A stretch of DNA of 60,103 nucleotides, taken from a virus. The stretch covers positions 1-60,103 of IMG/VR virus record IMGVR_UViG_3300027573_000033; one strand, 5' to 3'. Positions 1-60,103 of the stretch are shown here, in pieces. Both the position numbers and the translations under genes were made by a program. Under the pieces are notes generated by a model. It was not told the origin of the DNA. It ran no database searches and saw nothing but the letters and a program-made list of their open reading frames with translations. The stretch's first letter is position 1. The number at the start of each line of letters is the position of its first letter.

Positions 1-127
1 GTGCCGGCGATGGCGTGGAATACCACCAAATTCCCGAACTCACCAGATAAAACATCTTCAGTCGTGTAGGTGCTACTGCGGTCGTCGACCACGCTCGACA
101 GCGTGTAGGACGCAGCGCCGTCCCATA
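1..127. repeat. 127-bp exact repeat of 59130-59256 (assembly junction)
   Basis: Bases 1-127 equal 59130-59256 exactly. They diverge at base 128 (c) versus 59257 (t), then stay highly similar for about 250 bp. An exact overlap of 127 is a common largest k-mer size in short-read assembly. The left edge is therefore best read as a graph branch and circular overlap, not a biological end. Confidence 0.85.
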
Positions 128-2447
128 CGACAGCACCAACGATTAGGTTCCCGCTTACCACGTTGCCCGGGAGCGTTACCGCGATATTAGGATCGCCGGT
201 AAAGCCTTCTTCGGATATTTCCGATTGCACGAATTCCGGTTGCGTGGCCTCATACAAGCGCGCCTCGACGCCCGCGCCTCCGGTCAATTGCTTGACGCGA
301 TAGCGGACAATGAAGCCTTCGTCGGTGCCGGGATCATCGTAGGTCGGCACGTCGTAGGTGTCGAGCAGGCCCGCGCTAGTGGCGATGACGTACTGTGCGT
401 CCGAAGGTGTCTCCTCGTTGACGCACAGGAAGTTCGGCCCGACGACAGTAGGCCCGGAGGCGCCTTGGGTGGGCGACCCGACGAGCGTCAGAGGGAACGC
501 CCCGACGAGGTCAGGCTCGGGCGAGTCGCTGCCCCCGATGGGCCAGTACGACACAGGGGTGCCCACGGACAGCGGGTTCGCGCCAGCGGCTAACGCTTCT
601 ACTTGTGCTTGCGATAGCGCTTCATTCCATACAGCCCAATGGGCGAGCCGACCGTCCATGTACTCGCTGCCGTCGACCCACCGCGCGAGGTTAACTAGCG
701 CAAGTCCTGATGGAACATTAACCGAATTTGTGCTTGTTCCGCTACTGGCCCATACACCATTCAAAATGGTGCGACGTGTTGTCGCGTTGGTTATGACTAT
801 CGCAACATGGAACCACACGCCCGTGCTTGCAGCATTCGACGTTGCAAAAGCATCCGCCCAAGTACCGCCAGAGCCAACTCCACCGTTAATTATTCCGCTA
901 TCGTTGAGCGCAATAAAATAAGACTCGGTCGGGGCTGTGTCCTCCGTGATTGCGAACAGCGTATCGAACGCACCGCTACCCGGCAGCGCATCCAGCCACA
1001 CCCACCCGGCGATGGTGACGGGATACGCCGTCAGCCCGAGCCCGGTCGACGCGGTCAGGTATTGACTGCTGCCGTTGAAGTCCCTCGACAGTAGTGCCGG
1101 TGAGCGCGTCCACGCCACGCTGCCGTCCGCTTCAGGACGCAGCAATATTCCACCAGAGAGCGGCAGGTCGACGGGCGGGCCGAACGCCCCGGCTGGCGGC
1201 GACGCGATTAGCGTCAGGTCATACGCGCCGACCTCGTCCGGTTCCGGTGATGCAAGACCGGATAGTGGCCAGTACGCGACCGGCGTGCCGACGTTCAGCG
1301 GGTTGTCCCCCGCCGCCAACGCTTCTATCTGTGCCTGCGATAGCGCGCTGTCCCAGATCGCAACATGCGCCGCCTGCCCGTCGGTGTAGTTGTAGTTGTC
1401 GTTGTAAAAGTCAAGTACACCTACAGCGAATACAGTAATATTACCAGGAACGATATTATCAGTTTGTACGCCAGCACTGGCCCACACACCATTAAGGATC
1501 ACGCGACGCGATGAAACACTGGTAGCAATTAACGCAATATGAAACCAAGCACTCGTCCCCACCGTGTTACTGGTAAAGGTACTCTCACCAGACGCTCCCT
1601 GCGTGTAAATACGAAGCGTTCCATTCGTCTGCAATTCCACGTTGTAGAAATGACCATCTACTCCCGATGACAACGCGCAGAGGGTCTGCTGCACCAGCGC
1701 ATCGATACGGAACCACCCACAGATCGTGAACGGCGATGCGCTGACCGGAGCACCACCAGTCTTGACCGCGTATTGACTCGACCCGTTGAAGTCGCGCGAC
1801 GTTTCGACGGCGGGGTTGCTGCCGCCCTGCGGTGGACTACCGCTGAGTGAGAAGTCATAGTTGTTCTTCTCGTCGGGCTCTGGCGATGCGGTGCCCGCCA
1901 GCGGTAAGTAGACGATCAGATCGTTGTTGGCAATCGCAAGCGGGTTGGCTCCGGCCGCGAGCGAATCGTTCTGCGCTTCAGTGAGCGCGATGTCCCACAG
2001 CGCCCAGTGGGCGACCAACCCCTCCATACGCGCCGACAGATTCGCCGTGCTGTCGCCGATGCGCATTTCGGTCGGCTGATTCAACGTGCGCGCCGATCCA
2101 GTGTACGTCCCCGAGTTTGCCCAGTCGCCGTTGAGCACCACGCGCCAGTTCGTACTGCTGGTCGCAATAACAGCGACGTGCGTCCACGCATCTATTGTGA
2201 AAGCGTTGCCTTGGTTCGCCGTCTCCGCCCACGCAGAGCCATTCCAGTGCCGCAGCCGGACATGCTCCGACGCTTGCAGTTCAATAGCCCACTGATCGTT
2301 GTTGGAAATCCACCAGCCACACGCGCTGTTCTGGTCGTTGTTCGCCGCGTTCATCCAGAAGCAGATGGAGAACGGGTAGGCGAGCGTCGGCAGCCCGCTG
2401 GTTTTCTCCAGATGGGCGGCGGTGCCTTCGGCAAACTGACGGCTCAT
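1..2447 (-). CDS. LamG-repeat virion adhesin, N-terminal and central part (runs off left edge)
   Basis: The minus frame is open from ATG 2447 to base 1 with no stop. The product holds three concanavalin/LamG-like (Laminin_G_3 type) units; the second and third each open with RDFNGSSQY, and all share WxHVA/WFHIA and VxLNGxWA strands. A domain with TYDVPTYDDPGTDEG follows and is cut at base 1. LamG folds in phage virions usually bind surface glycans, so a tail or capsid adhesin is inferred. If base 59129 is joined to base 1 the frame continues to the stop at 58616, giving 986 aa. No strong Shine-Dalgarno precedes the ATG. Confidence 0.8.
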   Translation of the reverse strand, partial: MSRQFAEGTAAHLEKTSGLPTLAYPFSICFWMNAANNDQNSACGWWISNNDQWAIELQASEHVRLRHWNGSAWAETANQGNAFTIDAWTHVAVIATSSTNWRVVLNGDWANSGTYTGSARTLNQPTEMRIGDSTANLSARMEGLVAHWALWDIALTEAQNDSLAAGANPLAIANNDLIVYLPLAGTASPEPDEKNNYDFSLSGSPPQGGSNPAVETSRDFNGSSQYAVKTGGAPVSASPFTICGWFRIDALVQQTLCALSSGVDGHFYNVELQTNGTLRIYTQGASGESTFTSNTVGTSAWFHIALIATSVSSRRVILNGVWASAGVQTDNIVPGNITVFAVGVLDFYNDNYNYTDGQAAHVAIWDSALSQAQIEALAAGDNPLNVGTPVAYWPLSGLASPEPDEVGAYDLTLIASPPAGAFGPPVDLPLSGGILLRPEADGSVAWTRSPALLSRDFNGSSQYLTASTGLGLTAYPVTIAGWVWLDALPGSGAFDTLFAITEDTAPTESYFIALNDSGIINGGVGSGGTWADAFATSNAASTGVWFHVAIVITNATTRRTILNGVWASSGTSTNSVNVPSGLALVNLARWVDGSEYMDGRLAHWAVWNEALSQAQVEALAAGANPLSVGTPVSYWPIGGSDSPEPDLVGAFPLTLVGSPTQGASGPTVVGPNFLCVNEETPSDAQYVIATSAGLLDTYDVPTYDDPGTDEGFIVRYRVKQLTGGAGVEARLYEATQPEFVQSEISEEGFTGDPNIAVTLPGNVVSGNLIVGAVVWDGAASYTLSSVVDDRSSTYTTEDVLSGEFGNLVVFHAIAG

Positions 2448-2491
2448 ACACTACTGCTCTTCGCAGTTCCTCGATCCGCCCTTGCACACGA

Positions 2492-2824
2492 TCACGGTGT
2501 CAGGGTCAGTCCAGATGGTGCGACCGGGGTAGCGGGCCTGCTGAACGCTAAAGGGACCGCATCCACGGACTCCAGCCGCCCCCATGTCGGATCGATCTTG
2601 ACCGCGCGCGCGGTGACGTTGTGCGCGCCGACCGACACGCCGTCCACGTTCCACTCGCAGCGCTTCGGCGTGCCGACCACCGGCAAGTCAGCCGTCCACG
2701 CGCCGCCGTCGAGACGGAACGTGCAGTGCGTGGTCGTTTGGTCTAGCAGGTCGCCGACGACGTTGACCGCATAGGCGGGTAGCGCGAGCAGCGCGAGGAC
2801 GACGAAAACGAACATGCGCAACAT
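2492..2824 (-). CDS. Small secreted protein with signal peptide, unknown function
   Basis: 110 aa. AAGGAG stands 7 nt before ATG 2824. Residues 1-19 form a clear Sec signal peptide (short basic start, hydrophobic core, ending PAYA). The mature part is a small beta-rich, Ig-like domain with two Cys (residues about 34 and 56) that could form a disulphide. It lies in the same transcript as the fibre gene upstream and the LamG adhesin downstream. An exported protein inside a virion-adhesin block is odd: it might modify the host envelope or exclude superinfection. No family recognised. Confidence 0.7.
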   Translation of the reverse strand: MLRMFVFVVLALLALPAYAVNVVGDLLDQTTTHCTFRLDGGAWTADLPVVGTPKRCEWNVDGVSVGAHNVTARAVKIDPTWGRLESVDAVPLAFSRPATPVAPSGLTLTP

Positions 2825-2827
2825 GGT

Positions 2828-5434
2828 CTAGCTCCTTGTGTGACCGTGGACTTCCATCATGTAGTCGATGTCGGCGTGCACGCCCCACGGCGGCGGCGCG
2901 CCGTCGAAGCCCCAACCGTGATTGCCGCGCGTCAGGTGCAGGCCCTTGTCGCGCCACAGCTTCACGCCGTTGTTGTAGCGCGAGCCGTTGAGCACGGCGT
3001 CGCTGGGCACCACGCCCGACCAGCGCAGCAAGCCTTCTTGCGTGGTGCCGCTGAACATGCTGCCGTGGCCGAAGCCGATGGCGGTGCCGTAGCTCAGCGC
3101 AGCCTCGCCCGAGCAGATCGGCCCGCGTACCGACCGCGCCGGGTGCTTCTGGATGAAGTCGACGTGCTTGATGACGTTCTCGCCCGGCAGGAACAGCAGC
3201 GGCAGGCCGTAGTAGATGTTGCTCCAGGTCATCACGCCGATCATGCCGCGCGGGCCGAACGAGCCATCGCTCAGTGCGATCTTCACGTACCGCGAGTTGT
3301 CGTTGATCTGGTAGGGCGTCTGCAGCGCTACCGCGACGACCTCGGGGCCGAAGGTCACGCTGCCGGTGTTGATCGTTACCGTGCGCTTCTTGATGTTCTT
3401 GGCGCGGATCGACCCGTAGTACAACCACCCGTCCTGGTAGGCGATACCCTCGGGCGCCAGCGTGGCGAACTGCGCGACGATCGCCGCGCCATCGTCAAGC
3501 GACACGACGATCACGCGGTTGTTCCCGGTGTCGGTCACCGCCATGAAGCCTGACGCCTTCTCCACCTCGATGTTGTCGAACGGGCGATTCAGTCCGATGG
3601 CGAACTCCGTCACCACCGGAGGAGTCGCGTGCGACGTCGGGTTGAACTGCAACTTCAGCACGCGGTTGTTGGTCAGGTCAGGCAGGAACACCCGAATGCC
3701 CGCCGCCATGATCGTGCCGTCGCTGTCGGGCCAGCTCGCGTGCGGGTGCAGGTCCTTCTCGGCGGGGATCGTCGGGGCGTTGAGATCGCTGACGAACGCC
3801 CGCGAGTCCCAGCCGATGCCCCACATCCGGCATGCGCCGCGACGCTCGGGCGGTATCGCGTCCCAGTTGCCGACCAGCTCGGGCGCCGCCGGGTTGCCCG
3901 CTACATCGTAGCGGTACGGCGGCGGGTGCGGGTGGCGGAAGCCACACAGCGTGACCACCTTACCGTAGTCGGCGCTGCGGTACTTACCCAGCAGGATTTT
4001 GCCGAAGCGCCAGGTGTCGGTGAAGTACAGGTTGTCGACCGGGCCGTTGAACGGCGGGCTGTTGACGACGGCGGTGCCCCACTCGACGTGCATCAACCCG
4101 GTCAGCGTGCCGCGACCGCGCACGCCGTCGAGCAGCGGCCAGATGGGGACCTTCGCCTCGAAATCGTAGAAGTTGTAGTTCTGCGTGTTGAACGTCGACC
4201 AGATACCCTCGGCGCTCACCACCGGGCGGTGCGGATCGGTCGCGCGGTAGGGGGCGATCTCATCGCACACCAGCATGTCGCGCGAGATGGCGGGCACGCC
4301 GACGATGCTCTGCGTCACCACGTTCGGGTACTCGCGCATCGCCAGCGGCTTCTCGGTCGGCGCGTAGAGCGTCGGCACCCACGCGAACTGGATGTTCCAT
4401 GGACTGCCGGTCGGCTGGTGCATCAGCTCGTAGCTGGCGGTCACCGATGGCATCAGCGCGTGCGGCGGAGCCACCGCGCTCTTGAGGACGAAGACCGCCC
4501 ACCAGCAGCAGTCCCACCCGAAGGCGTCGCCGCCTACCACGTCGGCCTTGTACCAGCCTTCCTCGACCTGCGCCGCGTTGATGCTGAAGTACAGCTCCTT
4601 CTGCGCGGGATCGGTGGTCGCGTTGGCTTGGATCGCCAGCGTGCCGTCGGGTCGCTCCAAGCGCAGCGTCAGCGGCATGGCGGCGCCCCACAGCGGCGCT
4701 CCGCCGCCGCCTGCGAGGTCGCAGGAGAACACCCGCACGCGCAGCGCTCCCGCCGCGTCGGGCTTGACCACGGTGAGGAACTGCGCCCGGTTGTAACGAT
4801 CCGGGCTGGGCATGAACGACGCGACCATGATCAGGCGCGACATGCGCGTCAGCAGGCGCGTCTGCACCACCGGCAGCGTCGGCTCGGGGACGACGACGGG
4901 AACGACCGCGGTGACCTCGTCGGTGTCGCTGACGCCGACCGCGTTAGTCGCCACGACGACGAAGCGCGTGGTGGTGAAGATGTTCTCGGTCCACGGCAAC
5001 GTCACCACGCGGTTGTTGAGCGTGATCGTCGTCGCGTCGGTCACCGTCGCGCTGATACGTGTGGCGCCCCCGCCCGCGGGCAGCGGGTTGGGATCGCAGC
5101 GCAGGTCGGTGATGGTCGGCGCGGGAGGGGCCGCAGCCACATCGACCGACAGCGTCACGCTGGTCGTACCGCCCGGGCCCACCGCGCGCAACACCAACTG
5201 CGTGTCGACCGTCACGGTGAACGGCGGCGTCGGCAACGTGACCGGAGCATCGTTCAAGAACACCGCGTCGGCATACCGGACCGCGGCGTCAACCACCACC
5301 GGCCCACCGCCGTAGGGCAGCGCGCTCGGCGTCACCGTGGCGCTATTGATCTCGGGCGGCGGGTAGACCGACAGCGCCTGCGCGACCGCGAGCGAGGACT
5401 CGATGGCGGCGATGACATCGACCTTGTTGCTCAT
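2828..5434 (-). CDS. Large virion fibre-like protein with Ig-like and NHL-type propeller regions
   Basis: 868 aa from ATG 5434 (MSNKVDV); a longer frame exists but this ATG overlaps the stop of the preceding small gene, as is usual here. Residues about 30-190 hold two Ig/fibronectin-like beta domains rich in Pro/Thr/Val. The C-terminal half resembles NHL/SMP-30 propeller blades (motifs LTNNRVLKL and DTGNNRVIVV). Domains of this sort are common in phage fibres and receptor-binding or glycan-degrading proteins. Placed between scaffold and LamG adhesin genes, so a virion surface role is inferred. No catalytic site identified. Confidence 0.65.
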   Translation of the reverse strand: MSNKVDVIAAIESSLAVAQALSVYPPPEINSATVTPSALPYGGGPVVVDAAVRYADAVFLNDAPVTLPTPPFTVTVDTQLVLRAVGPGGTTSVTLSVDVAAAPPAPTITDLRCDPNPLPAGGGATRISATVTDATTITLNNRVVTLPWTENIFTTTRFVVVATNAVGVSDTDEVTAVVPVVVPEPTLPVVQTRLLTRMSRLIMVASFMPSPDRYNRAQFLTVVKPDAAGALRVRVFSCDLAGGGGAPLWGAAMPLTLRLERPDGTLAIQANATTDPAQKELYFSINAAQVEEGWYKADVVGGDAFGWDCCWWAVFVLKSAVAPPHALMPSVTASYELMHQPTGSPWNIQFAWVPTLYAPTEKPLAMREYPNVVTQSIVGVPAISRDMLVCDEIAPYRATDPHRPVVSAEGIWSTFNTQNYNFYDFEAKVPIWPLLDGVRGRGTLTGLMHVEWGTAVVNSPPFNGPVDNLYFTDTWRFGKILLGKYRSADYGKVVTLCGFRHPHPPPYRYDVAGNPAAPELVGNWDAIPPERRGACRMWGIGWDSRAFVSDLNAPTIPAEKDLHPHASWPDSDGTIMAAGIRVFLPDLTNNRVLKLQFNPTSHATPPVVTEFAIGLNRPFDNIEVEKASGFMAVTDTGNNRVIVVSLDDGAAIVAQFATLAPEGIAYQDGWLYYGSIRAKNIKKRTVTINTGSVTFGPEVVAVALQTPYQINDNSRYVKIALSDGSFGPRGMIGVMTWSNIYYGLPLLFLPGENVIKHVDFIQKHPARSVRGPICSGEAALSYGTAIGFGHGSMFSGTTQEGLLRWSGVVPSDAVLNGSRYNNGVKLWRDKGLHLTRGNHGWGFDGAPPPWGVHADIDYMMEVHGHTRS

Positions 5435-5565
5435 ACCCAGCCCCGCCACAGCGCGATCACGACCAGCATCACTGTGAAGAGCACCGCCCCCCACATCAGC
5501 ACGCCCGCACCCATGATCTGCTCCTGCGCGTGGAAGTCGTCGTCGTCGTAGTCGAGCTGGGTCAT
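5431..5565 (-). CDS. Small single-pass membrane protein
   Basis: 44 aa: an acidic N-terminus (run of four Asp) followed by one hydrophobic helix (about residues 18-39) and a short basic end. Start ATG 5565 overlaps the stop of the upstream gene, and its own stop overlaps the ATG of the fibre gene (ATGA), so translational coupling is likely. Function unknown; small membrane proteins of this kind are frequent in phage late operons. Confidence 0.65.
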   Translation of the reverse strand: MTQLDYDDDDFHAQEQIMGAGVLMWGAVLFTVMLVVIALWRGWV

Positions 5566-5771
5566 CACGTCCCTTTCAGCTTACGAATGCGGAGCGCCGC
5601 GTAGTACTTGCTCTCGAACACGACCGACTCGACCTCGCGAGCAGCCTCCTCCAGCGTCTCCCCGCGCACGAGGTCGCGTAGCAACTGAGCGAATATCTCC
5701 AGCGGCACGCCGCCGACGCAGTGACACTGCGCGCACGCCTTCTTCCAAAGCTCATCGACGCGCGAGGACAT
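5565..5771 (-). CDS. Small hypothetical protein
   Basis: 68 aa, mixed charge, predicted helical, with a CAQCHC cluster near residues 13-18 that could bind metal. It sits tightly between the coiled-coil gene (gap 1 nt) and the small membrane gene (overlap 1 nt), consistent with one late operon. No family recognised. Confidence 0.6.
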   Translation of the reverse strand: MSSRVDELWKKACAQCHCVGGVPLEIFAQLLRDLVRGETLEEAAREVESVVFESKYYAALRIRKLKGT

Positions 5772-5772
5772 C

Positions 5773-6045
5773 TCACTTCATCGACGCGAGCACGCCCTGT
5801 AGGAACTCCTTGCCGCTGACCACGACCGTCGCGCCGGGAGCGAGCGCGTCCTGCGCGCCGTCCAACTTGCCAGCGACAGCGATCAGGTTACGACGGGTTT
5901 GCATCCTCCCGATCTGCGCGTTGAGCGCCCGGCGCTTCTCGCGGATGGCGTCGATCTGTGCGCCCAACTTCTGGTTCATCGCCACGCCCTCGGCGATCAT
6001 CTTGTCGAGTTCCGCCGCCTCGGCGACGAGCTTGTCTTCGGCCAT
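5773..6045 (-). CDS. Small coiled-coil protein
   Basis: 90 aa. Residues 1-60 form an amphipathic, charged helix with heptad-like spacing (MAEDKLVAEAAELDKM onward), followed by a short beta-like tail ending LQGVLASMK. Lies 10 nt after the putative decoration gene. Probably a minor structural or assembly protein; not assigned to a family. Confidence 0.6.
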   Translation of the reverse strand: MAEDKLVAEAAELDKMIAEGVAMNQKLGAQIDAIREKRRALNAQIGRMQTRRNLIAVAGKLDGAQDALAPGATVVVSGKEFLQGVLASMK

Positions 6046-6055
6046 ATCGATTCCT

Positions 6056-6484
6056 TTAGTTCGCGATGCGCGTGGTGTCGGCGTTCGCCGTGAACGTGCC
6101 GTTGGTGGTGCTGACGTTGCCGCCGAAATCGTTGAGGAAGCACAACTCGTCGGCGGTCGACGCGCCCCCGCGCGACTTGTAAGTGACGCTGCCCGCGGCG
6201 GTGATGGTCGAGGACGACCACGTCGACACGCCCCACGTCAAATCCTGACGGTTGTTGCCCGTGTCGATGGCGGGGACCGTCGCGGTGAGGGCCGCGCCGC
6301 CGGTGGCGTAGTTGCCCGTCGCGGCGTGCTCGTTGGTCACGTCGCTGCGCTTGGCCCACGAATCCTTGAACGTCTCGATCGCTGGCACCGCAGTGACGAG
6401 CATCCGCTTGAACGTGTCGGTGTCGACGTCGATGTTGCCCTTGGCAAGATCGTTCCAGAAGCTATTGGGGATGCCGGAAGCCAT
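6056..6484 (-). CDS. Putative virion/decoration protein
   Basis: 142 aa, Thr/Ser/Ala-rich and likely a beta-sandwich after an N-terminal helix (residues 1-35, NSFWNDLAKG). It follows the scaffold gene by 16 nt, where head decoration or minor capsid genes often lie in siphovirus late operons. Function is inferred from position and composition only. Confidence 0.55.
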   Translation of the reverse strand: MASGIPNSFWNDLAKGNIDVDTDTFKRMLVTAVPAIETFKDSWAKRSDVTNEHAATGNYATGGAALTATVPAIDTGNNRQDLTWGVSTWSSSTITAAGSVTYKSRGGASTADELCFLNDFGGNVSTTNGTFTANADTTRIAN

Positions 6485-6500
6485 CTTCTACTCCTTCGAG

Positions 6501-7205
6501 TTACGATCCCCGAGCCTGGAGGCCCGCCTGGATCTTTTGGTTTGAGGACATCTTCGACGTGTCGAGACCGCCGACGACACGTGATCCGGGCGCCCCAGAC
6601 CCCTGACTGCCAGGGAACAGGTGTGGAGCGGATTTCTTCAGGTTGGCGACCCAGTCCAGTACGGGCATCGGGGTCATCCCGTCCTTGCCGTACACGACCG
6701 AACCGCGCTCGTCGTGAGGGGTGGCCACACCGTTCACCATCTTGAACGCCGCCTTAGCGCGCAGCAGGATGTCGTCGATGGCCGGACCCGTCACGCCCGA
6801 CTTGGCCGCCGCATCACGCACCACGTTGTCGACCAGGAGCACCTCGAGCTGGGAGCGAGCCGTGCCGAGCTCCGTGCTAAGGGTCTTGATCTGCCCCTCG
6901 AACTCGCCGCGCATCGTGGTGACCCGCTCCTCGAGGAGCTTGTCGACCTCGGCGTTCGACTTGCCGGTGAGCTTGCCCTTCGACTCCAAGTCGACCAGGG
7001 CGCGATACTTGTCCGGATCCACGTCCTTGAACCGCTCCAGCTGCTTGGAGAGCGTGATATTGTTCGAGCGGAACTCGTCGAGCTTCTCCTTCGCCACCAC
7101 GCCGTCCACCTGCAGGTAGAACGCGTTATCGGCAGAGTTCAGGGTGTACAGCGGCCGGAGGTTTTCGGTGACCGCATCGAGCTTTTCAACCTTAAACGGA
7201 AGCAT
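6501..7205 (-). CDS. Head scaffolding protein
   Basis: 234 aa, directly downstream of portal (gap 2 nt). Highly charged and helical: residues 35-120 are a long coiled coil (LDEFRSNNITLSKQLERF, EERVTTMRGEFEGQ), followed by a flexible Gly/Ser/Pro segment and a basic C-terminus. Length, composition and the terminase-portal-scaffold order match phage capsid scaffolds, which nucleate HK97-fold assembly and are then lost. Unusually, the capsid gene is not next but about 10 kb away past adhesin genes. Confidence 0.75.
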   Translation of the reverse strand: MLPFKVEKLDAVTENLRPLYTLNSADNAFYLQVDGVVAKEKLDEFRSNNITLSKQLERFKDVDPDKYRALVDLESKGKLTGKSNAEVDKLLEERVTTMRGEFEGQIKTLSTELGTARSQLEVLLVDNVVRDAAAKSGVTGPAIDDILLRAKAAFKMVNGVATPHDERGSVVYGKDGMTPMPVLDWVANLKKSAPHLFPGSQGSGAPGSRVVGGLDTSKMSSNQKIQAGLQARGS

Positions 7206-7207
7206 TT

Positions 7208-8572
7208 TCAGACTCCTGGTGATTTATTGGACATCGCTTTCGCCTTCTGCGCCGCTATGGCCTCTGTCCGGGCCTTTTCAACCGATGCTATCTCCTCGTC
7301 GTCCTCGCGATCGACGGGGATTATGTCGCCGCGACGCATGTTGAACACCAGCGTCTCGGCGGAGATGCCGCCCTCGAGGTAGGACTTGACCAGGTCGACC
7401 AGGTCGTTCGCCGGCATCCTCGTCTCGAGGAACTCCTTGTTCAGGAGGATCGTGACCTCGTCGGGATCCTCGCCCCTCATCAGGGCGACGTTCCTGTACG
7501 CCTGCGTCAGGCCGGCCTCCGTGGCGCGAACGACCATCGCCAGGGACGCCGTCTCGGACGCGTACCTGAGCCTGACTGTGTCCGCGGCCTCGGAACCGCG
7601 CTTGGAGTTGTCCAGGAGCCTCGCCGAGAGGCTCGCCAGCTGCCCCTGTTTCTCCTGGAGGGCCTTCTCGAGCGACTGGAGCCCCTGACCCGTAAATTCG
7701 AGGTACTGGGCCCTAGCGTTCGAGTCGGGGAGGATCCAGGCTGTCTGACTGCCGACCCGGAGCTCCGATGTGGCCTCCGCTCCCGACACGACCGGCGTCG
7801 GGAGCGCCGTGAAGTGCCGGCCGTGCTCCAGGTCCGCCGATGTGCGATAGTGGGACAGGTTTATGTCCACGATATCGAGCATCGGCGCCTTGTGCATCTC
7901 GAAGCTCACACCGTAGGGCGTTATCGGCGTGAACGGGATCCAGTTCATCGGCCTGCCCTCGATGGTCGGGACCGTCGACGACAGGACGTTCCTCTTATCG
8001 TCGAAGACCGTGACCGAGTACAGCTCGCCGTTCAGGGACAGTTCGCGATACTGGGTGACCGCCACCTTCTCGTAGCGATCCTTGGGGTCCGGCACCAGGA
8101 CGGCCTCCCTCAGCACAACCATCGTCGGCGCCCCGAGCTGGTCCGTCTCCCAGTTAATGATCGACTCGGCGTTGTACGTCGTCAGGTACGGGTCACCGCC
8201 GTCTCTCGGCATGTCGGCCAGCACGCCGACCCTCGCCATCAGGAGGTTCTCGGATAGGGACTTCGCCAGGACCTCGTAGAACTGGATCCCGCTCTCGTCC
8301 TTGTAGTACCCGGACATCGAATCCGGCATCTTCACGATCGGGGATCGCACCATCGCCATGCCGACCAGCGCGGACACCGTCTTGTTAGTGATCGAGAAGA
8401 ACAGCGCCCGGTCCCGGTACGCGTTATACTCGTCCATCGTCTGCTTGGTCAGGGCCGGCAGGTACCTCACGCCCTTCGACTTCACGGCGTCCTGCCCGTC
8501 GTAGGCGTCGCGACACCGCTCCCACTTACTCACAAAATCCGTATAGTTCGGATGCAGGCTATCGATCGGCAT
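7208..8572 (-). CDS. Portal protein (DUF4055 type)
   Basis: 454 aa. The N-terminus matches DUF4055 portal proteins (WERCRDAYDGQDAVK, then YLPALTKQ and ALFFSITNKTVSALVGM), with the family's mixed alpha/beta body and a helical C-terminus (residues 290-400). It forms the dodecameric ring through which DNA is packaged and to which the tail attaches. It follows the large terminase gene by 1 nt and precedes the scaffold gene. Confidence 0.85.
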   Translation of the reverse strand: MPIDSLHPNYTDFVSKWERCRDAYDGQDAVKSKGVRYLPALTKQTMDEYNAYRDRALFFSITNKTVSALVGMAMVRSPIVKMPDSMSGYYKDESGIQFYEVLAKSLSENLLMARVGVLADMPRDGGDPYLTTYNAESIINWETDQLGAPTMVVLREAVLVPDPKDRYEKVAVTQYRELSLNGELYSVTVFDDKRNVLSSTVPTIEGRPMNWIPFTPITPYGVSFEMHKAPMLDIVDINLSHYRTSADLEHGRHFTALPTPVVSGAEATSELRVGSQTAWILPDSNARAQYLEFTGQGLQSLEKALQEKQGQLASLSARLLDNSKRGSEAADTVRLRYASETASLAMVVRATEAGLTQAYRNVALMRGEDPDEVTILLNKEFLETRMPANDLVDLVKSYLEGGISAETLVFNMRRGDIIPVDREDDEEIASVEKARTEAIAAQKAKAMSNKSPGV

Positions 8573-8573
8573 G

Positions 8574-9986
8574 TCAGAACCCCACGACCTTCGCCAGCTT
8601 GGCGGAGTGGGTCGCCTTTAGCACGCGGTACCTGATCACGTCCCAGAGGTGGTCCTCCCCGGCCGTGTCGATGTCCTCCTCGTCCTTATCGTCCCGCTCG
8701 AGGTTCGGCACCGTGCGGATGGTGTGATAGCACGTGTTGAACACGTAGTACCCCGGCTGGTCCACGCCCTTCCGGGCGGCGTCCAGGCGCTGTCTCATGA
8801 CCGCGCACCCGAGCACCCGGCTCCCCGGCGACTTATCCGCCTTCGTGAACGTGATCCCCTCCTTCGCCATGTCGTCCGCGATCGACGGGTGGCCCGGCAC
8901 CTTGGAGAATATCGAGTTATCCGCCGGCCCGCTCATCGCCCGGCCGAACAGCCCCTCGTCCACCTCCGTCATCCTGATCCGGCGCGCCTGCTCGCGCGCC
9001 GCCAGCCTGAGCCCCTCGTGCCTCTTGTTCGCCAGGTACAGCTCGGCGCACTGCACGATCGTCCCCCTCGGGAACCATATCGCCCGGCCGTCCCCGGTGA
9101 CGTGCTCCTCGCCGTCGCTCTCCGCGAACCAGCATGCTGCGGCCGGCGCGGACGACCCGTAGTCGTACCCCCTATCGACCTTCCACGTGTGCGGGATCTC
9201 GAACGGCTCGATCACGTGGAACTTCGGCTCCCAGACGTCGCTGAACATGCCGCCGCTGATGAGCCCCCAGTCCCCGTTCAGCATCGCCTCGACCAGGGCG
9301 CCCGACCCCAGGCCCTTGACGCGCTGGGCGTACTCCGGGTCGTTCTGCAGGAGCACCTTGTTATCGTGCAACTTCGCCCCGACGTACTCCCGGAGCATCC
9401 CGCCCTCGTCCTCGGGCGCCCGGAACGTGTTCCCCTGCCCGTGATCCACCCACCCGGACTTGAAGAAGTGATGCCCCACGCCCCCGGGGTTCGCCGTGTA
9501 CAGTATCCGCGGGAACAGCCCCCTCCACTTATCCGGCACCTTCAGGGAGCCGAGCCGGACGCGAGATCGGAGGAACCTGACCATATCCGGGGTGAAGTGC
9601 GTCGCCTCGTCGATGCAGAGGAGCCCGATCTGCGCCCCCTGGTGCTGGTATATGTCGCTCTCGTACTGCGAGTGCGCCAGCTGGATCCTGGAGCCGTTCC
9701 AGAAGTTGAACGAGTTATCGCTCTTGCTGTACGTGACGTCCCCGGAGTCCAGGAGCGAGTGCAGCATCTCGAGGTAGCCGCCCGGCGTATATATGTGATT
9801 CGCCAGGACCTCCTTGAACGTCCTCCGGAACAGGTACGTGATCAGCCCCGGGATCTCCGCGCTGAAAACGATCGAGGCGACGCGCACCAGGTAGCTCTTG
9901 CCCCCGCCCAGCGCTCCGCCGTACAGGATCTCGGTCGCCGGGGTCATCAGGGCCCGCCGCTGCTGCGGGTACAGGCTGAACTCCAA
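8574..9986 (-). CDS. terL: Terminase large subunit (packaging ATPase/nuclease)
   Basis: 470 aa. Walker A is GGALGGGKS at residues 23-31 and Walker B is LLCIDEAT near 122-129. A coupling segment YTANPGGVGHHF follows, and the C-terminal nuclease fold starts with VDRGYDYGSSAP. It powers DNA translocation and cuts concatemers. The only in-frame start at the expected position is TTG at 9986; the next Met (9947) would cut the conserved N-terminus, so TTG is chosen with some doubt. Confidence 0.93.
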   Translation of the reverse strand: MEFSLYPQQRRALMTPATEILYGGALGGGKSYLVRVASIVFSAEIPGLITYLFRRTFKEVLANHIYTPGGYLEMLHSLLDSGDVTYSKSDNSFNFWNGSRIQLAHSQYESDIYQHQGAQIGLLCIDEATHFTPDMVRFLRSRVRLGSLKVPDKWRGLFPRILYTANPGGVGHHFFKSGWVDHGQGNTFRAPEDEGGMLREYVGAKLHDNKVLLQNDPEYAQRVKGLGSGALVEAMLNGDWGLISGGMFSDVWEPKFHVIEPFEIPHTWKVDRGYDYGSSAPAAACWFAESDGEEHVTGDGRAIWFPRGTIVQCAELYLANKRHEGLRLAAREQARRIRMTEVDEGLFGRAMSGPADNSIFSKVPGHPSIADDMAKEGITFTKADKSPGSRVLGCAVMRQRLDAARKGVDQPGYYVFNTCYHTIRTVPNLERDDKDEEDIDTAGEDHLWDVIRYRVLKATHSAKLAKVVGF

Positions 9987-9993
9987 GTGTGAC

Positions 9994-10674
9994 CTACGTC
10001 GCCGTCACGCCGTCGTTCGTCACCACCCGCCACTTGCCGCCCGCGAACACCAGCAGGAGGGCGTCGGCGCCGTTGAACGCGTAGTTCGTGGCGGCGATAT
10101 TCGCCCCCGTCAGGTTCACCGTCCCGGAGCCGGCCATCACGATCAGCTTCATCTGGCCCTCGACGCCGTCCGTCAGGTACGCCACCTCCGTCGTCGAGCC
10201 CGGCAGGTTCATCACCGTGACCATCGTGTCCAGGCCGATCAGCCTCGGGCTCCCGCCCGTCGGCTGGGTGACGACCACGGTGGCGTGGGTCGACGACAGC
10301 AGCTTGTCGTTATCGTCGTAGCTGTACGCGTCGCTCGTCGACGTGACGGCCGTGTTCGTGTCCGTCTTCGTGTAGGTCGCGTACGACACCCGGGCGTCGG
10401 TGCACGCGTTCAGCTTCGTGATCAGCGCGTCGAGGGACAGCGAGAGCGAGCCGCCGACGTCGAACTGCAGCTCGCCCGTCGCCCCGGACGCCATGCAGGT
10501 GAACGTCACCCCGTTCACGGTGACCGTGTCCCCCGCGATGATCGCCCCGGTGAACACGATCTTGCCGACGGCCAATACACCCATCTTCGTCCGGGTCTCC
10601 GGGCGGCCGTGGATGCCCGCGCGAACCGCCTGCGCGACGTAGGAGAGATGCGAAGACTCGACGTAGCTGCCCAT
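9994..10674 (-). CDS. Putative structural protein next to terminase
   Basis: 226 aa, Thr/Val/Gly-rich and beta-strand prone, with a central domain (residues 35-110: VTVNGVTFTC, LDALITKLNA) and a beta-rich C-terminal part that resembles the generic end domain of phage fibre/spike proteins (ADALLLVFAGGKWRVV). It lies between the small and large terminase genes, an unusual place for a virion gene. Role not known. Confidence 0.6.
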   Translation of the reverse strand: MGSYVESSHLSYVAQAVRAGIHGRPETRTKMGVLAVGKIVFTGAIIAGDTVTVNGVTFTCMASGATGELQFDVGGSLSLSLDALITKLNACTDARVSYATYTKTDTNTAVTSTSDAYSYDDNDKLLSSTHATVVVTQPTGGSPRLIGLDTMVTVMNLPGSTTEVAYLTDGVEGQMKLIVMAGSGTVNLTGANIAATNYAFNGADALLLVFAGGKWRVVTNDGVTAT

Positions 10675-10678
10675 GGTT

Positions 10679-11050
10679 TTACCTCTCAGTCGGAACTGCC
10701 GTTATGTCGATGACGTTAGCGAGTCGGGCCCCGCCCGGCTGCGCCATTTCGGGGATGGCCGGCGGATCGGATTCGCCGTCCTCCCTCACCTCCCTGAAGA
10801 GCGAGACCTCGATGGTCCGGCGCTCCCTCAGGTTATCCTTGATCTCTATCGCCTTGAGCTCCGGCTCGACGTACTTGAGGACGGTGGCGTGGGCGCGAAG
10901 GGCGAGCTCGCTGTCCTGAGCGTCCTCCGCCGCGTGGGCGATGCGCGCGATTGATACGATGGGGTGGTACTCGGGGTGCTGGCGACGCAGCATGTCGAGG
11001 AGGCGCTCCCCGTTATGCTTGAACACCCTTTCGATGACCGGCTGTGACAT
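10679..11050 (-). CDS. Probable terminase small subunit
   Basis: 123 aa, first gene of the late operon. Residues 25-75 contain a helical segment (HPIVSIARIAHAAEDAQD then ELALRAHATVLKYVEPEL) that resembles phage small terminases in which helices lead into a YxxPxLKAIE signature. The likely role is recognition of the packaging site and regulation of TerL. A -10 (TATAAT, 11060-11065) lies only about 10 nt before the ATG, so the mRNA would have almost no leader. Assignment rests on motif resemblance and position. Confidence 0.6.
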   Translation of the reverse strand: MSQPVIERVFKHNGERLLDMLRRQHPEYHPIVSIARIAHAAEDAQDSELALRAHATVLKYVEPELKAIEIKDNLRERRTIEVSLFREVREDGESDPPAIPEMAQPGGARLANVIDITAVPTER

Positions 11051-11059
11051 CGTAAGACG

Positions 11060-11090
11060 ATTATAACACGTTCTTTACTACCTGTGTTAA
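11060..11090 (-). promoter_or_regulatory. Putative late promoter, minus strand
   Basis: On the minus strand TTAACA lies 19 nt before a perfect TATAAT, with an upstream TG at the extended -10 position. The whole 31-bp block closely resembles 22196-22226 in front of the primase gene, including the spacer. It would drive the terminase operon leftward. Confidence 0.6.
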
Positions 11091-11456
11091 CAACGATCCT
11101 GGATCCATGATTAGGGGCATACTTCATAAGTTGTTGTTTTATATAGGTATTTATAGCGCACCTAGGGAGTTCAAAAAGTAAGTTCATATATGGATACTAG
11201 CTAGGCTGGCCGGAACTGACCTGCCATCAGTAGGAGCGCTCCGGTGCGCATAGTGTGTCATACCCTACTGTTAGTTCTGACAGTTCTTGGGAGGACGTAA
11301 CACGCATCAAGCCCCAAGCACTACGCCCGACGCATTTCGCCCCCTCGGCCGACGGGCCAGGCAGTTGCACACAAAGTCGTCCCCGTCGAAAAAATGCCCC
11401 CGGAACTGGGTCGTATACCACCCAGGATAAGGGCCCCATGCATCGATCGTTTCGTG
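11091..11456. other. Intergenic segment without convincing gene
   Basis: About 365 bp. The left half is AT-rich and contains an ATGATTAGGGG element like those upstream of the early promoters. The right half (11230-11450) is GC-rich, with short ORFs on both strands that overlap each other and lack ribosome binding sites. It differs in composition from the repeat array that follows. I see no RNA gene in it. Confidence 0.5.
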
Positions 11457-11471
11457 TGAGAATGATTATCA
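11457..11471. promoter_or_regulatory. Fur-box-like palindrome, left copy
   Basis: Sequence TGAGAATGATTATCA. On the opposite strand it matches the 7-1-7 Fur motif TGATAATnATTATCA at all fixed positions but one. It sits 5 bp before the first 38-bp repeat. CATCGATCG occurs just outside it (11441-11449), and the same string lies just outside the right copy. Confidence 0.55.
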
Positions 11472-11475
11472 TTTC

Positions 11476-11704
11476 TAATAGTACATTATTTTAGTCAAGT
11501 ATATGGGTTTATAATAATAGTACATTATTTTAGTCAAGTATTTACGTTTACGTAATAGTACATTATTTTAGTCAAGTATTTATGTTTACATAATAGTACA
11601 TTATTTTAGTCAAGTATTTATGTTTACATAATAGTACATTATTTTAGTCAAGTATTTATGTTTACATAATAGTACATTATTTTAGTCAAGTATATTGATT
11701 TACT
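11476..11704. repeat. Six tandem copies of a 38-bp AT-rich repeat
   Basis: Units begin at 11476, 11515, 11553, 11591, 11629 and 11667 (period 39, then 38). Each starts TAATAGTACATTATTTTAG and continues TCAAGTAT; the central four are nearly identical and the end copies are degenerate in their last third. There are no unique spacers, so it is not CRISPR. An iteron array, for example for replication or partition-like protein binding, is the most natural reading. Confidence 0.9.
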
Positions 11705-11719
11705 TATTACTAATGAGAA

Positions 11720-11734
11720 TGATAATCATTATCA
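11720..11734. promoter_or_regulatory. Fur-box-like palindrome, right copy
   Basis: Sequence TGATAATCATTATCA, a perfect match to the 7-1-7 Fur motif. It lies 15 bp after the last repeat unit and overlaps CATCGATCG on its outer side. With the left copy it brackets the array in mirrored arrangement. No iron-related gene is adjacent. Confidence 0.65.
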
Positions 11735-11746
11735 TCGATCGATAAA

Positions 11747-11777
11747 ATAATAGCTGACTAAATTAGTCAGCTATTAT
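11747..11777. promoter_or_regulatory. 31-bp perfect inverted repeat
   Basis: Arms of 15 bp (ATAATAGCTGACTAA and its complement) around a single A at 11762. Its core TGACTAAATTAGTCA shares TTAGTCA with each 38-bp unit, so one protein may bind both. No T-run follows, which argues against a simple terminator, although it lies just past the stop of the 51-aa minus-strand ORF. Confidence 0.75.
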
Positions 11778-11802
11778 GTAAATGAATTTATGTGATATGG
11801 TA

Positions 11803-11958
11803 TTATGAATACATTATACCATATATGATTCGAGAATCGATGATATTTTCGATTTCGTTTAAGTGTTCTTGTGCGATACTGGCTTGTTCGTGTGTGTCGT
11901 ACTTTTCGATTTCGAGTTGATCGGAATCTGATGTGATGAAAATTAAAAAGTATTTCAT
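11803..11958 (-). CDS. Small AT-rich hypothetical protein
   Basis: 51 aa beginning MKYFLIFITSDSDQLEIEKY, with a beta strand followed by an acidic helix (EQASIAQEHLNEIENI). It is the only plausible gene in the AT-rich island and shares its low GC, unlike the rest of the genome. No good Shine-Dalgarno is visible. A palindrome (11976-11995) lies 18 bp upstream of the start. Function unknown. Confidence 0.45.
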   Translation of the reverse strand: MKYFLIFITSDSDQLEIEKYDTHEQASIAQEHLNEIENIIDSRIIYGIMYS

Positions 11959-11975
11959 GATATGATATGTGTTTT

Positions 11976-11995
11976 ATGTGACAAGATTGTCACAT
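11976..11995. promoter_or_regulatory. Operator-like inverted repeat
   Basis: ATGTGACAA, 2-bp spacer GA, TTGTCACAT: perfect 9-bp arms. It lies just upstream of the 51-aa minus-strand ORF, where a repressor or activator would act. Its spacing and arm length fit a dimeric helix-turn-helix protein. Confidence 0.5.
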
Positions 11996-12105
11996 TACGA
12001 TTATATCACGAAAATCATAAAATCGTAAATACTTTATAGTTATATCGCATATAACGAAAAAGTATTTTACATTTCCGCGAATTTACGATATTATCCGAGC
12101 GACAG

Positions 12106-12162
12106 TTTCGCATTTCTAAAAATATGTAAATATGAATATAGTAATTTTCGCATTTCTAAAAA
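12106..12162 (+). repeat. Pair of 17-bp direct repeats
   Basis: TTTCGCATTTCTAAAAA occurs at 12106-12122 and 12146-12162, 40 bp apart (close to four helical turns), upstream of the promoter of the first regulator paralogue. Possible activator sites. Confidence 0.6.
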
Positions 12163-12172
12163 CGTTATTTTT

Positions 12173-12227
12173 CGTTACAATTTGTTACACTTAAAATGTG
12201 TACATTTTTTTAATTTTGCATTATTAT
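12173..12227 (+). promoter_or_regulatory. Promoter and operator of regulator paralogue 1
   Basis: TGTACA (12199-12204), 17-bp spacer, TATTAT (12222-12227); an overlapping TATAAT lies at 12227-12232. It is preceded by CGTTACAATTTGTTACACTT, which recurs with one mismatch before the second paralogue at 13520-13539. The conserved block just upstream of -35 suggests a common regulator. Confidence 0.6.
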
Positions 12228-12311
12228 ATAATTGTGAATTAAATAAATAAGCTTAAATAAATGTTTAATTCATAATTGGCAAAGTTGCTCTTTAAAAACT
12301 TGGAACAAATT

Positions 12312-12360
12312 TTTCCGCCGGAAATTTCCGTGCCAGGAATAGTTTTTTCCGCGGAAAAAA
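12312..12360 (+). promoter_or_regulatory. Leader palindromes TTTCCGC/GGAAA
   Basis: Two palindromes lie in the leader before ATG 12385: TTTCCGCCGGAAA (12312-12324) and TTTTTTCCGCGGAAAAAA (12343-12360, perfect 18 bp). They share the TTTCCG half-site and are centred about 33 bp apart. They could be autoregulatory operators or, in RNA, an attenuating hairpin. Confidence 0.6.
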
Positions 12361-12384
12361 GCGTTCCTAAATAGCGAGGTAAAT

Positions 12385-12729
12385 ATGAATACCGAAAGCA
12401 CCGTTCAGGAACTGGCAGTAAAGGTCGAAGGCATGATCGAAGGTCTGCCGGAGAGCGCAAAGGTACACGAACTGACCGCGAAGTTGAACGAGGTCATCGC
12501 GCACCTGAACAAGATGCCGAAGGCAAGGGATCGTGGGCCGGAGAGCTCGCGGACGATGGTCGAGGAAGACGCCAAGAGGATCTGCCTCGGGGATCTCGCA
12601 ACTCTCAGTCACACGAAGGCCGCCGAGGCGTTGGGACTCAGCTACGGACAGGTTTACTCGGCCCGTAAGGGGTTCACGTTCAAGGCAGTCTACAAGGAGG
12701 CAGTGAAGGCCGGAAAGATCAGGGACTGA
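12385..12729 (+). CDS. Putative DNA-binding regulator, paralogue 1
   Basis: 114 aa; GCGAGGT lies 4 nt before ATG 12385. The N-terminal half is helical (residues 5-45). The C-terminal half contains ARDRGPESSRTM, then SHTKAAEALGLSYGQVYSAR, which has the length and pattern of a helix-turn-helix, and ends in a basic FTFKAVYKEAVKAGK. The second half is almost identical to that of the gene at 13624. Both have matching promoters and strong terminators, as expected for highly expressed, self-regulated control proteins. Related phage proteins are known only as conserved hypotheticals; the DNA-binding role is inferred. Confidence 0.7.
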   Translation: MNTESTVQELAVKVEGMIEGLPESAKVHELTAKLNEVIAHLNKMPKARDRGPESSRTMVEEDAKRICLGDLATLSHTKAAEALGLSYGQVYSARKGFTFKAVYKEAVKAGKIRD

Positions 12730-12741
12730 GAGGTCTCGGAG

Positions 12742-12763
12742 GAAACCCCCGCGAGGGGGTTTC
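12742..12763 (+). terminator. Terminator hairpin after regulator paralogue 1
   Basis: GAAACCCCC, loop GCGA, GGGGGTTTC: 9-bp stem ending in a short T run, followed at once by a second hairpin TCCCCG/CGGGGA (12764-12780). It starts 13 bp after the stop codon. Read-through to the small genes that follow is possible. Confidence 0.7.
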
Positions 12764-12798
12764 TCCCCGGACTTCGGGGACAACGCAACGAGGGAACT

Positions 12799-12981
12799 AT
12801 GTACATCGGAAGAGGCACGAAGCGCGCCTACCGGGAGTGGCTGAGGGACATGGTCATGGACTCGGTCGGCAACGAGGAGCGGTCGGTCACGACCGCGGTC
12901 CTGGAGAAGCTCAAGAGGAACACCCGCCCGGCATCGCCGGACCGCGAGGACCTGAGGCCCTGGAGGACGAGCAATGAATGA
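12799..12981 (+). CDS. Small basic hypothetical protein
   Basis: 60 aa, rich in Arg/Lys/Glu, probably helical (YREWLRDMVMDSVGNEE). GAGGGAACT precedes ATG 12799. Its stop overlaps the next ATG by an ATGAATGA arrangement. Unknown function; an early anti-host role would fit its size and position but nothing shows it. Confidence 0.55.
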   Translation: MYIGRGTKRAYREWLRDMVMDSVGNEERSVTTAVLEKLKRNTRPASPDREDLRPWRTSNE

Positions 12982-13174
12982 CCATGACAGCTGGCCGAGG
13001 TGCGTGTGCGGACACATCGCGCAGGCGCACAATGTGCGACGCGGCGAGGAGCCGCGGAACTACGGTTGCGATCAGTGTCAGTGTCCCGGATACCGCTACC
13101 CGGATCATACGGACCCCGAGCTGATCGCCAGGCTCGAGGCCCGGAGGAATAGGGCGCTAGGGATCGAGTCATGA
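12974..13174 (+). CDS. Small zinc-binding protein
   Basis: 66 aa with Cys/His pairs CVCGHIAQAH (residues 10-19) and CDQCQC (32-37), a pattern common in small phage proteins of CxCG...H...CxxCxC type. Overlaps the preceding gene by 8 nt and the next by 4 nt, so the three are co-translated. Zinc binding is inferred from spacing; the biological role is not known. Confidence 0.6.
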   Translation: MNDHDSWPRCVCGHIAQAHNVRRGEEPRNYGCDQCQCPGYRYPDHTDPELIARLEARRNRALGIES

Positions 13175-13308
13175 TCCACCTACACTGTGGCAAGAGGCTC
13201 GAGTACTGGTACGGGCGACACACCGACGGGCGACTGAAATTCCACGCCTGGCGATGCACGGTATGTCGGAAGATTTTTAAGCAAAAGGTCCGTCTACCAA
13301 AGAAGTAA
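13171..13308 (+). CDS. Small putative zinc-ribbon protein
   Basis: 45 aa starting MIHLHCGKRLEYWYGRH. Cys6 and CTVC (residues 32-35) with flanking His could form a zinc site; the tail is very basic (KIFKQKVRLPKK). ATG 13171 overlaps the previous stop (ATGA). No family recognised. Confidence 0.55.
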   Translation: MIHLHCGKRLEYWYGRHTDGRLKFHAWRCTVCRKIFKQKVRLPKK

Positions 13309-13325
13309 GGACCGTAGGGACCGTG

Positions 13326-13351
13326 GGGCGAGGGGCCGAAGCCCCTCGCCC
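13326..13351 (+). terminator. GC-rich hairpin terminator
   Basis: GGGCGAGGGGC, tetraloop CGAA, GCCCCTCGCCC: an 11-bp perfect stem 18 bp after the stop of the last small gene. A short TTTT follows about 20 bp later, so it may be an imperfect intrinsic terminator. Confidence 0.65.
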
Positions 13352-13392
13352 GAAGGGCCCTAATTTTCGGAAGACCCATCCGCCAGGGCGGA

Positions 13393-13415
13393 CCGCCCCT
13401 GCGCGCTCGCCGGGG
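13393..13415 (+). repeat. GC-rich segment duplicated at 14023-14045
   Basis: A 23-bp block starting CCGCCCCTGCGCGC recurs at 14023-14045 with one mismatch, and weaker similarity continues for about 30 bp. Each copy lies downstream of one regulator paralogue, suggesting that promoter, gene and tail were duplicated together. The surrounding 13352-13515 is otherwise non-coding. Confidence 0.6.
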
Positions 13416-13519
13416 GCCGAGGCCCTTGGGCCGAGGCCCGCCCGCCCGTTGGTCCACGGCCCCGCGCAGGCCGTCCCCCCCTTAATCCCCCCCACGCAGG
13501 CCCGCCCCCGTTGGTTCAT

Positions 13520-13574
13520 CGTTACAATGTGTTACACTTTTTTAGTGTACATCCCGACTAGGGGAGTATATAAT
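13520..13574 (+). promoter_or_regulatory. Promoter and operator of regulator paralogue 2
   Basis: TGTACA (13546-13551), exactly 17 bp, TATAAT (13569-13574). Upstream are GTTACAATGTGTTACACTT and an inverted repeat TACACT/AGTGTA flanking a T run. It is the counterpart of the paralogue 1 promoter. Confidence 0.7.
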
Positions 13575-13623
13575 TAAAAATGTGAGCAGGCAATCCCGCC
13601 TCTCACGAAACGAGGAGTTCAGA

Positions 13624-13944
13624 ATGGACCACACCACGGAAATCGCCGAATCCCCCGCCCTCAAGGCCCTCGACCCCCACGCGAAGCTGCCGGAGGTCGT
13701 GGCGGCCCTGAACGCGGTCATCGCGCGGCTCAACGCCCGCCGCGACCGCGGGCCCGAGTCCACCCGGGTCATGACGGAGGCCGACGCCAGGGCGATCAGC
13801 CTGGGCGAGCAGCGGGCCCTGTCCCACACGAAGGCGGCCGAGGCCCTGGGGCTCTCCTACGGGCAGGTCTACTCGGCCCGCAAGGGGTTCACCTTCAAGG
13901 CCGTGTACAAGGAGGCCGTGAAGGCGGGCCTCACCAAGGAGTAG
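13624..13944 (+). CDS. Putative DNA-binding regulator, paralogue 2
   Basis: 106 aa; GAGGAG lies 6 nt before ATG 13624 (a longer GTG start at 13582 is less likely). From RDRGPEST onward it matches paralogue 1 nearly residue for residue (SHTKAAEALGLSYGQVYSAR, then KGFTFKAVYKEAVKAG), while the N-terminal 45 residues have diverged. This suggests a conserved DNA-reading half and a divergent partner or oligomerisation half. Flanked by its own promoter and a very strong terminator. Confidence 0.7.
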   Translation: MDHTTEIAESPALKALDPHAKLPEVVAALNAVIARLNARRDRGPESTRVMTEADARAISLGEQRALSHTKAAEALGLSYGQVYSARKGFTFKAVYKEAVKAGLTKE

Positions 13945-13955
13945 CCTAGTCAGGA

Positions 13956-14001
13956 GGGCCCGCCTCGAGGCGGGCCCCCCGAGCGAGGCCCCTCCTTTTT
14001 T
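13956..14001 (+). terminator. Strong intrinsic terminator
   Basis: A perfect 22-bp palindrome (13956-13977, GGGCCCGCCTC and its complement) begins 11 bp after the stop of paralogue 2. A GC-rich linker and a six-T run (13996-14001) follow. Confidence 0.8.
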
Positions 14002-14352
14002 CGCCCCCAAGGCCGGCGAGGGCCGCCCCTGCGCGCCCGCCGGGGCGTCGGGGCCTCGGGCGTGGGCCCGCTGTGGCCCGCGGGAGCCCGTTGGCATCGT
14101 AGCCCGACGCCCCACGGCCGACGGGCCGTTGGGCAAGGGCCCGCCGGAGCCCGCGGGGGCCCGTTGGCATCCGCAGGGGAAGACCGGCGGCCGGAGGGCG
14201 AAATTTTTGACACACCGCGCGTCGGCCCCATGCACATCGCAGCGGGCCAGGTTCCGACCTTTCAGTGGATCAACAAAAGTTACGAACACCTTTCCCCAAT
14301 TAGAATAGTTTTTAAAACGATTAACAGTTACGAACACAACTGAATTTACACT

Positions 14353-14555
14353 GGCTACCTTATATAAGCTACCCTTACGACTAAATAATTTCCCAACTAG
14401 ATATACTAGAATAAAAAGTATATAAACCCCTATATATATTATTTTTATAACAGTGCTCCGTTTAACATCTTTAGTATTTACCCCAATATAGAGTTGTTAC
14501 TAGAATATCTAGTTGATTCTAATATTAATCAAAGGCTACCTTATATAAGCTACCC
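14353..14555 (+). repeat. 22-bp direct repeat, two exact copies
   Basis: Copies at 14353-14374 and 14534-14555, starting GGCTACCTTATATAAG and ending CTACCC, 181 bp apart. A partial third (GCTACCTTAAG) is at about 14627. Each contains the self-complementary CTTATATAAG. Confidence 0.8.
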
Positions 14556-14709
14556 AATGTTCACCCAAAACGAGCGGAGTATGCTCCCTGAAATAGAGGC
14601 AATCTTCGCTTCGCGTCGTTTTTTGCTACCTTAAGTGCCCAAAGCTGTCTAAAGTCTCTAGTTCAACTTCGCGAGGCAAATCGGCTTTTCTCCAACTAGA
14701 GCTACTAGA
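14394..14709. repeat. Three 17-bp iterons
   Basis: CAACTAGATATACTAGA at 14394-14410, an inverted copy with two changes at 14499-14515, and CAACTAGAGCTACTAGA at 14693-14709. Each holds a CTAG...CTAG dyad, as expected for a protein-binding iteron. Confidence 0.65.
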
Positions 14710-14861
14710 CACCTTTTGGCACTCAAGGTACACCCTGCGTATCTAATTGAAGTAGCCCCCACACTAACATTTAGGGCATTCTTGAGTCTCTAGTTGACAT
14801 AGTTACGAACACCTTCGGGCGACGGCCGTCCTACCGCCCCAACGCCCTATGCCCATCGAGC

Positions 14862-14890
14862 AAAAAAAGGGGCGCCTGTAACGGCGCCCC
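14862..14890 (-). terminator. Intrinsic terminator of the minus-strand early block
   Basis: Read on the minus strand: GGGGCGCC, 6-nt loop, GGCGCCCC, then seven T. It starts 21 bp after the last stop codon of the block (14911). Confidence 0.9.
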
Positions 14891-14910
14891 AAGGCCAACA
14901 GCGAGGTGTT

Positions 14911-15360
14911 CTACATGACTACGAGCGAGGCCTCGACGGTCTCATCGCCCCAGTCGGTGTTTCCCGGGTGTCCGATTATTACGGCCCCGTCATCCCTGAC
15001 CCGCACTTCGGCCGGCCCGTGCCCGAGCGTGCCGCAATACTCCCTGATCTCCTGAATCATGCTGGCCAGCGTGGGGCCTCGCATGCCCGGCGGGTGGCCT
15101 GGGGTCCACTCGTGAATGATCGTCTCATGCCCACTGAGCGACGGGTCTAGGTTGACCAGGATCGCGGAGATGGCCTCCCTGCGATCGAGCCCGAACCTCC
15201 TGACGTACGGGTCCGGCTCGGCCGACTCCTCGCCGGCCTCGAAAGCCTCGTTGAGCATGTCCACGAACGAGTCGGCGTCATCGATGCCCTCTACCGGGGC
15301 GGGCTGGGCGATGCTCGGCCCCTCGATGTAGCCCCTCACGATGCTGTACGGTCTTGTCAT
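14911..15360 (-). CDS. Acidic hypothetical protein
   Basis: 149 aa, acidic, last gene of the minus early block. GGAGCAGAC precedes ATG 15360. It has a helical acidic centre (DDADSFVDMLNEAFEAGEES) and a C-terminal alpha/beta part (EVRVRDDGAVIIGHPG). No family recognised. Ends 20 bp before an intrinsic terminator. Confidence 0.65.
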   Translation of the reverse strand: MTRPYSIVRGYIEGPSIAQPAPVEGIDDADSFVDMLNEAFEAGEESAEPDPYVRRFGLDRREAISAILVNLDPSLSGHETIIHEWTPGHPPGMRGPTLASMIQEIREYCGTLGHGPAEVRVRDDGAVIIGHPGNTDWGDETVEASLVVM

Positions 15361-15369
15361 GTCTGCTCC

Positions 15370-15519
15370 CTAGTAGTGGAGGTAGACCATGCACGCCCAC
15401 CAGGCGTGCTTGTGCGGGTGTCCCCACCACACCTTGAAGTACGGGTCGGTGGGGTGCCTGTGGTGCTCGAAGCCGAACCACGAGCTGCGATACCTCCGGT
15501 AGATCGATATCGGGTGCAT
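15370..15519 (-). CDS. Small Trp/His-rich hypothetical protein
   Basis: 49 aa, remarkably aromatic and His-rich (SSWFGFEHHRHP, FKVWWGHPHKHAWW). ATG 15519 overlaps the previous stop (TGATG), so it is translationally coupled. The His pattern could bind metal; no known family. Confidence 0.5.
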   Translation of the reverse strand: MHPISIYRRYRSSWFGFEHHRHPTDPYFKVWWGHPHKHAWWACMVYLHY

Positions 15520-15800
15520 CACGACCGCCAGCTGCGCACGAGTTCGGCGGCGTCCCGCGTGGGGGCGTCGAGCACGGAGCAGTACCCGTAGATGCCGTTG
15601 TCGTAGGCGGCCATGACCACGTCGGCCAGATGGCTGGGGCTATCGATGCGCGTGTTGAGCGTGGGGATGAGCCCCTGGATGTCACGGGTGGTATCATTGA
15701 AGCGGATGCCGTCGGGCGCCGTCTCGGCCACGATAACCTGACCCTCTGCTGCGTACATGCGGCCCGTGTTGAACTGGACCCGACATCTGCGATTCGTCAT
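15519..15800 (-). CDS. Hypothetical early protein
   Basis: 93 aa from ATG 15800 (MTNRRCRVQF), with GCGAGGAAC 4-5 nt upstream. Alpha/beta, with a Cys pair far apart. It is the first gene behind the promoter at 15843-15871, whose predicted start site is about 36 nt upstream. Function unknown. Confidence 0.6.
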   Translation of the reverse strand: MTNRRCRVQFNTGRMYAAEGQVIVAETAPDGIRFNDTTRDIQGLIPTLNTRIDSPSHLADVVMAAYDNGIYGYCSVLDAPTRDAAELVRSWRS

Positions 15801-15842
15801 TTGTTCCTCGCTGGTTGAGTGCGCGTAATTTCGCACATTCTT

Positions 15843-15871
15843 ATTATATCACACCCGAGCTAGGATGTACA
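15843..15871 (-). promoter_or_regulatory. Early promoter, TGTACA-17-TATAAT
   Basis: Minus-strand TGTACA (15871-15866), 17-bp spacer containing CCTAGCTCGGG, TATAAT (15848-15843). Same architecture as the other spacer-palindrome promoters here, with one palindrome mismatch. A small hairpin GTGCG/CGCAC lies at the predicted 5' end of the RNA. Confidence 0.75.
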
Positions 15872-15889
15872 CACCCTAATTCTCTGCCA

Positions 15890-16150
15890 TCAGAGCCAGA
15901 TCCTGTCCCGAGGGGCGCCGCACGCCGGGCATGGGGCGAGGTCCGGCCAGTCGTGGGGGACCTGTTTCCTGCAGTCGTGGCAAGTCAGGTTCGGCGGCCT
16001 GGAGTCGTGCATGACGCCCTCGACCAGAGGGTCGAGCGCCCGGCCCTGGTCTGATAGCGGCCAGGGCGAGGGGGCGAGCCGCGCCCTGAGCGCGGCGATG
16101 TCGGCGGCCATGACCCCGAGGAGCTCGATGATTCGCTCGGTCTCTCTCAT
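15890..16150 (-). CDS. Small zinc-ribbon protein
   Basis: 86 aa from ATG 16150 (MRETERIIEL). Residues 1-35 are helical; the C-terminus is a zinc ribbon with CHDC and CPAC pairs about 15 residues apart and a final RDRIWL. ATG overlaps the stop of the upstream gene. Probably binds nucleic acid or a protein partner; no family assigned. The promoter of the next operon begins just past its stop. Confidence 0.6.
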   Translation of the reverse strand: MRETERIIELLGVMAADIAALRARLAPSPWPLSDQGRALDPLVEGVMHDSRPPNLTCHDCRKQVPHDWPDLAPCPACGAPRDRIWL

Positions 16151-16599
16151 GACGGCCTCACGATCTCTGTGACATAGTACGCCCCGTCCATCCGGGCGTC
16201 GTTCGCCCAGTCGGTGGCGGCGGACTCCGATTCGAACGGGCCGTACAGGCGCGTGCACCACTCGCCCACACGCTGCTCGTACTCCTGACTGACGATCACG
16301 AAGGCCCGCTCGTCGACGATCTCCGGCTCCCTCGGCGCGAGCTTCTGGGTCACACTACCGAGGGTGTGCACGGCGTCCCGCATGACCCGGAGCGCCCGGT
16401 TCTTGGCCACCCTGACGGCGATCGGGAGCATCTCGTACCGGCTCCGGCCCTCCGCGACGGCGGCGGCCGCGTCCATCAGGTCTTGCCGCCCCTGATCGTG
16501 GAGGTGTGGGTGGAACCAGTTGGGGCGCTCGCGGTCGAGCGCGGCTATCAGGTCGTCGTCCTTACACCTGAGGACGTCGTCGCAGGTTACCGGGTTCAT
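16147..16599 (-). CDS. Hypothetical early protein
   Basis: 150 aa from ATG 16599 (MNPVTCDD). The N-terminal 100 residues are mixed helix, with HPHLHDQGRQDLMDAAAA. The C-terminal 50 residues (RVGEWCTRLYGPFESESA, then DWANDARMDGAYYV) look like a small alpha/beta SPOR-like or DUF-type domain common in phages. Overlaps both neighbours by 4 nt. Function unknown. Confidence 0.6.
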   Translation of the reverse strand: MNPVTCDDVLRCKDDDLIAALDRERPNWFHPHLHDQGRQDLMDAAAAVAEGRSRYEMLPIAVRVAKNRALRVMRDAVHTLGSVTQKLAPREPEIVDERAFVIVSQEYEQRVGEWCTRLYGPFESESAATDWANDARMDGAYYVTEIVRPS

Positions 16600-17138
16600 A
16601 CTATCCTCCTGATCCTGGTGTGGCCGGGGCCGCCGGGCGGGAGCCGCTTGAGCGTCCCGTCGGGGCGACAGGCTTCGTAGTACGGGCCGACGTCGGCGCC
16701 GTCGATGCGGGCGAGGCCGAAGCCGGCGAAGGGGGACCCGCCGGAGAGGCGGAGGACGGCGGACACCCTGACCATGACGAGGTGGCCGGACCACTCGGCC
16801 TCCGTGACGTGGTCGGCCTCGGGCACGGCGGAGTTGAGCACCGATGAGCGCCCCGACCACGGGCCGTACACGCGACGGGCCGAGCCGTCGGCGATGGTCA
16901 GGTCGAACGGGGCGCCGCCGAAGCCGTGCTGGTCGCTCGGGTTGTGGACGAGCATCTTGACGAGGTCGCCGTACGCGGCGTGGTACAGCGTGCCGCCCCC
17001 GGAGAGCGGGGCGTACCTCCACGTCAGGTCCTCGGTGCGGGGGACGCCGTCGGCGCCCGTGACGCCGAGGGCGAGGACCGGGCCGTTGCCGTAGCCGGCC
17101 CGCCAGTCGACGTCGATGTACCTGAGTCTGGCTTCCAT
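16596..17138 (-). CDS. Hypothetical early protein, first in operon
   Basis: 180 aa, beta-rich, no recognised domain. AAGGAG stands 8 nt before ATG 17138. It is the first gene after promoter 17183-17211, whose leader starts with a TATGCGC/GCGCATA hairpin. The Gly/Ala/Val composition and strand-turn pattern suggest a compact globular protein. Confidence 0.65.
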   Translation of the reverse strand: MEARLRYIDVDWRAGYGNGPVLALGVTGADGVPRTEDLTWRYAPLSGGGTLYHAAYGDLVKMLVHNPSDQHGFGGAPFDLTIADGSARRVYGPWSGRSSVLNSAVPEADHVTEAEWSGHLVMVRVSAVLRLSGGSPFAGFGLARIDGADVGPYYEACRPDGTLKRLPPGGPGHTRIRRIV

Positions 17139-17182
17139 GCGATGGGCTCCTTGCGCTTATGCGCGACGTTGCGCATATAGTA

Positions 17183-17211
17183 ATTATAACACGCCCGAGC
17201 TCGGAAGTACA
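17183..17211 (-). promoter_or_regulatory. Early promoter with CCGAGCTCGG spacer
   Basis: Minus-strand TGTACT (17211-17206), 17 bp containing the perfect CCGAGCTCGG palindrome, TATAAT (17188-17183). The predicted start near 17176 falls in a 7-bp-arm hairpin (17158-17177). Confidence 0.85.
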
Positions 17212-17232
17212 CGCCCTAATTCGCAGCCTCGA

Positions 17233-17682
17233 TCAGTCCAGCACGATCGCCGGCACCGCGATGCGGACCTCGTCGCCCGCCTCGGCGTGCCACGGTCCGC
17301 CGTCGAGGTCGACGGTTATCAGCGTGCGGTCGTCGCCGTCGGTGACCCGTAGCCGCGGCATCACGTCGCAGGCGTCGTCGACGCGCATGCGGATCGATTC
17401 GGTGAACCTGACGCTGCCGTCGCCCAGCTCCCACAGCTCGGCGGGCAGCGGGAATACGAGCGTCTGCCACGCGCCCCCGGCGACGCGCAGGCGCACCCGC
17501 AGCTGTACGGCGCTGGGCAGCCATGCATTGAGCAGTTCCTCTGGTGATGAGCCTAGCAGGTCGCCGATGAGGGCGTCGTCGGGTGCTGGCGTCCACAGAG
17601 GGGGCCGCTTGCCCAGCGCCGGCAGCGCGGCGATGGCGGCGCCGCTGACGATCAGCTTGAGGAACGTTCTACGGGCGGTCAT
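17233..17682 (-). CDS. Exported protein with Tat-like signal
   Basis: 149 aa from ATG 17682. The N-terminus reads MTARRTFLKL, a twin-arginine motif (RRxFLK), followed by a hydrophobic stretch (IVSGAAIAALPAL), the layout of a Tat signal peptide. The rest is beta-rich (GDGSVRFTESIRMRVDD, RTLITVDLDGG). Phage-encoded Tat substrates are unusual; it may act in the periplasm or envelope during early infection. Overlaps the stop of the upstream gene by 4 nt. No family recognised. Confidence 0.65.
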   Translation of the reverse strand: MTARRTFLKLIVSGAAIAALPALGKRPPLWTPAPDDALIGDLLGSSPEELLNAWLPSAVQLRVRLRVAGGAWQTLVFPLPAELWELGDGSVRFTESIRMRVDDACDVMPRLRVTDGDDRTLITVDLDGGPWHAEAGDEVRIAVPAIVLD

Positions 17683-17837
17683 GGCTTCTCCGGCATGTTG
17701 TCGTCTCCGGTCAGCATGTAGTGGCGCCACTTGCGCGCGTCGGCGAGGACCGACTCAAGATCGGCGGGGTCACACGTCGCCCCGTCGTTTCGCATCCCGT
17801 CGATCATCCGCTGAACCGTCTGCTCGTCATCGTTCAT
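17679..17837 (-). CDS. Small acidic hypothetical protein
   Basis: 52 aa (MNDDEQTVQRMIDGM...), helical, acidic. Its stop overlaps the ATG of the Tat-signal gene. It lies 2 bp after the stop of the small membrane gene. No family recognised. Confidence 0.55.
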   Translation of the reverse strand: MNDDEQTVQRMIDGMRNDGATCDPADLESVLADARKWRHYMLTGDDNMPEKP

Positions 17838-17839
17838 GC

Positions 17840-18010
17840 TCACGTCCGCTCCTCCCGCTCGCGCAGGAACGCCTCCTCAAACGGCTCTAGCCGGTCGGGC
17901 TCCCACTCCGGTTCCGGCGCCGGCTTCTTGGCGACCGCCATCATCGCCATGACCAGCATGCCGGCGAACGCGCCTACGAGGAAGGCGATAAAGTGTGATA
18001 CGATGACCAT
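17840..18010 (-). CDS. Small membrane protein
   Basis: 56 aa from ATG 18010: residues 1-24 form one transmembrane helix (HFIAFLVGAFAGMLVMAMM), then a short charged cytosolic tail rich in Glu/Arg/Pro. A TTG start 12 nt earlier is possible. Function unknown; typical of early phage inner-membrane effectors. Confidence 0.6.
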   Translation of the reverse strand: MVIVSHFIAFLVGAFAGMLVMAMMAVAKKPAPEPEWEPDRLEPFEEAFLREREERT

Positions 18011-18107
18011 GGGGCTCGCCAAAAAGGTGGGGGCCCCGGACGACGCTGACCGGCTCGAACGAGGGCACGAGCGGGCGTTGGGCGTGGGGGCCCCCGAAGA
18101 GGGTTAG

Positions 18108-18137
18108 GCCCCCGACCGTACCGGTCCTGGGTCGGGG
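18108..18137 (-). terminator. GC-rich hairpin
   Basis: CCCCCGACC (18108-18116) pairs with GGTCGGGGG (18129-18137) around a 12-nt loop. It lies 61 bp after the stop of the gene ending at 18198. It has no T run, so termination would be partial or factor-assisted. The stretch 18023-18197 carries no gene. Confidence 0.45.
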
Positions 18138-18197
18138 GTGACTCGAGAGAGCTTCATACGGGCGGAGTGACCCGCCCGAGTGCCGGGCTGTTTCCCT

Positions 18198-18692
18198 TTA
18201 CGACAGGAGGCTGTCCGCGTCGGCGGGGGTGGCCTCGACCTTCGCCTTGGCCCGACGAGCGGGCTTAGGCGCCTGGGGCGTATCACCGTCGGCCGCCGGC
18301 TCCTTCGGGGCGGACTTGCGCGAGCCCGACCGCTTGGCCAGGAAGGCCTCGGCCTCCTCGGCCGTCGCGGTGTTGAGGCCCTCGACCGCCGTGACCACCT
18401 CGTCGGTGCCGTTCGCGTCGTAGTCCGGCACCTGCTTCAGCCACGCCACGGCGGCGTCCTTCTGCTCCTGGGTCGGGACGAACGCCGCGTCGATGTAGCC
18501 GAAGTTCCGGCCCTTGACGATGTCCGCGACCTTGCCGCCGGTCGTGCCGTAGCGCCGGGCGATCTCGCCCTCCTTGTTGCCCGTCTCCTGGAAGCGGATC
18601 ATGTAGACGAGGGCGTGCGGGATCTGGCCCCGTACGATGTTCGCCAGCGTGCGTTCCGCCTTGACTTCGGTGCTTTCCGTGTTCTCGTTCAT
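18198..18692 (-). CDS. Putative HTH DNA-binding protein
   Basis: 164 aa from ATG 18692, with AGGAG 6 nt upstream (an ATG 6 nt earlier lacks room for a ribosome site). Residues 15-60 (ARTLANIVRGQIPHALVY, then EGEIARRYGTTGGKVADIVK) look like a helix-turn-helix. The C-terminal 55 residues are a Lys/Ala/Pro tail (APKPARRAKAK) that could bind nucleic acid. Probably a phage transcription or nucleoid factor; the target is unknown. Confidence 0.6.
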   Translation of the reverse strand: MNENTESTEVKAERTLANIVRGQIPHALVYMIRFQETGNKEGEIARRYGTTGGKVADIVKGRNFGYIDAAFVPTQEQKDAAVAWLKQVPDYDANGTDEVVTAVEGLNTATAEEAEAFLAKRSGSRKSAPKEPAADGDTPQAPKPARRAKAKVEATPADADSLLS

Positions 18693-18745
18693 GCTCATCT
18701 CCTGGAAGTGTTGCAATCGCGGATTTAATCGGCTCCGCGCATCAC

Positions 18746-18898
18746 CTAGTCCCAGAAGCGGGACGAGAGCCACAGCCCGGCGACCCTACTGCCTCGCCTG
18801 ACCGCAAACTCATAGACCAGGGCCGCTACGACCCAGAGCGGCGGGAATACTAGGCCCGCCACACAGAGGATCGCAACAATCGCGTGCGCCCGTGTCAC
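18746..18898 (-). CDS. Small membrane protein (GTG start)
   Basis: 50 aa, GTG 18898 overlapping the stop of the gene above. Residues 5-30 are hydrophobic (AIVAILCVAGLVFPPLW, then VVAALVYEF) and the tail is basic. One or two membrane passes. Function unknown. Confidence 0.55.
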   Translation of the reverse strand: MTRAHAIVAILCVAGLVFPPLWVVAALVYEFAVRRGSRVAGLWLSSRFWD

Positions 18899-19011
18899 TT
18901 ACTGTCTCTCTTCATGCCCGCGCCGACCCCGACCAAGAAGGCCGCCACAAATATCAGCGCGTGATACACGATTCCGAACGTCCACAGCGCGATCTTGATC
19001 GCCGCTCTCAT
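18895..19011 (-). CDS. Small membrane protein, possibly leaderless
   Basis: 38 aa with one transmembrane helix (residues 6-31, ALWTFGIVYHALIFVAAF). ATG 19011 lies only 6 nt after the -10 box of the promoter at 19017-19045, so the mRNA would start at or beside the start codon. Stop overlaps the next GTG start. Confidence 0.5.
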   Translation of the reverse strand: MRAAIKIALWTFGIVYHALIFVAAFLVGVGAGMKRDSK

Positions 19012-19016
19012 TGTAT

Positions 19017-19045
19017 ATTCTACACCATCCGAGGTAGGATGTAAA
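19017..19045 (-). promoter_or_regulatory. Early promoter variant TTTACA-17-TAGAAT
   Basis: Minus-strand TTTACA (19045-19040), 17-bp spacer with CCTACCTCGG (degenerate form of the palindrome), TAGAAT (19022-19017). Preceded by a GATC-rich element (GATCATGGATCAGGATC) resembling those upstream of other copies. Confidence 0.65.
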
Positions 19046-19067
19046 CTGCTTTGATCCTGATCCATGA

Positions 19068-19277
19068 TCAGGGGGCCTCCCGATTCAGCTTCACCTCGGC
19101 GGCGCGTATGCTGTCCAGCGCGCGCTCGATCCGTGACCCGTAGCCGATGATGCCCTCATACCGGAGCCACGCTTCGAAGCACTGAGAGGCGGACATGTGC
19201 CGGACGACCTCTGGGGACAGCTCTGACTCCGCGAGGTTCATCTGGACGTCGCCACTAAGCTTGCTCGTGTCGATCAT
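19068..19277 (-). CDS. Small acidic hypothetical protein
   Basis: 69 aa from ATG 19277 (MIDTSKLSGD), helical (SPEVVRHMSASQCFEAWL). ATG overlaps the stop of the upstream gene (ATGA). It ends 23 bp before the promoter of the next group. No family recognised. Confidence 0.6.
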   Translation of the reverse strand: MIDTSKLSGDVQMNLAESELSPEVVRHMSASQCFEAWLRYEGIIGYGSRIERALDSIRAAEVKLNREAP

Positions 19278-19534
19278 AGCCCGTCCTTCCTGATGCGGGT
19301 GAACTCGACCGAGCCCGTCCCGCGCTTGTACACGCCGAGGAGCAGCCCGTTGCGAGCGCTGTACACCTCGATGACCTCGCCCGCCTTGCAGTCCCAGTGA
19401 CAGAGGGTCAGGGCCCGGTCGTGGGCGCGTCGGGCGTCGGAGTAGTACCGTCTCGGGATGTTGCGCTTCAGCTTCGGATCCCATAGACGGAACGGCCGCT
19501 CCGAGTAGCGGTTCTTCGGGTGGCGGGCCTTCAT
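19274..19534 (-). CDS. Small basic hypothetical protein
   Basis: 86 aa from ATG 19534 (MKARHPKNRY), strongly basic N-terminus, then an alpha/beta part (AGEVIEVYSARNGLLLGV, then YKRGTGSVEF) that could be a small SH3-like barrel. GGAGGGCC precedes the ATG, and the gene overlaps both neighbours by 4 nt. Confidence 0.6.
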   Translation of the reverse strand: MKARHPKNRYSERPFRLWDPKLKRNIPRRYYSDARRAHDRALTLCHWDCKAGEVIEVYSARNGLLLGVYKRGTGSVEFTRIRKDGL

Positions 19535-19662
19535 CGGGCCCTCCGATTGATCCGCTTGGACGCGCTGGCCATGCGGCGACGGGCGAGGCGCTTGTCGCGC
19601 TCGGCCGGGGACGCGGTGCGCGCCCCGGTCTGGGACCGGTTGCGCGGGGTGTGCTTGTTCAT
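19531..19662 (-). CDS. Very small Arg/Lys-rich protein
   Basis: 43 aa from ATG 19662 with GGAGGT upstream; nearly 40% Arg+Lys (RDKRLARRRMASASKR). First gene after the tandem promoters at 19709-19839. Its charge suggests binding to DNA, RNA or ribosomes. Confidence 0.55.
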   Translation of the reverse strand: MNKHTPRNRSQTGARTASPAERDKRLARRRMASASKRINRRAR

Positions 19663-19708
19663 GTGACCTCCGATAGTTCGGGTCGGCGCGAGATTGCACC
19701 GTATACTG

Positions 19709-19737
19709 ATTATATCACATCCGAGCTCGGGAGTACA
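19709..19737 (-). promoter_or_regulatory. Early promoter with CCGAGCTCGG spacer (proximal)
   Basis: Minus-strand TGTACT (19737-19732), 17 bp with perfect CCGAGCTCGG, TATAAT (19714-19709). About 40 nt upstream of ATG 19662. Preceded by a TTTGGGTG element. Confidence 0.85.
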
Positions 19738-19810
19738 CACCCAAATTCCTGAACCATGACCCGCGCATGTGGCTGTTTAAACAATCGCGCGCGCCCGCGT
19801 GTGCGCGCGT

Positions 19811-19839
19811 ATTATACCGCATCCGAGCTCGGAAGTACA
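19811..19839 (-). promoter_or_regulatory. Early promoter with CCGAGCTCGG spacer (distal, tandem)
   Basis: Minus-strand TGTACT (19839-19834), 17 bp with perfect TCCGAGCTCGGA, TATAAT (19816-19811). It lies 102 bp behind the proximal copy. No gene lies between them, only an alternating CG tract (19787-19809) and a PmeI-like GTTTAAAC. Divergent from the plus promoter at 19882. Confidence 0.8.
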
Positions 19840-19881
19840 CACCCTAATTCGCAGCCATGATCGAGGCCATGATTAGGGCTG

Positions 19882-19910
19882 TTTACAAGTGATAGTCGTC
19901 ATGTTATAAT
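19882..19910 (+). promoter_or_regulatory. Divergent promoter TTTACA-17-TATAAT
   Basis: TTTACA (19882-19887), 17 bp, TATAAT (19905-19910), with ATTAGGGC immediately upstream. It lacks the CCGAGCTCGG palindrome in the spacer. It starts the plus-strand replication block. Confidence 0.8.
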
Positions 19911-19934
19911 AGGAATGTCAGTTGAGGAGGTCAT

Positions 19935-20570
19935 ATGAGACTAGACGTTGGATTGCCCGATGAGGTGTCCGACTCGGAGAGGGTGCGACGGCTCCTGGTC
20001 GGCAGGTTCATGTGTCGCGCCGACGGCGATAACACCATCCAGGTCTCGCCACTGGCCTGGGACTACCTGATCGGCATGGGCCTGCTCGTCGACCCGATCG
20101 GCGGTCGCATGGCGGTGGACCCCGAGTGGGCGTCGTACCGCCGGCTGGATAACTGGGAGTGGCTCATAGCCAGGAACAGGGAACTGTTCTCGGACCGGCT
20201 GGTTGACATGATCAACGACGTGTCGAAGACCGTGGAGGAGTACACCGTCGGCCTGTCGGCGGACGAGTACAGGATCCTCCTGAATTACGGCGGGAGGGAC
20301 GTGTACGATTTTTTTGTGTTCGACCACCGGTTCGGCGCTCCGCCCCGGGGTCGGGAGTATAGGAGCAACCTGCGGAAGCCGTGGCACGAGGGGCCGAGGA
20401 GGGGCCGGCCCGATAACGGCCTGCTCGCCCTTCGCAGGAGGATCGACCGCAGGATGGATCGCGGGGAGGACGTGTCAGACGACCTGGTCGAGCTGCTCCG
20501 GAGGCGGGGCCTGATCGAGCGGGGGCTGGACTGGAGGGATGTTCCGCCCCAGACCGAGACCGATGATTAG
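19935..20570 (+). CDS. Hypothetical early protein
   Basis: 211 aa; GAGGAGG precedes ATG 19935. Predicted largely helical. The N-terminus (residues 1-60) could be a winged-helix-like module, the middle is acidic/aromatic (YRRLDNWEWLIARNRELF), and the C-terminus is very Arg-rich (LALRRRIDRRMDRGEDV). First gene of the rightward block under its own promoter, so probably expressed very early. No family recognised. Confidence 0.65.
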   Translation: MRLDVGLPDEVSDSERVRRLLVGRFMCRADGDNTIQVSPLAWDYLIGMGLLVDPIGGRMAVDPEWASYRRLDNWEWLIARNRELFSDRLVDMINDVSKTVEEYTVGLSADEYRILLNYGGRDVYDFFVFDHRFGAPPRGREYRSNLRKPWHEGPRRGRPDNGLLALRRRIDRRMDRGEDVSDDLVELLRRRGLIERGLDWRDVPPQTETDD

Positions 20571-20575
20571 GGGCG

Positions 20576-20604
20576 TGTACTTCCGAGCTCGGATGTAGTA
20601 TAAT
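20576..20604 (+). promoter_or_regulatory. Early promoter with CCGAGCTCGG spacer, plus strand
   Basis: TGTACT (20576-20581), 17 bp with perfect TCCGAGCTCGGA, TATAAT (20599-20604), preceded by GATTAGGGGCG. It is within 6 bp of the previous stop codon. Confidence 0.88.
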
Positions 20605-20637
20605 GGTAGAGTGATCGATCGACCTAAGGAGAGACTC

Positions 20638-20850
20638 GTGATCCTGTACCTGACCGGCGCCTACGGGCGAGACTACAACACCCCCGAGGGGGCGAGGGCC
20701 GACTGGCATGCGGGCAAGGATTTCCGCATCACCGGCGGGCCGTACTGCAGCGTGAGGGATAAGGCCCTCCTCTTCGAGAAGGGCTTCGGGGCGATAGTCG
20801 TGCTGAATCGCTCCACCGGCCGGCAGGTGTACGCGGAGACGCTGGCGTGA
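20638..20850 (+). CDS. Small hypothetical protein
   Basis: 70 aa from GTG 20638, with AAGGAGAG 6 nt upstream (an in-frame GTG at 20611 coincides with the predicted transcription start, so is less likely). A compact alpha/beta protein (VILYLTGAYGRDYNTPEG, then GFGAIVVLNRSTGRQVY). Overlaps the glycosylase gene by 4 nt. Family not recognised. Confidence 0.6.
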   Translation: MILYLTGAYGRDYNTPEGARADWHAGKDFRITGGPYCSVRDKALLFEKGFGAIVVLNRSTGRQVYAETLA

Positions 20851-21347
20851 CGGAGCTGCCGCGGATGCTGCAGGCCGACGTGCTGGCCGCGTACCCCGAG
20901 CCGGAGTTCCTCCGGCCGTGGCGGGTGATCGTCACGTGCAAGCTGATGAACCTGTGCACCGCCGACCAGGCGAGGGGCGTGGTCTACAACCTGTTCGGGG
21001 CGTGGGATCACCCCGCTCGACTGGCCTCGGCCGGGGAGGGGCTGGAGGAGCTGCTCCGGCCGCTCGGCATGAAGAGCGTACGGGCCGCCGCCCTGCGCCA
21101 GATGTCCTACGACTTCCAGCGGGGCGTGCCGGCCGAGCGGTGCTTCGGCGTCGGGCAGTACGCCGTCGAGAGCCTGCGGATATTCATCGGCGGGGACCTG
21201 AACTTCGAGCCGGACGACGTCAAGCTCAGGGCCTACGTGCGAGCGGCGAAGGCAGTTAAGAGCGCTGCTCTGCCTACGGAGTGCTGTGGCGGGGATGAGG
21301 ACGACTGCATATGGGGCATAGCCAACTGCCCTAAGGAGAGGTCGTGA
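20847..21347 (+). CDS. HhH-GPD DNA glycosylase, MBD4-like
   Basis: 166 aa, GTG start 20847. The core resembles the catalytic domain of MBD4-type glycosylases: PWRVIVTCKLMNLCTADQ (residues 24-41), LLRPLGMKSVRA (69-80), a helix-hairpin-helix CFGVGQYAVES (99-109), and EPDDVKLRAY (121-130), where Asp124 aligns with the catalytic Asp before KL. Known relatives remove T or U opposite G, or damaged pyrimidines. A Cys-rich tail (146, 147, 154, 161) may bind metal. In a phage with a cytosine-modification pathway it might clear deaminated modified bases or attack host DNA; both are inference. Confidence 0.75.
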   Translation: MTELPRMLQADVLAAYPEPEFLRPWRVIVTCKLMNLCTADQARGVVYNLFGAWDHPARLASAGEGLEELLRPLGMKSVRAAALRQMSYDFQRGVPAERCFGVGQYAVESLRIFIGGDLNFEPDDVKLRAYVRAAKAVKSAALPTECCGGDEDDCIWGIANCPKERS

Positions 21348-21733
21348 ACTTCACGATACTGGTCGGTGACGTGGTCACCGTCAGGCCGAATCGAGAGCGG
21401 ACCCGCGGGCTCGTAGGCATCGAGATGATCGTGATCCGGGAGTTCGGGCACGGCATCTTCTGGTGTGAGGGTCCGGATGGTTTCGTGTGGCGCCTTCACA
21501 GCGCCGAGCTGGACCGGGCGCGCCGTCCGTCGGACGAGCGGAGGCGGGCTGAGATAGACGAGCGCCTCCTCGTCGCGGAGAGGCGCCGCCAGGCGGAGCT
21601 CGTCGTGATCGAGAACAACGCCCGGATGTACGCCCGGGTGAGGAGGTACGGTGTCCGACTGACGGCCAAGGGGCTGCCGGACGGGCGTATGAAGTTCGTC
21701 CTACCGCCCAGGATCCGGGCGAAGGGGAGGTGA
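21344..21733 (+). CDS. Hypothetical protein with SH3-like N-terminus
   Basis: 129 aa, GTG 21344 overlapping the glycosylase stop, with AAGGAGAG upstream. Residues 1-55 look like a small beta-barrel (VGDVVTVRPNRERTRGLV, then GHGIFWCEGPDGFVWRL), comparable to KOW/SH3 modules. Residues 60-90 are an Arg/Glu helix and the tail is basic. Nucleic-acid binding is plausible but unproven. Confidence 0.6.
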   Translation: MNFTILVGDVVTVRPNRERTRGLVGIEMIVIREFGHGIFWCEGPDGFVWRLHSAELDRARRPSDERRRAEIDERLLVAERRRQAELVVIENNARMYARVRRYGVRLTAKGLPDGRMKFVLPPRIRAKGR

Positions 21734-21734
21734 T

Positions 21735-22004
21735 ATGCTAGATCATAGGCCGAAGTGTCAAGTCGAGGAGTGCATGAGGGAGGCCGCACAGCGTGTGGCG
21801 CTCAAGGTGAAGGCCCTGAACGGCGCTGGGGACATGGTGCTGTTCCTCAAGGTGTACTCGTGCGACAAGCATGCCACGCCGTACACGGCTAAGCGGGTGC
21901 TCGACGACGATCGCACCAGGCGCAGCATACAGGCGACCCTCCTGAGGAGGGGGGTCTCGATGGTATCATGGGAAGAGTCCGAGGCCGGCTGGGCCCGGAT
22001 CTAG
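21735..22004 (+). CDS. Small hypothetical protein
   Basis: 89 aa from ATG 21735, with GGGGAGGTGAT upstream. Cys8, Cys13 and CDKH near residues 48-51 may form a zinc site (CQVEEC...YSCDKH). The rest is helical and basic. 1 bp gap to the preceding gene. Confidence 0.55.
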   Translation: MLDHRPKCQVEECMREAAQRVALKVKALNGAGDMVLFLKVYSCDKHATPYTAKRVLDDDRTRRSIQATLLRRGVSMVSWEESEAGWARI

Positions 22005-22013
22005 GGGAGCGCT

Positions 22014-22175
22014 ATGTCGAATATCAAGAAGTACCGGCCGGCCTCGTCACACGATGACGCGTCCAAGTTCCGGCGTCGTATGAAGGCGTACGCTAAGCTC
22101 GAAAAATTGCGGGAGGCCGCGCTTAGGGCCCCAGTCGAGGCGGTGGTCCTGCCCATCAAGGGCCGGAAGCCCTAA
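22014..22175 (+). CDS. Very small basic protein
   Basis: 53 aa from ATG 22014 (MSNIKKYRPASSHDD), with GGGGAGCG upstream. Helical, Lys/Arg-rich (FRRRMKAYAKLEKLREAAL). Last gene before the primase promoter. No family recognised. Confidence 0.55.
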   Translation: MSNIKKYRPASSHDDASKFRRRMKAYAKLEKLREAALRAPVEAVVLPIKGRKP

Positions 22176-22195
22176 TCAAGGGCCCCTGATCATTC

Positions 22196-22226
22196 TTTAC
22201 ACAAGTAGCAATAACTGTGGTATAAT
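22196..22226 (+). promoter_or_regulatory. Promoter of the replication operon
   Basis: TTTACA (22196-22201), 19 bp, TATAAT (22221-22226), extended -10 TG. The block resembles 11060-11090 (terminase promoter) through most of its length, including ACACAnGTAGnAA. The leader 22227-22298 can form a GTTCGGG...CCCG/GAAC hairpin. Confidence 0.65.
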
Positions 22227-22298
22227 AGTACTGTTATCTCCACCGTTCGGGTTTCTCCCGCACGAACCAACAAAATATGCGGTTAATGAGGGGACTGC

Positions 22299-24755
22299 GT
22301 GTTCAATGCAGAGCTTGCGCTGAAATTTTCGCGCATCGGGTTCTTTATCTTCCCGCTGTATAGAAGCACTAGCACGGATAGGCCATGGGTCGAGGCGAAA
22401 GGCTGGAACCGATTTCCCGGGGGACTGCCCTCGGATGGCCGCATAGAGCCCGAAAAGGGCGAGGTCCCGGCCACATCCGACGAAAGCTCCATCCGACAGT
22501 GGGCGAACAGCGCCGTCACGGTCGGATACGGGATCTGCGCGCCGTTTAACCTGATCTTCGACCTTGACGTCAAGCACGGCAAGAACGGGGTCACGGAGTT
22601 TACGGACATAAAGGCGCGATTCGGGGTCCCGAATCCGTCACTGATAGTCAAGACCAAGTCAGGCGGGCTCCACCTGTACTACGCTCGCGAGCCGGACCTG
22701 GTGCCCGCCAAGGTCGGCAAGGCCACAGACCTGCGAATCGATCAGCGGATCCACGCCGGGGTGGACCTGATCGCCAATTCCGGCTACGTCGTAGGTCCCG
22801 CCCATGAGGGCACCAAGGACGATTGGGCCGAGGGGCGATACACGCTGATCAAGGCGAACTTCGACGCCCTGACCGTGTGCCCGACAGAGGTGTACCGGGG
22901 CCAGATTCGCACCACGGCCGCCGATCGAGTGGTGGCCAGATCCACCACGGCCGATGAGCTGATCGTCAACGCCTACCAGAGCGAGGACGATGACCTGATG
23001 GGGCTGATACGGGCGGGTAAGGTGCCCGAGAAGATCCCGGCCGGCAGGAGGGACAGCCTCCTGACGTCCCTGATCGGCGTCCTAAAGGCTAGGCGACTGC
23101 CTAGGGACACGGTCCGCATGGTGTGTGATAAGTTCCTAGAGAACTGCGAGCTGGCCATCGGCGAGACTCGCGAGCAGTTCCTGAAGGCCATAGGTCTGGA
23201 CAGCAAGTTATCGCGGTTTTACTCCGTGCCGGGGGACGTGAACGATCCCCGCGTGGTGGCGAGGGAGCTGGTGGATATCGGCAAGTGCTTCAAGCTAGTG
23301 GATCAGCTGCCCGGGGCCGTGGCGTTCATAGCCATGGCCGATAACGGGTACCTGTCGCCCAGGATCATCTATACGGAGACCAAGGCCCGCCAGGACCTAG
23401 CTCCGTTCGCCAGGCCGATACCGGATTCGGAGAATAAGAGGCCCGTGAATCCGCTGGATCTCGTGATGAGGGACTCCTCCATGCCCCGGGTGCACAGCAC
23501 GGGGTACATCCCTAAGCCGGTCATGGCGTACATAGACCCGGCCGACGGTACCGAGAGGGTCAACCTGTACGTGCCACCACAGATCCCGATAGGGTGCCGT
23601 AACCCGTCCGGCGTGGTGCAGAGGTACGAGGACCTGGTGTACGAGATCTGCGGTGATATGACCGATTACTTCCTCGATTTCATGGCCCACGTAGTGCAAC
23701 GGCCTTGGATCAAGATGGGCCAGGCGCTCCTGATCATATCTCACGCGCACGGGTCCGGCAAGAACACCCTGGTGCAGGTGATGAAGCCCCTGATAGGCCC
23801 CAAGAACTACCTCCCGGTGTCGGGGCTGTCCCCGCTGGTCGAGGACAAATCCGTGGTCATGGACTGTAACGTGTTAGTGGTGTTCAACGAGGTGTCCAGG
23901 CCGGCCAACCGCAATGCCTGGACCGACATGTCCAGGGCGGTGAACAAGCTGAAGACGGCCATATCGGAGTCCTCGGCGCAGATCAACCCGAAGTACGAGC
24001 GACAGCGCACCATAACCACGTACTCCAACTTCGTGATGCTATCCAACGACGATTGCCCCTATGACCTCGATCAGGGGGACCGTCGCATAGCGGTGGTGAA
24101 CAATGACCCGCCGAAGCTGGACCAGGCCAAGTTCGGCCCGGTCGCCGATTTTGCCCATAACGAGAAGAACATGCGACTCACCCCTCGCGAGTACGAGGAC
24201 ATGGTCTTCGAGTTCAACGAGTTCTTCCGGGCCCGAAAGGTCTCACACAATCTCACCACGGCCGACGCGCCGATGGGCGAGGCGAAGCGGGCCATGCTCA
24301 CGTCGATGGCCTCGCCCATCGCCCAGGCCCTGCGAGACTTCAGGATGGTGAAGAGCGCCGGCACCGACGGGCGGTTCATCAGCGAGGACATGATCATCTA
24401 CATCCTCCGCCACCGGTTGGGGTTCAAGGAGTTCGGTAAGGATCGTGGGCGGTACGACATATTCGAGCAGTTTGTGGACAATGGCATCGTGCACAGGCTG
24501 GGGCAAAAAGGAAACCAGAAGAAGGCTCGAGTCATCGTAGGTCTCCCCGCCCTGCGTGACAGGGAGGATTCCCCGCTCATCGGCCCGATCCGGCCGCTCG
24601 ACGGGCCCAGCAAGACCTTCGTCTGGGCCGACCAGGGACTGCTCCTGCACGATATTTCGGACGCCGCCGTCAGGGACGAGCTGTGGACCGCCAGCTCGCG
24701 CCTCCGGGACCCTAACCCGACCGGAAAGTCGGACGTCCTCAGCATAATCAAATGA
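22299..24755 (+). CDS. Bifunctional primase-polymerase / SF3-type helicase
   Basis: 818 aa, GTG 22299 with GAGGGG upstream. Residues 1-180 match the prim-pol fold (NLIFDLDVKHGKNG with the DxD metal pair, then SLIVKTKSGGLHLYY). Residues about 450-620 are an SF3/DUF5906-type helicase: Walker A HGSGKNT near 483, Walker B CNVLVVFNEV, and sensor SNFVMLSNDDCPY. The C-terminus is a winged-helix-like region. It would lay down primers and unwind DNA at the fork together with the polymerase downstream. Confidence 0.88.
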   Translation: MFNAELALKFSRIGFFIFPLYRSTSTDRPWVEAKGWNRFPGGLPSDGRIEPEKGEVPATSDESSIRQWANSAVTVGYGICAPFNLIFDLDVKHGKNGVTEFTDIKARFGVPNPSLIVKTKSGGLHLYYAREPDLVPAKVGKATDLRIDQRIHAGVDLIANSGYVVGPAHEGTKDDWAEGRYTLIKANFDALTVCPTEVYRGQIRTTAADRVVARSTTADELIVNAYQSEDDDLMGLIRAGKVPEKIPAGRRDSLLTSLIGVLKARRLPRDTVRMVCDKFLENCELAIGETREQFLKAIGLDSKLSRFYSVPGDVNDPRVVARELVDIGKCFKLVDQLPGAVAFIAMADNGYLSPRIIYTETKARQDLAPFARPIPDSENKRPVNPLDLVMRDSSMPRVHSTGYIPKPVMAYIDPADGTERVNLYVPPQIPIGCRNPSGVVQRYEDLVYEICGDMTDYFLDFMAHVVQRPWIKMGQALLIISHAHGSGKNTLVQVMKPLIGPKNYLPVSGLSPLVEDKSVVMDCNVLVVFNEVSRPANRNAWTDMSRAVNKLKTAISESSAQINPKYERQRTITTYSNFVMLSNDDCPYDLDQGDRRIAVVNNDPPKLDQAKFGPVADFAHNEKNMRLTPREYEDMVFEFNEFFRARKVSHNLTTADAPMGEAKRAMLTSMASPIAQALRDFRMVKSAGTDGRFISEDMIIYILRHRLGFKEFGKDRGRYDIFEQFVDNGIVHRLGQKGNQKKARVIVGLPALRDREDSPLIGPIRPLDGPSKTFVWADQGLLLHDISDAAVRDELWTASSRLRDPNPTGKSDVLSIIK

Positions 24756-24860
24756 ATCCAGGTTCTCTCCGTAAGGTTAAGACGCAGCTATATACGTTGG
24801 TACTTTCTGATAGCCCTAGGTGTATCCTAATAACCTTTTAAAATCAACAACTTACGAACT
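24756..24860 (+). promoter_or_regulatory. Intergenic leader with possible weak promoter
   Basis: 105 bp. TATATACGTTG (24789-24799) and ACTTACGAA (24850-24858) both recur in the intergenic region after the ligase (36571-36581, 36632-36640). A weak match GGTACT, 18 bp, TATCCT lies between. It may be a degenerate member of the early promoter family. Confidence 0.35.
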
Positions 24861-25274
24861 ATGCGAGATTGCATCTTTTGCGTGTTAGACGGCGTCCTGG
24901 CGGACTCGGCGCATCGCCGGTCCGTGACCAATCCGGCCATGATCGGCCCGGTGGTGAAGGGCGATAGCGTCGTGGAGCCGGTCAAGGAGCTGCTCGCGTG
25001 CATGTACGCGGCGGACTACCTGATCTACATCTACACCCATCGACCGAGGGAGGCCGAGGAGGACACCGTCGAGTGGCTCCACCAGAACGGGGTGCGCTAC
25101 TGGCGACTGCTCACCGTCCCGGAGGTCAGGGGAGTGCCCCAGGCCAAGGTCAAGCTAGACCTGATCGGCAGCCTCGACCTGACTGACCGATTGCGCTTCG
25201 TCATCGACTGTGACGAGGCGTCGATCCGCCTATGGAGGGCCTTTAACATCCCCTGCTTCCGACTGGAGCTGTGA
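24861..25274 (+). CDS. HAD-like phosphatase, nucleophile apparently lost
   Basis: 137 aa. The N-terminus CVLDGVLADSAHR matches HAD motif I (DxDGVLaD), but the first Asp, the catalytic nucleophile, is Val8 here; Asp10 remains. Motif II is YTHRP and the motif IV region is FVIDCDEASIRLW. Homologues in phages act as nucleotidases or polynucleotide 3'-phosphatases. The substitution suggests altered chemistry or a binding-only role. It precedes the polymerase with 1-nt overlap. Confidence 0.7.
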   Translation: MRDCIFCVLDGVLADSAHRRSVTNPAMIGPVVKGDSVVEPVKELLACMYAADYLIYIYTHRPREAEEDTVEWLHQNGVRYWRLLTVPEVRGVPQAKVKLDLIGSLDLTDRLRFVIDCDEASIRLWRAFNIPCFRLEL

Positions 25275-27163
25275 TGAGAGAGCTATTCGGCCTAGACGTT
25301 GAGACGGCCGGCACCGTCAAGGAGGTGGCCCAGTTCGCCGGGCTAGAGCCGTGGCGCATGTGGCGAGGTCACGCTCACATAACGGACGTGGGCGTGTGCC
25401 GGCCGGATGGGTCGACATTGGCCCTGTCTCGCAGGAAGATGGGGGACGACCTGTTCGAGCGGTCGGTCAGGGAGGTCCTGAGAGACCTGGCCGGCAAGGT
25501 CGTGTACTGCCAGAACACCGTATTCGATCTGGCCTGGATACTGGGTACCCTCAAGGGAAGTCGTACGGAGCAAATTCCCGGGGAACTTAGAGCCATAAAA
25601 TGGCAGGATACCAAGCTCCTGGCGAAATGGCTGGCCAACGGACAGTACGCCGAGGACACGAGGTTCAGCTACTCTCTCGTGAACCTGGTCAAGACCTTCC
25701 TGCCGAACCACCCGCTAACGGAGGAGTTCGTCCGGATCAAGAGCGGTGATATGCCCGAGGCCGGGCAGGATCCGGAGTACTGGGAGAAGCGAAACCTGTA
25801 TGACGTGATCCTGACTCGCGCACTGGCCGAGTACCTCGAGGACAAGCTCCCGTCCGGCCAGAGGATGGGCTACGGCACAGAGATGAGGAACCTGCTGCCC
25901 GTGGCCAATAGCTGGCTCACCGGCATTCGAGTTAACGTGGGCCGCCTCGAGGAGGTGGAGTTCGACTTCCTGCGAGAGCAGAAGGAGATCATCGATAGGA
26001 TCGGGATCTCACCGTCCGTGATCACCTCGCCCAAGCAGCTAGGTCACCTGCTGTTTAAGGAGATGGGCCTGTCGCCGACCAAGTACACGCCGACCGGCAC
26101 GCCGTCCACGGCGGCCGACGAGCTGAAGATGATCATGTATCGCATGACCCAGGGCGATGACCCTAGGGCCCCCGTCATGAGGGACATCTGCCGGTACAAG
26201 CAGGTCGCCACCCTCATGTCGAAGTACGTGACTGCCGCCAAGGAGGCGCTGCGGCATACCGGTGACGGGTTCATATACGGCTGTCCCATCATATTCGGGA
26301 CCTACACTGGTCGATACACGTACGCGTCTAAGACGCTGGATACGTGGCGAACAGGCATTGCGTTGCACCAGATCCCTCGCAGGGACAAGGCGATCCGGTC
26401 ATTCCTCGCCCCGCCTGACGGTTATAAGGTTTACGAGGCGGATGCTGCGGGCCAGGAGTCTCGTCTCATGGCCATCAGGTCGGGCGACCCTAACATGCTG
26501 AAGGTGTTCTCGGACGGGCTGGACTTTCACGCCGTTACGGGCTCCAACGTGGTGGGCAGGGAGTACGACGAGTTCATGACCCAGTACCGCGCCGGCGACC
26601 ATCGCACCATCGAGGAGCGCCAGTACGGCAAGCTGACTAACCTGTCCTGCAACTATCGCATCGGCGGTAAGGCCCTCTCTAAGAAGGCCTTCGACGACTA
26701 TGACATGTTCATGACGGTGGATCAGGGCATGTTCCTCGTCAACGGGTTCTCTCGCACATACCAGGGCGTGCCCAAGTACTGGCGCGAGGTCATCATCGAG
26801 TCTAAGGCTAAGGGGTACACCGAGGCGTTCGGCGGGCGTAGGTACAAGATCCGACACTGGAACGGCGACCGCTCGTGGGAGTCGGAGTCCTCGGCCATCA
26901 ACCTCCCGATCCAGGGCGGAGGGGCGTCGATGAAGAACATCGCCATCGCCGAGATCCACGAGGCCGACGCCGACTGCCACTTCAGCCTAGACCTGCATGA
27001 CGCGTCATTCGTGTGGGTGCCGGAGGACCGGGCCCAGGAGAAGAAGGAGATCCTGGATCGGACGCTGGCCGAAATCGATTATAGCAAGTATTGGGGCTTC
27101 ACGCCCTCCATCCCGCTACCGTACGATTCCAAGGTCGGTGCCAATTTTGGGGAAGTAAAATAA
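25274..27163 (+). CDS. DNA polymerase, family A, with 3'-5' exonuclease
   Basis: 629 aa from ATG 25274. Exonuclease motifs: LFGLDVETAG (residues 4-13), QNTVFDLAWI and YDVILTRALAEYL. Polymerase motif A is DAAGQESRLMA near 388, motif B RQYGKLTNLSCNYRIGG near 450, motif C LHDASF near 573. Motif C reads HDA instead of the usual HDE, and motif B has YR in place of YG, both rare. No 5'-nuclease domain, as in T7-type enzymes. It is the replicative polymerase of the phage. Confidence 0.93.
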   Translation: MRELFGLDVETAGTVKEVAQFAGLEPWRMWRGHAHITDVGVCRPDGSTLALSRRKMGDDLFERSVREVLRDLAGKVVYCQNTVFDLAWILGTLKGSRTEQIPGELRAIKWQDTKLLAKWLANGQYAEDTRFSYSLVNLVKTFLPNHPLTEEFVRIKSGDMPEAGQDPEYWEKRNLYDVILTRALAEYLEDKLPSGQRMGYGTEMRNLLPVANSWLTGIRVNVGRLEEVEFDFLREQKEIIDRIGISPSVITSPKQLGHLLFKEMGLSPTKYTPTGTPSTAADELKMIMYRMTQGDDPRAPVMRDICRYKQVATLMSKYVTAAKEALRHTGDGFIYGCPIIFGTYTGRYTYASKTLDTWRTGIALHQIPRRDKAIRSFLAPPDGYKVYEADAAGQESRLMAIRSGDPNMLKVFSDGLDFHAVTGSNVVGREYDEFMTQYRAGDHRTIEERQYGKLTNLSCNYRIGGKALSKKAFDDYDMFMTVDQGMFLVNGFSRTYQGVPKYWREVIIESKAKGYTEAFGGRRYKIRHWNGDRSWESESSAINLPIQGGGASMKNIAIAEIHEADADCHFSLDLHDASFVWVPEDRAQEKKEILDRTLAEIDYSKYWGFTPSIPLPYDSKVGANFGEVK

Positions 27164-27861
27164 TGGCCAAATCCATCGCGCTAAGTCATAGCCGCCTAAG
27201 CACGTACAACCAGTGCCCTAGGAAGTTTAAGCTCCAGTTCCTGGATAAGGCCTTCCCTCAGGAGGACGCCGACAAGAGCCCGCACCTAGTGCGCGGTAAC
27301 AACGTTCATAAGGCGCTGGAGGGGTACGTGGTTAAGCGCCTGTCCGGGCAGAATGACATACAGCCCTCGTCCCTGAAGGAGGTCGAGACCACCAAGCCGC
27401 TGATCGATCGCCTGTTTCAGGAGTTCGACATGATCATGCCAGAGGCGCAGGTGGCCGTCGATAGCGAGTACAAGAAGGTGGAGTGGTTCGACTCCAACGC
27501 GTACTATCGCGTGATCATGGACATCATCGGCAAGGGAGATAGCACGGCCTTCGTGGGCGACTACAAGACGGGCAAGATCAACGACTACAGCGGATACGGC
27601 GGTCAGCTGCACCTGACCGCGGCCATCACGTTCTGCGTATTCGAGGACGTGCAGGACGTGACGGCGGCCTACCTGTATGTGGATCACCAGAAGGTGAATA
27701 AGATCAAGTTCCACCGGTCCGAGCTGCCGGCCCTGATCCAGCACTTCGACGCGGAGCACGTCAAGGTGAACTCTGACAAGGAGTTCAAGCCGGTGCCCAA
27801 CGACTTCTGCAAGTGGTGCCCAGCCACCAAGGCTCAGTGCCCGTACTCGAGGAAGATCTGA
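27163..27861 (+). CDS. Cas4/RecB-like PD-(D/E)XK exonuclease
   Basis: 232 aa, ATG 27163 overlapping the polymerase stop (TAATG). The N-terminus has SHSRLSTYNQCPRKFKLQF (Cys of an iron-sulphur site), then a metal-site His in GNNVHKALEG, the catalytic FVGDYKTGK near residue 130, GGQLHLTA, and C-terminal FCKWCPATKAQCPY supplying further Cys. This is the Cas4/AddB-type fold with a probable 4Fe-4S cluster. Likely a recombination or host-DNA degradation nuclease. Confidence 0.88.
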   Translation: MAKSIALSHSRLSTYNQCPRKFKLQFLDKAFPQEDADKSPHLVRGNNVHKALEGYVVKRLSGQNDIQPSSLKEVETTKPLIDRLFQEFDMIMPEAQVAVDSEYKKVEWFDSNAYYRVIMDIIGKGDSTAFVGDYKTGKINDYSGYGGQLHLTAAITFCVFEDVQDVTAAYLYVDHQKVNKIKFHRSELPALIQHFDAEHVKVNSDKEFKPVPNDFCKWCPATKAQCPYSRKI

Positions 27862-27980
27862 TGAAGCATATCTTCACGCTACTGGTGTTCTGGGCCGTGT
27901 GCGTGATCGTGATAGGTCTATCGTTCGGCATGGTGATCGGGCTAGCCTATAAGACCCTCGAGTGGGTGAGGGCATGGTGA
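27861..27980 (+). CDS. Small single-pass membrane protein
   Basis: 39 aa, ATG 27861 overlapping the preceding stop. Residues 4-30 are one hydrophobic helix (FTLLVFWAVCVIVIGLSFGM). It overlaps the next gene by 7 nt. Function unknown. Confidence 0.55.
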   Translation: MKHIFTLLVFWAVCVIVIGLSFGMVIGLAYKTLEWVRAW

Positions 27981-28294
27981 CCACAGTGCTGAGCGAGGCC
28001 GAGTCCATCATCTACGGTGATCGGGAGCGGACGTACGGTAAGCCGGGCAAGAACCTGGAGGCCATAGCCCTGTTTTGGGCCGCATACCTAGTGAGTAAGC
28101 ACGGGGTCGCAATACGGCTGAGTCCGGAGGACGTGTGCGCCATGATGAGGCTCCTAAAGGAAGCTCGACTAATGAACCAGCCGAATCACAGAGACTCGAT
28201 CGTAGACCTGTGCGGATACGCGGCGCTACAGGATAGGGTATTGAACGGTGACCCCGGAAGGGAAGGTGAAACTGAAAGTCCGAAGGTGGCTTAA
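27974..28294 (+). CDS. DUF6378-type phage protein
   Basis: 106 aa from ATG 27974 (a GTG 12 nt earlier is possible). It contains the GDRERTYGKPGKNLEAIA signature and helices with MMRLLKEARL and DSIVDLCGYAAL typical of this conserved phage domain. Common beside phage nucleotide and replication genes; biochemical function not established, though the helical pattern is reminiscent of all-alpha NTP pyrophosphatases. Confidence 0.7.
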   Translation: MVTTVLSEAESIIYGDRERTYGKPGKNLEAIALFWAAYLVSKHGVAIRLSPEDVCAMMRLLKEARLMNQPNHRDSIVDLCGYAALQDRVLNGDPGREGETESPKVA

Positions 28295-28673
28295 GGATAA
28301 CATGCCCGGGGCGTGGCTATACGCGGCCCCGGGCGGCACCTTCGGTAAGGCCGGAACTCCGGACGACATTGGTCTCTGGAGGGGGAGGTTCTTTGCTGTT
28401 GAGAGCAAGGCGGATCGCGGTTGCACGCTGACCGATTTACAGAGGAAGACCCTGATGAGGATGAAGGGGCAGGGTGCGATAGTAGCGGCGCTTTTCGGAT
28501 TCGAAGAGAAAAAACTTGTGTACATCCGTGATGCGATCATACAAAGTACGCCACATTGGGAGTATGCACATGACACCTCGAGTACCGTTCGCGGAATACG
28601 CCTGGCCGACCCGAGCGGGCGGCTCGCCGTATCAGCACCAGAAGGTGACGACACAGTTCCTGCTGACGAATAA
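28248..28673 (+). CDS. VRR-NUC endonuclease
   Basis: 141 aa, GTG 28248, overlapping the genes on both sides. The core matches VRR-NUC: GTPDDIGLWRGRFFAVESKA, with Asp39, Glu52 and Lys54 as the PD-(D/E)XK catalytic set. Phage VRR-NUC proteins are small structure-specific or Holliday-junction nucleases. Its 3' end overlaps the helicase gene by about 100 nt; the last 30 residues past the fold are variable. Confidence 0.88.
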   Translation: MTPEGKVKLKVRRWLKDNMPGAWLYAAPGGTFGKAGTPDDIGLWRGRFFAVESKADRGCTLTDLQRKTLMRMKGQGAIVAALFGFEEKKLVYIRDAIIQSTPHWEYAHDTSSTVRGIRLADPSGRLAVSAPEGDDTVPADE

Positions 28674-29967
28674 GAGGAGTTACTGCTTCAATGACATGGG
28701 GACGGGTAAGACGCTCAGCGCTCTGTGGGCGGCGGACTTCCTCCTCATCAATGATGTCATCAAGAGGGTGCTCATAACCGCTCCGCTATCCACCCTGCGA
28801 GCTACGTGGGGGCGTGAAATAATGTACAACCTACCGCACAGGCGGTGGGCCGTATGTCACGGGTCTAAGTCCCAGAGGATTAGTGTCCTCCGGGGAAATT
28901 CCGAGCTAGTTATCATTAACCATGACGGCCTTAAGATCGTCGAGGACGAAATCGTGAGGTCTGGGTTTCAGCTGTTCATAGTCGACGAGCTGACGGCGTT
29001 CAAGACCCACTCTACCGATCGCACGCGGGCGGCGGAGCGCATCGCCCGATCCATGAAGGGCGTATGGGGCATGACCGGCGTACCGACGCCCAACGGGCCG
29101 ATCGAGGCGTTCGGACAGGCTAAGGTGGTAAACCCGTTTAACCCGTTCCTGCCCAAGTTCTTCGGCCAGTTCCGTGATCGGGTGGTGGAGAAGGTGACGG
29201 ACTTCCTGTACGTGCCCAAGCCCGGAGCCAACGACGAGGTATTCAGGATCCTGCAGCCGGCCATCCGGTATACGCGGGAGCAGTGCATAGACCTGCCCCC
29301 TCGCACCTACGAGGTGCGCGATGTGCCGCTATCGCCGGAGCAGTCTATCGTGTACGAGAAGATGCGCAAGGAGCTCCTCGTACAGTACCAGCACGGCGAG
29401 ATAACCGCGGCTAACGCCGGGGTCAAGGCCCTAAAGCTGCTGCAGATAGCGGCCGGATCCGTCAAGGACGACGAGGGCAAGGTCGTACACCTTAAGTGCG
29501 ATAACAGGCTGAGCGAGTTGTACGACATATGGGAGTCCACCCCGCAGAAGAAGCTGGTGGTGTTCGCCGCGTTCAGGGCCAGCGTAGAGCGCATAGTGCA
29601 GTTCTTCGTGGGGCGCAAGGTCCGGGCCGCCTGCATAATGGGCGGGACGGACGGCAAGGTGCGAGGTCACCTGATCGAGGACTTCCAGAACGGCGACCTC
29701 AGCGTGCTCGTCCTGCAGCCGGCCAGCTCGGCGCACGGCATCACCCTCACCGCCGCCAACATCATCGTGTGGCACAGCCTGGTGCCGAGCAACGAGATCC
29801 ACACGCAGGCCAACGATCGCATCACTCGCATCGGGCAATCACGCAACCAGCTGGTGATATACCTGATAGGGTGCAAGGCGGAGGCACACATCCTCAGCCT
29901 GCTGGAGAATAAAGAGGCCCAATCCAACGACCTGCTGAGCTCCTATTCGGAATTCCTGGCACCCTAA
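28570..29967 (+). CDS. SNF2-like DEAD/DEAH-box helicase
   Basis: 465 aa from ATG 28570, with GGGAG 7 nt upstream. Walker A is DMGTGKT (residues 42-48), motif II VDELTAF near 138, and motif VI QANDRITRIGQ near 413, giving a full two-domain SF2 enzyme of SNF2/phage replicative accessory type. It pairs with the VRR-NUC nuclease that overlaps it; such pairs recur in phages and may process recombination intermediates. Confidence 0.9.
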   Translation: MTPRVPFAEYAWPTRAGGSPYQHQKVTTQFLLTNKRSYCFNDMGTGKTLSALWAADFLLINDVIKRVLITAPLSTLRATWGREIMYNLPHRRWAVCHGSKSQRISVLRGNSELVIINHDGLKIVEDEIVRSGFQLFIVDELTAFKTHSTDRTRAAERIARSMKGVWGMTGVPTPNGPIEAFGQAKVVNPFNPFLPKFFGQFRDRVVEKVTDFLYVPKPGANDEVFRILQPAIRYTREQCIDLPPRTYEVRDVPLSPEQSIVYEKMRKELLVQYQHGEITAANAGVKALKLLQIAAGSVKDDEGKVVHLKCDNRLSELYDIWESTPQKKLVVFAAFRASVERIVQFFVGRKVRAACIMGGTDGKVRGHLIEDFQNGDLSVLVLQPASSAHGITLTAANIIVWHSLVPSNEIHTQANDRITRIGQSRNQLVIYLIGCKAEAHILSLLENKEAQSNDLLSSYSEFLAP

Positions 29968-29989
29968 TCATAGATCAGGATTAAAGGTG

Positions 29990-30018
29990 TGTACTTCCGG
30001 CGCTAGGTGTGATATAAT
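29990..30018 (+). promoter_or_regulatory. Early promoter, variant spacer palindrome
   Basis: TGTACT (29990-29995), 17 bp with CCGGCGCTAGG, TATAAT (30013-30018), preceded by GATTAAAGGTG. It drives the second half of the plus block, including the modification genes. Confidence 0.82.
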
Positions 30019-30053
30019 TATAATGTAGCGTCCTAACATAATCAGGAGACCGT

Positions 30054-30440
30054 ATGCCCATAAATATCGCAGCACTGGTGAAGGAGTATCGAGAGGTGCG
30101 AGACGCCCTGGATCAGGAGCGTCACCGCTACCAGGAATTCGAGCGTGGGGCCAAGGATAAGATGGCCCAGCTCAGCATGGCGTTGCGCGAGGTGGCCGAC
30201 GAGATGGGCGTGGATTCGTTCCGCACCGACGAGGGCACGGCGTATCGCGTGGTGAAGGAGTCGTATCGGGTCGGGGTGTGGGAAGATGTCCTCGCCTGGA
30301 TCAAGGAGACCGGCAACTGGCAGTGCCTCGAGAAGAGGATCGGCAAGCTGGCCACGAAGGAAGTTCATCAGGAGACGGGCGAGCTCCCGCCCGGAGTGGA
30401 GTACGACGCGGAGGTTGAGTTCGTCGTGCGCAAATCGTAG
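30054..30440 (+). CDS. Conserved phage coiled-coil protein
   Basis: 128 aa from ATG 30054. Residues 8-60 form a coiled coil (DALDQERHRYQEFERGAKDK); the rest is alpha/beta with WEDVLAWIKETGNWQCLEKR and PPGVEYDAEVEFVV. This architecture is frequent beside phage ssDNA-binding or recombination genes, but no function is established. First gene after the promoter at 29990. Confidence 0.65.
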   Translation: MPINIAALVKEYREVRDALDQERHRYQEFERGAKDKMAQLSMALREVADEMGVDSFRTDEGTAYRVVKESYRVGVWEDVLAWIKETGNWQCLEKRIGKLATKEVHQETGELPPGVEYDAEVEFVVRKS

Positions 30441-30464
30441 TGTCAACCGTGAGGACCTCACAGT

Positions 30465-37148: not shown

Positions 37149-39718
37149 GACCATTCTCCTTCGTAGGCAGGTAACCCAAATGGCGCGAAGCTCAGTTGCA
37201 GCGTCGCGTAGTTCACGATGGAATCCGCCTCTGCGGCGGTCAACGCTAGCGCGTAGGTGAAGAACAGCGGCGTCAGCAGGACATCCCACGTCGCAAGCGT
37301 AGTGCGGCTGCCAGCGGACGTGTCGTGCAGCAGGACACGGACCCTGCCGCCGTAGGGCGCCCGCGCCCGGACATGCACGACGTGGCCGTTACCGGTCAGC
37401 GGGTCGGTGATGGTCGACAGCTGCACGAAGCAATTGCTGCCGGGCACCACGCAGGTGATGTACTCGGCGTCGTTCTCGTTGACCTCGTCTAGGGTGCTAT
37501 ACAGCAGCGTACCTTCACTCGGCGTCCACGCCCCCGTGAGAACGTCGGCCGACGGCCGCGCGTGCTGCAGCGACGTGCCAGCGGTCGTGCCGATTGAAAT
37601 GAGGTCGGTGTCGTAGTCAGTATAGTCCTCGTAGTATCCCTGCGCCCAGAACACCTTGATGCCGTCGTGCCCGATTACCGAGTACGGGCGGATGTTCTTC
37701 TCCGTGCTGCCGCTGGTGATGTCGGCGGTCTTGTTCCACGTCGCACCGTTGTCGGTGGTCTCCCACTGCTGAATCTCGTGATAGCTGCCGACCTTGACGC
37801 TGACGTAGACGCGATTGGTGTCGTTTCCGTCGAAGCTCATCAGGCCGCTGTAGAACGGCTCGTTCACGGGCGCGATGCCGCCGCCCATCGCCACGATCTG
37901 CACCGCAGCGGTCCATGAAGTGCCGTTGAATCGCGTAAACATGCAGCGGTGATCGCTGCTGGTCTCAAACCGCACGAACAGCAGGCGCGGATTCCCGTCG
38001 GGGCCGATACGCACCTGCGTCATCACGCAGTTCGATGAGCCAGAGTCGTAGACCAGCGTGCCGTCGGTCGCCCGCACCGGCATCGACATGACCGTGCCGT
38101 CGGCCTTATGCGGGATAAAAGCGCCGTTCGTTTCCGTGAAGTACAGGTGATAGATGTCAGCGTGCCCGTCCCCCTGCGCCGGGTGCTGTGTGACGTAGCA
38201 GCAATCGACACGGTTCGGCCCGTTCTGCGTCATCGTGGTGTACGGGTTTTTGTTCCCGTATGAGTCGGTGTCGATGAAGCAAAATTCGCTTCCGAATGTC
38301 ACGAAGTCCGTAGTTCGCACCGCGTAGTCGAGCCGGTTGGCGGTCGGCTGGAAGCAAACCCAGTAGTAGTTCCCGATCTTGATGATGTTGGAGTAGTTCG
38401 CCTGTGTCCAGTAGGTGTAGCGAACCGGCCCCCACGTCCCGATGTCATAGGGGTTGATGCTGACCTGCGCCATCGGGCGCGTCGTGCCGTGCTCGGCGTA
38501 GGCGATGGCGATGCGCCCGTCGGGCAGGAATACCATCGCCGGGTTGTTGTGGTCATCGCCCTGGAAGTTATCGCGCACGATGACGCGCTGCGTGTCACCT
38601 GTCGCCGGGGTGTACTTCCACATGACCATGTCGCCGCCGGTGGCGACCTTTGACATGCCGCCGCCGTAGTACACGCCGTTGTGGTAGAGCATCCGCTCTT
38701 CGTTGGGGGCGCCGACCCAGACCGCGTCGGCGCATACCGTTCCTCCTCCGCCCGTGCCCGGACCGCCTTCGCCGAAGTTGACGCCCGCGCTGCCGCTAAT
38801 GGTGAGCGTGCCGCTTCCGACGTAGTTGTTCGTGTGCGACTGGCGGCTGGTTGTCGCCGCGCCGGTGAAGATGAGATAGCCGCTGCCGACGTAGTCCTGC
38901 GATGCGGTTCCGCCAGCCTCCTGCCGCAGGACCGGGCGGTGCTTCTGCGTGCGGAACAGCTGCCACGGATTGACTGACAGGCTTTGTAGGTCAGCGTGGT
39001 CAAGGCGCCCAAACAGCGGCACGACTAGGGCCACGTCGAAGGCGCCAACGCTCGCCGAAGCCGTCGTGCGCACGACGCCGTTCGCGCACATATGCTGGAA
39101 CGTCGTCGCCGCCAGCGTCGCTGGGGCGGCCGTCCCCTCGCCTTCGAACATGCCGTCGACGTAGGCACGGCGCAGGCTGGTGCCGCCGCCGCCGAGGTCG
39201 ATCAGTGAGGAGGACAGCGCGATGGTGTGCCAGCGCATGTCGGACACCGCGACCGCGCCCGTGGTGAGGATGGCCGGATTCGGTGCGGTGTACGTGCCCC
39301 CGCCTGAATCCTGAATGTAGAAGCGCAGGATGTTCGCGCCCGACGAGTCGCCGGCCAGAAACATCAGCGTGTTGCCCGCCGAGCCGGAGTCGGAGCCGAA
39401 GGCGGCGATGGCGTTAGCGTCGATGCTCGACGTGCGCTTGCGGAACACACAGACGAAGCTGAACCACTGGTCGGTGCCGAGCACCAGCGGGCGGCGCATC
39501 TTGGCGTGCACCATCGAAGAGCCGGAGCCCTCCCACGCCGGGAAACCGTCGCCCCCGATGATCCTCGGCCCGCCGGTGAGGACTAGCGGGCCGCCCGCGC
39601 TGACCGCGCCGAGCGATGGCAGCAGCGCGCCGCCGACCTGAGCACCGCCGAATGCCTCTACTAGCTCCGCCCCGGCCTGTACCGATGCGCCGGTCGGAAG
39701 GAGTTTCGTGAACCGCAT
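37145..39718 (-). CDS. Receptor-binding protein with LamG-like and BNR-type propeller domains
   Basis: 857 aa. Residues 60-260 form a LamG/concanavalin-like domain (WFSFVCVFRKR, MRWHTIALSSSLIDLGGGG), then a linker with two short near-repeats (YVGSG.L). Residues 330-760 form a propeller of BNR_4 type (DDHNNPAMVFLPDGRI, YHLYFTETNG, GATWNKTADIT), as found in sialidase-like and polysaccharide-degrading enzymes. A C-terminal beta domain follows. Likely a tail-tip protein that binds and perhaps cleaves surface glycan. Confidence 0.7.
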   Translation of the reverse strand: MRFTKLLPTGASVQAGAELVEAFGGAQVGGALLPSLGAVSAGGPLVLTGGPRIIGGDGFPAWEGSGSSMVHAKMRRPLVLGTDQWFSFVCVFRKRTSSIDANAIAAFGSDSGSAGNTLMFLAGDSSGANILRFYIQDSGGGTYTAPNPAILTTGAVAVSDMRWHTIALSSSLIDLGGGGTSLRRAYVDGMFEGEGTAAPATLAATTFQHMCANGVVRTTASASVGAFDVALVVPLFGRLDHADLQSLSVNPWQLFRTQKHRPVLRQEAGGTASQDYVGSGYLIFTGAATTSRQSHTNNYVGSGTLTISGSAGVNFGEGGPGTGGGGTVCADAVWVGAPNEERMLYHNGVYYGGGMSKVATGGDMVMWKYTPATGDTQRVIVRDNFQGDDHNNPAMVFLPDGRIAIAYAEHGTTRPMAQVSINPYDIGTWGPVRYTYWTQANYSNIIKIGNYYWVCFQPTANRLDYAVRTTDFVTFGSEFCFIDTDSYGNKNPYTTMTQNGPNRVDCCYVTQHPAQGDGHADIYHLYFTETNGAFIPHKADGTVMSMPVRATDGTLVYDSGSSNCVMTQVRIGPDGNPRLLFVRFETSSDHRCMFTRFNGTSWTAAVQIVAMGGGIAPVNEPFYSGLMSFDGNDTNRVYVSVKVGSYHEIQQWETTDNGATWNKTADITSGSTEKNIRPYSVIGHDGIKVFWAQGYYEDYTDYDTDLISIGTTAGTSLQHARPSADVLTGAWTPSEGTLLYSTLDEVNENDAEYITCVVPGSNCFVQLSTITDPLTGNGHVVHVRARAPYGGRVRVLLHDTSAGSRTTLATWDVLLTPLFFTYALALTAAEADSIVNYATLQLSFAPFGLPAYEGEWS

Positions 39719-39721
39719 CGC

Positions 39722-40240
39722 TTACACCGACTGGTTCTGGATGCGCTCGTAGTGCAGGTAGAAGTTCGACCCGGTCGAGTCAAGATTCTGCCCGGTGTCA
39801 TGGGTCACGAACGCGCACCAGAAGGGCGGCAGCACGCCACCATATAGACCCGCCACCGATATGGGCCGAATGAAGTAGTCGACACCTGTCGTCGTCGCCG
39901 GGTAGATCGTCAGCGCGGGCTGCATCATCGCCCACTTCTGGCCGTCATTGACAAGCGTTTGCGAAGCATCGGTGCCGAATGTGTGCGGAAACGTTGGCGT
40001 GCCAGTGACGATCTTGATCGGCGCGGCTACCCATATCTCAATCGCTTTGTTTGCCGTGAGCGCCACCGAGCCGACGCGAAGGCTGCCGGACAGCAGGTGA
40101 TCGAGGTCGAGGTTCGTGGTGTTGTCAACGTACACCGACGAACGCCCGACCAGCCGCGTCGAAGAGGTCGCCAGCGACGCCAGTGTGATGGTCAGCGCAA
40201 CGCTCGACGTTGCCGGATATTTGGTCTTGAAGTCAGCCAT
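39722..40240 (-). CDS. Virion-associated beta-rich protein
   Basis: 172 aa, Thr/Ser/Val-rich (ATSSVALTITLASLATSSTR). A beta-sandwich is predicted, without signal peptide. Lies 3 bp after the receptor-binding gene's start and 9 bp after the next gene. Probably a small tail-tip or decoration protein; no family recognised. Confidence 0.55.
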   Translation of the reverse strand: MADFKTKYPATSSVALTITLASLATSSTRLVGRSSVYVDNTTNLDLDHLLSGSLRVGSVALTANKAIEIWVAAPIKIVTGTPTFPHTFGTDASQTLVNDGQKWAMMQPALTIYPATTTGVDYFIRPISVAGLYGGVLPPFWCAFVTHDTGQNLDSTGSNFYLHYERIQNQSV

Positions 40241-40249
40241 GATCGGCTC

Positions 40250-40645
40250 CTAGTCGGCGTTGATAGTCGGCGTCACGCGGATCACGTCGCCGTTGTCCGC
40301 GATGTTGTATGGGCCATTCGTGAAGCGCTCGGCGTAGACCAGCAAGCCGGAACTCGTCTGCGTCATGTAGTAGCCATACACGTTCTGGTTCTGCGATCCG
40401 GCCGACGACGTGAACGCCTGCTGCGCGTAGCTCGCCAAACCGCCGGACACCGACCAGCTTGACCCGGTCAGCGTCACGTTGGCGTAGCCGGTGAAGTTTG
40501 CCTCGGTGTAGTCGCTCGCGGTGTGCGTGTCGACCGGCGTCTGATCGTTGCGGAACAGCCGCAGGACGAGGTTCTGCCCGGCGGTGTGATTGAGCAGCGC
40601 CTTCAGCGCGAGGTCCTCGCCGCCGTTGACCAGTACGAGTGCCAT
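40250..40645 (-). CDS. Virion-associated beta-rich protein
   Basis: 131 aa, starting MALVLVNGGEDLALKALLNH, a pattern seen in small phage structural proteins that begin with a conserved LVN.GE..L...L segment, followed by strands (LRLFRNDQTPVDTHTASD, FTGYANVTLTGSSW). Placed between lysis genes and receptor-binding protein. Function inferred from type and position. Confidence 0.6.
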   Translation of the reverse strand: MALVLVNGGEDLALKALLNHTAGQNLVLRLFRNDQTPVDTHTASDYTEANFTGYANVTLTGSSWSVSGGLASYAQQAFTSSAGSQNQNVYGYYMTQTSSGLLVYAERFTNGPYNIADNGDVIRVTPTINAD

Positions 40646-40654
40646 GCCGCGCTC

Positions 40655-40777
40655 CTACTTGATGAGAAAGGCGAAGCCAGCGACGGCCCAGCCGATGGAC
40701 GTGACGATGAGCGCGATACTTGCCTCGCGCGGATGGGCGGCGACCTGCGCCGCGAGTTTGTCGAGGAACTTCTTCAT
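40655..40777 (-). CDS. Small membrane protein in lysis region
   Basis: 40 aa: amphipathic basic N-terminus (MKKFLDKLAAQVAAHPREAS), then one transmembrane helix ending in FLIK. It overlaps the spanin stop by 4 nt. Could be an antiholin or pinholin-like protein. Confidence 0.6.
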   Translation of the reverse strand: MKKFLDKLAAQVAAHPREASIALIVTSIGWAVAGFAFLIK

Positions 40778-41262
40778 TTCGTGACCTCCCGTACCCAGTC
40801 CTGAAGCTGCTTCAGCTGCTCGGTGTTGATCGTGGCGACGGAGTGGACGGCGAAGGCGGCTTCAAGGACTGCGCGGAGGGCACTTCGAGTGGAGCTCGCA
40901 TCAGATCGGCAGGCGGCGAGGGCAATCTCGCCGTCACTGCCCACTTTTGGAGTGTTCCGCACCCGCTCAGAATCAAGATAAGCAGTCCAGCCGTCACTAG
41001 CCTCACGTATCCAGTTCGCACGATCCGCCTCCGCTTGCTTGCGCACCCGCGCGAGTTCGGCGGTCGCCTTGCTCGCTTGCTCCTCGGCTCGCTTCGCCCG
41101 CGCGTCGCCGTCCTCTTTGATCTGCAGCTGTTGGGCGTTGCACTCAGCGGCGACCTCGATCCAGCCCTGCACCTCGGCCGTGCCCATCTTCAGGCCCGCC
41201 CAGAAGCCGCCGCCCGCAGCGACTGCCGCGATGACCCCGGCGACGATCAGCTGGATCATCAT
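40774..41262 (-). CDS. Inner-membrane spanin (Rz-like)
   Basis: 162 aa from ATG 41262. Residues 4-24 are a single N-terminal transmembrane anchor (IVAGVIAAVAAGGGFWAG), then a long periplasmic coiled coil (RAKRAEEQASKATAELARVR). A lipoprotein ORF is nested in another frame, the classical Rz/Rz1 layout. It spans the periplasm with Rz1 to fuse the membranes at lysis. Confidence 0.85.
   Translation of the reverse strand: MMIQLIVAGVIAAVAAGGGFWAGLKMGTAEVQGWIEVAAECNAQQLQIKEDGDARAKRAEEQASKATAELARVRKQAEADRANWIREASDGWTAYLDSERVRNTPKVGSDGEIALAACRSDASSTRSALRAVLEAAFAVHSVATINTEQLKQLQDWVREVTK
40812..41021 (-). CDS. Outer-membrane spanin lipoprotein (Rz1-like), nested in Rz
   Basis: 69 aa, GTG 41021, wholly inside the Rz gene in another frame. 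Signal sequence LVTAGLLILILSGCG with lipobox LSGC (mature Cys at residue 21), then a short Pro/Ser-rich mature part (PSPPADLMRAPLEVP). These are the diagnostic traits of Rz1. It indicates a host with an outer membrane. Confidence 0.8.
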   Translation of the reverse strand: MRTGYVRLVTAGLLILILSGCGTLQKWAVTARLPSPPADLMRAPLEVPSAQSLKPPSPSTPSPRSTPSS

Positions 41263-41600
41263 GCCTTGCTGCTCTCGGAGCGGCCCATGCTGTTCTCGCG
41301 TCGCCGCGTCGCCGCCATGTACCCGGCGAGCGAACCGATCAGCACGCCGAACGCGCCGAAGATCAACCCAGCCGCCTGTCCGATGGGCAACGGATCGAAG
41401 CGGCATGGCACGATGCTGGTCAGCGCCTCCGGCCCCTTGGTCAGCGTAGTCTGCGGCTGGCAAGTGCTGTAGTCGTAGACACTCATTCCCATGATGAAAA
41501 TGAGTGACGCGATGGCCGCGACGGCCATCAGCCCGATCACGACATAGGCGATGTCAGGCACTCCTTCGCTGTCGCTCACCGCCTGCCGGAAGAAGCTCAT
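41259..41600 (-). CDS. Putative holin
   Basis: 113 aa from ATG 41600, with two transmembrane helices (residues about 18-40 AYVVIGLMAVAAIASLIF; 75-98 AAGLIFGAFGVLIGSLAG) and a charged C-terminus (TRRRENSMGRSESSKA). Its start overlaps the endolysin stop and its stop overlaps the spanin start. Topology and place fit a class II holin, though several other membrane proteins are nearby. Confidence 0.65.
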   Translation of the reverse strand: MSFFRQAVSDSEGVPDIAYVVIGLMAVAAIASLIFIMGMSVYDYSTCQPQTTLTKGPEALTSIVPCRFDPLPIGQAAGLIFGAFGVLIGSLAGYMAATRRRENSMGRSESSKA

Positions 41601-42109
41601 CACGCGACCTCCAGTGCGTCAGCGACCGCTGCGTTGATCTGCTCTGTGGAGTACGGCTGCTGCCCATTCTCATGGCGCACAATCGCGGCCACCAGGCGAC
41701 CGAGCATCGCCGGGTCGGTGACGACGTTGATCGTCTCCGTCGGTGATACGCCGACCTCACGCGCGACCGCATTAACGTAGGCCCGCGTATCGTTCTCCGA
41801 CGTTGGCGCCCAGCGGCCGATGATCTCCTCAACGCAGTCGAGCCCGTACTTCAGCCGGTAGGTGATGAGCAGCTTCGCCAGCGCCCGCAGGCCGTAGTGC
41901 GCCGACGAGAAGATCACAAAGTCCACTGGATCGCGCCCGACCTCGCCCTTCCACGGCACCGGGCCGCCACGGATGTTCCCGCCGTTGTTATTCCTCAGTC
42001 CGCGCGGCAGCCGCGCTTGATCGAAGGTCGTCGTCGCGCCCGCCCCGCCGAAGCTGGGCGGCTCCGGCGCGGGCTTCTTACCAAACAGCGCTTTGAACCA
42101 GTCGATCAT
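41600..42109 (-). CDS. Endolysin / peptidoglycan hydrolase
   Basis: 169 aa from ATG 42109. After a basic N-terminus the domain reads LPRGLRNNNGGNIRGG, then DPVDFVIFSSAHYGLRAL and ENDTRAYVNAVAREVGV. This RNNNxGNI...YGLRAL...RWAP.SENDT pattern belongs to a phage/prophage cell-wall hydrolase family related to PRD1-type virion lysis proteins. No signal peptide, so release would be holin-dependent. Confidence 0.8.
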   Translation of the reverse strand: MIDWFKALFGKKPAPEPPSFGGAGATTTFDQARLPRGLRNNNGGNIRGGPVPWKGEVGRDPVDFVIFSSAHYGLRALAKLLITYRLKYGLDCVEEIIGRWAPTSENDTRAYVNAVAREVGVSPTETINVVTDPAMLGRLVAAIVRHENGQQPYSTEQINAAVADALEVA

Positions 42110-42285
42110 CCGCGCAGCCGGTAGCCGGTCAGCCCGAACAGTTGCAGAACCAGTATCAGCAGGATGACGACGAACACGACCGACAGGATCGTCTTGCCAG
42201 GTGGCGGCATCGGCACGAAGGTCGTGACCAGATACCAGACCAGACCCAGTACGGCAACAGCGATGACGAATTCGAGCAATCCCAT
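42106..42285 (-). CDS. Small two-pass membrane protein
   Basis: 59 aa, AGGAGG before ATG 42285. Two hydrophobic helices (FVIAVAVLGLVWYLVTTFV; ILSVVFVVILLILVLQLF) joined by MPPPGKT, basic end. Overlaps the endolysin start by 4 nt. A holin or antiholin candidate. Confidence 0.7.
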   Translation of the reverse strand: MGLLEFVIAVAVLGLVWYLVTTFVPMPPPGKTILSVVFVVILLILVLQLFGLTGYRLRG

Positions 42286-42288
42286 GAT

Positions 42289-42582
42289 CTACCTCCTGTG
42301 GTTCAAAACAGCCTCGCGGTGCAACGCTTCGATCCGCGCCAGCGACTCGCGAATCTCGACCCGGTCGCGGATGTAGACATCCATCCGCACGTACTCTATT
42401 GGCATCCGCTCGCGCACCAGCGCGATAGCCGCGTCCTGTATGGCAGCGTGCGCCTGCATGTCCTTGATGTCCTGCCGCACGTCGTAGACGATCAGCCCAA
42501 CCGTACCCACGACCAGCGACAGTAGCAGGTCGAACGCGATGCGAATCAGCGCGGTGTTGGATGGGGGCTCGTCGGAGGCCAC
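42289..42582 (-). CDS. Membrane-anchored coiled-coil protein
   Basis: 97 aa, GTG 42582. One transmembrane helix (residues 12-34, IRIAFDLLLSLVVGTVG), then a long helix (DVRQDIKDMQAHAAIQDAAI onward). N-in single-anchor topology like a spanin or lysis regulator. Unknown function. Confidence 0.6.
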   Translation of the reverse strand: MASDEPPSNTALIRIAFDLLLSLVVGTVGLIVYDVRQDIKDMQAHAAIQDAAIALVRERMPIEYVRMDVYIRDRVEIRESLARIEALHREAVLNHRR

Positions 42583-42584
42583 GT

Positions 42585-42995
42585 CTATCGCCCGTTGTTG
42601 AGGCGCTTGATCGCCTCGGAAAGCTGGTACTCCATGACCGACAGCCGGACCGAGTTGACGCGAATCTGGTCACTGTCCTTGGCGTCCGCCGCGATGTGCG
42701 CTGCCAGCACGTAGGCCACCAACGTGAACAGCGCGCCGACCAGCAGCCCCGCGCCCCACATAGCTCCCTTCGCCCCGGCCACGCGTCGGTCGTCATTAGC
42801 GCGATGCAAGTCCACGTCGCGGTCGATGCGGCTCACCGCGTCGGCCAGCTCGCGCAGCGCGTGCATCTGGTCGTCCAAGTGGCCCGACATCTTGCGCATG
42901 ACCAGCAGCATCGCCTTGAGCAAGGGGTCGTCCGCTCGTTCGATCAGTTCGTCGAGCTGATCGTTGTGGTGCGTTTCGTCGCGCACGGGCGTCAC
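42585..42995 (-). CDS. Membrane protein, holin-like candidate
   Basis: 136 aa, GTG 42995 overlapping the tail gene stop. Helical N-terminus, one transmembrane segment (residues about 78-100, AMWGAGLLVGALFTLVAYVL), short helical tail. First gene of the lysis cassette. Holin, antiholin or envelope-targeting role possible. Confidence 0.55.
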   Translation of the reverse strand: MTPVRDETHHNDQLDELIERADDPLLKAMLLVMRKMSGHLDDQMHALRELADAVSRIDRDVDLHRANDDRRVAGAKGAMWGAGLLVGALFTLVAYVLAAHIAADAKDSDQIRVNSVRLSVMEYQLSEAIKRLNNGR

Positions 42996-43813
42996 ACCTC
43001 CTCCAGTACCACGCGCTTCTTGTGGACGCTGATCCCGTACAGTGTGGGGTCAAGGTCGGCAAACACGCAATTTAACGAATAATCGCGCTCCCTGCGCCCG
43101 GTCAGGGACGGAAACGCCGATACGACCATGTCGCGATCGCGCCCGCACACGCCCTCCAGGTCGACCCACGTCTGCCGTTCGGCCTCGGACATGAACGTGA
43201 AGTCGAGCATCAGCCGGCGCCACTTGCCGCCCGCCGCGGTGCGCAGGCTGCCACCCCGGCTGCGACTCTGCTCGGCGTCGTCGACCCACGTTAGCCCCAT
43301 GTCAACGTCCATATTGGTCGTGACCTCGAAGTACCTGCCCAGCCAGATGCGCGACGCCTGCCAGTAGGCGTCGGCCGGCGTGCCGCCTGTGGTGATCCTG
43401 AAGCTCTTCGCCGTCGTCGCCTCAGTGAAGAACAGCACGTATGGCGCGTCGGCGATGAGCGGATCGACGCCCGTCACGTTGCCCCAATCGTGTGAACCGG
43501 CCGGCGTGCTCGATACGGTGAGCGCCGTCGAGTCGTAGACCTGCGTCGTCCAGTCGTTGCCGGAGAACAGCTGCAGGCGGACCGTACCGCCGCGGAAGTT
43601 GTGGCGGAACACCGCGAACACGTTGCACTTGCGCACGACGTTGTTCCAGTTGCCCTGGATGGTCTGCGCGGCGGTCGACGTGGAGCGCCAGAACATCCCG
43701 CGCGGCGTGATCTGCGCGTTCTCGATCTCCATCGTCGTCGATGCCTCCGACGTGACGGTGAGGTTCACCGCTTCGTCGAACCAGTTCCTCGGCACGATGC
43801 GCAGGTTGGCCAT
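42992..43813 (-). CDS. Tail tip / minor tail protein
   Basis: 273 aa, starting MANLRIVPRNWFDEA. Beta-rich (FAVFRHNFRGGTVRLQLF). The position directly after the 646-aa hub gene matches distal minor tail proteins of siphoviruses whose N-termini contact the hub. No enzymatic motif. Confidence 0.65.
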   Translation of the reverse strand: MANLRIVPRNWFDEAVNLTVTSEASTTMEIENAQITPRGMFWRSTSTAAQTIQGNWNNVVRKCNVFAVFRHNFRGGTVRLQLFSGNDWTTQVYDSTALTVSSTPAGSHDWGNVTGVDPLIADAPYVLFFTEATTAKSFRITTGGTPADAYWQASRIWLGRYFEVTTNMDVDMGLTWVDDAEQSRSRGGSLRTAAGGKWRRLMLDFTFMSEAERQTWVDLEGVCGRDRDMVVSAFPSLTGRRERDYSLNCVFADLDPTLYGISVHKKRVVLEEV

Positions 43814-45754
43814 TTAGGTCGGCGCCTCCATCTCCGCCCACGACACGTCGACAGAAAACGCCGGATGGATCGGCACCCGCTTGCGGATCAGCGTCAGCGT
43901 CATCCGCGACTCGGACAGCGCCACGTCGATGCCGATGACCTGCGCGGTGACGTTGATGAGCCCCAGCACGCCGATGTCTAGCCCGACCACGTCGCCCAGT
44001 TCCAGCAGGTAGTAACCGAGGTGCGTCTGCAGCGTGATGATCTCGTTGTGCGGTGACCACTTGCTCCGCGCACGGGCCAGCCAGAAACCCGCCGCCTGCC
44101 CGCCTCTCAGCAGCGTGTCGACCTGATCGCTCTCGGTGATCGTCTTGTGATACCGACTCGGCGCCGTGGTGTAGGACGTGCCGCTCTCGGCCGTCCCCAC
44201 CGCGACGCGCCCCGGCGACGAGGCGTAGGCGATGTACCAAGCCTCTACCGCATCGGCGAAGTCCGACTGCTGCGGCGTCCAGTTCTTGTCGTAGAGGCAG
44301 CTGAAGCGCGAGTACTTCGGCGGCTGGCGGTCGAGCGTGACTGACCGGCGCGCCACGTCGTCGTCACTGATGGCGTAGGTCGGCGTGTCGAAGTCGGTGC
44401 TTCCGTTAGGCAGCACGCGCCCGTACTGGAAGAAGCCGGTGCGGGTATTAGACCAGAAGCCGTGAATGCAGCTGACCAGCTCATCGCACAGGTCCATCGC
44501 GTTGGTCGGCTCGCTGATGACCAGACCGACGGCCGGATCGCCGCCGTCGAGCGGCTCGCTCTCGGCCGACAGGTTTTGCGCGGATGGGTGCGCGACGAAG
44601 GAGCCCGGAGGAAACGCCGCTTCGACGTTGACGAAGTGTTCTAGGACCGACGTGAAGTAGTGACGGGTCAGCGGCTGGGTGTGACCCGCCGACGGCGGCC
44701 ATGTGTAGTCGGCCGTGACCACACCCGCCGCCGGGTGCGCGAGGTCGATGCTGCCGTCGTCGTACGGTCGGAAGTTGCACCGGCGGAGTTCCAATATGCC
44801 GCTGTAGGTGCCATTGATGATGTCGATGGGCGAGCCAGTGCGTGTGGTCGACAGCTGGAAATATCCTCCGCCCTCGACTTGCACCGCATTACGCACCCAG
44901 TAGTAGGCGTTGGGAACCAGCGGTGGATTGCAAAATGGGTCGACGCCCGACGCCGTGCGCACCAAGTAGACGACATCCTCAGTGAGGAACGACATCGTCG
45001 TATCGCAGAGGAAGTTATCGGTGTCGGAACTTATAACCGTCCCACCACTGCCTCCCTCACCGGCGGGAAACATAGCGAGCGTCGTCCCAGAGGTACCCTG
45101 CGACCTACCAACCACCAGACCCGCGTCATAGACCTGCACATCAGCCCCGACCAGGTCGCTGCCGATGTAGTAGCGCAGGTTCGCCCGGTCCGATAGGACC
45201 GCTTCGACGCGCTCCGGCCCGCCGAGGATCAGAGGACGCCGGGCGCCCGCCGCCGCCTCGCTGCCACCGATGGCCGCACCAGACACGCGCTTGTCGAGCA
45301 GCGCGCCGTTGTCGCGCAGGGTGATGGTCAGCCGTGTCTCGCTGGCGCGGATCGCGTCCAGCGTGGCGACGAAGATCGTGCGGAAGTCGGCCCGCGCCCA
45401 CCCCACCGCGCCGAGCAGGAATGTCGCCTGATGCCCGTCGATGATGCGGTCGAGCAGGAAGTCGAGCCCGCCGTCGGAGTTGTCCAGCTCCAGCGAGCCG
45501 ACGGTGAAGCGCGCCCGCCCGCCGAGGGACGCGCGGTCGATGGCGCGACTGTAGCCGGGCGCCGCCACGATAGCGTCGCGGTAAGCGGTGCTGCCGGGTG
45601 ACTCCGCACTGCCGGTCGCGTATGGCGCGTCGGAAAAGTACATCGTGCCGATCTGTGGCGCGCCGGACACGTCGTAGGCGTACTGCAGCTCGGCGAGGAG
45701 GACGGACTGCCGTGCGCCGTTTTTCAGCCAGAGGAGGTACTCAGCGTCGGTCAT
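43814..45754 (-). CDS. Tail hub / tail-tip protein
   Basis: 646 aa. N-terminus MTDAEYLLWLKNGARQSVLL and first 190 residues (GRARFTVGSLELDNSDGG, FVATLDAIRASETRL) resemble phage tail-tip hub proteins that cap the tube. C-terminal strands include YLLELGDVVGLDIGVLG. It follows the tape measure with 4-nt overlap, where hub and distal-tail genes reside. Receptor specificity is probably provided by genes further downstream. Confidence 0.7.
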   Translation of the reverse strand: MTDAEYLLWLKNGARQSVLLAELQYAYDVSGAPQIGTMYFSDAPYATGSAESPGSTAYRDAIVAAPGYSRAIDRASLGGRARFTVGSLELDNSDGGLDFLLDRIIDGHQATFLLGAVGWARADFRTIFVATLDAIRASETRLTITLRDNGALLDKRVSGAAIGGSEAAAGARRPLILGGPERVEAVLSDRANLRYYIGSDLVGADVQVYDAGLVVGRSQGTSGTTLAMFPAGEGGSGGTVISSDTDNFLCDTTMSFLTEDVVYLVRTASGVDPFCNPPLVPNAYYWVRNAVQVEGGGYFQLSTTRTGSPIDIINGTYSGILELRRCNFRPYDDGSIDLAHPAAGVVTADYTWPPSAGHTQPLTRHYFTSVLEHFVNVEAAFPPGSFVAHPSAQNLSAESEPLDGGDPAVGLVISEPTNAMDLCDELVSCIHGFWSNTRTGFFQYGRVLPNGSTDFDTPTYAISDDDVARRSVTLDRQPPKYSRFSCLYDKNWTPQQSDFADAVEAWYIAYASSPGRVAVGTAESGTSYTTAPSRYHKTITESDQVDTLLRGGQAAGFWLARARSKWSPHNEIITLQTHLGYYLLELGDVVGLDIGVLGLINVTAQVIGIDVALSESRMTLTLIRKRVPIHPAFSVDVSWAEMEAPT

Positions 45755-48700
45755 TTGCGTGGCGCCGCCGCGGCAGCTGTGGTTTCGAGGGCTTGCACTA
45801 TAGTCTCTGGAGAATCACGTGTACCCTTGGCGATGGCACGCAATAGGGCGGCCACCTCGTCGTGCATATTCTGGATGTCCTGCTGTGATGCGATCGGCGA
45901 TTCGCGTGGCATGGCCGCGGCGATCACGGCGTCGTTGGAGTTCGGCTCCGGCCCGCCGGTCTGGGCCGGTGCGGCTAGCGCGGTCAGCGCGCTGACCACC
46001 GACTGCCATATGCGGTTATAGTCGCTAGTGCTGGCGAACATATCACGAGCCACCTTCAGGTAAGCGTCAGCCGCCCCCTGCAGGTCGCGCAGCGCGTCGA
46101 TGTCCCCGCCCTGCGCCCTCCCAAGCAGGTCGAGATAGTCCTTCTGCGCCGCGGCGAGCTTGGCCGACGGCGATAGCGGCGAGATGTCGTCACGCAGCGC
46201 AATGTCCTTGAGGTACTGTCTCAGGGATTCTTTGATCCGCTCAAGCTCGGTCAGCGTATTTTCTACGCCGCCGGAGATGCCCTCTAGGATCTCCTTCCAG
46301 CGATCGTCGAAGGTCTTGAGGATGGCGTCCATGACCGGCTGGTTGCCCGCGAACCTCTTAAGCATGTCATCGCGCCACTTCTCCAGCTCGAACCGCTGCT
46401 CGGCCAGGGCAGGACCGTACTGAGCCGATAGCAGGATGAACTTCGCCAGGTCCCCGGCCGACTTAGTGCTCAGATCCTTCAGCTTATCGATCAGCTCCAT
46501 CAGGCCCTGGTACTCGCCGCTACCGGCCTGCACCGTGCTCAGCTGAGAGGTGAACCAGTCGATCTGCTGAGCGATCATAGTCAGTTTCAACGACAGCTGA
46601 TCGCCCATCGTGCCGCTCATCTGCCCGACCGTATCGTCTATCATAGAGGTGACGCGATCGAACTCCGAGCGCATCGTCTTTCCGATACTGCCCAGGTCGA
46701 CGACGTTGGACAGCGCGTCCGACACCTCGTCTATGGACTCGGCGGCGTCCTGAGCGGTGCCGTTGACCCGGACGAACACGCCGGCCAGCCGCATGAGGGC
46801 CACGTACATATCCCTCTCGGCCGGAATGGTCAGGTTGAGCCCGTTTAAGATTTCCAGGAACCCTGCGTGAGTCTCCGGCACGGCCAGGCCCAGGTCATCG
46901 AAGCCGCTATTCAGGGCCTCTAGGTCCGCCGCGCCGCGCTGGGCGTTCGTGTAGAAGTTATCCAGCAGGAACCCGATCGAGTCGAGGGCCGCGCCCATGC
47001 CGCCGAAGCCCTCGGCCAGGGCGCTCAATACGACCGGATCCACCTCGTTTAGGGCGTACCCGAAGTACTCGAAGGCCTCCGTAGTGGCCGTGATATACTC
47101 GGTCGCCTGCTGTGCGGTGCCGTTCAGGGTGACGAAGGCCGGGGCCAGAGATGTCATCACCTCGTACGTGGCTCGCCCGGCTTCGGTGGTCAGGTTCAGG
47201 CCGCCGAGTAACGCCATGAACTCGGTGTGGGTCTTGGGCACCTCCATGCTTATCCCGGCGAACCCATCGGTCAGCTGCGCCTGGACCGTCGCCAGCTTAT
47301 CGGCGTCCGTCGTGAAGTTCTGTCCGATAAAGGCGAAGCGCTCGGCCATGGCCTGGGCGCCGCCGAACACGTCCACGAACGCCTCCAACTGGGACGCGTC
47401 TAGCGCCTCAAGCTGGGGCTGCAGGCTGATCACGCTCTTGACCGCCGTCTGGAGGGCCGCCCCCATATCCAGCATCTTGGTGATGTCGGCCTCGGTGGCC
47501 TCGGAGACCTTCACGCTGTCGAACAGCGTCGACAGGTACGTGGGCAGGTCCGAGCCCTGGATGGCGGCGAACAGCATTCGCTTAGTCTCGAGGGCGATCC
47601 TGGCGGTGTACTCCGCAGGATCTCTGCCCACGTCGATGTCGGCGGCGTTATACACGACCCTATCGCCGACCATCGCCTGAGCGCTGAGCAGAGTTCCGGC
47701 GTCGCCCTTCGGGTCCACGGCGCCGCCGATGGAGAACTGAGCCGTACCGGCCTTGATGCCCAGGCCGCGAGCCGCCTGGATGTATCCGGTGGCGATACTG
47801 TCTGACACCTTCTGATACTCCGCGTCGGCCGTGCTTAGCGTGAATAGCCGGCCCATATCGCCCTTGTCCACCTGCCCCGTCTTGACATCGGCCCTCGATG
47901 ACGCGGACCCCTCGGTCTTCACACCGCCGCCGGACTTAAAAAGAGACCCTACTAGGGAGCCCAAGGCCGATCCGATCATGGCTCCGATAGGACCCCAGAT
48001 AGACCCAATAGCCCCGCCTATTGTGCCGCCGACCTGCGCGCCGGTCTTGCGCCTCTCGCTTACGAAGGACGATACTAGCGATCCTATGGCGAACCCAGTA
48101 CCGGCACCGGCCGCGGCCTGTCCGAGCTGATCCCCGGTGGAAAAGAACGGCAATCCGCCCTCGGGCGACTGAACCCCACCGCCCCACTGGTTGTTAGACA
48201 GACTAAACCCGGCCCCGAACGGGTTGCTGAACCCGCCAACCATCTTCGACAGTCCGCCGAACAGCCCGGCGCCGCCCCCAACACCGCCACCGCCGCCGGC
48301 GAAGGCCGAGCCGGACCCGCCGAAGATGCCGCCGATAATGGCTTTGATGGCCGGCTGCATGATGTTCGTCTTGAACATGTTCAGCAGCACGTCTCGGAAG
48401 TTCTTGGCGAAACTCTTGCCGTCCTCGAACCCCCTCATCAGGGCGTCGGATATGGTGTCGGAGATGGAGTCGCCCATCTTCTCGAATTCGGTGGCCGTCT
48501 TCTTTAGCCCGTCGCCCGTCGCCTTAGACAGGTTATCCGCCCACTGCAATTCGATGTTACTCGTATTCAGTGCACGAAGATCCTTCTTGTTCTGGATAAG
48601 TTCCTTAAGCTTCTCTGATTCCTCTGTACACGCCAGGGCGCTCTGCTTTGTAGCCAGCGTAGCCTCAAGAGTGGCGATCTCTGCGTCGATACGGGCGTTC

Positions 48701-50625
48701 TCCAGGATCTTGAGATTGATGGCCGTCTGTCCGATGGCCTCATTCTCCTCCTTCTGCTTCCTGACGGCCTCCGCGCTCGTTTCAATCTTCTTGTCAAGAG
48801 ACTTGATCTCGTCCTCATAGGCCTTCTGGAGATACGTCTCCAGCTCCGCCGCCACACGATTAGCATTGTTGAGGTATATCTGTGTTTCGAGGAGCGCAAA
48901 CATCTTCTTGCGCATATCCTCCCTGGCGATGGTGGATACGGCCATAGAGGCCGCGTACAGGTCTTCGACCATCCTATTCTCGGTCACCTGCACGCCCTGC
49001 TTTTTCAGGACCTCCATCAGCTTGACGGCGTCCGCGTACTGAGCCTTCTGAGCGCGATTAAAGTCGTCGTACGCCTTGGCGGCGGCCTTAGCGGATGTCT
49101 CGGCCTCCTTGTTAGCCTGCGCGGCGACCGTGCCGTACTCCTTGTTCAGCGAGATCAGGGCCGTAAGGATCTGTGTCTTACGAGCCATCGTGATATCGCG
49201 ATCAGACAGCTCGGCCTTGAGCTCGGACTTGGTGATGTCCAGATCACGGAGCCGCTCGGTGGCCGTTATCTCCTTGGTCTTGATGGAGACGTTGCGCTCT
49301 GAGTCCTGGTACGCTTGCACCGCCGCGTTATGCGCCTTGTTGGAGGCGTCTATGGCCATATTCTCGGCGGCCATGCGAGCGAGGATCTTATCCCTGGCAT
49401 CGTCATTAGACACGCCGTACTTGACGCTAGCGCTGGTCAGCTTCTCCTGACCGGCCGCCCAATCGGCGAACGTCATCTCGCCCCTAAACACCTTAACCAG
49501 CGCGAATAGCTGCTTGATGGCGAGTAGCGGCCCCTCGAATACGAACATAAAGGCGTCTTTGACCGGCCTAAGGGCGTCCACAAGGAAGTTGAACGCCGAC
49601 ACCAGGGCGCCGACCATCGTCACTAGGGCGGAAAGCACCTCGTATAGGGCCGTAAAGAACGACTCTATGTCCTCGGCCGTTAGGTTCTTGAGGAACTCCT
49701 CGACGTACCCGAACAGCCTCGACAGTATGGTGCTAAGCTGGACGGCCACCCCGCTCTGATTGCTCATGATCTCCGTCATGGTGCGAATCAGGCTCGACGC
49801 CGCCTCGATCGCCCCGGACTCGGACAGTACGATCAGGAACTTGTCGAACGTGTTGATGAGCTTGTTCCACTCCGCTCGCAGGTTCGTGGACGCCACCACG
49901 GCCGCGTCATGGAACCGCTCGCCGATGATCTTGGAGAACTTCGGCAGGAAGTCCTCGGTCAGCAGCTTTCCGGCCCGGATCATCTTCTCCAGGCCGTCGA
50001 CCGTCGTGCCCATGGCCTCGGCGGCCATCTGCATGGTGCCCGGGAACCGCTCGGCGAGCTGCTTGCGCAGCTCCTCCATAGACACCCGGCCCTTGCTCAC
50101 CATCTGCTGGAGGGCGAAGAACACCAGCGTGAGATCCTGTGTGCTGAGGTGCATCGCCACGCCGGCCTTCGTAATGGACTCAAAAATATCGCGAATTCCC
50201 TGACCCTGCAGGGTGGTGCCCATCGCCGCGGCGGACAGCTTGGCGTACGAGTTGGTGAGGGCCTCGATGTTGGCGCCCCACTTATTGGCGATACTGAACA
50301 GGTAGTCCAGCTCCTCGCGAGCCTGGCGCACGCTGCCGGTGACCACAGACATCGTGGACACGAATCCCTGAACACGATCGGTGATATTGAAGACGGTCTT
50401 ACCGGCCTCGATTATCGCCGTCAGGGAGATGACCGTCTTTAGCATGCTCCCAATGCCCTCGTGGGAGGATGCCATCTTCTTCAGTGACTCGGTGATCGAG
50501 TCTACGGACTTGGAGGCCTTGTCGCCGGCATGGGTGATACCCTCCAGATTCTCGATAACGACTCGAGATCCAGAAGCGGCCTCCTTACCGTCTACTACTA
50601 CTCGGAGTTTCGCCTCTTGAGTCAC
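45751..50625 (-). CDS. Tail tape measure protein
   Basis: 1624 aa, the longest gene. The N-terminal 250 residues match the tape-measure domain (FVSTMSVVTGSVRQAREELD, AKLSAAAMGTTLQGQGIRD, VSMEELRKQLAERFPGTM). Helices and two hydrophobic zones follow (about 280-370 and 770-870, the latter Gly-rich GGSGSAFAGGGGGVGGGAG), then coiled coils, consistent with a protein that sets tail length and enters the host membrane. Using 1.5 A per residue, the expected tail is around 240 nm. Confidence 0.93.
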   Translation of the reverse strand: MTQEAKLRVVVDGKEAASGSRVVIENLEGITHAGDKASKSVDSITESLKKMASSHEGIGSMLKTVISLTAIIEAGKTVFNITDRVQGFVSTMSVVTGSVRQAREELDYLFSIANKWGANIEALTNSYAKLSAAAMGTTLQGQGIRDIFESITKAGVAMHLSTQDLTLVFFALQQMVSKGRVSMEELRKQLAERFPGTMQMAAEAMGTTVDGLEKMIRAGKLLTEDFLPKFSKIIGERFHDAAVVASTNLRAEWNKLINTFDKFLIVLSESGAIEAASSLIRTMTEIMSNQSGVAVQLSTILSRLFGYVEEFLKNLTAEDIESFFTALYEVLSALVTMVGALVSAFNFLVDALRPVKDAFMFVFEGPLLAIKQLFALVKVFRGEMTFADWAAGQEKLTSASVKYGVSNDDARDKILARMAAENMAIDASNKAHNAAVQAYQDSERNVSIKTKEITATERLRDLDITKSELKAELSDRDITMARKTQILTALISLNKEYGTVAAQANKEAETSAKAAAKAYDDFNRAQKAQYADAVKLMEVLKKQGVQVTENRMVEDLYAASMAVSTIAREDMRKKMFALLETQIYLNNANRVAAELETYLQKAYEDEIKSLDKKIETSAEAVRKQKEENEAIGQTAINLKILENARIDAEIATLEATLATKQSALACTEESEKLKELIQNKKDLRALNTSNIELQWADNLSKATGDGLKKTATEFEKMGDSISDTISDALMRGFEDGKSFAKNFRDVLLNMFKTNIMQPAIKAIIGGIFGGSGSAFAGGGGGVGGGAGLFGGLSKMVGGFSNPFGAGFSLSNNQWGGGVQSPEGGLPFFSTGDQLGQAAAGAGTGFAIGSLVSSFVSERRKTGAQVGGTIGGAIGSIWGPIGAMIGSALGSLVGSLFKSGGGVKTEGSASSRADVKTGQVDKGDMGRLFTLSTADAEYQKVSDSIATGYIQAARGLGIKAGTAQFSIGGAVDPKGDAGTLLSAQAMVGDRVVYNAADIDVGRDPAEYTARIALETKRMLFAAIQGSDLPTYLSTLFDSVKVSEATEADITKMLDMGAALQTAVKSVISLQPQLEALDASQLEAFVDVFGGAQAMAERFAFIGQNFTTDADKLATVQAQLTDGFAGISMEVPKTHTEFMALLGGLNLTTEAGRATYEVMTSLAPAFVTLNGTAQQATEYITATTEAFEYFGYALNEVDPVVLSALAEGFGGMGAALDSIGFLLDNFYTNAQRGAADLEALNSGFDDLGLAVPETHAGFLEILNGLNLTIPAERDMYVALMRLAGVFVRVNGTAQDAAESIDEVSDALSNVVDLGSIGKTMRSEFDRVTSMIDDTVGQMSGTMGDQLSLKLTMIAQQIDWFTSQLSTVQAGSGEYQGLMELIDKLKDLSTKSAGDLAKFILLSAQYGPALAEQRFELEKWRDDMLKRFAGNQPVMDAILKTFDDRWKEILEGISGGVENTLTELERIKESLRQYLKDIALRDDISPLSPSAKLAAAQKDYLDLLGRAQGGDIDALRDLQGAADAYLKVARDMFASTSDYNRIWQSVVSALTALAAPAQTGGPEPNSNDAVIAAAMPRESPIASQQDIQNMHDEVAALLRAIAKGTRDSPETIVQALETTAAAAAPRK

Positions 50626-51345
50626 TTGCGACCGACCCCCTCTTACCCCTACCGTTGTGAACTAGCAAGAATGCCGAGTCCATTAAAACGATGTATGCCA
50701 CGAATTTTTCGTCATCGTCCTCCGGCGTGCCGAACTTATCCATATACGCCACGATATCCGTCATAGATATCGGGTTTATCGCCATCCCAACCTGGCGCCT
50801 AGTGGACAGCGTCAGGAACGTTCGGTAATACGCCCACAAATGAGCGGGCACATCGGGCTTAGACTTGAGCGCCTCTGGCTCTATCTTCGTCTGAGCCCAC
50901 ACATCGTCTAGAAAGTCCTCCCGAGGCGCCCACTCCGCATGCCACTTGACGCACTCCGTCAGGATTTTCCCTCTTCTTCCATCTCCTCGGCCCGGAAATT
51001 CTCCAGGTCTAGCGCGAACTCCTGCAAGAACTCGCGCAAATCGTCGTTGTTCTTGAGGGCCATCTCCGCCATCTCCGGCGAAAATGGGACCTCCTCCTTG
51101 TTGGAGTTGATGACGTCCTTCCAGTCCAGAAGGAGTCCGCCGGCCATCGCCTCGCATAGGATGTCACGAGAGATGGACGGATCCAGAGTTCCCTTCTCGA
51201 TCTTACGACGATGCGGAGCCTGAAGCCGGTTCAAGATGCGCTGAAACCTGATGGACCCGGTGTGGGCCACCTTGAACTGGCTATCTCCGAACTTCGTCCA
51301 AACTCCCTTATCTTGATTACTCTTATTCCGATCGACTACGATCAT
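50585..51345 (-). CDS. Tail assembly chaperone, -1 frameshift product (gpGT-like)
   Basis: From ATG 51345 the ribosome can read GAG GGA AAA and slip -1 on GGGAAAA (50965-50971), then continue ILTECVKWHAEW... to the stop at 50585, about 253 aa. The C-terminal part has helical segments (KPDVPAHLWAYYRTFLTL, NPISMTDIVAYMDKFG). It overlaps the tape measure start by 41 nt. The G/GT pair normally folds around the tape measure during tail assembly. The second half has no usable start of its own. Confidence 0.85.
50959..51345 (-). CDS. Tail assembly chaperone, unshifted product (gpG-like)
   Basis: 128 aa from ATG 51345, ending EEEGKS at TGA 50961-50959. Mixed N-terminus (VWTKFGDSQFKVAHTG), then helices rich in Glu. 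Sits between the tube gene terminator and the tape measure, the canonical place for lambda gpG. Expected to be made in excess over the frameshift form. Confidence 0.85.
   Translation of the reverse strand: MIVVDRNKSNQDKGVWTKFGDSQFKVAHTGSIRFQRILNRLQAPHRRKIEKGTLDPSISRDILCEAMAGGLLLDWKDVINSNKEEVPFSPEMAEMALKNNDDLREFLQEFALDLENFRAEEMEEEGKS
50965..50971 (-). promoter_or_regulatory. Programmed -1 frameshift site GGGAAAA
   Basis: On the minus strand GGGAAAA is in the register G GGA AAA, the X XXY YYZ pattern. The zero-frame stop follows two codons later. The -1 frame is open for 126 codons beyond it. Confidence 0.88.
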
Positions 51346-51365
51346 CTTAACGCCTCCGCAGGGTT

Positions 51366-51400
51366 AAAAAACCTCCCCGGTCGTCGCTGACCCGGGGAGG
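51366..51400 (-). terminator. Intrinsic terminator after tail tube gene
   Basis: Minus strand: CCTCCCCGG, 11-nt loop, CCGGGGAGG, six T, starting 10 bp after the stop at 51411. It probably keeps tube protein levels well above the downstream tail genes. Confidence 0.9.
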
Positions 51401-51410
51401 GCCAGGAGAA

Positions 51411-52367
51411 TTACGGGCCGACTGGCGTCGCGTCGCGCGTGACCTGGAAGATCGAGGTGGTCACCGAATCGTACACGCCCTTCCACGTGGCCGAGAACAT
51501 CAGGTCCTGATCGAGGCCGCCGGCCACGACATTGCCGGACTCGAACTTCGCCTTAGGGACGATGATCTCGTACGTGTTATTCTGCACGTCACGCACCTTG
51601 AGGAGCAGTGCGAACGACGTCGCCGCGATGAACTTGTCGAGGAGGGTCTTATCCTGGAAGTACGCCTCGATCGAGCCGCCCAGGTCGATGCGACCCAGGG
51701 CGATGCCGACCGCCCCGAGGTTGGCGATAGCGCGCTGGGACCTCAGCGAGTTGTTGTACGACAGTGACAGCTTGCTGAAGAGCTGGGTCGACGTGATGCC
51801 GTCCTCCTTGATCTCGATGATGTTCGAGACCGCGTTCATCGGCGTATTCGTCGTCACAGCTGGGAACGTCGCGCCGGCGATCTGCGATGCCGACGTAGAG
51901 GCGTTGAGCCCGAGGACCCCGAACTTGCCGGTAACGATCTGGCCAGTCTCGAAATTCAGGTCCATCGAGCCCATGCGACAGCCCTTGAAGGTCAGGTACA
52001 CGGCCGCCGTCGTATCCTGGAAGTGCTTCTGGAACGTGAAAGACCTGAGGGTCGTACCGTTCTCCAGCGTAGCCACGCCAGACACAGGCGCGCCCCACGT
52101 ACCGCAGAGCACGGCCTCGATCAGGTCGTCAAACGCGTCGTAACAGAACTCCCAGTTGATGTCGCCGGCCACCTCACCGGAGACCTGGACAAGGTCGGCC
52201 GTAACGCGATCCTCGCGGATTTCGTTACTGGTGATGTTGCTGATGTTGTAGTTCAGCGACTCGCCGGTGTACCGGATACCCTTGAGGGCCGGCGTGGCCG
52301 GCGTGGTCCCGAGGACGGATTCGGCGACGTACCGGAGCGCCGTGCGATTTGAGGTACCGATAGTCAT
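51411..52367 (-). CDS. Major tail tube protein
   Basis: 318 aa. N-terminus SNRTALRYVAESVLGTTPAT and a beta-rich body match the phage tail tube (Phage_tube_2) family: SGEVAGDINWEFCYDAFDDL, MGSMDLNFETGQIVTGKF. Expected to form stacked hexamers around the tape measure. Followed by a strong terminator, as fits an abundant structural protein. Confidence 0.85.
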   Translation of the reverse strand: MTIGTSNRTALRYVAESVLGTTPATPALKGIRYTGESLNYNISNITSNEIREDRVTADLVQVSGEVAGDINWEFCYDAFDDLIEAVLCGTWGAPVSGVATLENGTTLRSFTFQKHFQDTTAAVYLTFKGCRMGSMDLNFETGQIVTGKFGVLGLNASTSASQIAGATFPAVTTNTPMNAVSNIIEIKEDGITSTQLFSKLSLSYNNSLRSQRAIANLGAVGIALGRIDLGGSIEAYFQDKTLLDKFIAATSFALLLKVRDVQNNTYEIIVPKAKFESGNVVAGGLDQDLMFSATWKGVYDSVTTSIFQVTRDATPVGP

Positions 52368-52370
52368 GGC

Positions 52371-52760
52371 TTAAAACTCCTCGCGATAAAACGGACAATC
52401 TACGTTCACCTGGTACCACCCATCGGTGACCCCTACCCGCATCATCTCGGGGACGTAGAACTGGATGTTACCTAAGCGCCTATTTCGAAAAAGCGGAGTG
52501 ATCAGATCGGCCAACTCCGTCGCCCGACCCCACCCTAAACCGCTCCTGGTAAAGATTTGAACACAAAAAAGGCCATTATACCTGAATAGCGGGTCCGCAC
52601 CCATCGACGCCTGCCTCCCCGAGGCAGGTAAAACGGTGATACGAACCCACTCCGTCAGACTTTGAGGTTCGAAATCCACGTTATCGCGAGCGACCTGCGT
52701 ATAGGTCCAGTTAGTCACAAACTCTGACTCTATGCTGACCTGGGCGGCTTGGTAGCTCAC
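52371..52760 (-). CDS. Tail terminator (DUF4128-like)
   Basis: 129 aa, alpha/beta: TYTQVARDNVDFEPQSLTEW, FCVQIFTRSGLGWGRATELA, YQVNVDCPF. The W-x-R...G...G.FxVdiFt.sG.G pattern is typical of tail terminator proteins that cap the tube end at the head-tail joint. Correct position after the gp10-like gene. Confidence 0.75.
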   Translation of the reverse strand: MSYQAAQVSIESEFVTNWTYTQVARDNVDFEPQSLTEWVRITVLPASGRQASMGADPLFRYNGLFCVQIFTRSGLGWGRATELADLITPLFRNRRLGNIQFYVPEMMRVGVTDGWYQVNVDCPFYREEF

Positions 52761-53131
52761 GTATTACGTAAAGATTCCAGTGTTAGTTTGACCATGTACG
52801 CCGCCGGGTTCTTGGGGCTGCCATTCTCGACCACATCGGCGTACGGGATAGCGTTGGTGATGTAGACGGTCGGATACCTGGGCAACTTACCGAGAGTTTT
52901 CGGGATGCTCGGGGGGCCGATCGGCACCAGCGCGGAGCCGGTTGTCGTCGTAGACAGGTCCTCTGACCCCTCTCGAATGCGCCAGGAAGCCCTCAAGTTA
53001 CCGGTAAAATATGGGGTTCTGTGGATCACGCCAGCAAAGATCTCTATGGCCACCTCTTCGGTGACCTTCTTGACGGAGTCGTGCAACGTCGGCACAAACT
53101 CCATCGGGCTGACGACCCACTGTGAGGGCAC
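52757..53131 (-). CDS. HK97 gp10-like tail completion / joining protein
   Basis: 124 aa. Pattern RTPYFTGNLRASWRI, then NAIPYADVVENGSP, matches the HK97-gp10 family (RTPVDTGxLRxSW... PYAxxvExG). Joins tail to connector. Overlaps the terminator gene by 4 nt. Confidence 0.85.
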   Translation of the reverse strand: MPSQWVVSPMEFVPTLHDSVKKVTEEVAIEIFAGVIHRTPYFTGNLRASWRIREGSEDLSTTTTGSALVPIGPPSIPKTLGKLPRYPTVYITNAIPYADVVENGSPKNPAAYMVKLTLESLRNT

Positions 53132-53132
53132 C

Positions 53133-53492
53133 CTATCTCCTCAACTGAAGGGTTCTAACGCCGACATGGTTACCCACGTACGTTGGAGTGATCTTGACCA
53201 GATTATACGATACGCCGTTAAACTCCACCGAATCGCTAAGGTCGATCGGAACGGATACGGAAAAGTCTATCAGCTTTACGTCGTCTGACCTGACCAGGTC
53301 GCCGTCCACCTCATCGCTCTCCCACCGATCGACGGAGGCCTTGAGATACTTTGTGACCTCAGTGGGCTCGGCCTTACCGGTGGAGTTGTTAAAAACCGTA
53401 GACGTGGATTTCAGGGTGATGGTGATGACGAGATCGCCAAGCGAGCTCTGAGCCCGGTCTATGGCGTGCAAGACGGTGCTCGAGAGGCTCAT
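53133..53492 (-). CDS. Head-tail connector / stopper-like protein
   Basis: 119 aa, beta-rich (DLVITITLKSTSTVFNNSTG; GVSYNLVKITPTYVGNHVG). Order between adaptor and gp10-like gene corresponds to the head-closure or stopper gene of siphoviruses. Sequence motifs alone are weak. Confidence 0.65.
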   Translation of the reverse strand: MSLSSTVLHAIDRAQSSLGDLVITITLKSTSTVFNNSTGKAEPTEVTKYLKASVDRWESDEVDGDLVRSDDVKLIDFSVSVPIDLSDSVEFNGVSYNLVKITPTYVGNHVGVRTLQLRR

Positions 53493-54001
53493 GTCCTCAC
53501 CAGTTTGGCCACCTTAACGGACCTACCGCCGGCCGCCCCCTCGTACGTACCCCAATGGGACAGTAGGGATAGGACGGTCCTGGGCACGGCGTACTTAGCC
53601 GCTAACTCGTCAAAGTCGACTCGAATCGAGCCAACCCTAACCGTATCGAGATCGGAGATGACGCCGGTGTATTCGCCATCTTTCAGTATCTGGAGAGCCA
53701 ACTCGCACTGCGCCTGCTTGATTGGCAGGGGGATCGTAGTGTCGGTTACCTCTCGACCGTCGACGTCCTCGACGTACTTTCTCGGCCACCTCAAGGACTG
53801 GGTGTCAGAGGCCACCACGCCGATCCACGAAAAATCGGAATCGAGGACTATGGCTGCCGTAACAAGGGAGGCCTCCCTGAACAGGGTTTGAGCCTGAAGC
53901 CACTTCTCCGACCCTAGGCGGGACGAGAAGAAGGAGTCGGCAAACGCCAAATCACAGTAGCTATTGGCGTTTGCCGCTCCGGCGGTGGCGACCAGGGCCA
54001 A
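53489..54001 (-). CDS. Head-tail adaptor (DnaT-like/connector family)
   Basis: 170 aa. Helical N-terminus NSYCDLAFADSFFSSRLGSE and later FREASLVTAAIVLDS, WPRKYVEDVDGRE, PLPIKQAQCELALQIL. These features are shared by head-tail adaptors often annotated as DnaT-like. Overlaps the next gene by 4 nt. Binds portal after packaging. Confidence 0.75.
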   Translation of the reverse strand: MALVATAGAANANSYCDLAFADSFFSSRLGSEKWLQAQTLFREASLVTAAIVLDSDFSWIGVVASDTQSLRWPRKYVEDVDGREVTDTTIPLPIKQAQCELALQILKDGEYTGVISDLDTVRVGSIRVDFDELAAKYAVPRTVLSLLSHWGTYEGAAGGRSVKVAKLVRT

Positions 54002-54244
54002 TTACTTCTTCCCCACGCCCAGAGACTCTTCGGCGGCCGAGGATTTGGCCCTGGCCGCCAGGTCGAGCTCGTACTTCTCGAGGTCCATGATCTTGCAGGC
54101 GTAGAACCCGCAAAGGATCGGCGTCAAAACCTTCGCCTCATCGTCATCGTTGATGACCATGACCCCGTCGACGAACTTGTATCGATCGGCGATGATCTGA
54201 TTTCGCCCCTCGCGCTTGCCCGTGCAGATGAACACTTTTGCCAT
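54002..54244 (-). CDS. Small head-associated protein
   Basis: 80 aa from ATG 54244 (MAKVFICTGK), with AGGAGAG upstream. Strand-rich start, ending in an Ala/Glu helix. It lies between capsid and adaptor genes. May be a small capsid stabiliser; no family recognised. Confidence 0.6.
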   Translation of the reverse strand: MAKVFICTGKREGRNQIIADRYKFVDGVMVINDDDEAKVLTPILCGFYACKIMDLEKYELDLAARAKSSAAEESLGVGKK

Positions 54245-54270
54245 CTCTACTCTCCTGGTCAGGTTGAGAC

Positions 54271-54295
54271 GCGGGAGCCTTCTTCGGGCCCCCGC
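54271..54295 (-). terminator. Intercistronic hairpin after capsid gene
   Basis: GCGGGGGCC/GGCTCCCGC stem (one wobble pair) with a 7-nt loop, 19 bp after the capsid stop. No T run, so likely an mRNA-stabilising or partially terminating hairpin that raises capsid expression. Confidence 0.55.
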
Positions 54296-54313
54296 CACAG
54301 GCCGGTCGCCCGG

Positions 54314-55219
54314 CTAGTTCGTGGTCTCGGTGATCGCCGCCAGGCCAAGGTTCGAGAACAGGGCCATCCCGCAGTACATCTTGACGCGGGTGATCGTCTC
54401 GTCCTTCGTCTCCGACGTCCCGACCTCCTCCACACGGACGCCGGCGGCGCCTCGAGCGGTCAGGCCGGAGATCCCGTAACGACCGGAACCGTCGTCGAAC
54501 GAGCCGCCGAAGATCGTCGTCTCGTTCACGCCGCCACCGCCGTTGATCGGGATCCAGTCGTTCGTGAACAGCGGAACGCCGCGATACGTCGGGACCGTAC
54601 GACCTGACGGCAGGGTCACGACCTCGCCAATTCCGGCTCCGCCGAGGGCTCGCAGTTGCGAGTAGTACGAGCGGATCGAGCGGGCCGGCATCATGAAGTA
54701 GTCGACCTGGCCGTCCTTGTCCTTGACCTTATCGATCAGTTCGTCGAGGTGGGAGAAGTCCCACGTACCGGCGTTGCGATCGATCTTTTGTGACGCGGGC
54801 AGGAGCGACAGCAGGCCGGCGAACGAGTCGTTCAGGCCGTCACCGCTGATCATCGTCTCCTGGTACTTGCGCCCCAAGCTCTTGGCCTTCGAAGCGACCT
54901 GGGTCGCCTTCTGGTCGGTGTAGTCCGACCGAGTCGCCTGGATGAGACCGTTGACTTCGGCGTCGCCGATGAGGGTCGTCAGGCTCGACGTGACCTTGGT
55001 GAACGTCGCCGCGGCCTTGGCGGTGATGGTGCCACCCACGCCAAGGAACTGGACATCGCCGAGCACGTTCTCGCGATTATATGCGAGCGCGTTGCCCTCG
55101 ATCTCCATGAAGGGGAGAAACTCGAAAATCGCGTTGGTCGTGACGATGTTCTCGATCACGCCCGCCAGGAGCATGTCCTGGGTGAGTTTGGCCGATTCGG
55201 CCAGGGTGACTGATGCCAT
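54314..55219 (-). CDS. Major capsid protein (HK97 fold)
   Basis: 301 aa. Features of HK97-type shell proteins: helical N-terminus (LAESAKLTQDMLLAGVIENI), YQETMISGDGLNDSFAGL (spine helix and G-loop), DYFMMPARSIRSYYSQLRA, TYRGVPLFTNDWIP, and C-terminal RVKMYCGMALFSNLGLAAI. There is no N-terminal delta domain, consistent with a separate scaffold gene. Own promoter and a 118-nt leader with a hairpin. Confidence 0.88.
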   Translation of the reverse strand: MASVTLAESAKLTQDMLLAGVIENIVTTNAIFEFLPFMEIEGNALAYNRENVLGDVQFLGVGGTITAKAAATFTKVTSSLTTLIGDAEVNGLIQATRSDYTDQKATQVASKAKSLGRKYQETMISGDGLNDSFAGLLSLLPASQKIDRNAGTWDFSHLDELIDKVKDKDGQVDYFMMPARSIRSYYSQLRALGGAGIGEVVTLPSGRTVPTYRGVPLFTNDWIPINGGGGVNETTIFGGSFDDGSGRYGISGLTARGAAGVRVEEVGTSETKDETITRVKMYCGMALFSNLGLAAITETTN

Positions 55220-55274
55220 TGAGGCCTCCAGAGATGGTTGAGTGATACCGGCCGAAGCGGACCCCGCTCCTTCA

Positions 55275-55291
55275 CTCCATCACCGATGGAG
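55275..55291 (-). promoter_or_regulatory. Leader hairpin of capsid mRNA
   Basis: CTCCATC, 3-nt loop, GATGGAG: perfect 7-bp stem in the leader between the promoter and ATG 55219. Probably stabilises the transcript. Confidence 0.55.
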
Positions 55292-55343
55292 GAGAGTGCC
55301 GCTCTAAGGAAACCCCGTACCCTTAGAGTTACACTCTTAGCTG

Positions 55344-55372
55344 ATTATACCACACTTATCTTCACATGTAAA
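55344..55372 (-). promoter_or_regulatory. Capsid promoter TTTACA-17-TATAAT
   Basis: Minus-strand TTTACA (55372-55367), 17 bp, TATAAT (55349-55344), with extended -10 TG. It provides a separate promoter for capsid and tail genes within the late block. Confidence 0.8.
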
Positions 55373-55417
55373 CAAGAATGTTCATAGTCCCCCATGGAAT
55401 AATCACGATCCCTGGGG

Positions 55418-55711
55418 CTATCGCTCCGATACGTTCAACTGGATGGTCCTATCCTCCTGTCGACCGCCGGCCGATGTGATGTGACAGGTAACCAGGTAGG
55501 TCTTACCGGCCTCACCTCCAGAGATCCACACTGTGGCCTTCTTTAGGGTGGCCGAACTGGTTGCCACAGTTAGCCCAGCAGTGGCCTGAAACGTGGCCGA
55601 AGATATGTCGTCCACCCCAAGCCAGGCCGTCCAGTCAAATGTGTAGTCTAGGATCGCGTTAGGGTCCTTGTCAATGGCCGGAAACGGCCCTTCGCCAACT
55701 ACGAAGCCCAT
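55418..55711 (-). CDS. Ig-like virion protein
   Basis: 97 aa. Contains DYTFDWTAWLGVDDISSATF, a run of Thr/Ser strands, VWISGGEAGKTYLVTCHIT and a final RTIQLNVSER, a well-known small phage virion pattern (FDWxxWL...W.SGG.aGt.Y.v...I.T..GR...R.i.v.V). Likely sits on capsid or tail. Overlaps the stop of the repeat protein by 13 nt. Confidence 0.75.
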   Translation of the reverse strand: MGFVVGEGPFPAIDKDPNAILDYTFDWTAWLGVDDISSATFQATAGLTVATSSATLKKATVWISGGEAGKTYLVTCHITSAGGRQEDRTIQLNVSER

Positions 55712-57372
55712 GGTTCCTCCGAAGTATCAATCTCACGATCCTCTATGTCAAGGACCAGCTCTCTAATTTCGCCATCCAGCGCGAGCGATCTGTCATCAGC
55801 TGTCAGGGTCAGGGTCCTATTCGGATCAGGTATAGACCCGTATGCCACGACCGAACCGGCCAGGGCCTGCGCTATGACCTCGGCGATAAACCCGGCGGCC
55901 TGACTAGCGGCCGATACGGCTCCTGATATGAACGATGCTGCGACCTCGGATGTGACCCCGATCGAGGATCCGTGACCTTCGGTCGACCCAGACACCGGCA
56001 CGGATGCGACCGTTACGACCTGACCACTAGCCACCGCTCCGCTACCGCCCTCGGCCGCGCCCGCGATGACCGATGCGGAGACGGACTGCACCTGTCCGGA
56101 TACCTGGCTATCGGCGATCGGTCCGCCGGCTATGGCCGAAATGGCGGCCGAGGTCATCGCCCCGTTCACTTGCGAAGAGGCCGTTGCGGATCCGGCAACC
56201 AGCGCAACTGTGGTGACGATGACCTGGCCATTGGCTGTAGCGCCCGAAGTGCCCTCCGCCGTCCCGGGCAACGCAGTTATCGTCGCGGTCTGCGTAGCTG
56301 CTGTCGTCTGGGCATCGGCGCTCGGCGCACCCGCCACCGCAGAGGCCGTAGCGGTGACCGTGGCCCCGTCAGCAGTGCCCGCCGACTCGCCCGTAGCGGT
56401 CCCCGCCACTGCGGTGATCGTCGCGGTGACCGTGGCAGCCGTCGTCTGCGAATCAGCCGTGACGCTGCCCACGATGGGCGAGATCGTCGCAGTGACCGTC
56501 GCACCCGTCGCTTCTACCGAGGGCGCTCCACTGACCGCGCTGATCGTCGCGGTGTTGGTGACGCCCGTCGCTTGCGCATCTGCCGTCGGCGATCCGGCGA
56601 CCGCGCTGATCGTGGCAGTGACCGTCGCGCTCGGCGCATCTCCGCCCGAGGAGCCCGTCGCCTGACCTTCGATGGCGCTGATCGTGGCGGTGACCGTCGC
56701 CGCTGCCGCTTGCGAGTCCGCCGTCGCGCTACCGGTGACCGCGCTGATGGTTGCGGTGACCGTAGCCGCTACGTTCTGTCCGTCGCCCGTCGCGCTGCCG
56801 GCGACTGCAGAGGAGGTGACGCTGCTGGTGACGCCCGTTGCCTGCGCGTCAGCGGTCGGGCTCCCCGAGATCGCGCTAATCGTCACCGTCTCCGTGGCGC
56901 CCGGCGCATCGTTGCCCGCCGTAGCGGAGCCAGCGATAGCCGAGATGGTGGCGCTGTTGGTGACGGCGACGGTTTGCGCATCTGCCGTGGGACTACCTAC
57001 TACAGCACTGATCGTAGCGGTGACTGTTGCGGCGGTGTTCTGTCCGTCCCCGGTGGCGCTGCCCGCGATGGCGCTCGCGGTCGCGGTATTGGTGACGCCC
57101 GTCGCGCTGACATCCGCCGCGCCAGTGACCGCGTTCGCAGTAGCGGTGACCGTCGCCGCCGTGTTCTGCGAGGACGCGGTAGCGCTGCCGACGACCGCGC
57201 TCGCCGTGACGCTGACCGTCGCGCCCGGCGCCGTGGCATCGCCCGATGCCCCCTCGGGAACCTCCAGCTCAATCCACGAGACCTCCGCCCGGTACGCGAC
57301 CTTGCCCGGCAGCCACAGCTGCGAGCGCGGCGCGTAGTGCCGGCGGAATGGCGGGCGAAAGACGTGCGACAT
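55699..57372 (-). CDS. Repetitive beta-structure virion protein
   Basis: 557 aa. After an N-terminal anchor (MSHVFRPPFRRHYAPR) come roughly 18-20 imperfect repeats of about 19-23 residues around TVTATISAVAGSATADAQ, from residue 45 to 480: a low-complexity Ala/Thr/Val/Gly/Ser array likely to fold as a solenoid or fibre shaft. A C-terminal module holds RTLTLTADDRSLALDGEIRE. Suggests an elongated surface fibre. Repeat DNA is also near-repetitive and prone to length change. Confidence 0.75.
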   Translation of the reverse strand: MSHVFRPPFRRHYAPRSQLWLPGKVAYRAEVSWIELEVPEGASGDATAPGATVSVTASAVVGSATASSQNTAATVTATANAVTGAADVSATGVTNTATASAIAGSATGDGQNTAATVTATISAVVGSPTADAQTVAVTNSATISAIAGSATAGNDAPGATETVTISAISGSPTADAQATGVTSSVTSSAVAGSATGDGQNVAATVTATISAVTGSATADSQAAAATVTATISAIEGQATGSSGGDAPSATVTATISAVAGSPTADAQATGVTNTATISAVSGAPSVEATGATVTATISPIVGSVTADSQTTAATVTATITAVAGTATGESAGTADGATVTATASAVAGAPSADAQTTAATQTATITALPGTAEGTSGATANGQVIVTTVALVAGSATASSQVNGAMTSAAISAIAGGPIADSQVSGQVQSVSASVIAGAAEGGSGAVASGQVVTVASVPVSGSTEGHGSSIGVTSEVAASFISGAVSAASQAAGFIAEVIAQALAGSVVAYGSIPDPNRTLTLTADDRSLALDGEIRELVLDIEDREIDTSEEPWAS

Positions 57373-57378
57373 GCTAGG

Positions 57379-57864
57379 TCAGGCCAGTTCCTCAAACCAG
57401 ATGCAGCCCGAGCCGGTCAGCGCGTCGACCGGACCGGCGTTAGTCATGCCGATGGTCCAGTACTCGCCGGGCAGGATGATCGGGCGCATCTCCGGCGTGT
57501 AGATGACCTCCAGCGGGATGCGGACGTTCCAGCCGCGCTGTCCCATGTTCTGCAACGTGCCGGTGCCCGTGGCGAGGCGCGTGGTGTTGTTCGCCTCGAC
57601 CACCGCGCCCGCCGCGACATCGTTGCGCCCCTTGGCATAGATGGTCGGCGTCGACCCGCCCGAGCCAGAGGTCACAGTGCTGAACCCGCGTACCTCCTCC
57701 AGTCGCAGAATCTCCTCGGCGGCGTCGCCAACGTCTGAGATTTGGAACAGCACAAAGCCGTGGATGGCGACGGGCTTGCCGCTAGCCGCGAGCACCTCGA
57801 AAAAGTCGAGCGCGGTCGTCGCCGCCCACGTCACGCTGTTGAACTGTGCTTGGTACATGCGCAT
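57379..57864 (-). CDS. Virion decoration-like protein
   Basis: 161 aa from ATG 57864 (MRMYQAQFNSVTWA). Beta-rich, with VTWAATTALDFFEVLA, RIPLEVIYTPEMRPIILPGE and CIWFEEL, close to a family of small phage structural proteins found next to capsid or fibre genes. No enzymatic motif. Confidence 0.65.
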   Translation of the reverse strand: MRMYQAQFNSVTWAATTALDFFEVLAASGKPVAIHGFVLFQISDVGDAAEEILRLEEVRGFSTVTSGSGGSTPTIYAKGRNDVAAGAVVEANNTTRLATGTGTLQNMGQRGWNVRIPLEVIYTPEMRPIILPGEYWTIGMTNAGPVDALTGSGCIWFEELA

Positions 57865-57868
57865 CACG

Positions 57869-58612
57869 TCACCTCACAAGGAGCGCCGTCGGGAGGCCCC
57901 GAGGCGGCGTAAAGAGAATCGACTTTGGCGGATCGGTCCACGTCAGCACGACGAGACCACGCGCGCCGGTCCCGCCCGCGCGATTGGTCGAGCTATTGGT
58001 GCGTCCGCCCGAACCGCCGCCACCGCCCGTCGTGCCGCTGCTGGTGCCGACCGCGCCCGCGCCGCCCGCAGTGCCCGTACCGCCGTCGCTGCCGTAGCTC
58101 GCGCGCCCGGTGCCCTCTGTAGCAGTGGTCGTATCGCCGCCCGTGCCGCCCGATCCCGCGCCACCACCGCCACCGCCGGATGATCCCGTTGGGCCAGCAC
58201 CCGCGCCGCCGTTGCCGCCCCGGTAGGTGGTGTCGCCAATCGACGTTCCCGCCGTGCCGTTACCGCCCGCGTAGGCCCCGGTGGACGCGCTACCGACGCC
58301 GCCCGGTCCGCCCTCGGCGTAGACCGTGCCTGCCGCGCTGAACCATGATGGGTTGCCGGTGCCGCCGGTGCCGCCCGCCGCGATCCCTGCCGTGCCGCCG
58401 GTGCCGACCGTGACCGTATACGGATTGCCTGCCGGTGAAACTGCGACGACCTTGATCGCGTATGCGCCGCCCGCGCCGCCGCCGCCTTGCGATGCGGTGT
58501 TGCTGCCGACGCCGCCACCACCGCCACCGCCGCCGACGCACTCGACCGTGACCGATGACACGCCCGCCGGGCAGTCCCACGTCGAAGTCGCGGTGAAGGT
58601 TTGCGTGCCCAT
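57869..58612 (-). CDS. Glycine-rich virion adhesin
   Basis: 247 aa. Start MGTQTFTATSTWDCPAGVSS and end GARGLVVLTW are the familiar borders of phage glycine-rich proteins. In between are Gly runs (VECVGGGGGGGG, GGSGGRTNSSTNR), a composition known in tail adhesins that present polyglycine helices for receptor binding. A short unique tail (ILFTPPRGLPTALLVR) follows. Confidence 0.75.
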   Translation of the reverse strand: MGTQTFTATSTWDCPAGVSSVTVECVGGGGGGGGVGSNTASQGGGGAGGAYAIKVVAVSPAGNPYTVTVGTGGTAGIAAGGTGGTGNPSWFSAAGTVYAEGGPGGVGSASTGAYAGGNGTAGTSIGDTTYRGGNGGAGAGPTGSSGGGGGGAGSGGTGGDTTTATEGTGRASYGSDGGTGTAGGAGAVGTSSGTTGGGGGSGGRTNSSTNRAGGTGARGLVVLTWTDPPKSILFTPPRGLPTALLVR

Positions 58613-58615
58613 CGC

Positions 58616-60103
58616 TTACACCGAGTACACGCCGACGCGCACCGCGCTACGGTCGGTGATGTTTGCCACGTCGGCGGAATCAACCGCCCACTCATACGTC
58701 CCGGCGGTGAAGCGTTGCACGGGATCGGCCGACCGCAATACTTCCGCCTTAAAAGTAGCGATTGCGGTTAGCGTTTCTGTAAAGCCCGTGATAGTGAACG
58801 TCGCGGCGATAGGCCCGGCCGCCCCCTGTATACGGTCCTCCGTCGCCTGCATGTCAAGCGACGGCCCGGCGTTTTCGCGGATCGTGTAGCCAGTGCCGGC
58901 GGCCTTCGCCACCTGATAATTCGGGTCGCCTGTCACACCGAATATATATTGCCCGCTTGTTGCCGTCGTAACGTTCCCGCTAGTTACTGCGTCCGTGCCG
59001 CCGCCCGGATTTGCTTGCACCTGTGCCGCGTATTGATCACGCTCGCCCGCCCCGCTTACCTCGTGCACGATCATGCTTTTACGACTCGCGTTACCGCTTA
59101 ACGTAACCGTCACTGTGCACGAACCAGACGTGCCGGCGATGGCGTGGAATACCACCAAATTCCCGAACTCACCAGATAAAACATCTTCAGTCGTGTAGGT
59201 GCTACTGCGGTCGTCGACCACGCTCGACAGCGTGTAGGACGCAGCGCCGTCCCATATGACAGCACCAACGATTAGGTTCCCGCTTACCACGTTGCCCGGG
59301 AGCGTTACCGCGATATTAGGATCGCCGGTAAAGGCTTCTTCGGATATTTCCGATTGCACGAATTCCGGTTGCGTGGCCTCATACATCCTCGCCTCAACGC
59401 CCGCGCCTCCGGTCAGTTGCTTGACGCGATAGCGGACGATGAAGCCTTCATCGGTGCCCGGGTCGTCGTACGTCGGCACGTCGTAGGTGTCGAGCAGACC
59501 CGCTGCCGAAGCAGAGACGTAATCGCTATCACTGGCGATTTCCTCGTCTACGCATTCAAAATTAGGCCCCGGTACAGTCGGCCCGCTCGCGCCTTGCGAC
59601 GGCGATGCAATCAACGTCAGGTCGAACGTCCCCGCAACATCTGGCTCCGGAGAATCGTTGCCACCTAGCGGAACGTACATGGTGGGGATGCTGATGCTAT
59701 AAGGGCTCGCCCCCTCCGCTAGAGCCTCCACGTTGGCCTGCGACAGAGCGACGCCGTCCCACACTGCGAAGCGCGCTGCCATCCCGTTGAGTGAGATGTA
59801 GTCATTCGCATTAAACCGCAATGCCCCGATGGTAAGCAGGTCCAGCCCCGTCGGTCGGGTGTATGGCGCCTCAGTGCTGTTCGCCCAATCACCATCCAGC
59901 ACGACGCGGTGCCGGTAGGTGCCCGCGTCATTACGACAGATGTGCGCGACGTGAAACCATGTGTCCACGGGTGCAGTATTCGTCGTTATAGATGAATCAA
60001 AATTTGGCGTCTGTGTTGCCCGGATCGCGTCGGTCGTATGCCGACGAATCTCCCAATACTGATCTGCATCTGCGTCGCCTAATGACCACAGACACATCGC
60101 CCC
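58616..60103 (-). CDS. LamG adhesin, C-terminal part and alternative allele (runs off right edge)
   Basis: Open frame from base 60103 to stop 58616, entering mid-LamG (first window residues GAMCLWSLGDADADQYW). Contains a partial LamG, the TYDVPTYDDPGTDEG domain shared with the left-edge gene, SSVVDDRSSTYTTEDVLSG, a second beta module (SGQYIFGVTGDPNYQVA), and C-terminal RVGVYSV. Segment 58616-59256 probably belongs to the main genome; 59257-60103 is a divergent alternative to 128-1000. Confidence 0.8.
   Translation of the reverse strand, partial: GAMCLWSLGDADADQYWEIRRHTTDAIRATQTPNFDSSITTNTAPVDTWFHVAHICRNDAGTYRHRVVLDGDWANSTEAPYTRPTGLDLLTIGALRFNANDYISLNGMAARFAVWDGVALSQANVEALAEGASPYSISIPTMYVPLGGNDSPEPDVAGTFDLTLIASPSQGASGPTVPGPNFECVDEEIASDSDYVSASAAGLLDTYDVPTYDDPGTDEGFIVRYRVKQLTGGAGVEARMYEATQPEFVQSEISEEAFTGDPNIAVTLPGNVVSGNLIVGAVIWDGAASYTLSSVVDDRSSTYTTEDVLSGEFGNLVVFHAIAGTSGSCTVTVTLSGNASRKSMIVHEVSGAGERDQYAAQVQANPGGGTDAVTSGNVTTATSGQYIFGVTGDPNYQVAKAAGTGYTIRENAGPSLDMQATEDRIQGAAGPIAATFTITGFTETLTAIATFKAEVLRSADPVQRFTAGTYEWAVDSADVANITDRSAVRVGVYSV
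59130..59256. repeat. 127-bp exact match to bases 1-127
   Basis: Second copy of the junction overlap. Upstream of it (59129 and below) is unique in the window; downstream similarity to 128-420 continues with scattered substitutions, then falls off. Confidence 0.85.

Follow-up and report, generated by a model that had tools for sequence, protein, structure and literature searches.

Fur-type palindromes as candidate host-protein sites at the packaging terminus of a phage genome

Why should a phage genome carry two palindromes that resemble the binding site of the iron sensor Fur on either side of a tandem array, in a region where no iron gene is near? The window, i.e., the whole stretch of DNA analysed here, is a virus record of 60,103 bases. 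A sequence-only reading had described in it a perfect 7-1-7 site, TGATAATCATTATCA, at 11720-11734 and a left palindrome with one mismatch, TGAGAATGATTATCA, at 11457-11471. Both sites are present as described, as is the lack of a nearby iron gene. In addition, a second 7-1-7 motif with two mismatches at 11714 overlaps the right site and generates an extended box, GAGAATGATAATCATTATC. The two candidates are as follows.

11455-11473, no strand: candidate Fur box 1, TGTGAGAATGATTATCATT, matching AATGANAATNATTNTCATT at 14 of 16 positions, with the predicted DNA tip about 45 bp away
11712-11736, no strand: candidate Fur box 2, overlapping 7-1-7 motifs AATGAGAATGATAATCATTATCATC

Box 2 agrees at 18 of 19 positions with the E. 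coli Fur box GATAATGATAATCATTATC, and box 1 is weaker (14-15 of 19). By sequence the window sites have the make-up of Fur boxes (at least three GATAAT-type hexamers/7-1-7 dyad); by position, they do not overlap the promoter of an iron-regulated gene. Allowing up to three mismatches, the 7-1-7 pattern occurs three times in the whole window against 0.45 expected, a count reached by none of 100 shuffles. Similarly, AATGANAATNATTNTCATT with up to two mismatches yields three overlapping matches in the window, all at these boxes, while its reversed control yields none there. The two sites had been read as mirror images in inverted arrangement; each box is itself palindromic and the two are also direct repeats of one another (16 of 17 positions, 257 bp apart), so that an inverted arrangement adds no further information. 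As for CATCGATCG, placed on the outer side of each site, it does occur in the same orientation at 11441-11449 and 11733-11741, but the right copy overlaps the box.

Between the boxes lies the reported 38-bp array (5.7 copies at 11476-11693, with six exact 26-bp cores), set in a 1.3-kb AT-rich gap that has minus-strand late genes on one side and plus-strand small genes on the other. The array and its neighbours are listed below.

11476-11693, plus strand: 38-bp direct array with cores AATAGTACATTATTTTAGTCAAGTAT; the reverse strand carries TTGACTAAAAT
11747-11777, no strand: perfect 15-1-15 palindrome, ATAATAGCTGACTAA/TTAGTCAGCTATTAT, with the TGACTAA motif of the array
12385-12729, plus strand: gene for a small HTH-like DNA-binding protein (weak HTH_23 match, below cut-off), adjoining the array
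13582-13944, plus strand: paralogue of the HTH-like gene at 12385-12729, to which it is 86.5% identical over a stretch of 104 bp

The 15-1-15 palindrome is AT-rich and shows no terminator pattern, and Rfam gave no match to a known structured RNA. Other repeats occur in the window. A 66-bp unit is present in four tandem copies at 56533-56805. Four dispersed 69-nt repeats (62-78%) at 15820-15888, 17160-17228, 19686-19754 and 19788-19856 share a TATTATA..CA..CCGAGCTCGGAAGTACACACCCTAATTC-like sequence and are perhaps phage promoters. Positions 1-536 and 59130-59665 form a direct repeat, 86% identical, at the two contig ends, which is either a duplicated gene segment or a strain-variant assembly overlap.

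The relatives of this phage were collected through its terminase large subunit (TerL), which shares 65% identity with the Xanthomonas phage Xp15 protein and 63-64% with those of the Acinetobacter phages Effie, HHU4 and MD-2021a. A TerL profile search gave 28 viral loci; no TerL relatives were found in cellular genomes, and no copies of the Acinetobacter phage region were found in plasmids. The comparison brought out a terminus element on the late-gene side of the slot upstream of TerL.

8574-9986, minus strand: TerL gene, the anchor for finding relatives
11389-11437, minus strand: bipartite terminus element GGGGCCC-N-CCAGTTCCGGGGGCATTTTTT, with 42 bp between GGGGCC and ATTTTT
11409/11410, no strand: predicted end of the direct terminal repeat and right DNA tip, from alignment to the Effie repeat end

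GGGGCC-(42-45 bp)-ATTTTT stands on the late-gene side in 17 of the 17 phages compared, the Xp15 version being GGGCCCCC. Counterparts of the 12385-12729 gene adjoin the element in Xp15 and in the Acinetobacter phages. The Effie record has a direct terminal repeat, exact over 3,598 bp, whose end falls inside the element, just before CCAGTTTC, so the element marks the terminus, and the window tip is predicted from this one relative. Since such a repeat is present at both ends, the inner end of its left copy corresponds at the same time to the outermost right end of the virion DNA. A cos of the lambda type was considered and rejected for this family, which has the GGGGCC-42/45-ATTTTT element and, in Effie, the 3.6-kb terminal repeat instead of a cosQ (GGGTCCTTTCCGG) and cohesive ends.

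The Fur-like palindromes recur at this element. Seven relatives, with TerL about 60-70% identical, carry them just inside it, and many TerL loci have several in the AT-rich slot, often in tandem arrays of their own. Measured from the predicted tip to the end of the nearest box, the distance is 45-48 bp in the window and ranges from 31 to 58 bp across the window, L025, L026, L035, L039, L045, L049 and L050. In MD-2021a and HHU4 the nearest box is 122 bp from the predicted terminus, in L036 the boxes are more than 350 bp from the element, and in Effie, Xp15, L030, L038, L041 and L032 no box was found near it. Right ends of P2, T7 and phiKO2 also gave no palindrome; thus, a terminal box is not essential. 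Positive relatives hold 1-6 sites of at least 15/19 within 1.5 kb, against 0.003-0.04 in shuffles; L049 has none at this cut-off, but has 7-1-7 cores of 12/12 and 11/12. Because members of the family share ancestry, these counts are not fully independent.

The array shows a different pattern. Apart from the window, the only contig found with the 38-bp unit is L001, which is 99.99% identical and hence the same phage, so that it gives no independent conservation. The slot of the relatives is filled by unrelated arrays, with units of 54 bp in L025/L048, 35 bp in L039/L040 and 36 bp in L045, and others in L026, L035, L036 and L050; TTGACTAWW is a second motif common to the arrays of the window, L025, L026 and L049. 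The view of a Fur-bracketed iteron or replication array as a conserved unit is therefore not supported: it is the box beside the terminus that recurs, and not the bracketing. An iteron replication origin was likewise rejected, as the repeat unit changes completely between relatives and no initiator was identified. The Acinetobacter phages and relatives have a further Fur-like box just past the HTH-cluster terminator (L014 29617, L017 2619, L005 2356, L025 7330, L026 2132, L049 5997).

The profile built on 56 sites, most of which come from relatives but which include those of the window and a few weak ones, reads AAATGA[T/C/G]AAT[C/G]ATT[A/C/G]TCATT and is degenerate where Fur boxes are. It fits the published Fur consensus sequences, GATAATGATAATCATTATC and AATGATAATAATTATCATT (PMC7536154), and the assignment of the sites to the Fur type is well supported at the level of sequence. 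Indeed, permuted palindromes match as many genomes only when TGATAATNATTATCA is kept. In whole records, matches fall in the terminal regions of T5, SP01, PY54 and nearly all relatives scanned, against 0-1 for a reversed pattern. A chance origin is ruled out by the shuffles, the permuted palindromes, the reversed pattern and a scrambled-palindrome search.

A similar situation is also present in other phages. The sequence-only reading knew of no established precedent; comparable terminal sites are in fact carried by lambda, D3, HK97 and T5. Lambda has TGATAATCATTATCA itself immediately upstream of cosQ (about 48452-48466), with 36 bp separating it from the right tip. The palindrome is retained within about 15 bp of cosQ in 25 of 35 lambda-type contexts diverged to less than 70% identity (shuffle mean 0.07). 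The D3 site (11/12) is 59 bp from the right end, and those of HK97/HK022, at 59-60 bp, are degenerate and reach only 10/12. Sites are paired in PY54 (96-128 bp from the right end) and P840 (60-91 bp), while the N15 palindrome is degenerate. In T5 a perfect box at 9656 and weaker ones at 9552 and 9691 lie among repeats of the annotated injection-stop signal. No T5 match falls outside the terminal repeats, and the boxes are 510-670 bp from the right tip. Of 50,697 phage records searched by BLAST, 995 gave a match to a Fur palindrome, with T5-like phages, which are over-represented in the collection, in the lead; a single scrambled control gave 15. Only 20 stretches in 2.9 million viral contigs carried two close Fur cores, several of them adjoining genome ends or terminase genes. 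Paired cores were also seen in two contig groups missed by the TerL search (L056, L066, L068 and L069; L054, L057 and L067), near the TerL gene in L056, and the coding region of T5 dmp contains a Fur-like palindrome close to the left tip (L071 231). In the open-licence literature, no paper was found that describes Fur boxes at phage ends, T5 or lambda cos.

What binds these sites? The idea that the phage encodes its own Fur-like protein is not borne out, since PF01475 (Fur family) matched none of 17 records, while the control gave a match in 13 of 14 genomes. As the phages have no Fur-family gene and their terminases are unrelated, the binder would most simply be a host protein that they share. 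Fur is, to our knowledge, the one host protein with this motif, and we infer that it would bind the palindromes. The reading that we favour, at a probability of roughly 45%, is that the window palindromes are host-Fur sites at the genome's packaging terminus. The right tip would then lie about 45 bp from box 1, with box 2 and the 38-bp array continuing inward, and iron-loaded host Fur would occupy the terminal DNA as IHF does at lambda cosB, as a host factor acting on that end. The fixed distance from box to tip speaks for a function of the terminus, in entry or in packaging. Fur may act most likely when the DNA end enters a new cell, where it could hold the arriving end, anchor it or cause entry to pause, as at the T5 injection-stop signal, which is thought to work via secondary structure and/or host components (PMC13250531). 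For lambda, which end is ejected first is disputed (PMC10287942).

An action in packaging would differ in that Fur bound at the terminus acts as a roadblock, pausing the terminase motor so that the termination signal is recognised and cut. The position of the box would suit this, as it is directly beside the GGGGCC element here and directly upstream of cosQ, a packaging-termination signal (PMC4669245), in lambda-type phages. The boxes of T5, at about 500 bp from the end, do not, and work on lambda packaging has used purified terminase and IHF (PMC11868608), so that Fur seems unneeded for packaging in vitro and entry is favoured. A packaging aid is distinctly unlikely in our judgement. The earlier suggestions of Fur titration and iron sensing are conceivable, but they leave unexplained why the boxes are so closely tied to the terminus. 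In a decoy, replicating phage boxes would soak up host Fur and derepress iron uptake, thereby feeding the infection or raising receptors. Multi-copy Fur boxes do titrate Fur in the FURTA assay (PMC3145626), relatives have up to six or more boxes, and those in terminal repeats (Effie, T5, SP01) are present twice per genome. However, a decoy could sit anywhere, whereas the boxes are fixed at the terminus and the lambda right end has a single one. T5 destroys host DNA and would gain little from derepression, which leaves the decoy a rather low probability.

Repression by Fur of a promoter in the terminal region, timing early or late genes by iron status, appears the least probable of the alternatives, and very much so. 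A sigma-70-like site, TTTACT-16-GATAAT, does overlap box 2 (11699-11726); yet promoter-like sites in the region are at the level of shuffles (8 vs 7.0), the boxes are hundreds of bases from the flanking genes, and relatives have no shared promoter layout by eye. A different binder might also share the Fur motif by coincidence, such as a phage HTH protein, the terminase small subunit or a host factor. In particular, the small HTH-like gene adjoins the element in the window family, and some array sites depart from the Fur core (GATAACTATTATC, GATAATAGATATC). Against this, the motif is common to lambda, T5, D3 and Xp15-like phages with different proteins and terminases, and its degeneracy matches that of Fur; we regard such a coincidence as unlikely, to about the same degree as the decoy.

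Beyond the window, the recurrence of such sites beside the packaging end in relatives and in lambda, HK97-type and T5-type phages suggests that a landing site for the host iron sensor is common at the DNA tip of phages. More tentatively, a terminal Fur box might be a recurrent feature of tailed phages of Gram-negative hosts, such that a host Fur site at the packaging end would have been gained or retained by unrelated cos and terminal-repeat phages (lambda, D3, HK97-like, T5-like and Xp15-like); there, Fur-iron would act on DNA entry or maturation and couple infection to the iron state of the cell. If Fur binds, the well-studied lambda and T5 genomes have ends that are connected to a host metal sensor, a link that was not noted in the open-licence literature, and iron status would be connected to phage infection by a mechanism at the DNA level. 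Fur could also be the host component proposed for the T5 injection stop, and binding would make it a concrete candidate for that part; what this signal does in second-step transfer is still described as poorly understood (PMC13250531).

With the E. coli/Vibrio Fur box the window sites share core, length, hexamer overlap and degenerate positions, but they lie in non-coding DNA of a phage terminus, away from iron-gene promoters. As in FURTA, many Fur boxes are present on a replicating molecule, although those of the phages are fixed at one end. Plasmid and phage iterons are likewise direct repeats in AT-rich intergenic DNA, whereas the window unit is not conserved, has no identified initiator and lies at a packaging terminus. 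The T5 injection-stop signal likewise combines a repeat array with Fur-type palindromes, and it lies close to where the left terminal repeat ends on its inner side, as is predicted for the window sites; in the window repeats and palindromes are both present, and the terminal-repeat end is seen in the relative Effie only. In contrast, some 500 bp separate the T5 boxes from the repeat end, no sequence homology between T5 and the window was noticed, two-step entry is a trait of T5 that would be hypothetical for the window phage, and the window region lacks DnaA boxes (no TTWTNCACA in the array region and one chance-level match at 31593). Lambda cos has one box and cohesive ends, while the window family has terminal repeats and several boxes; in both, the terminus signal has a palindrome immediately upstream, 30-60 bp away from the right tip (a predicted one in the window), and the IHF site in lambda cosB provides the precedent for a host factor.
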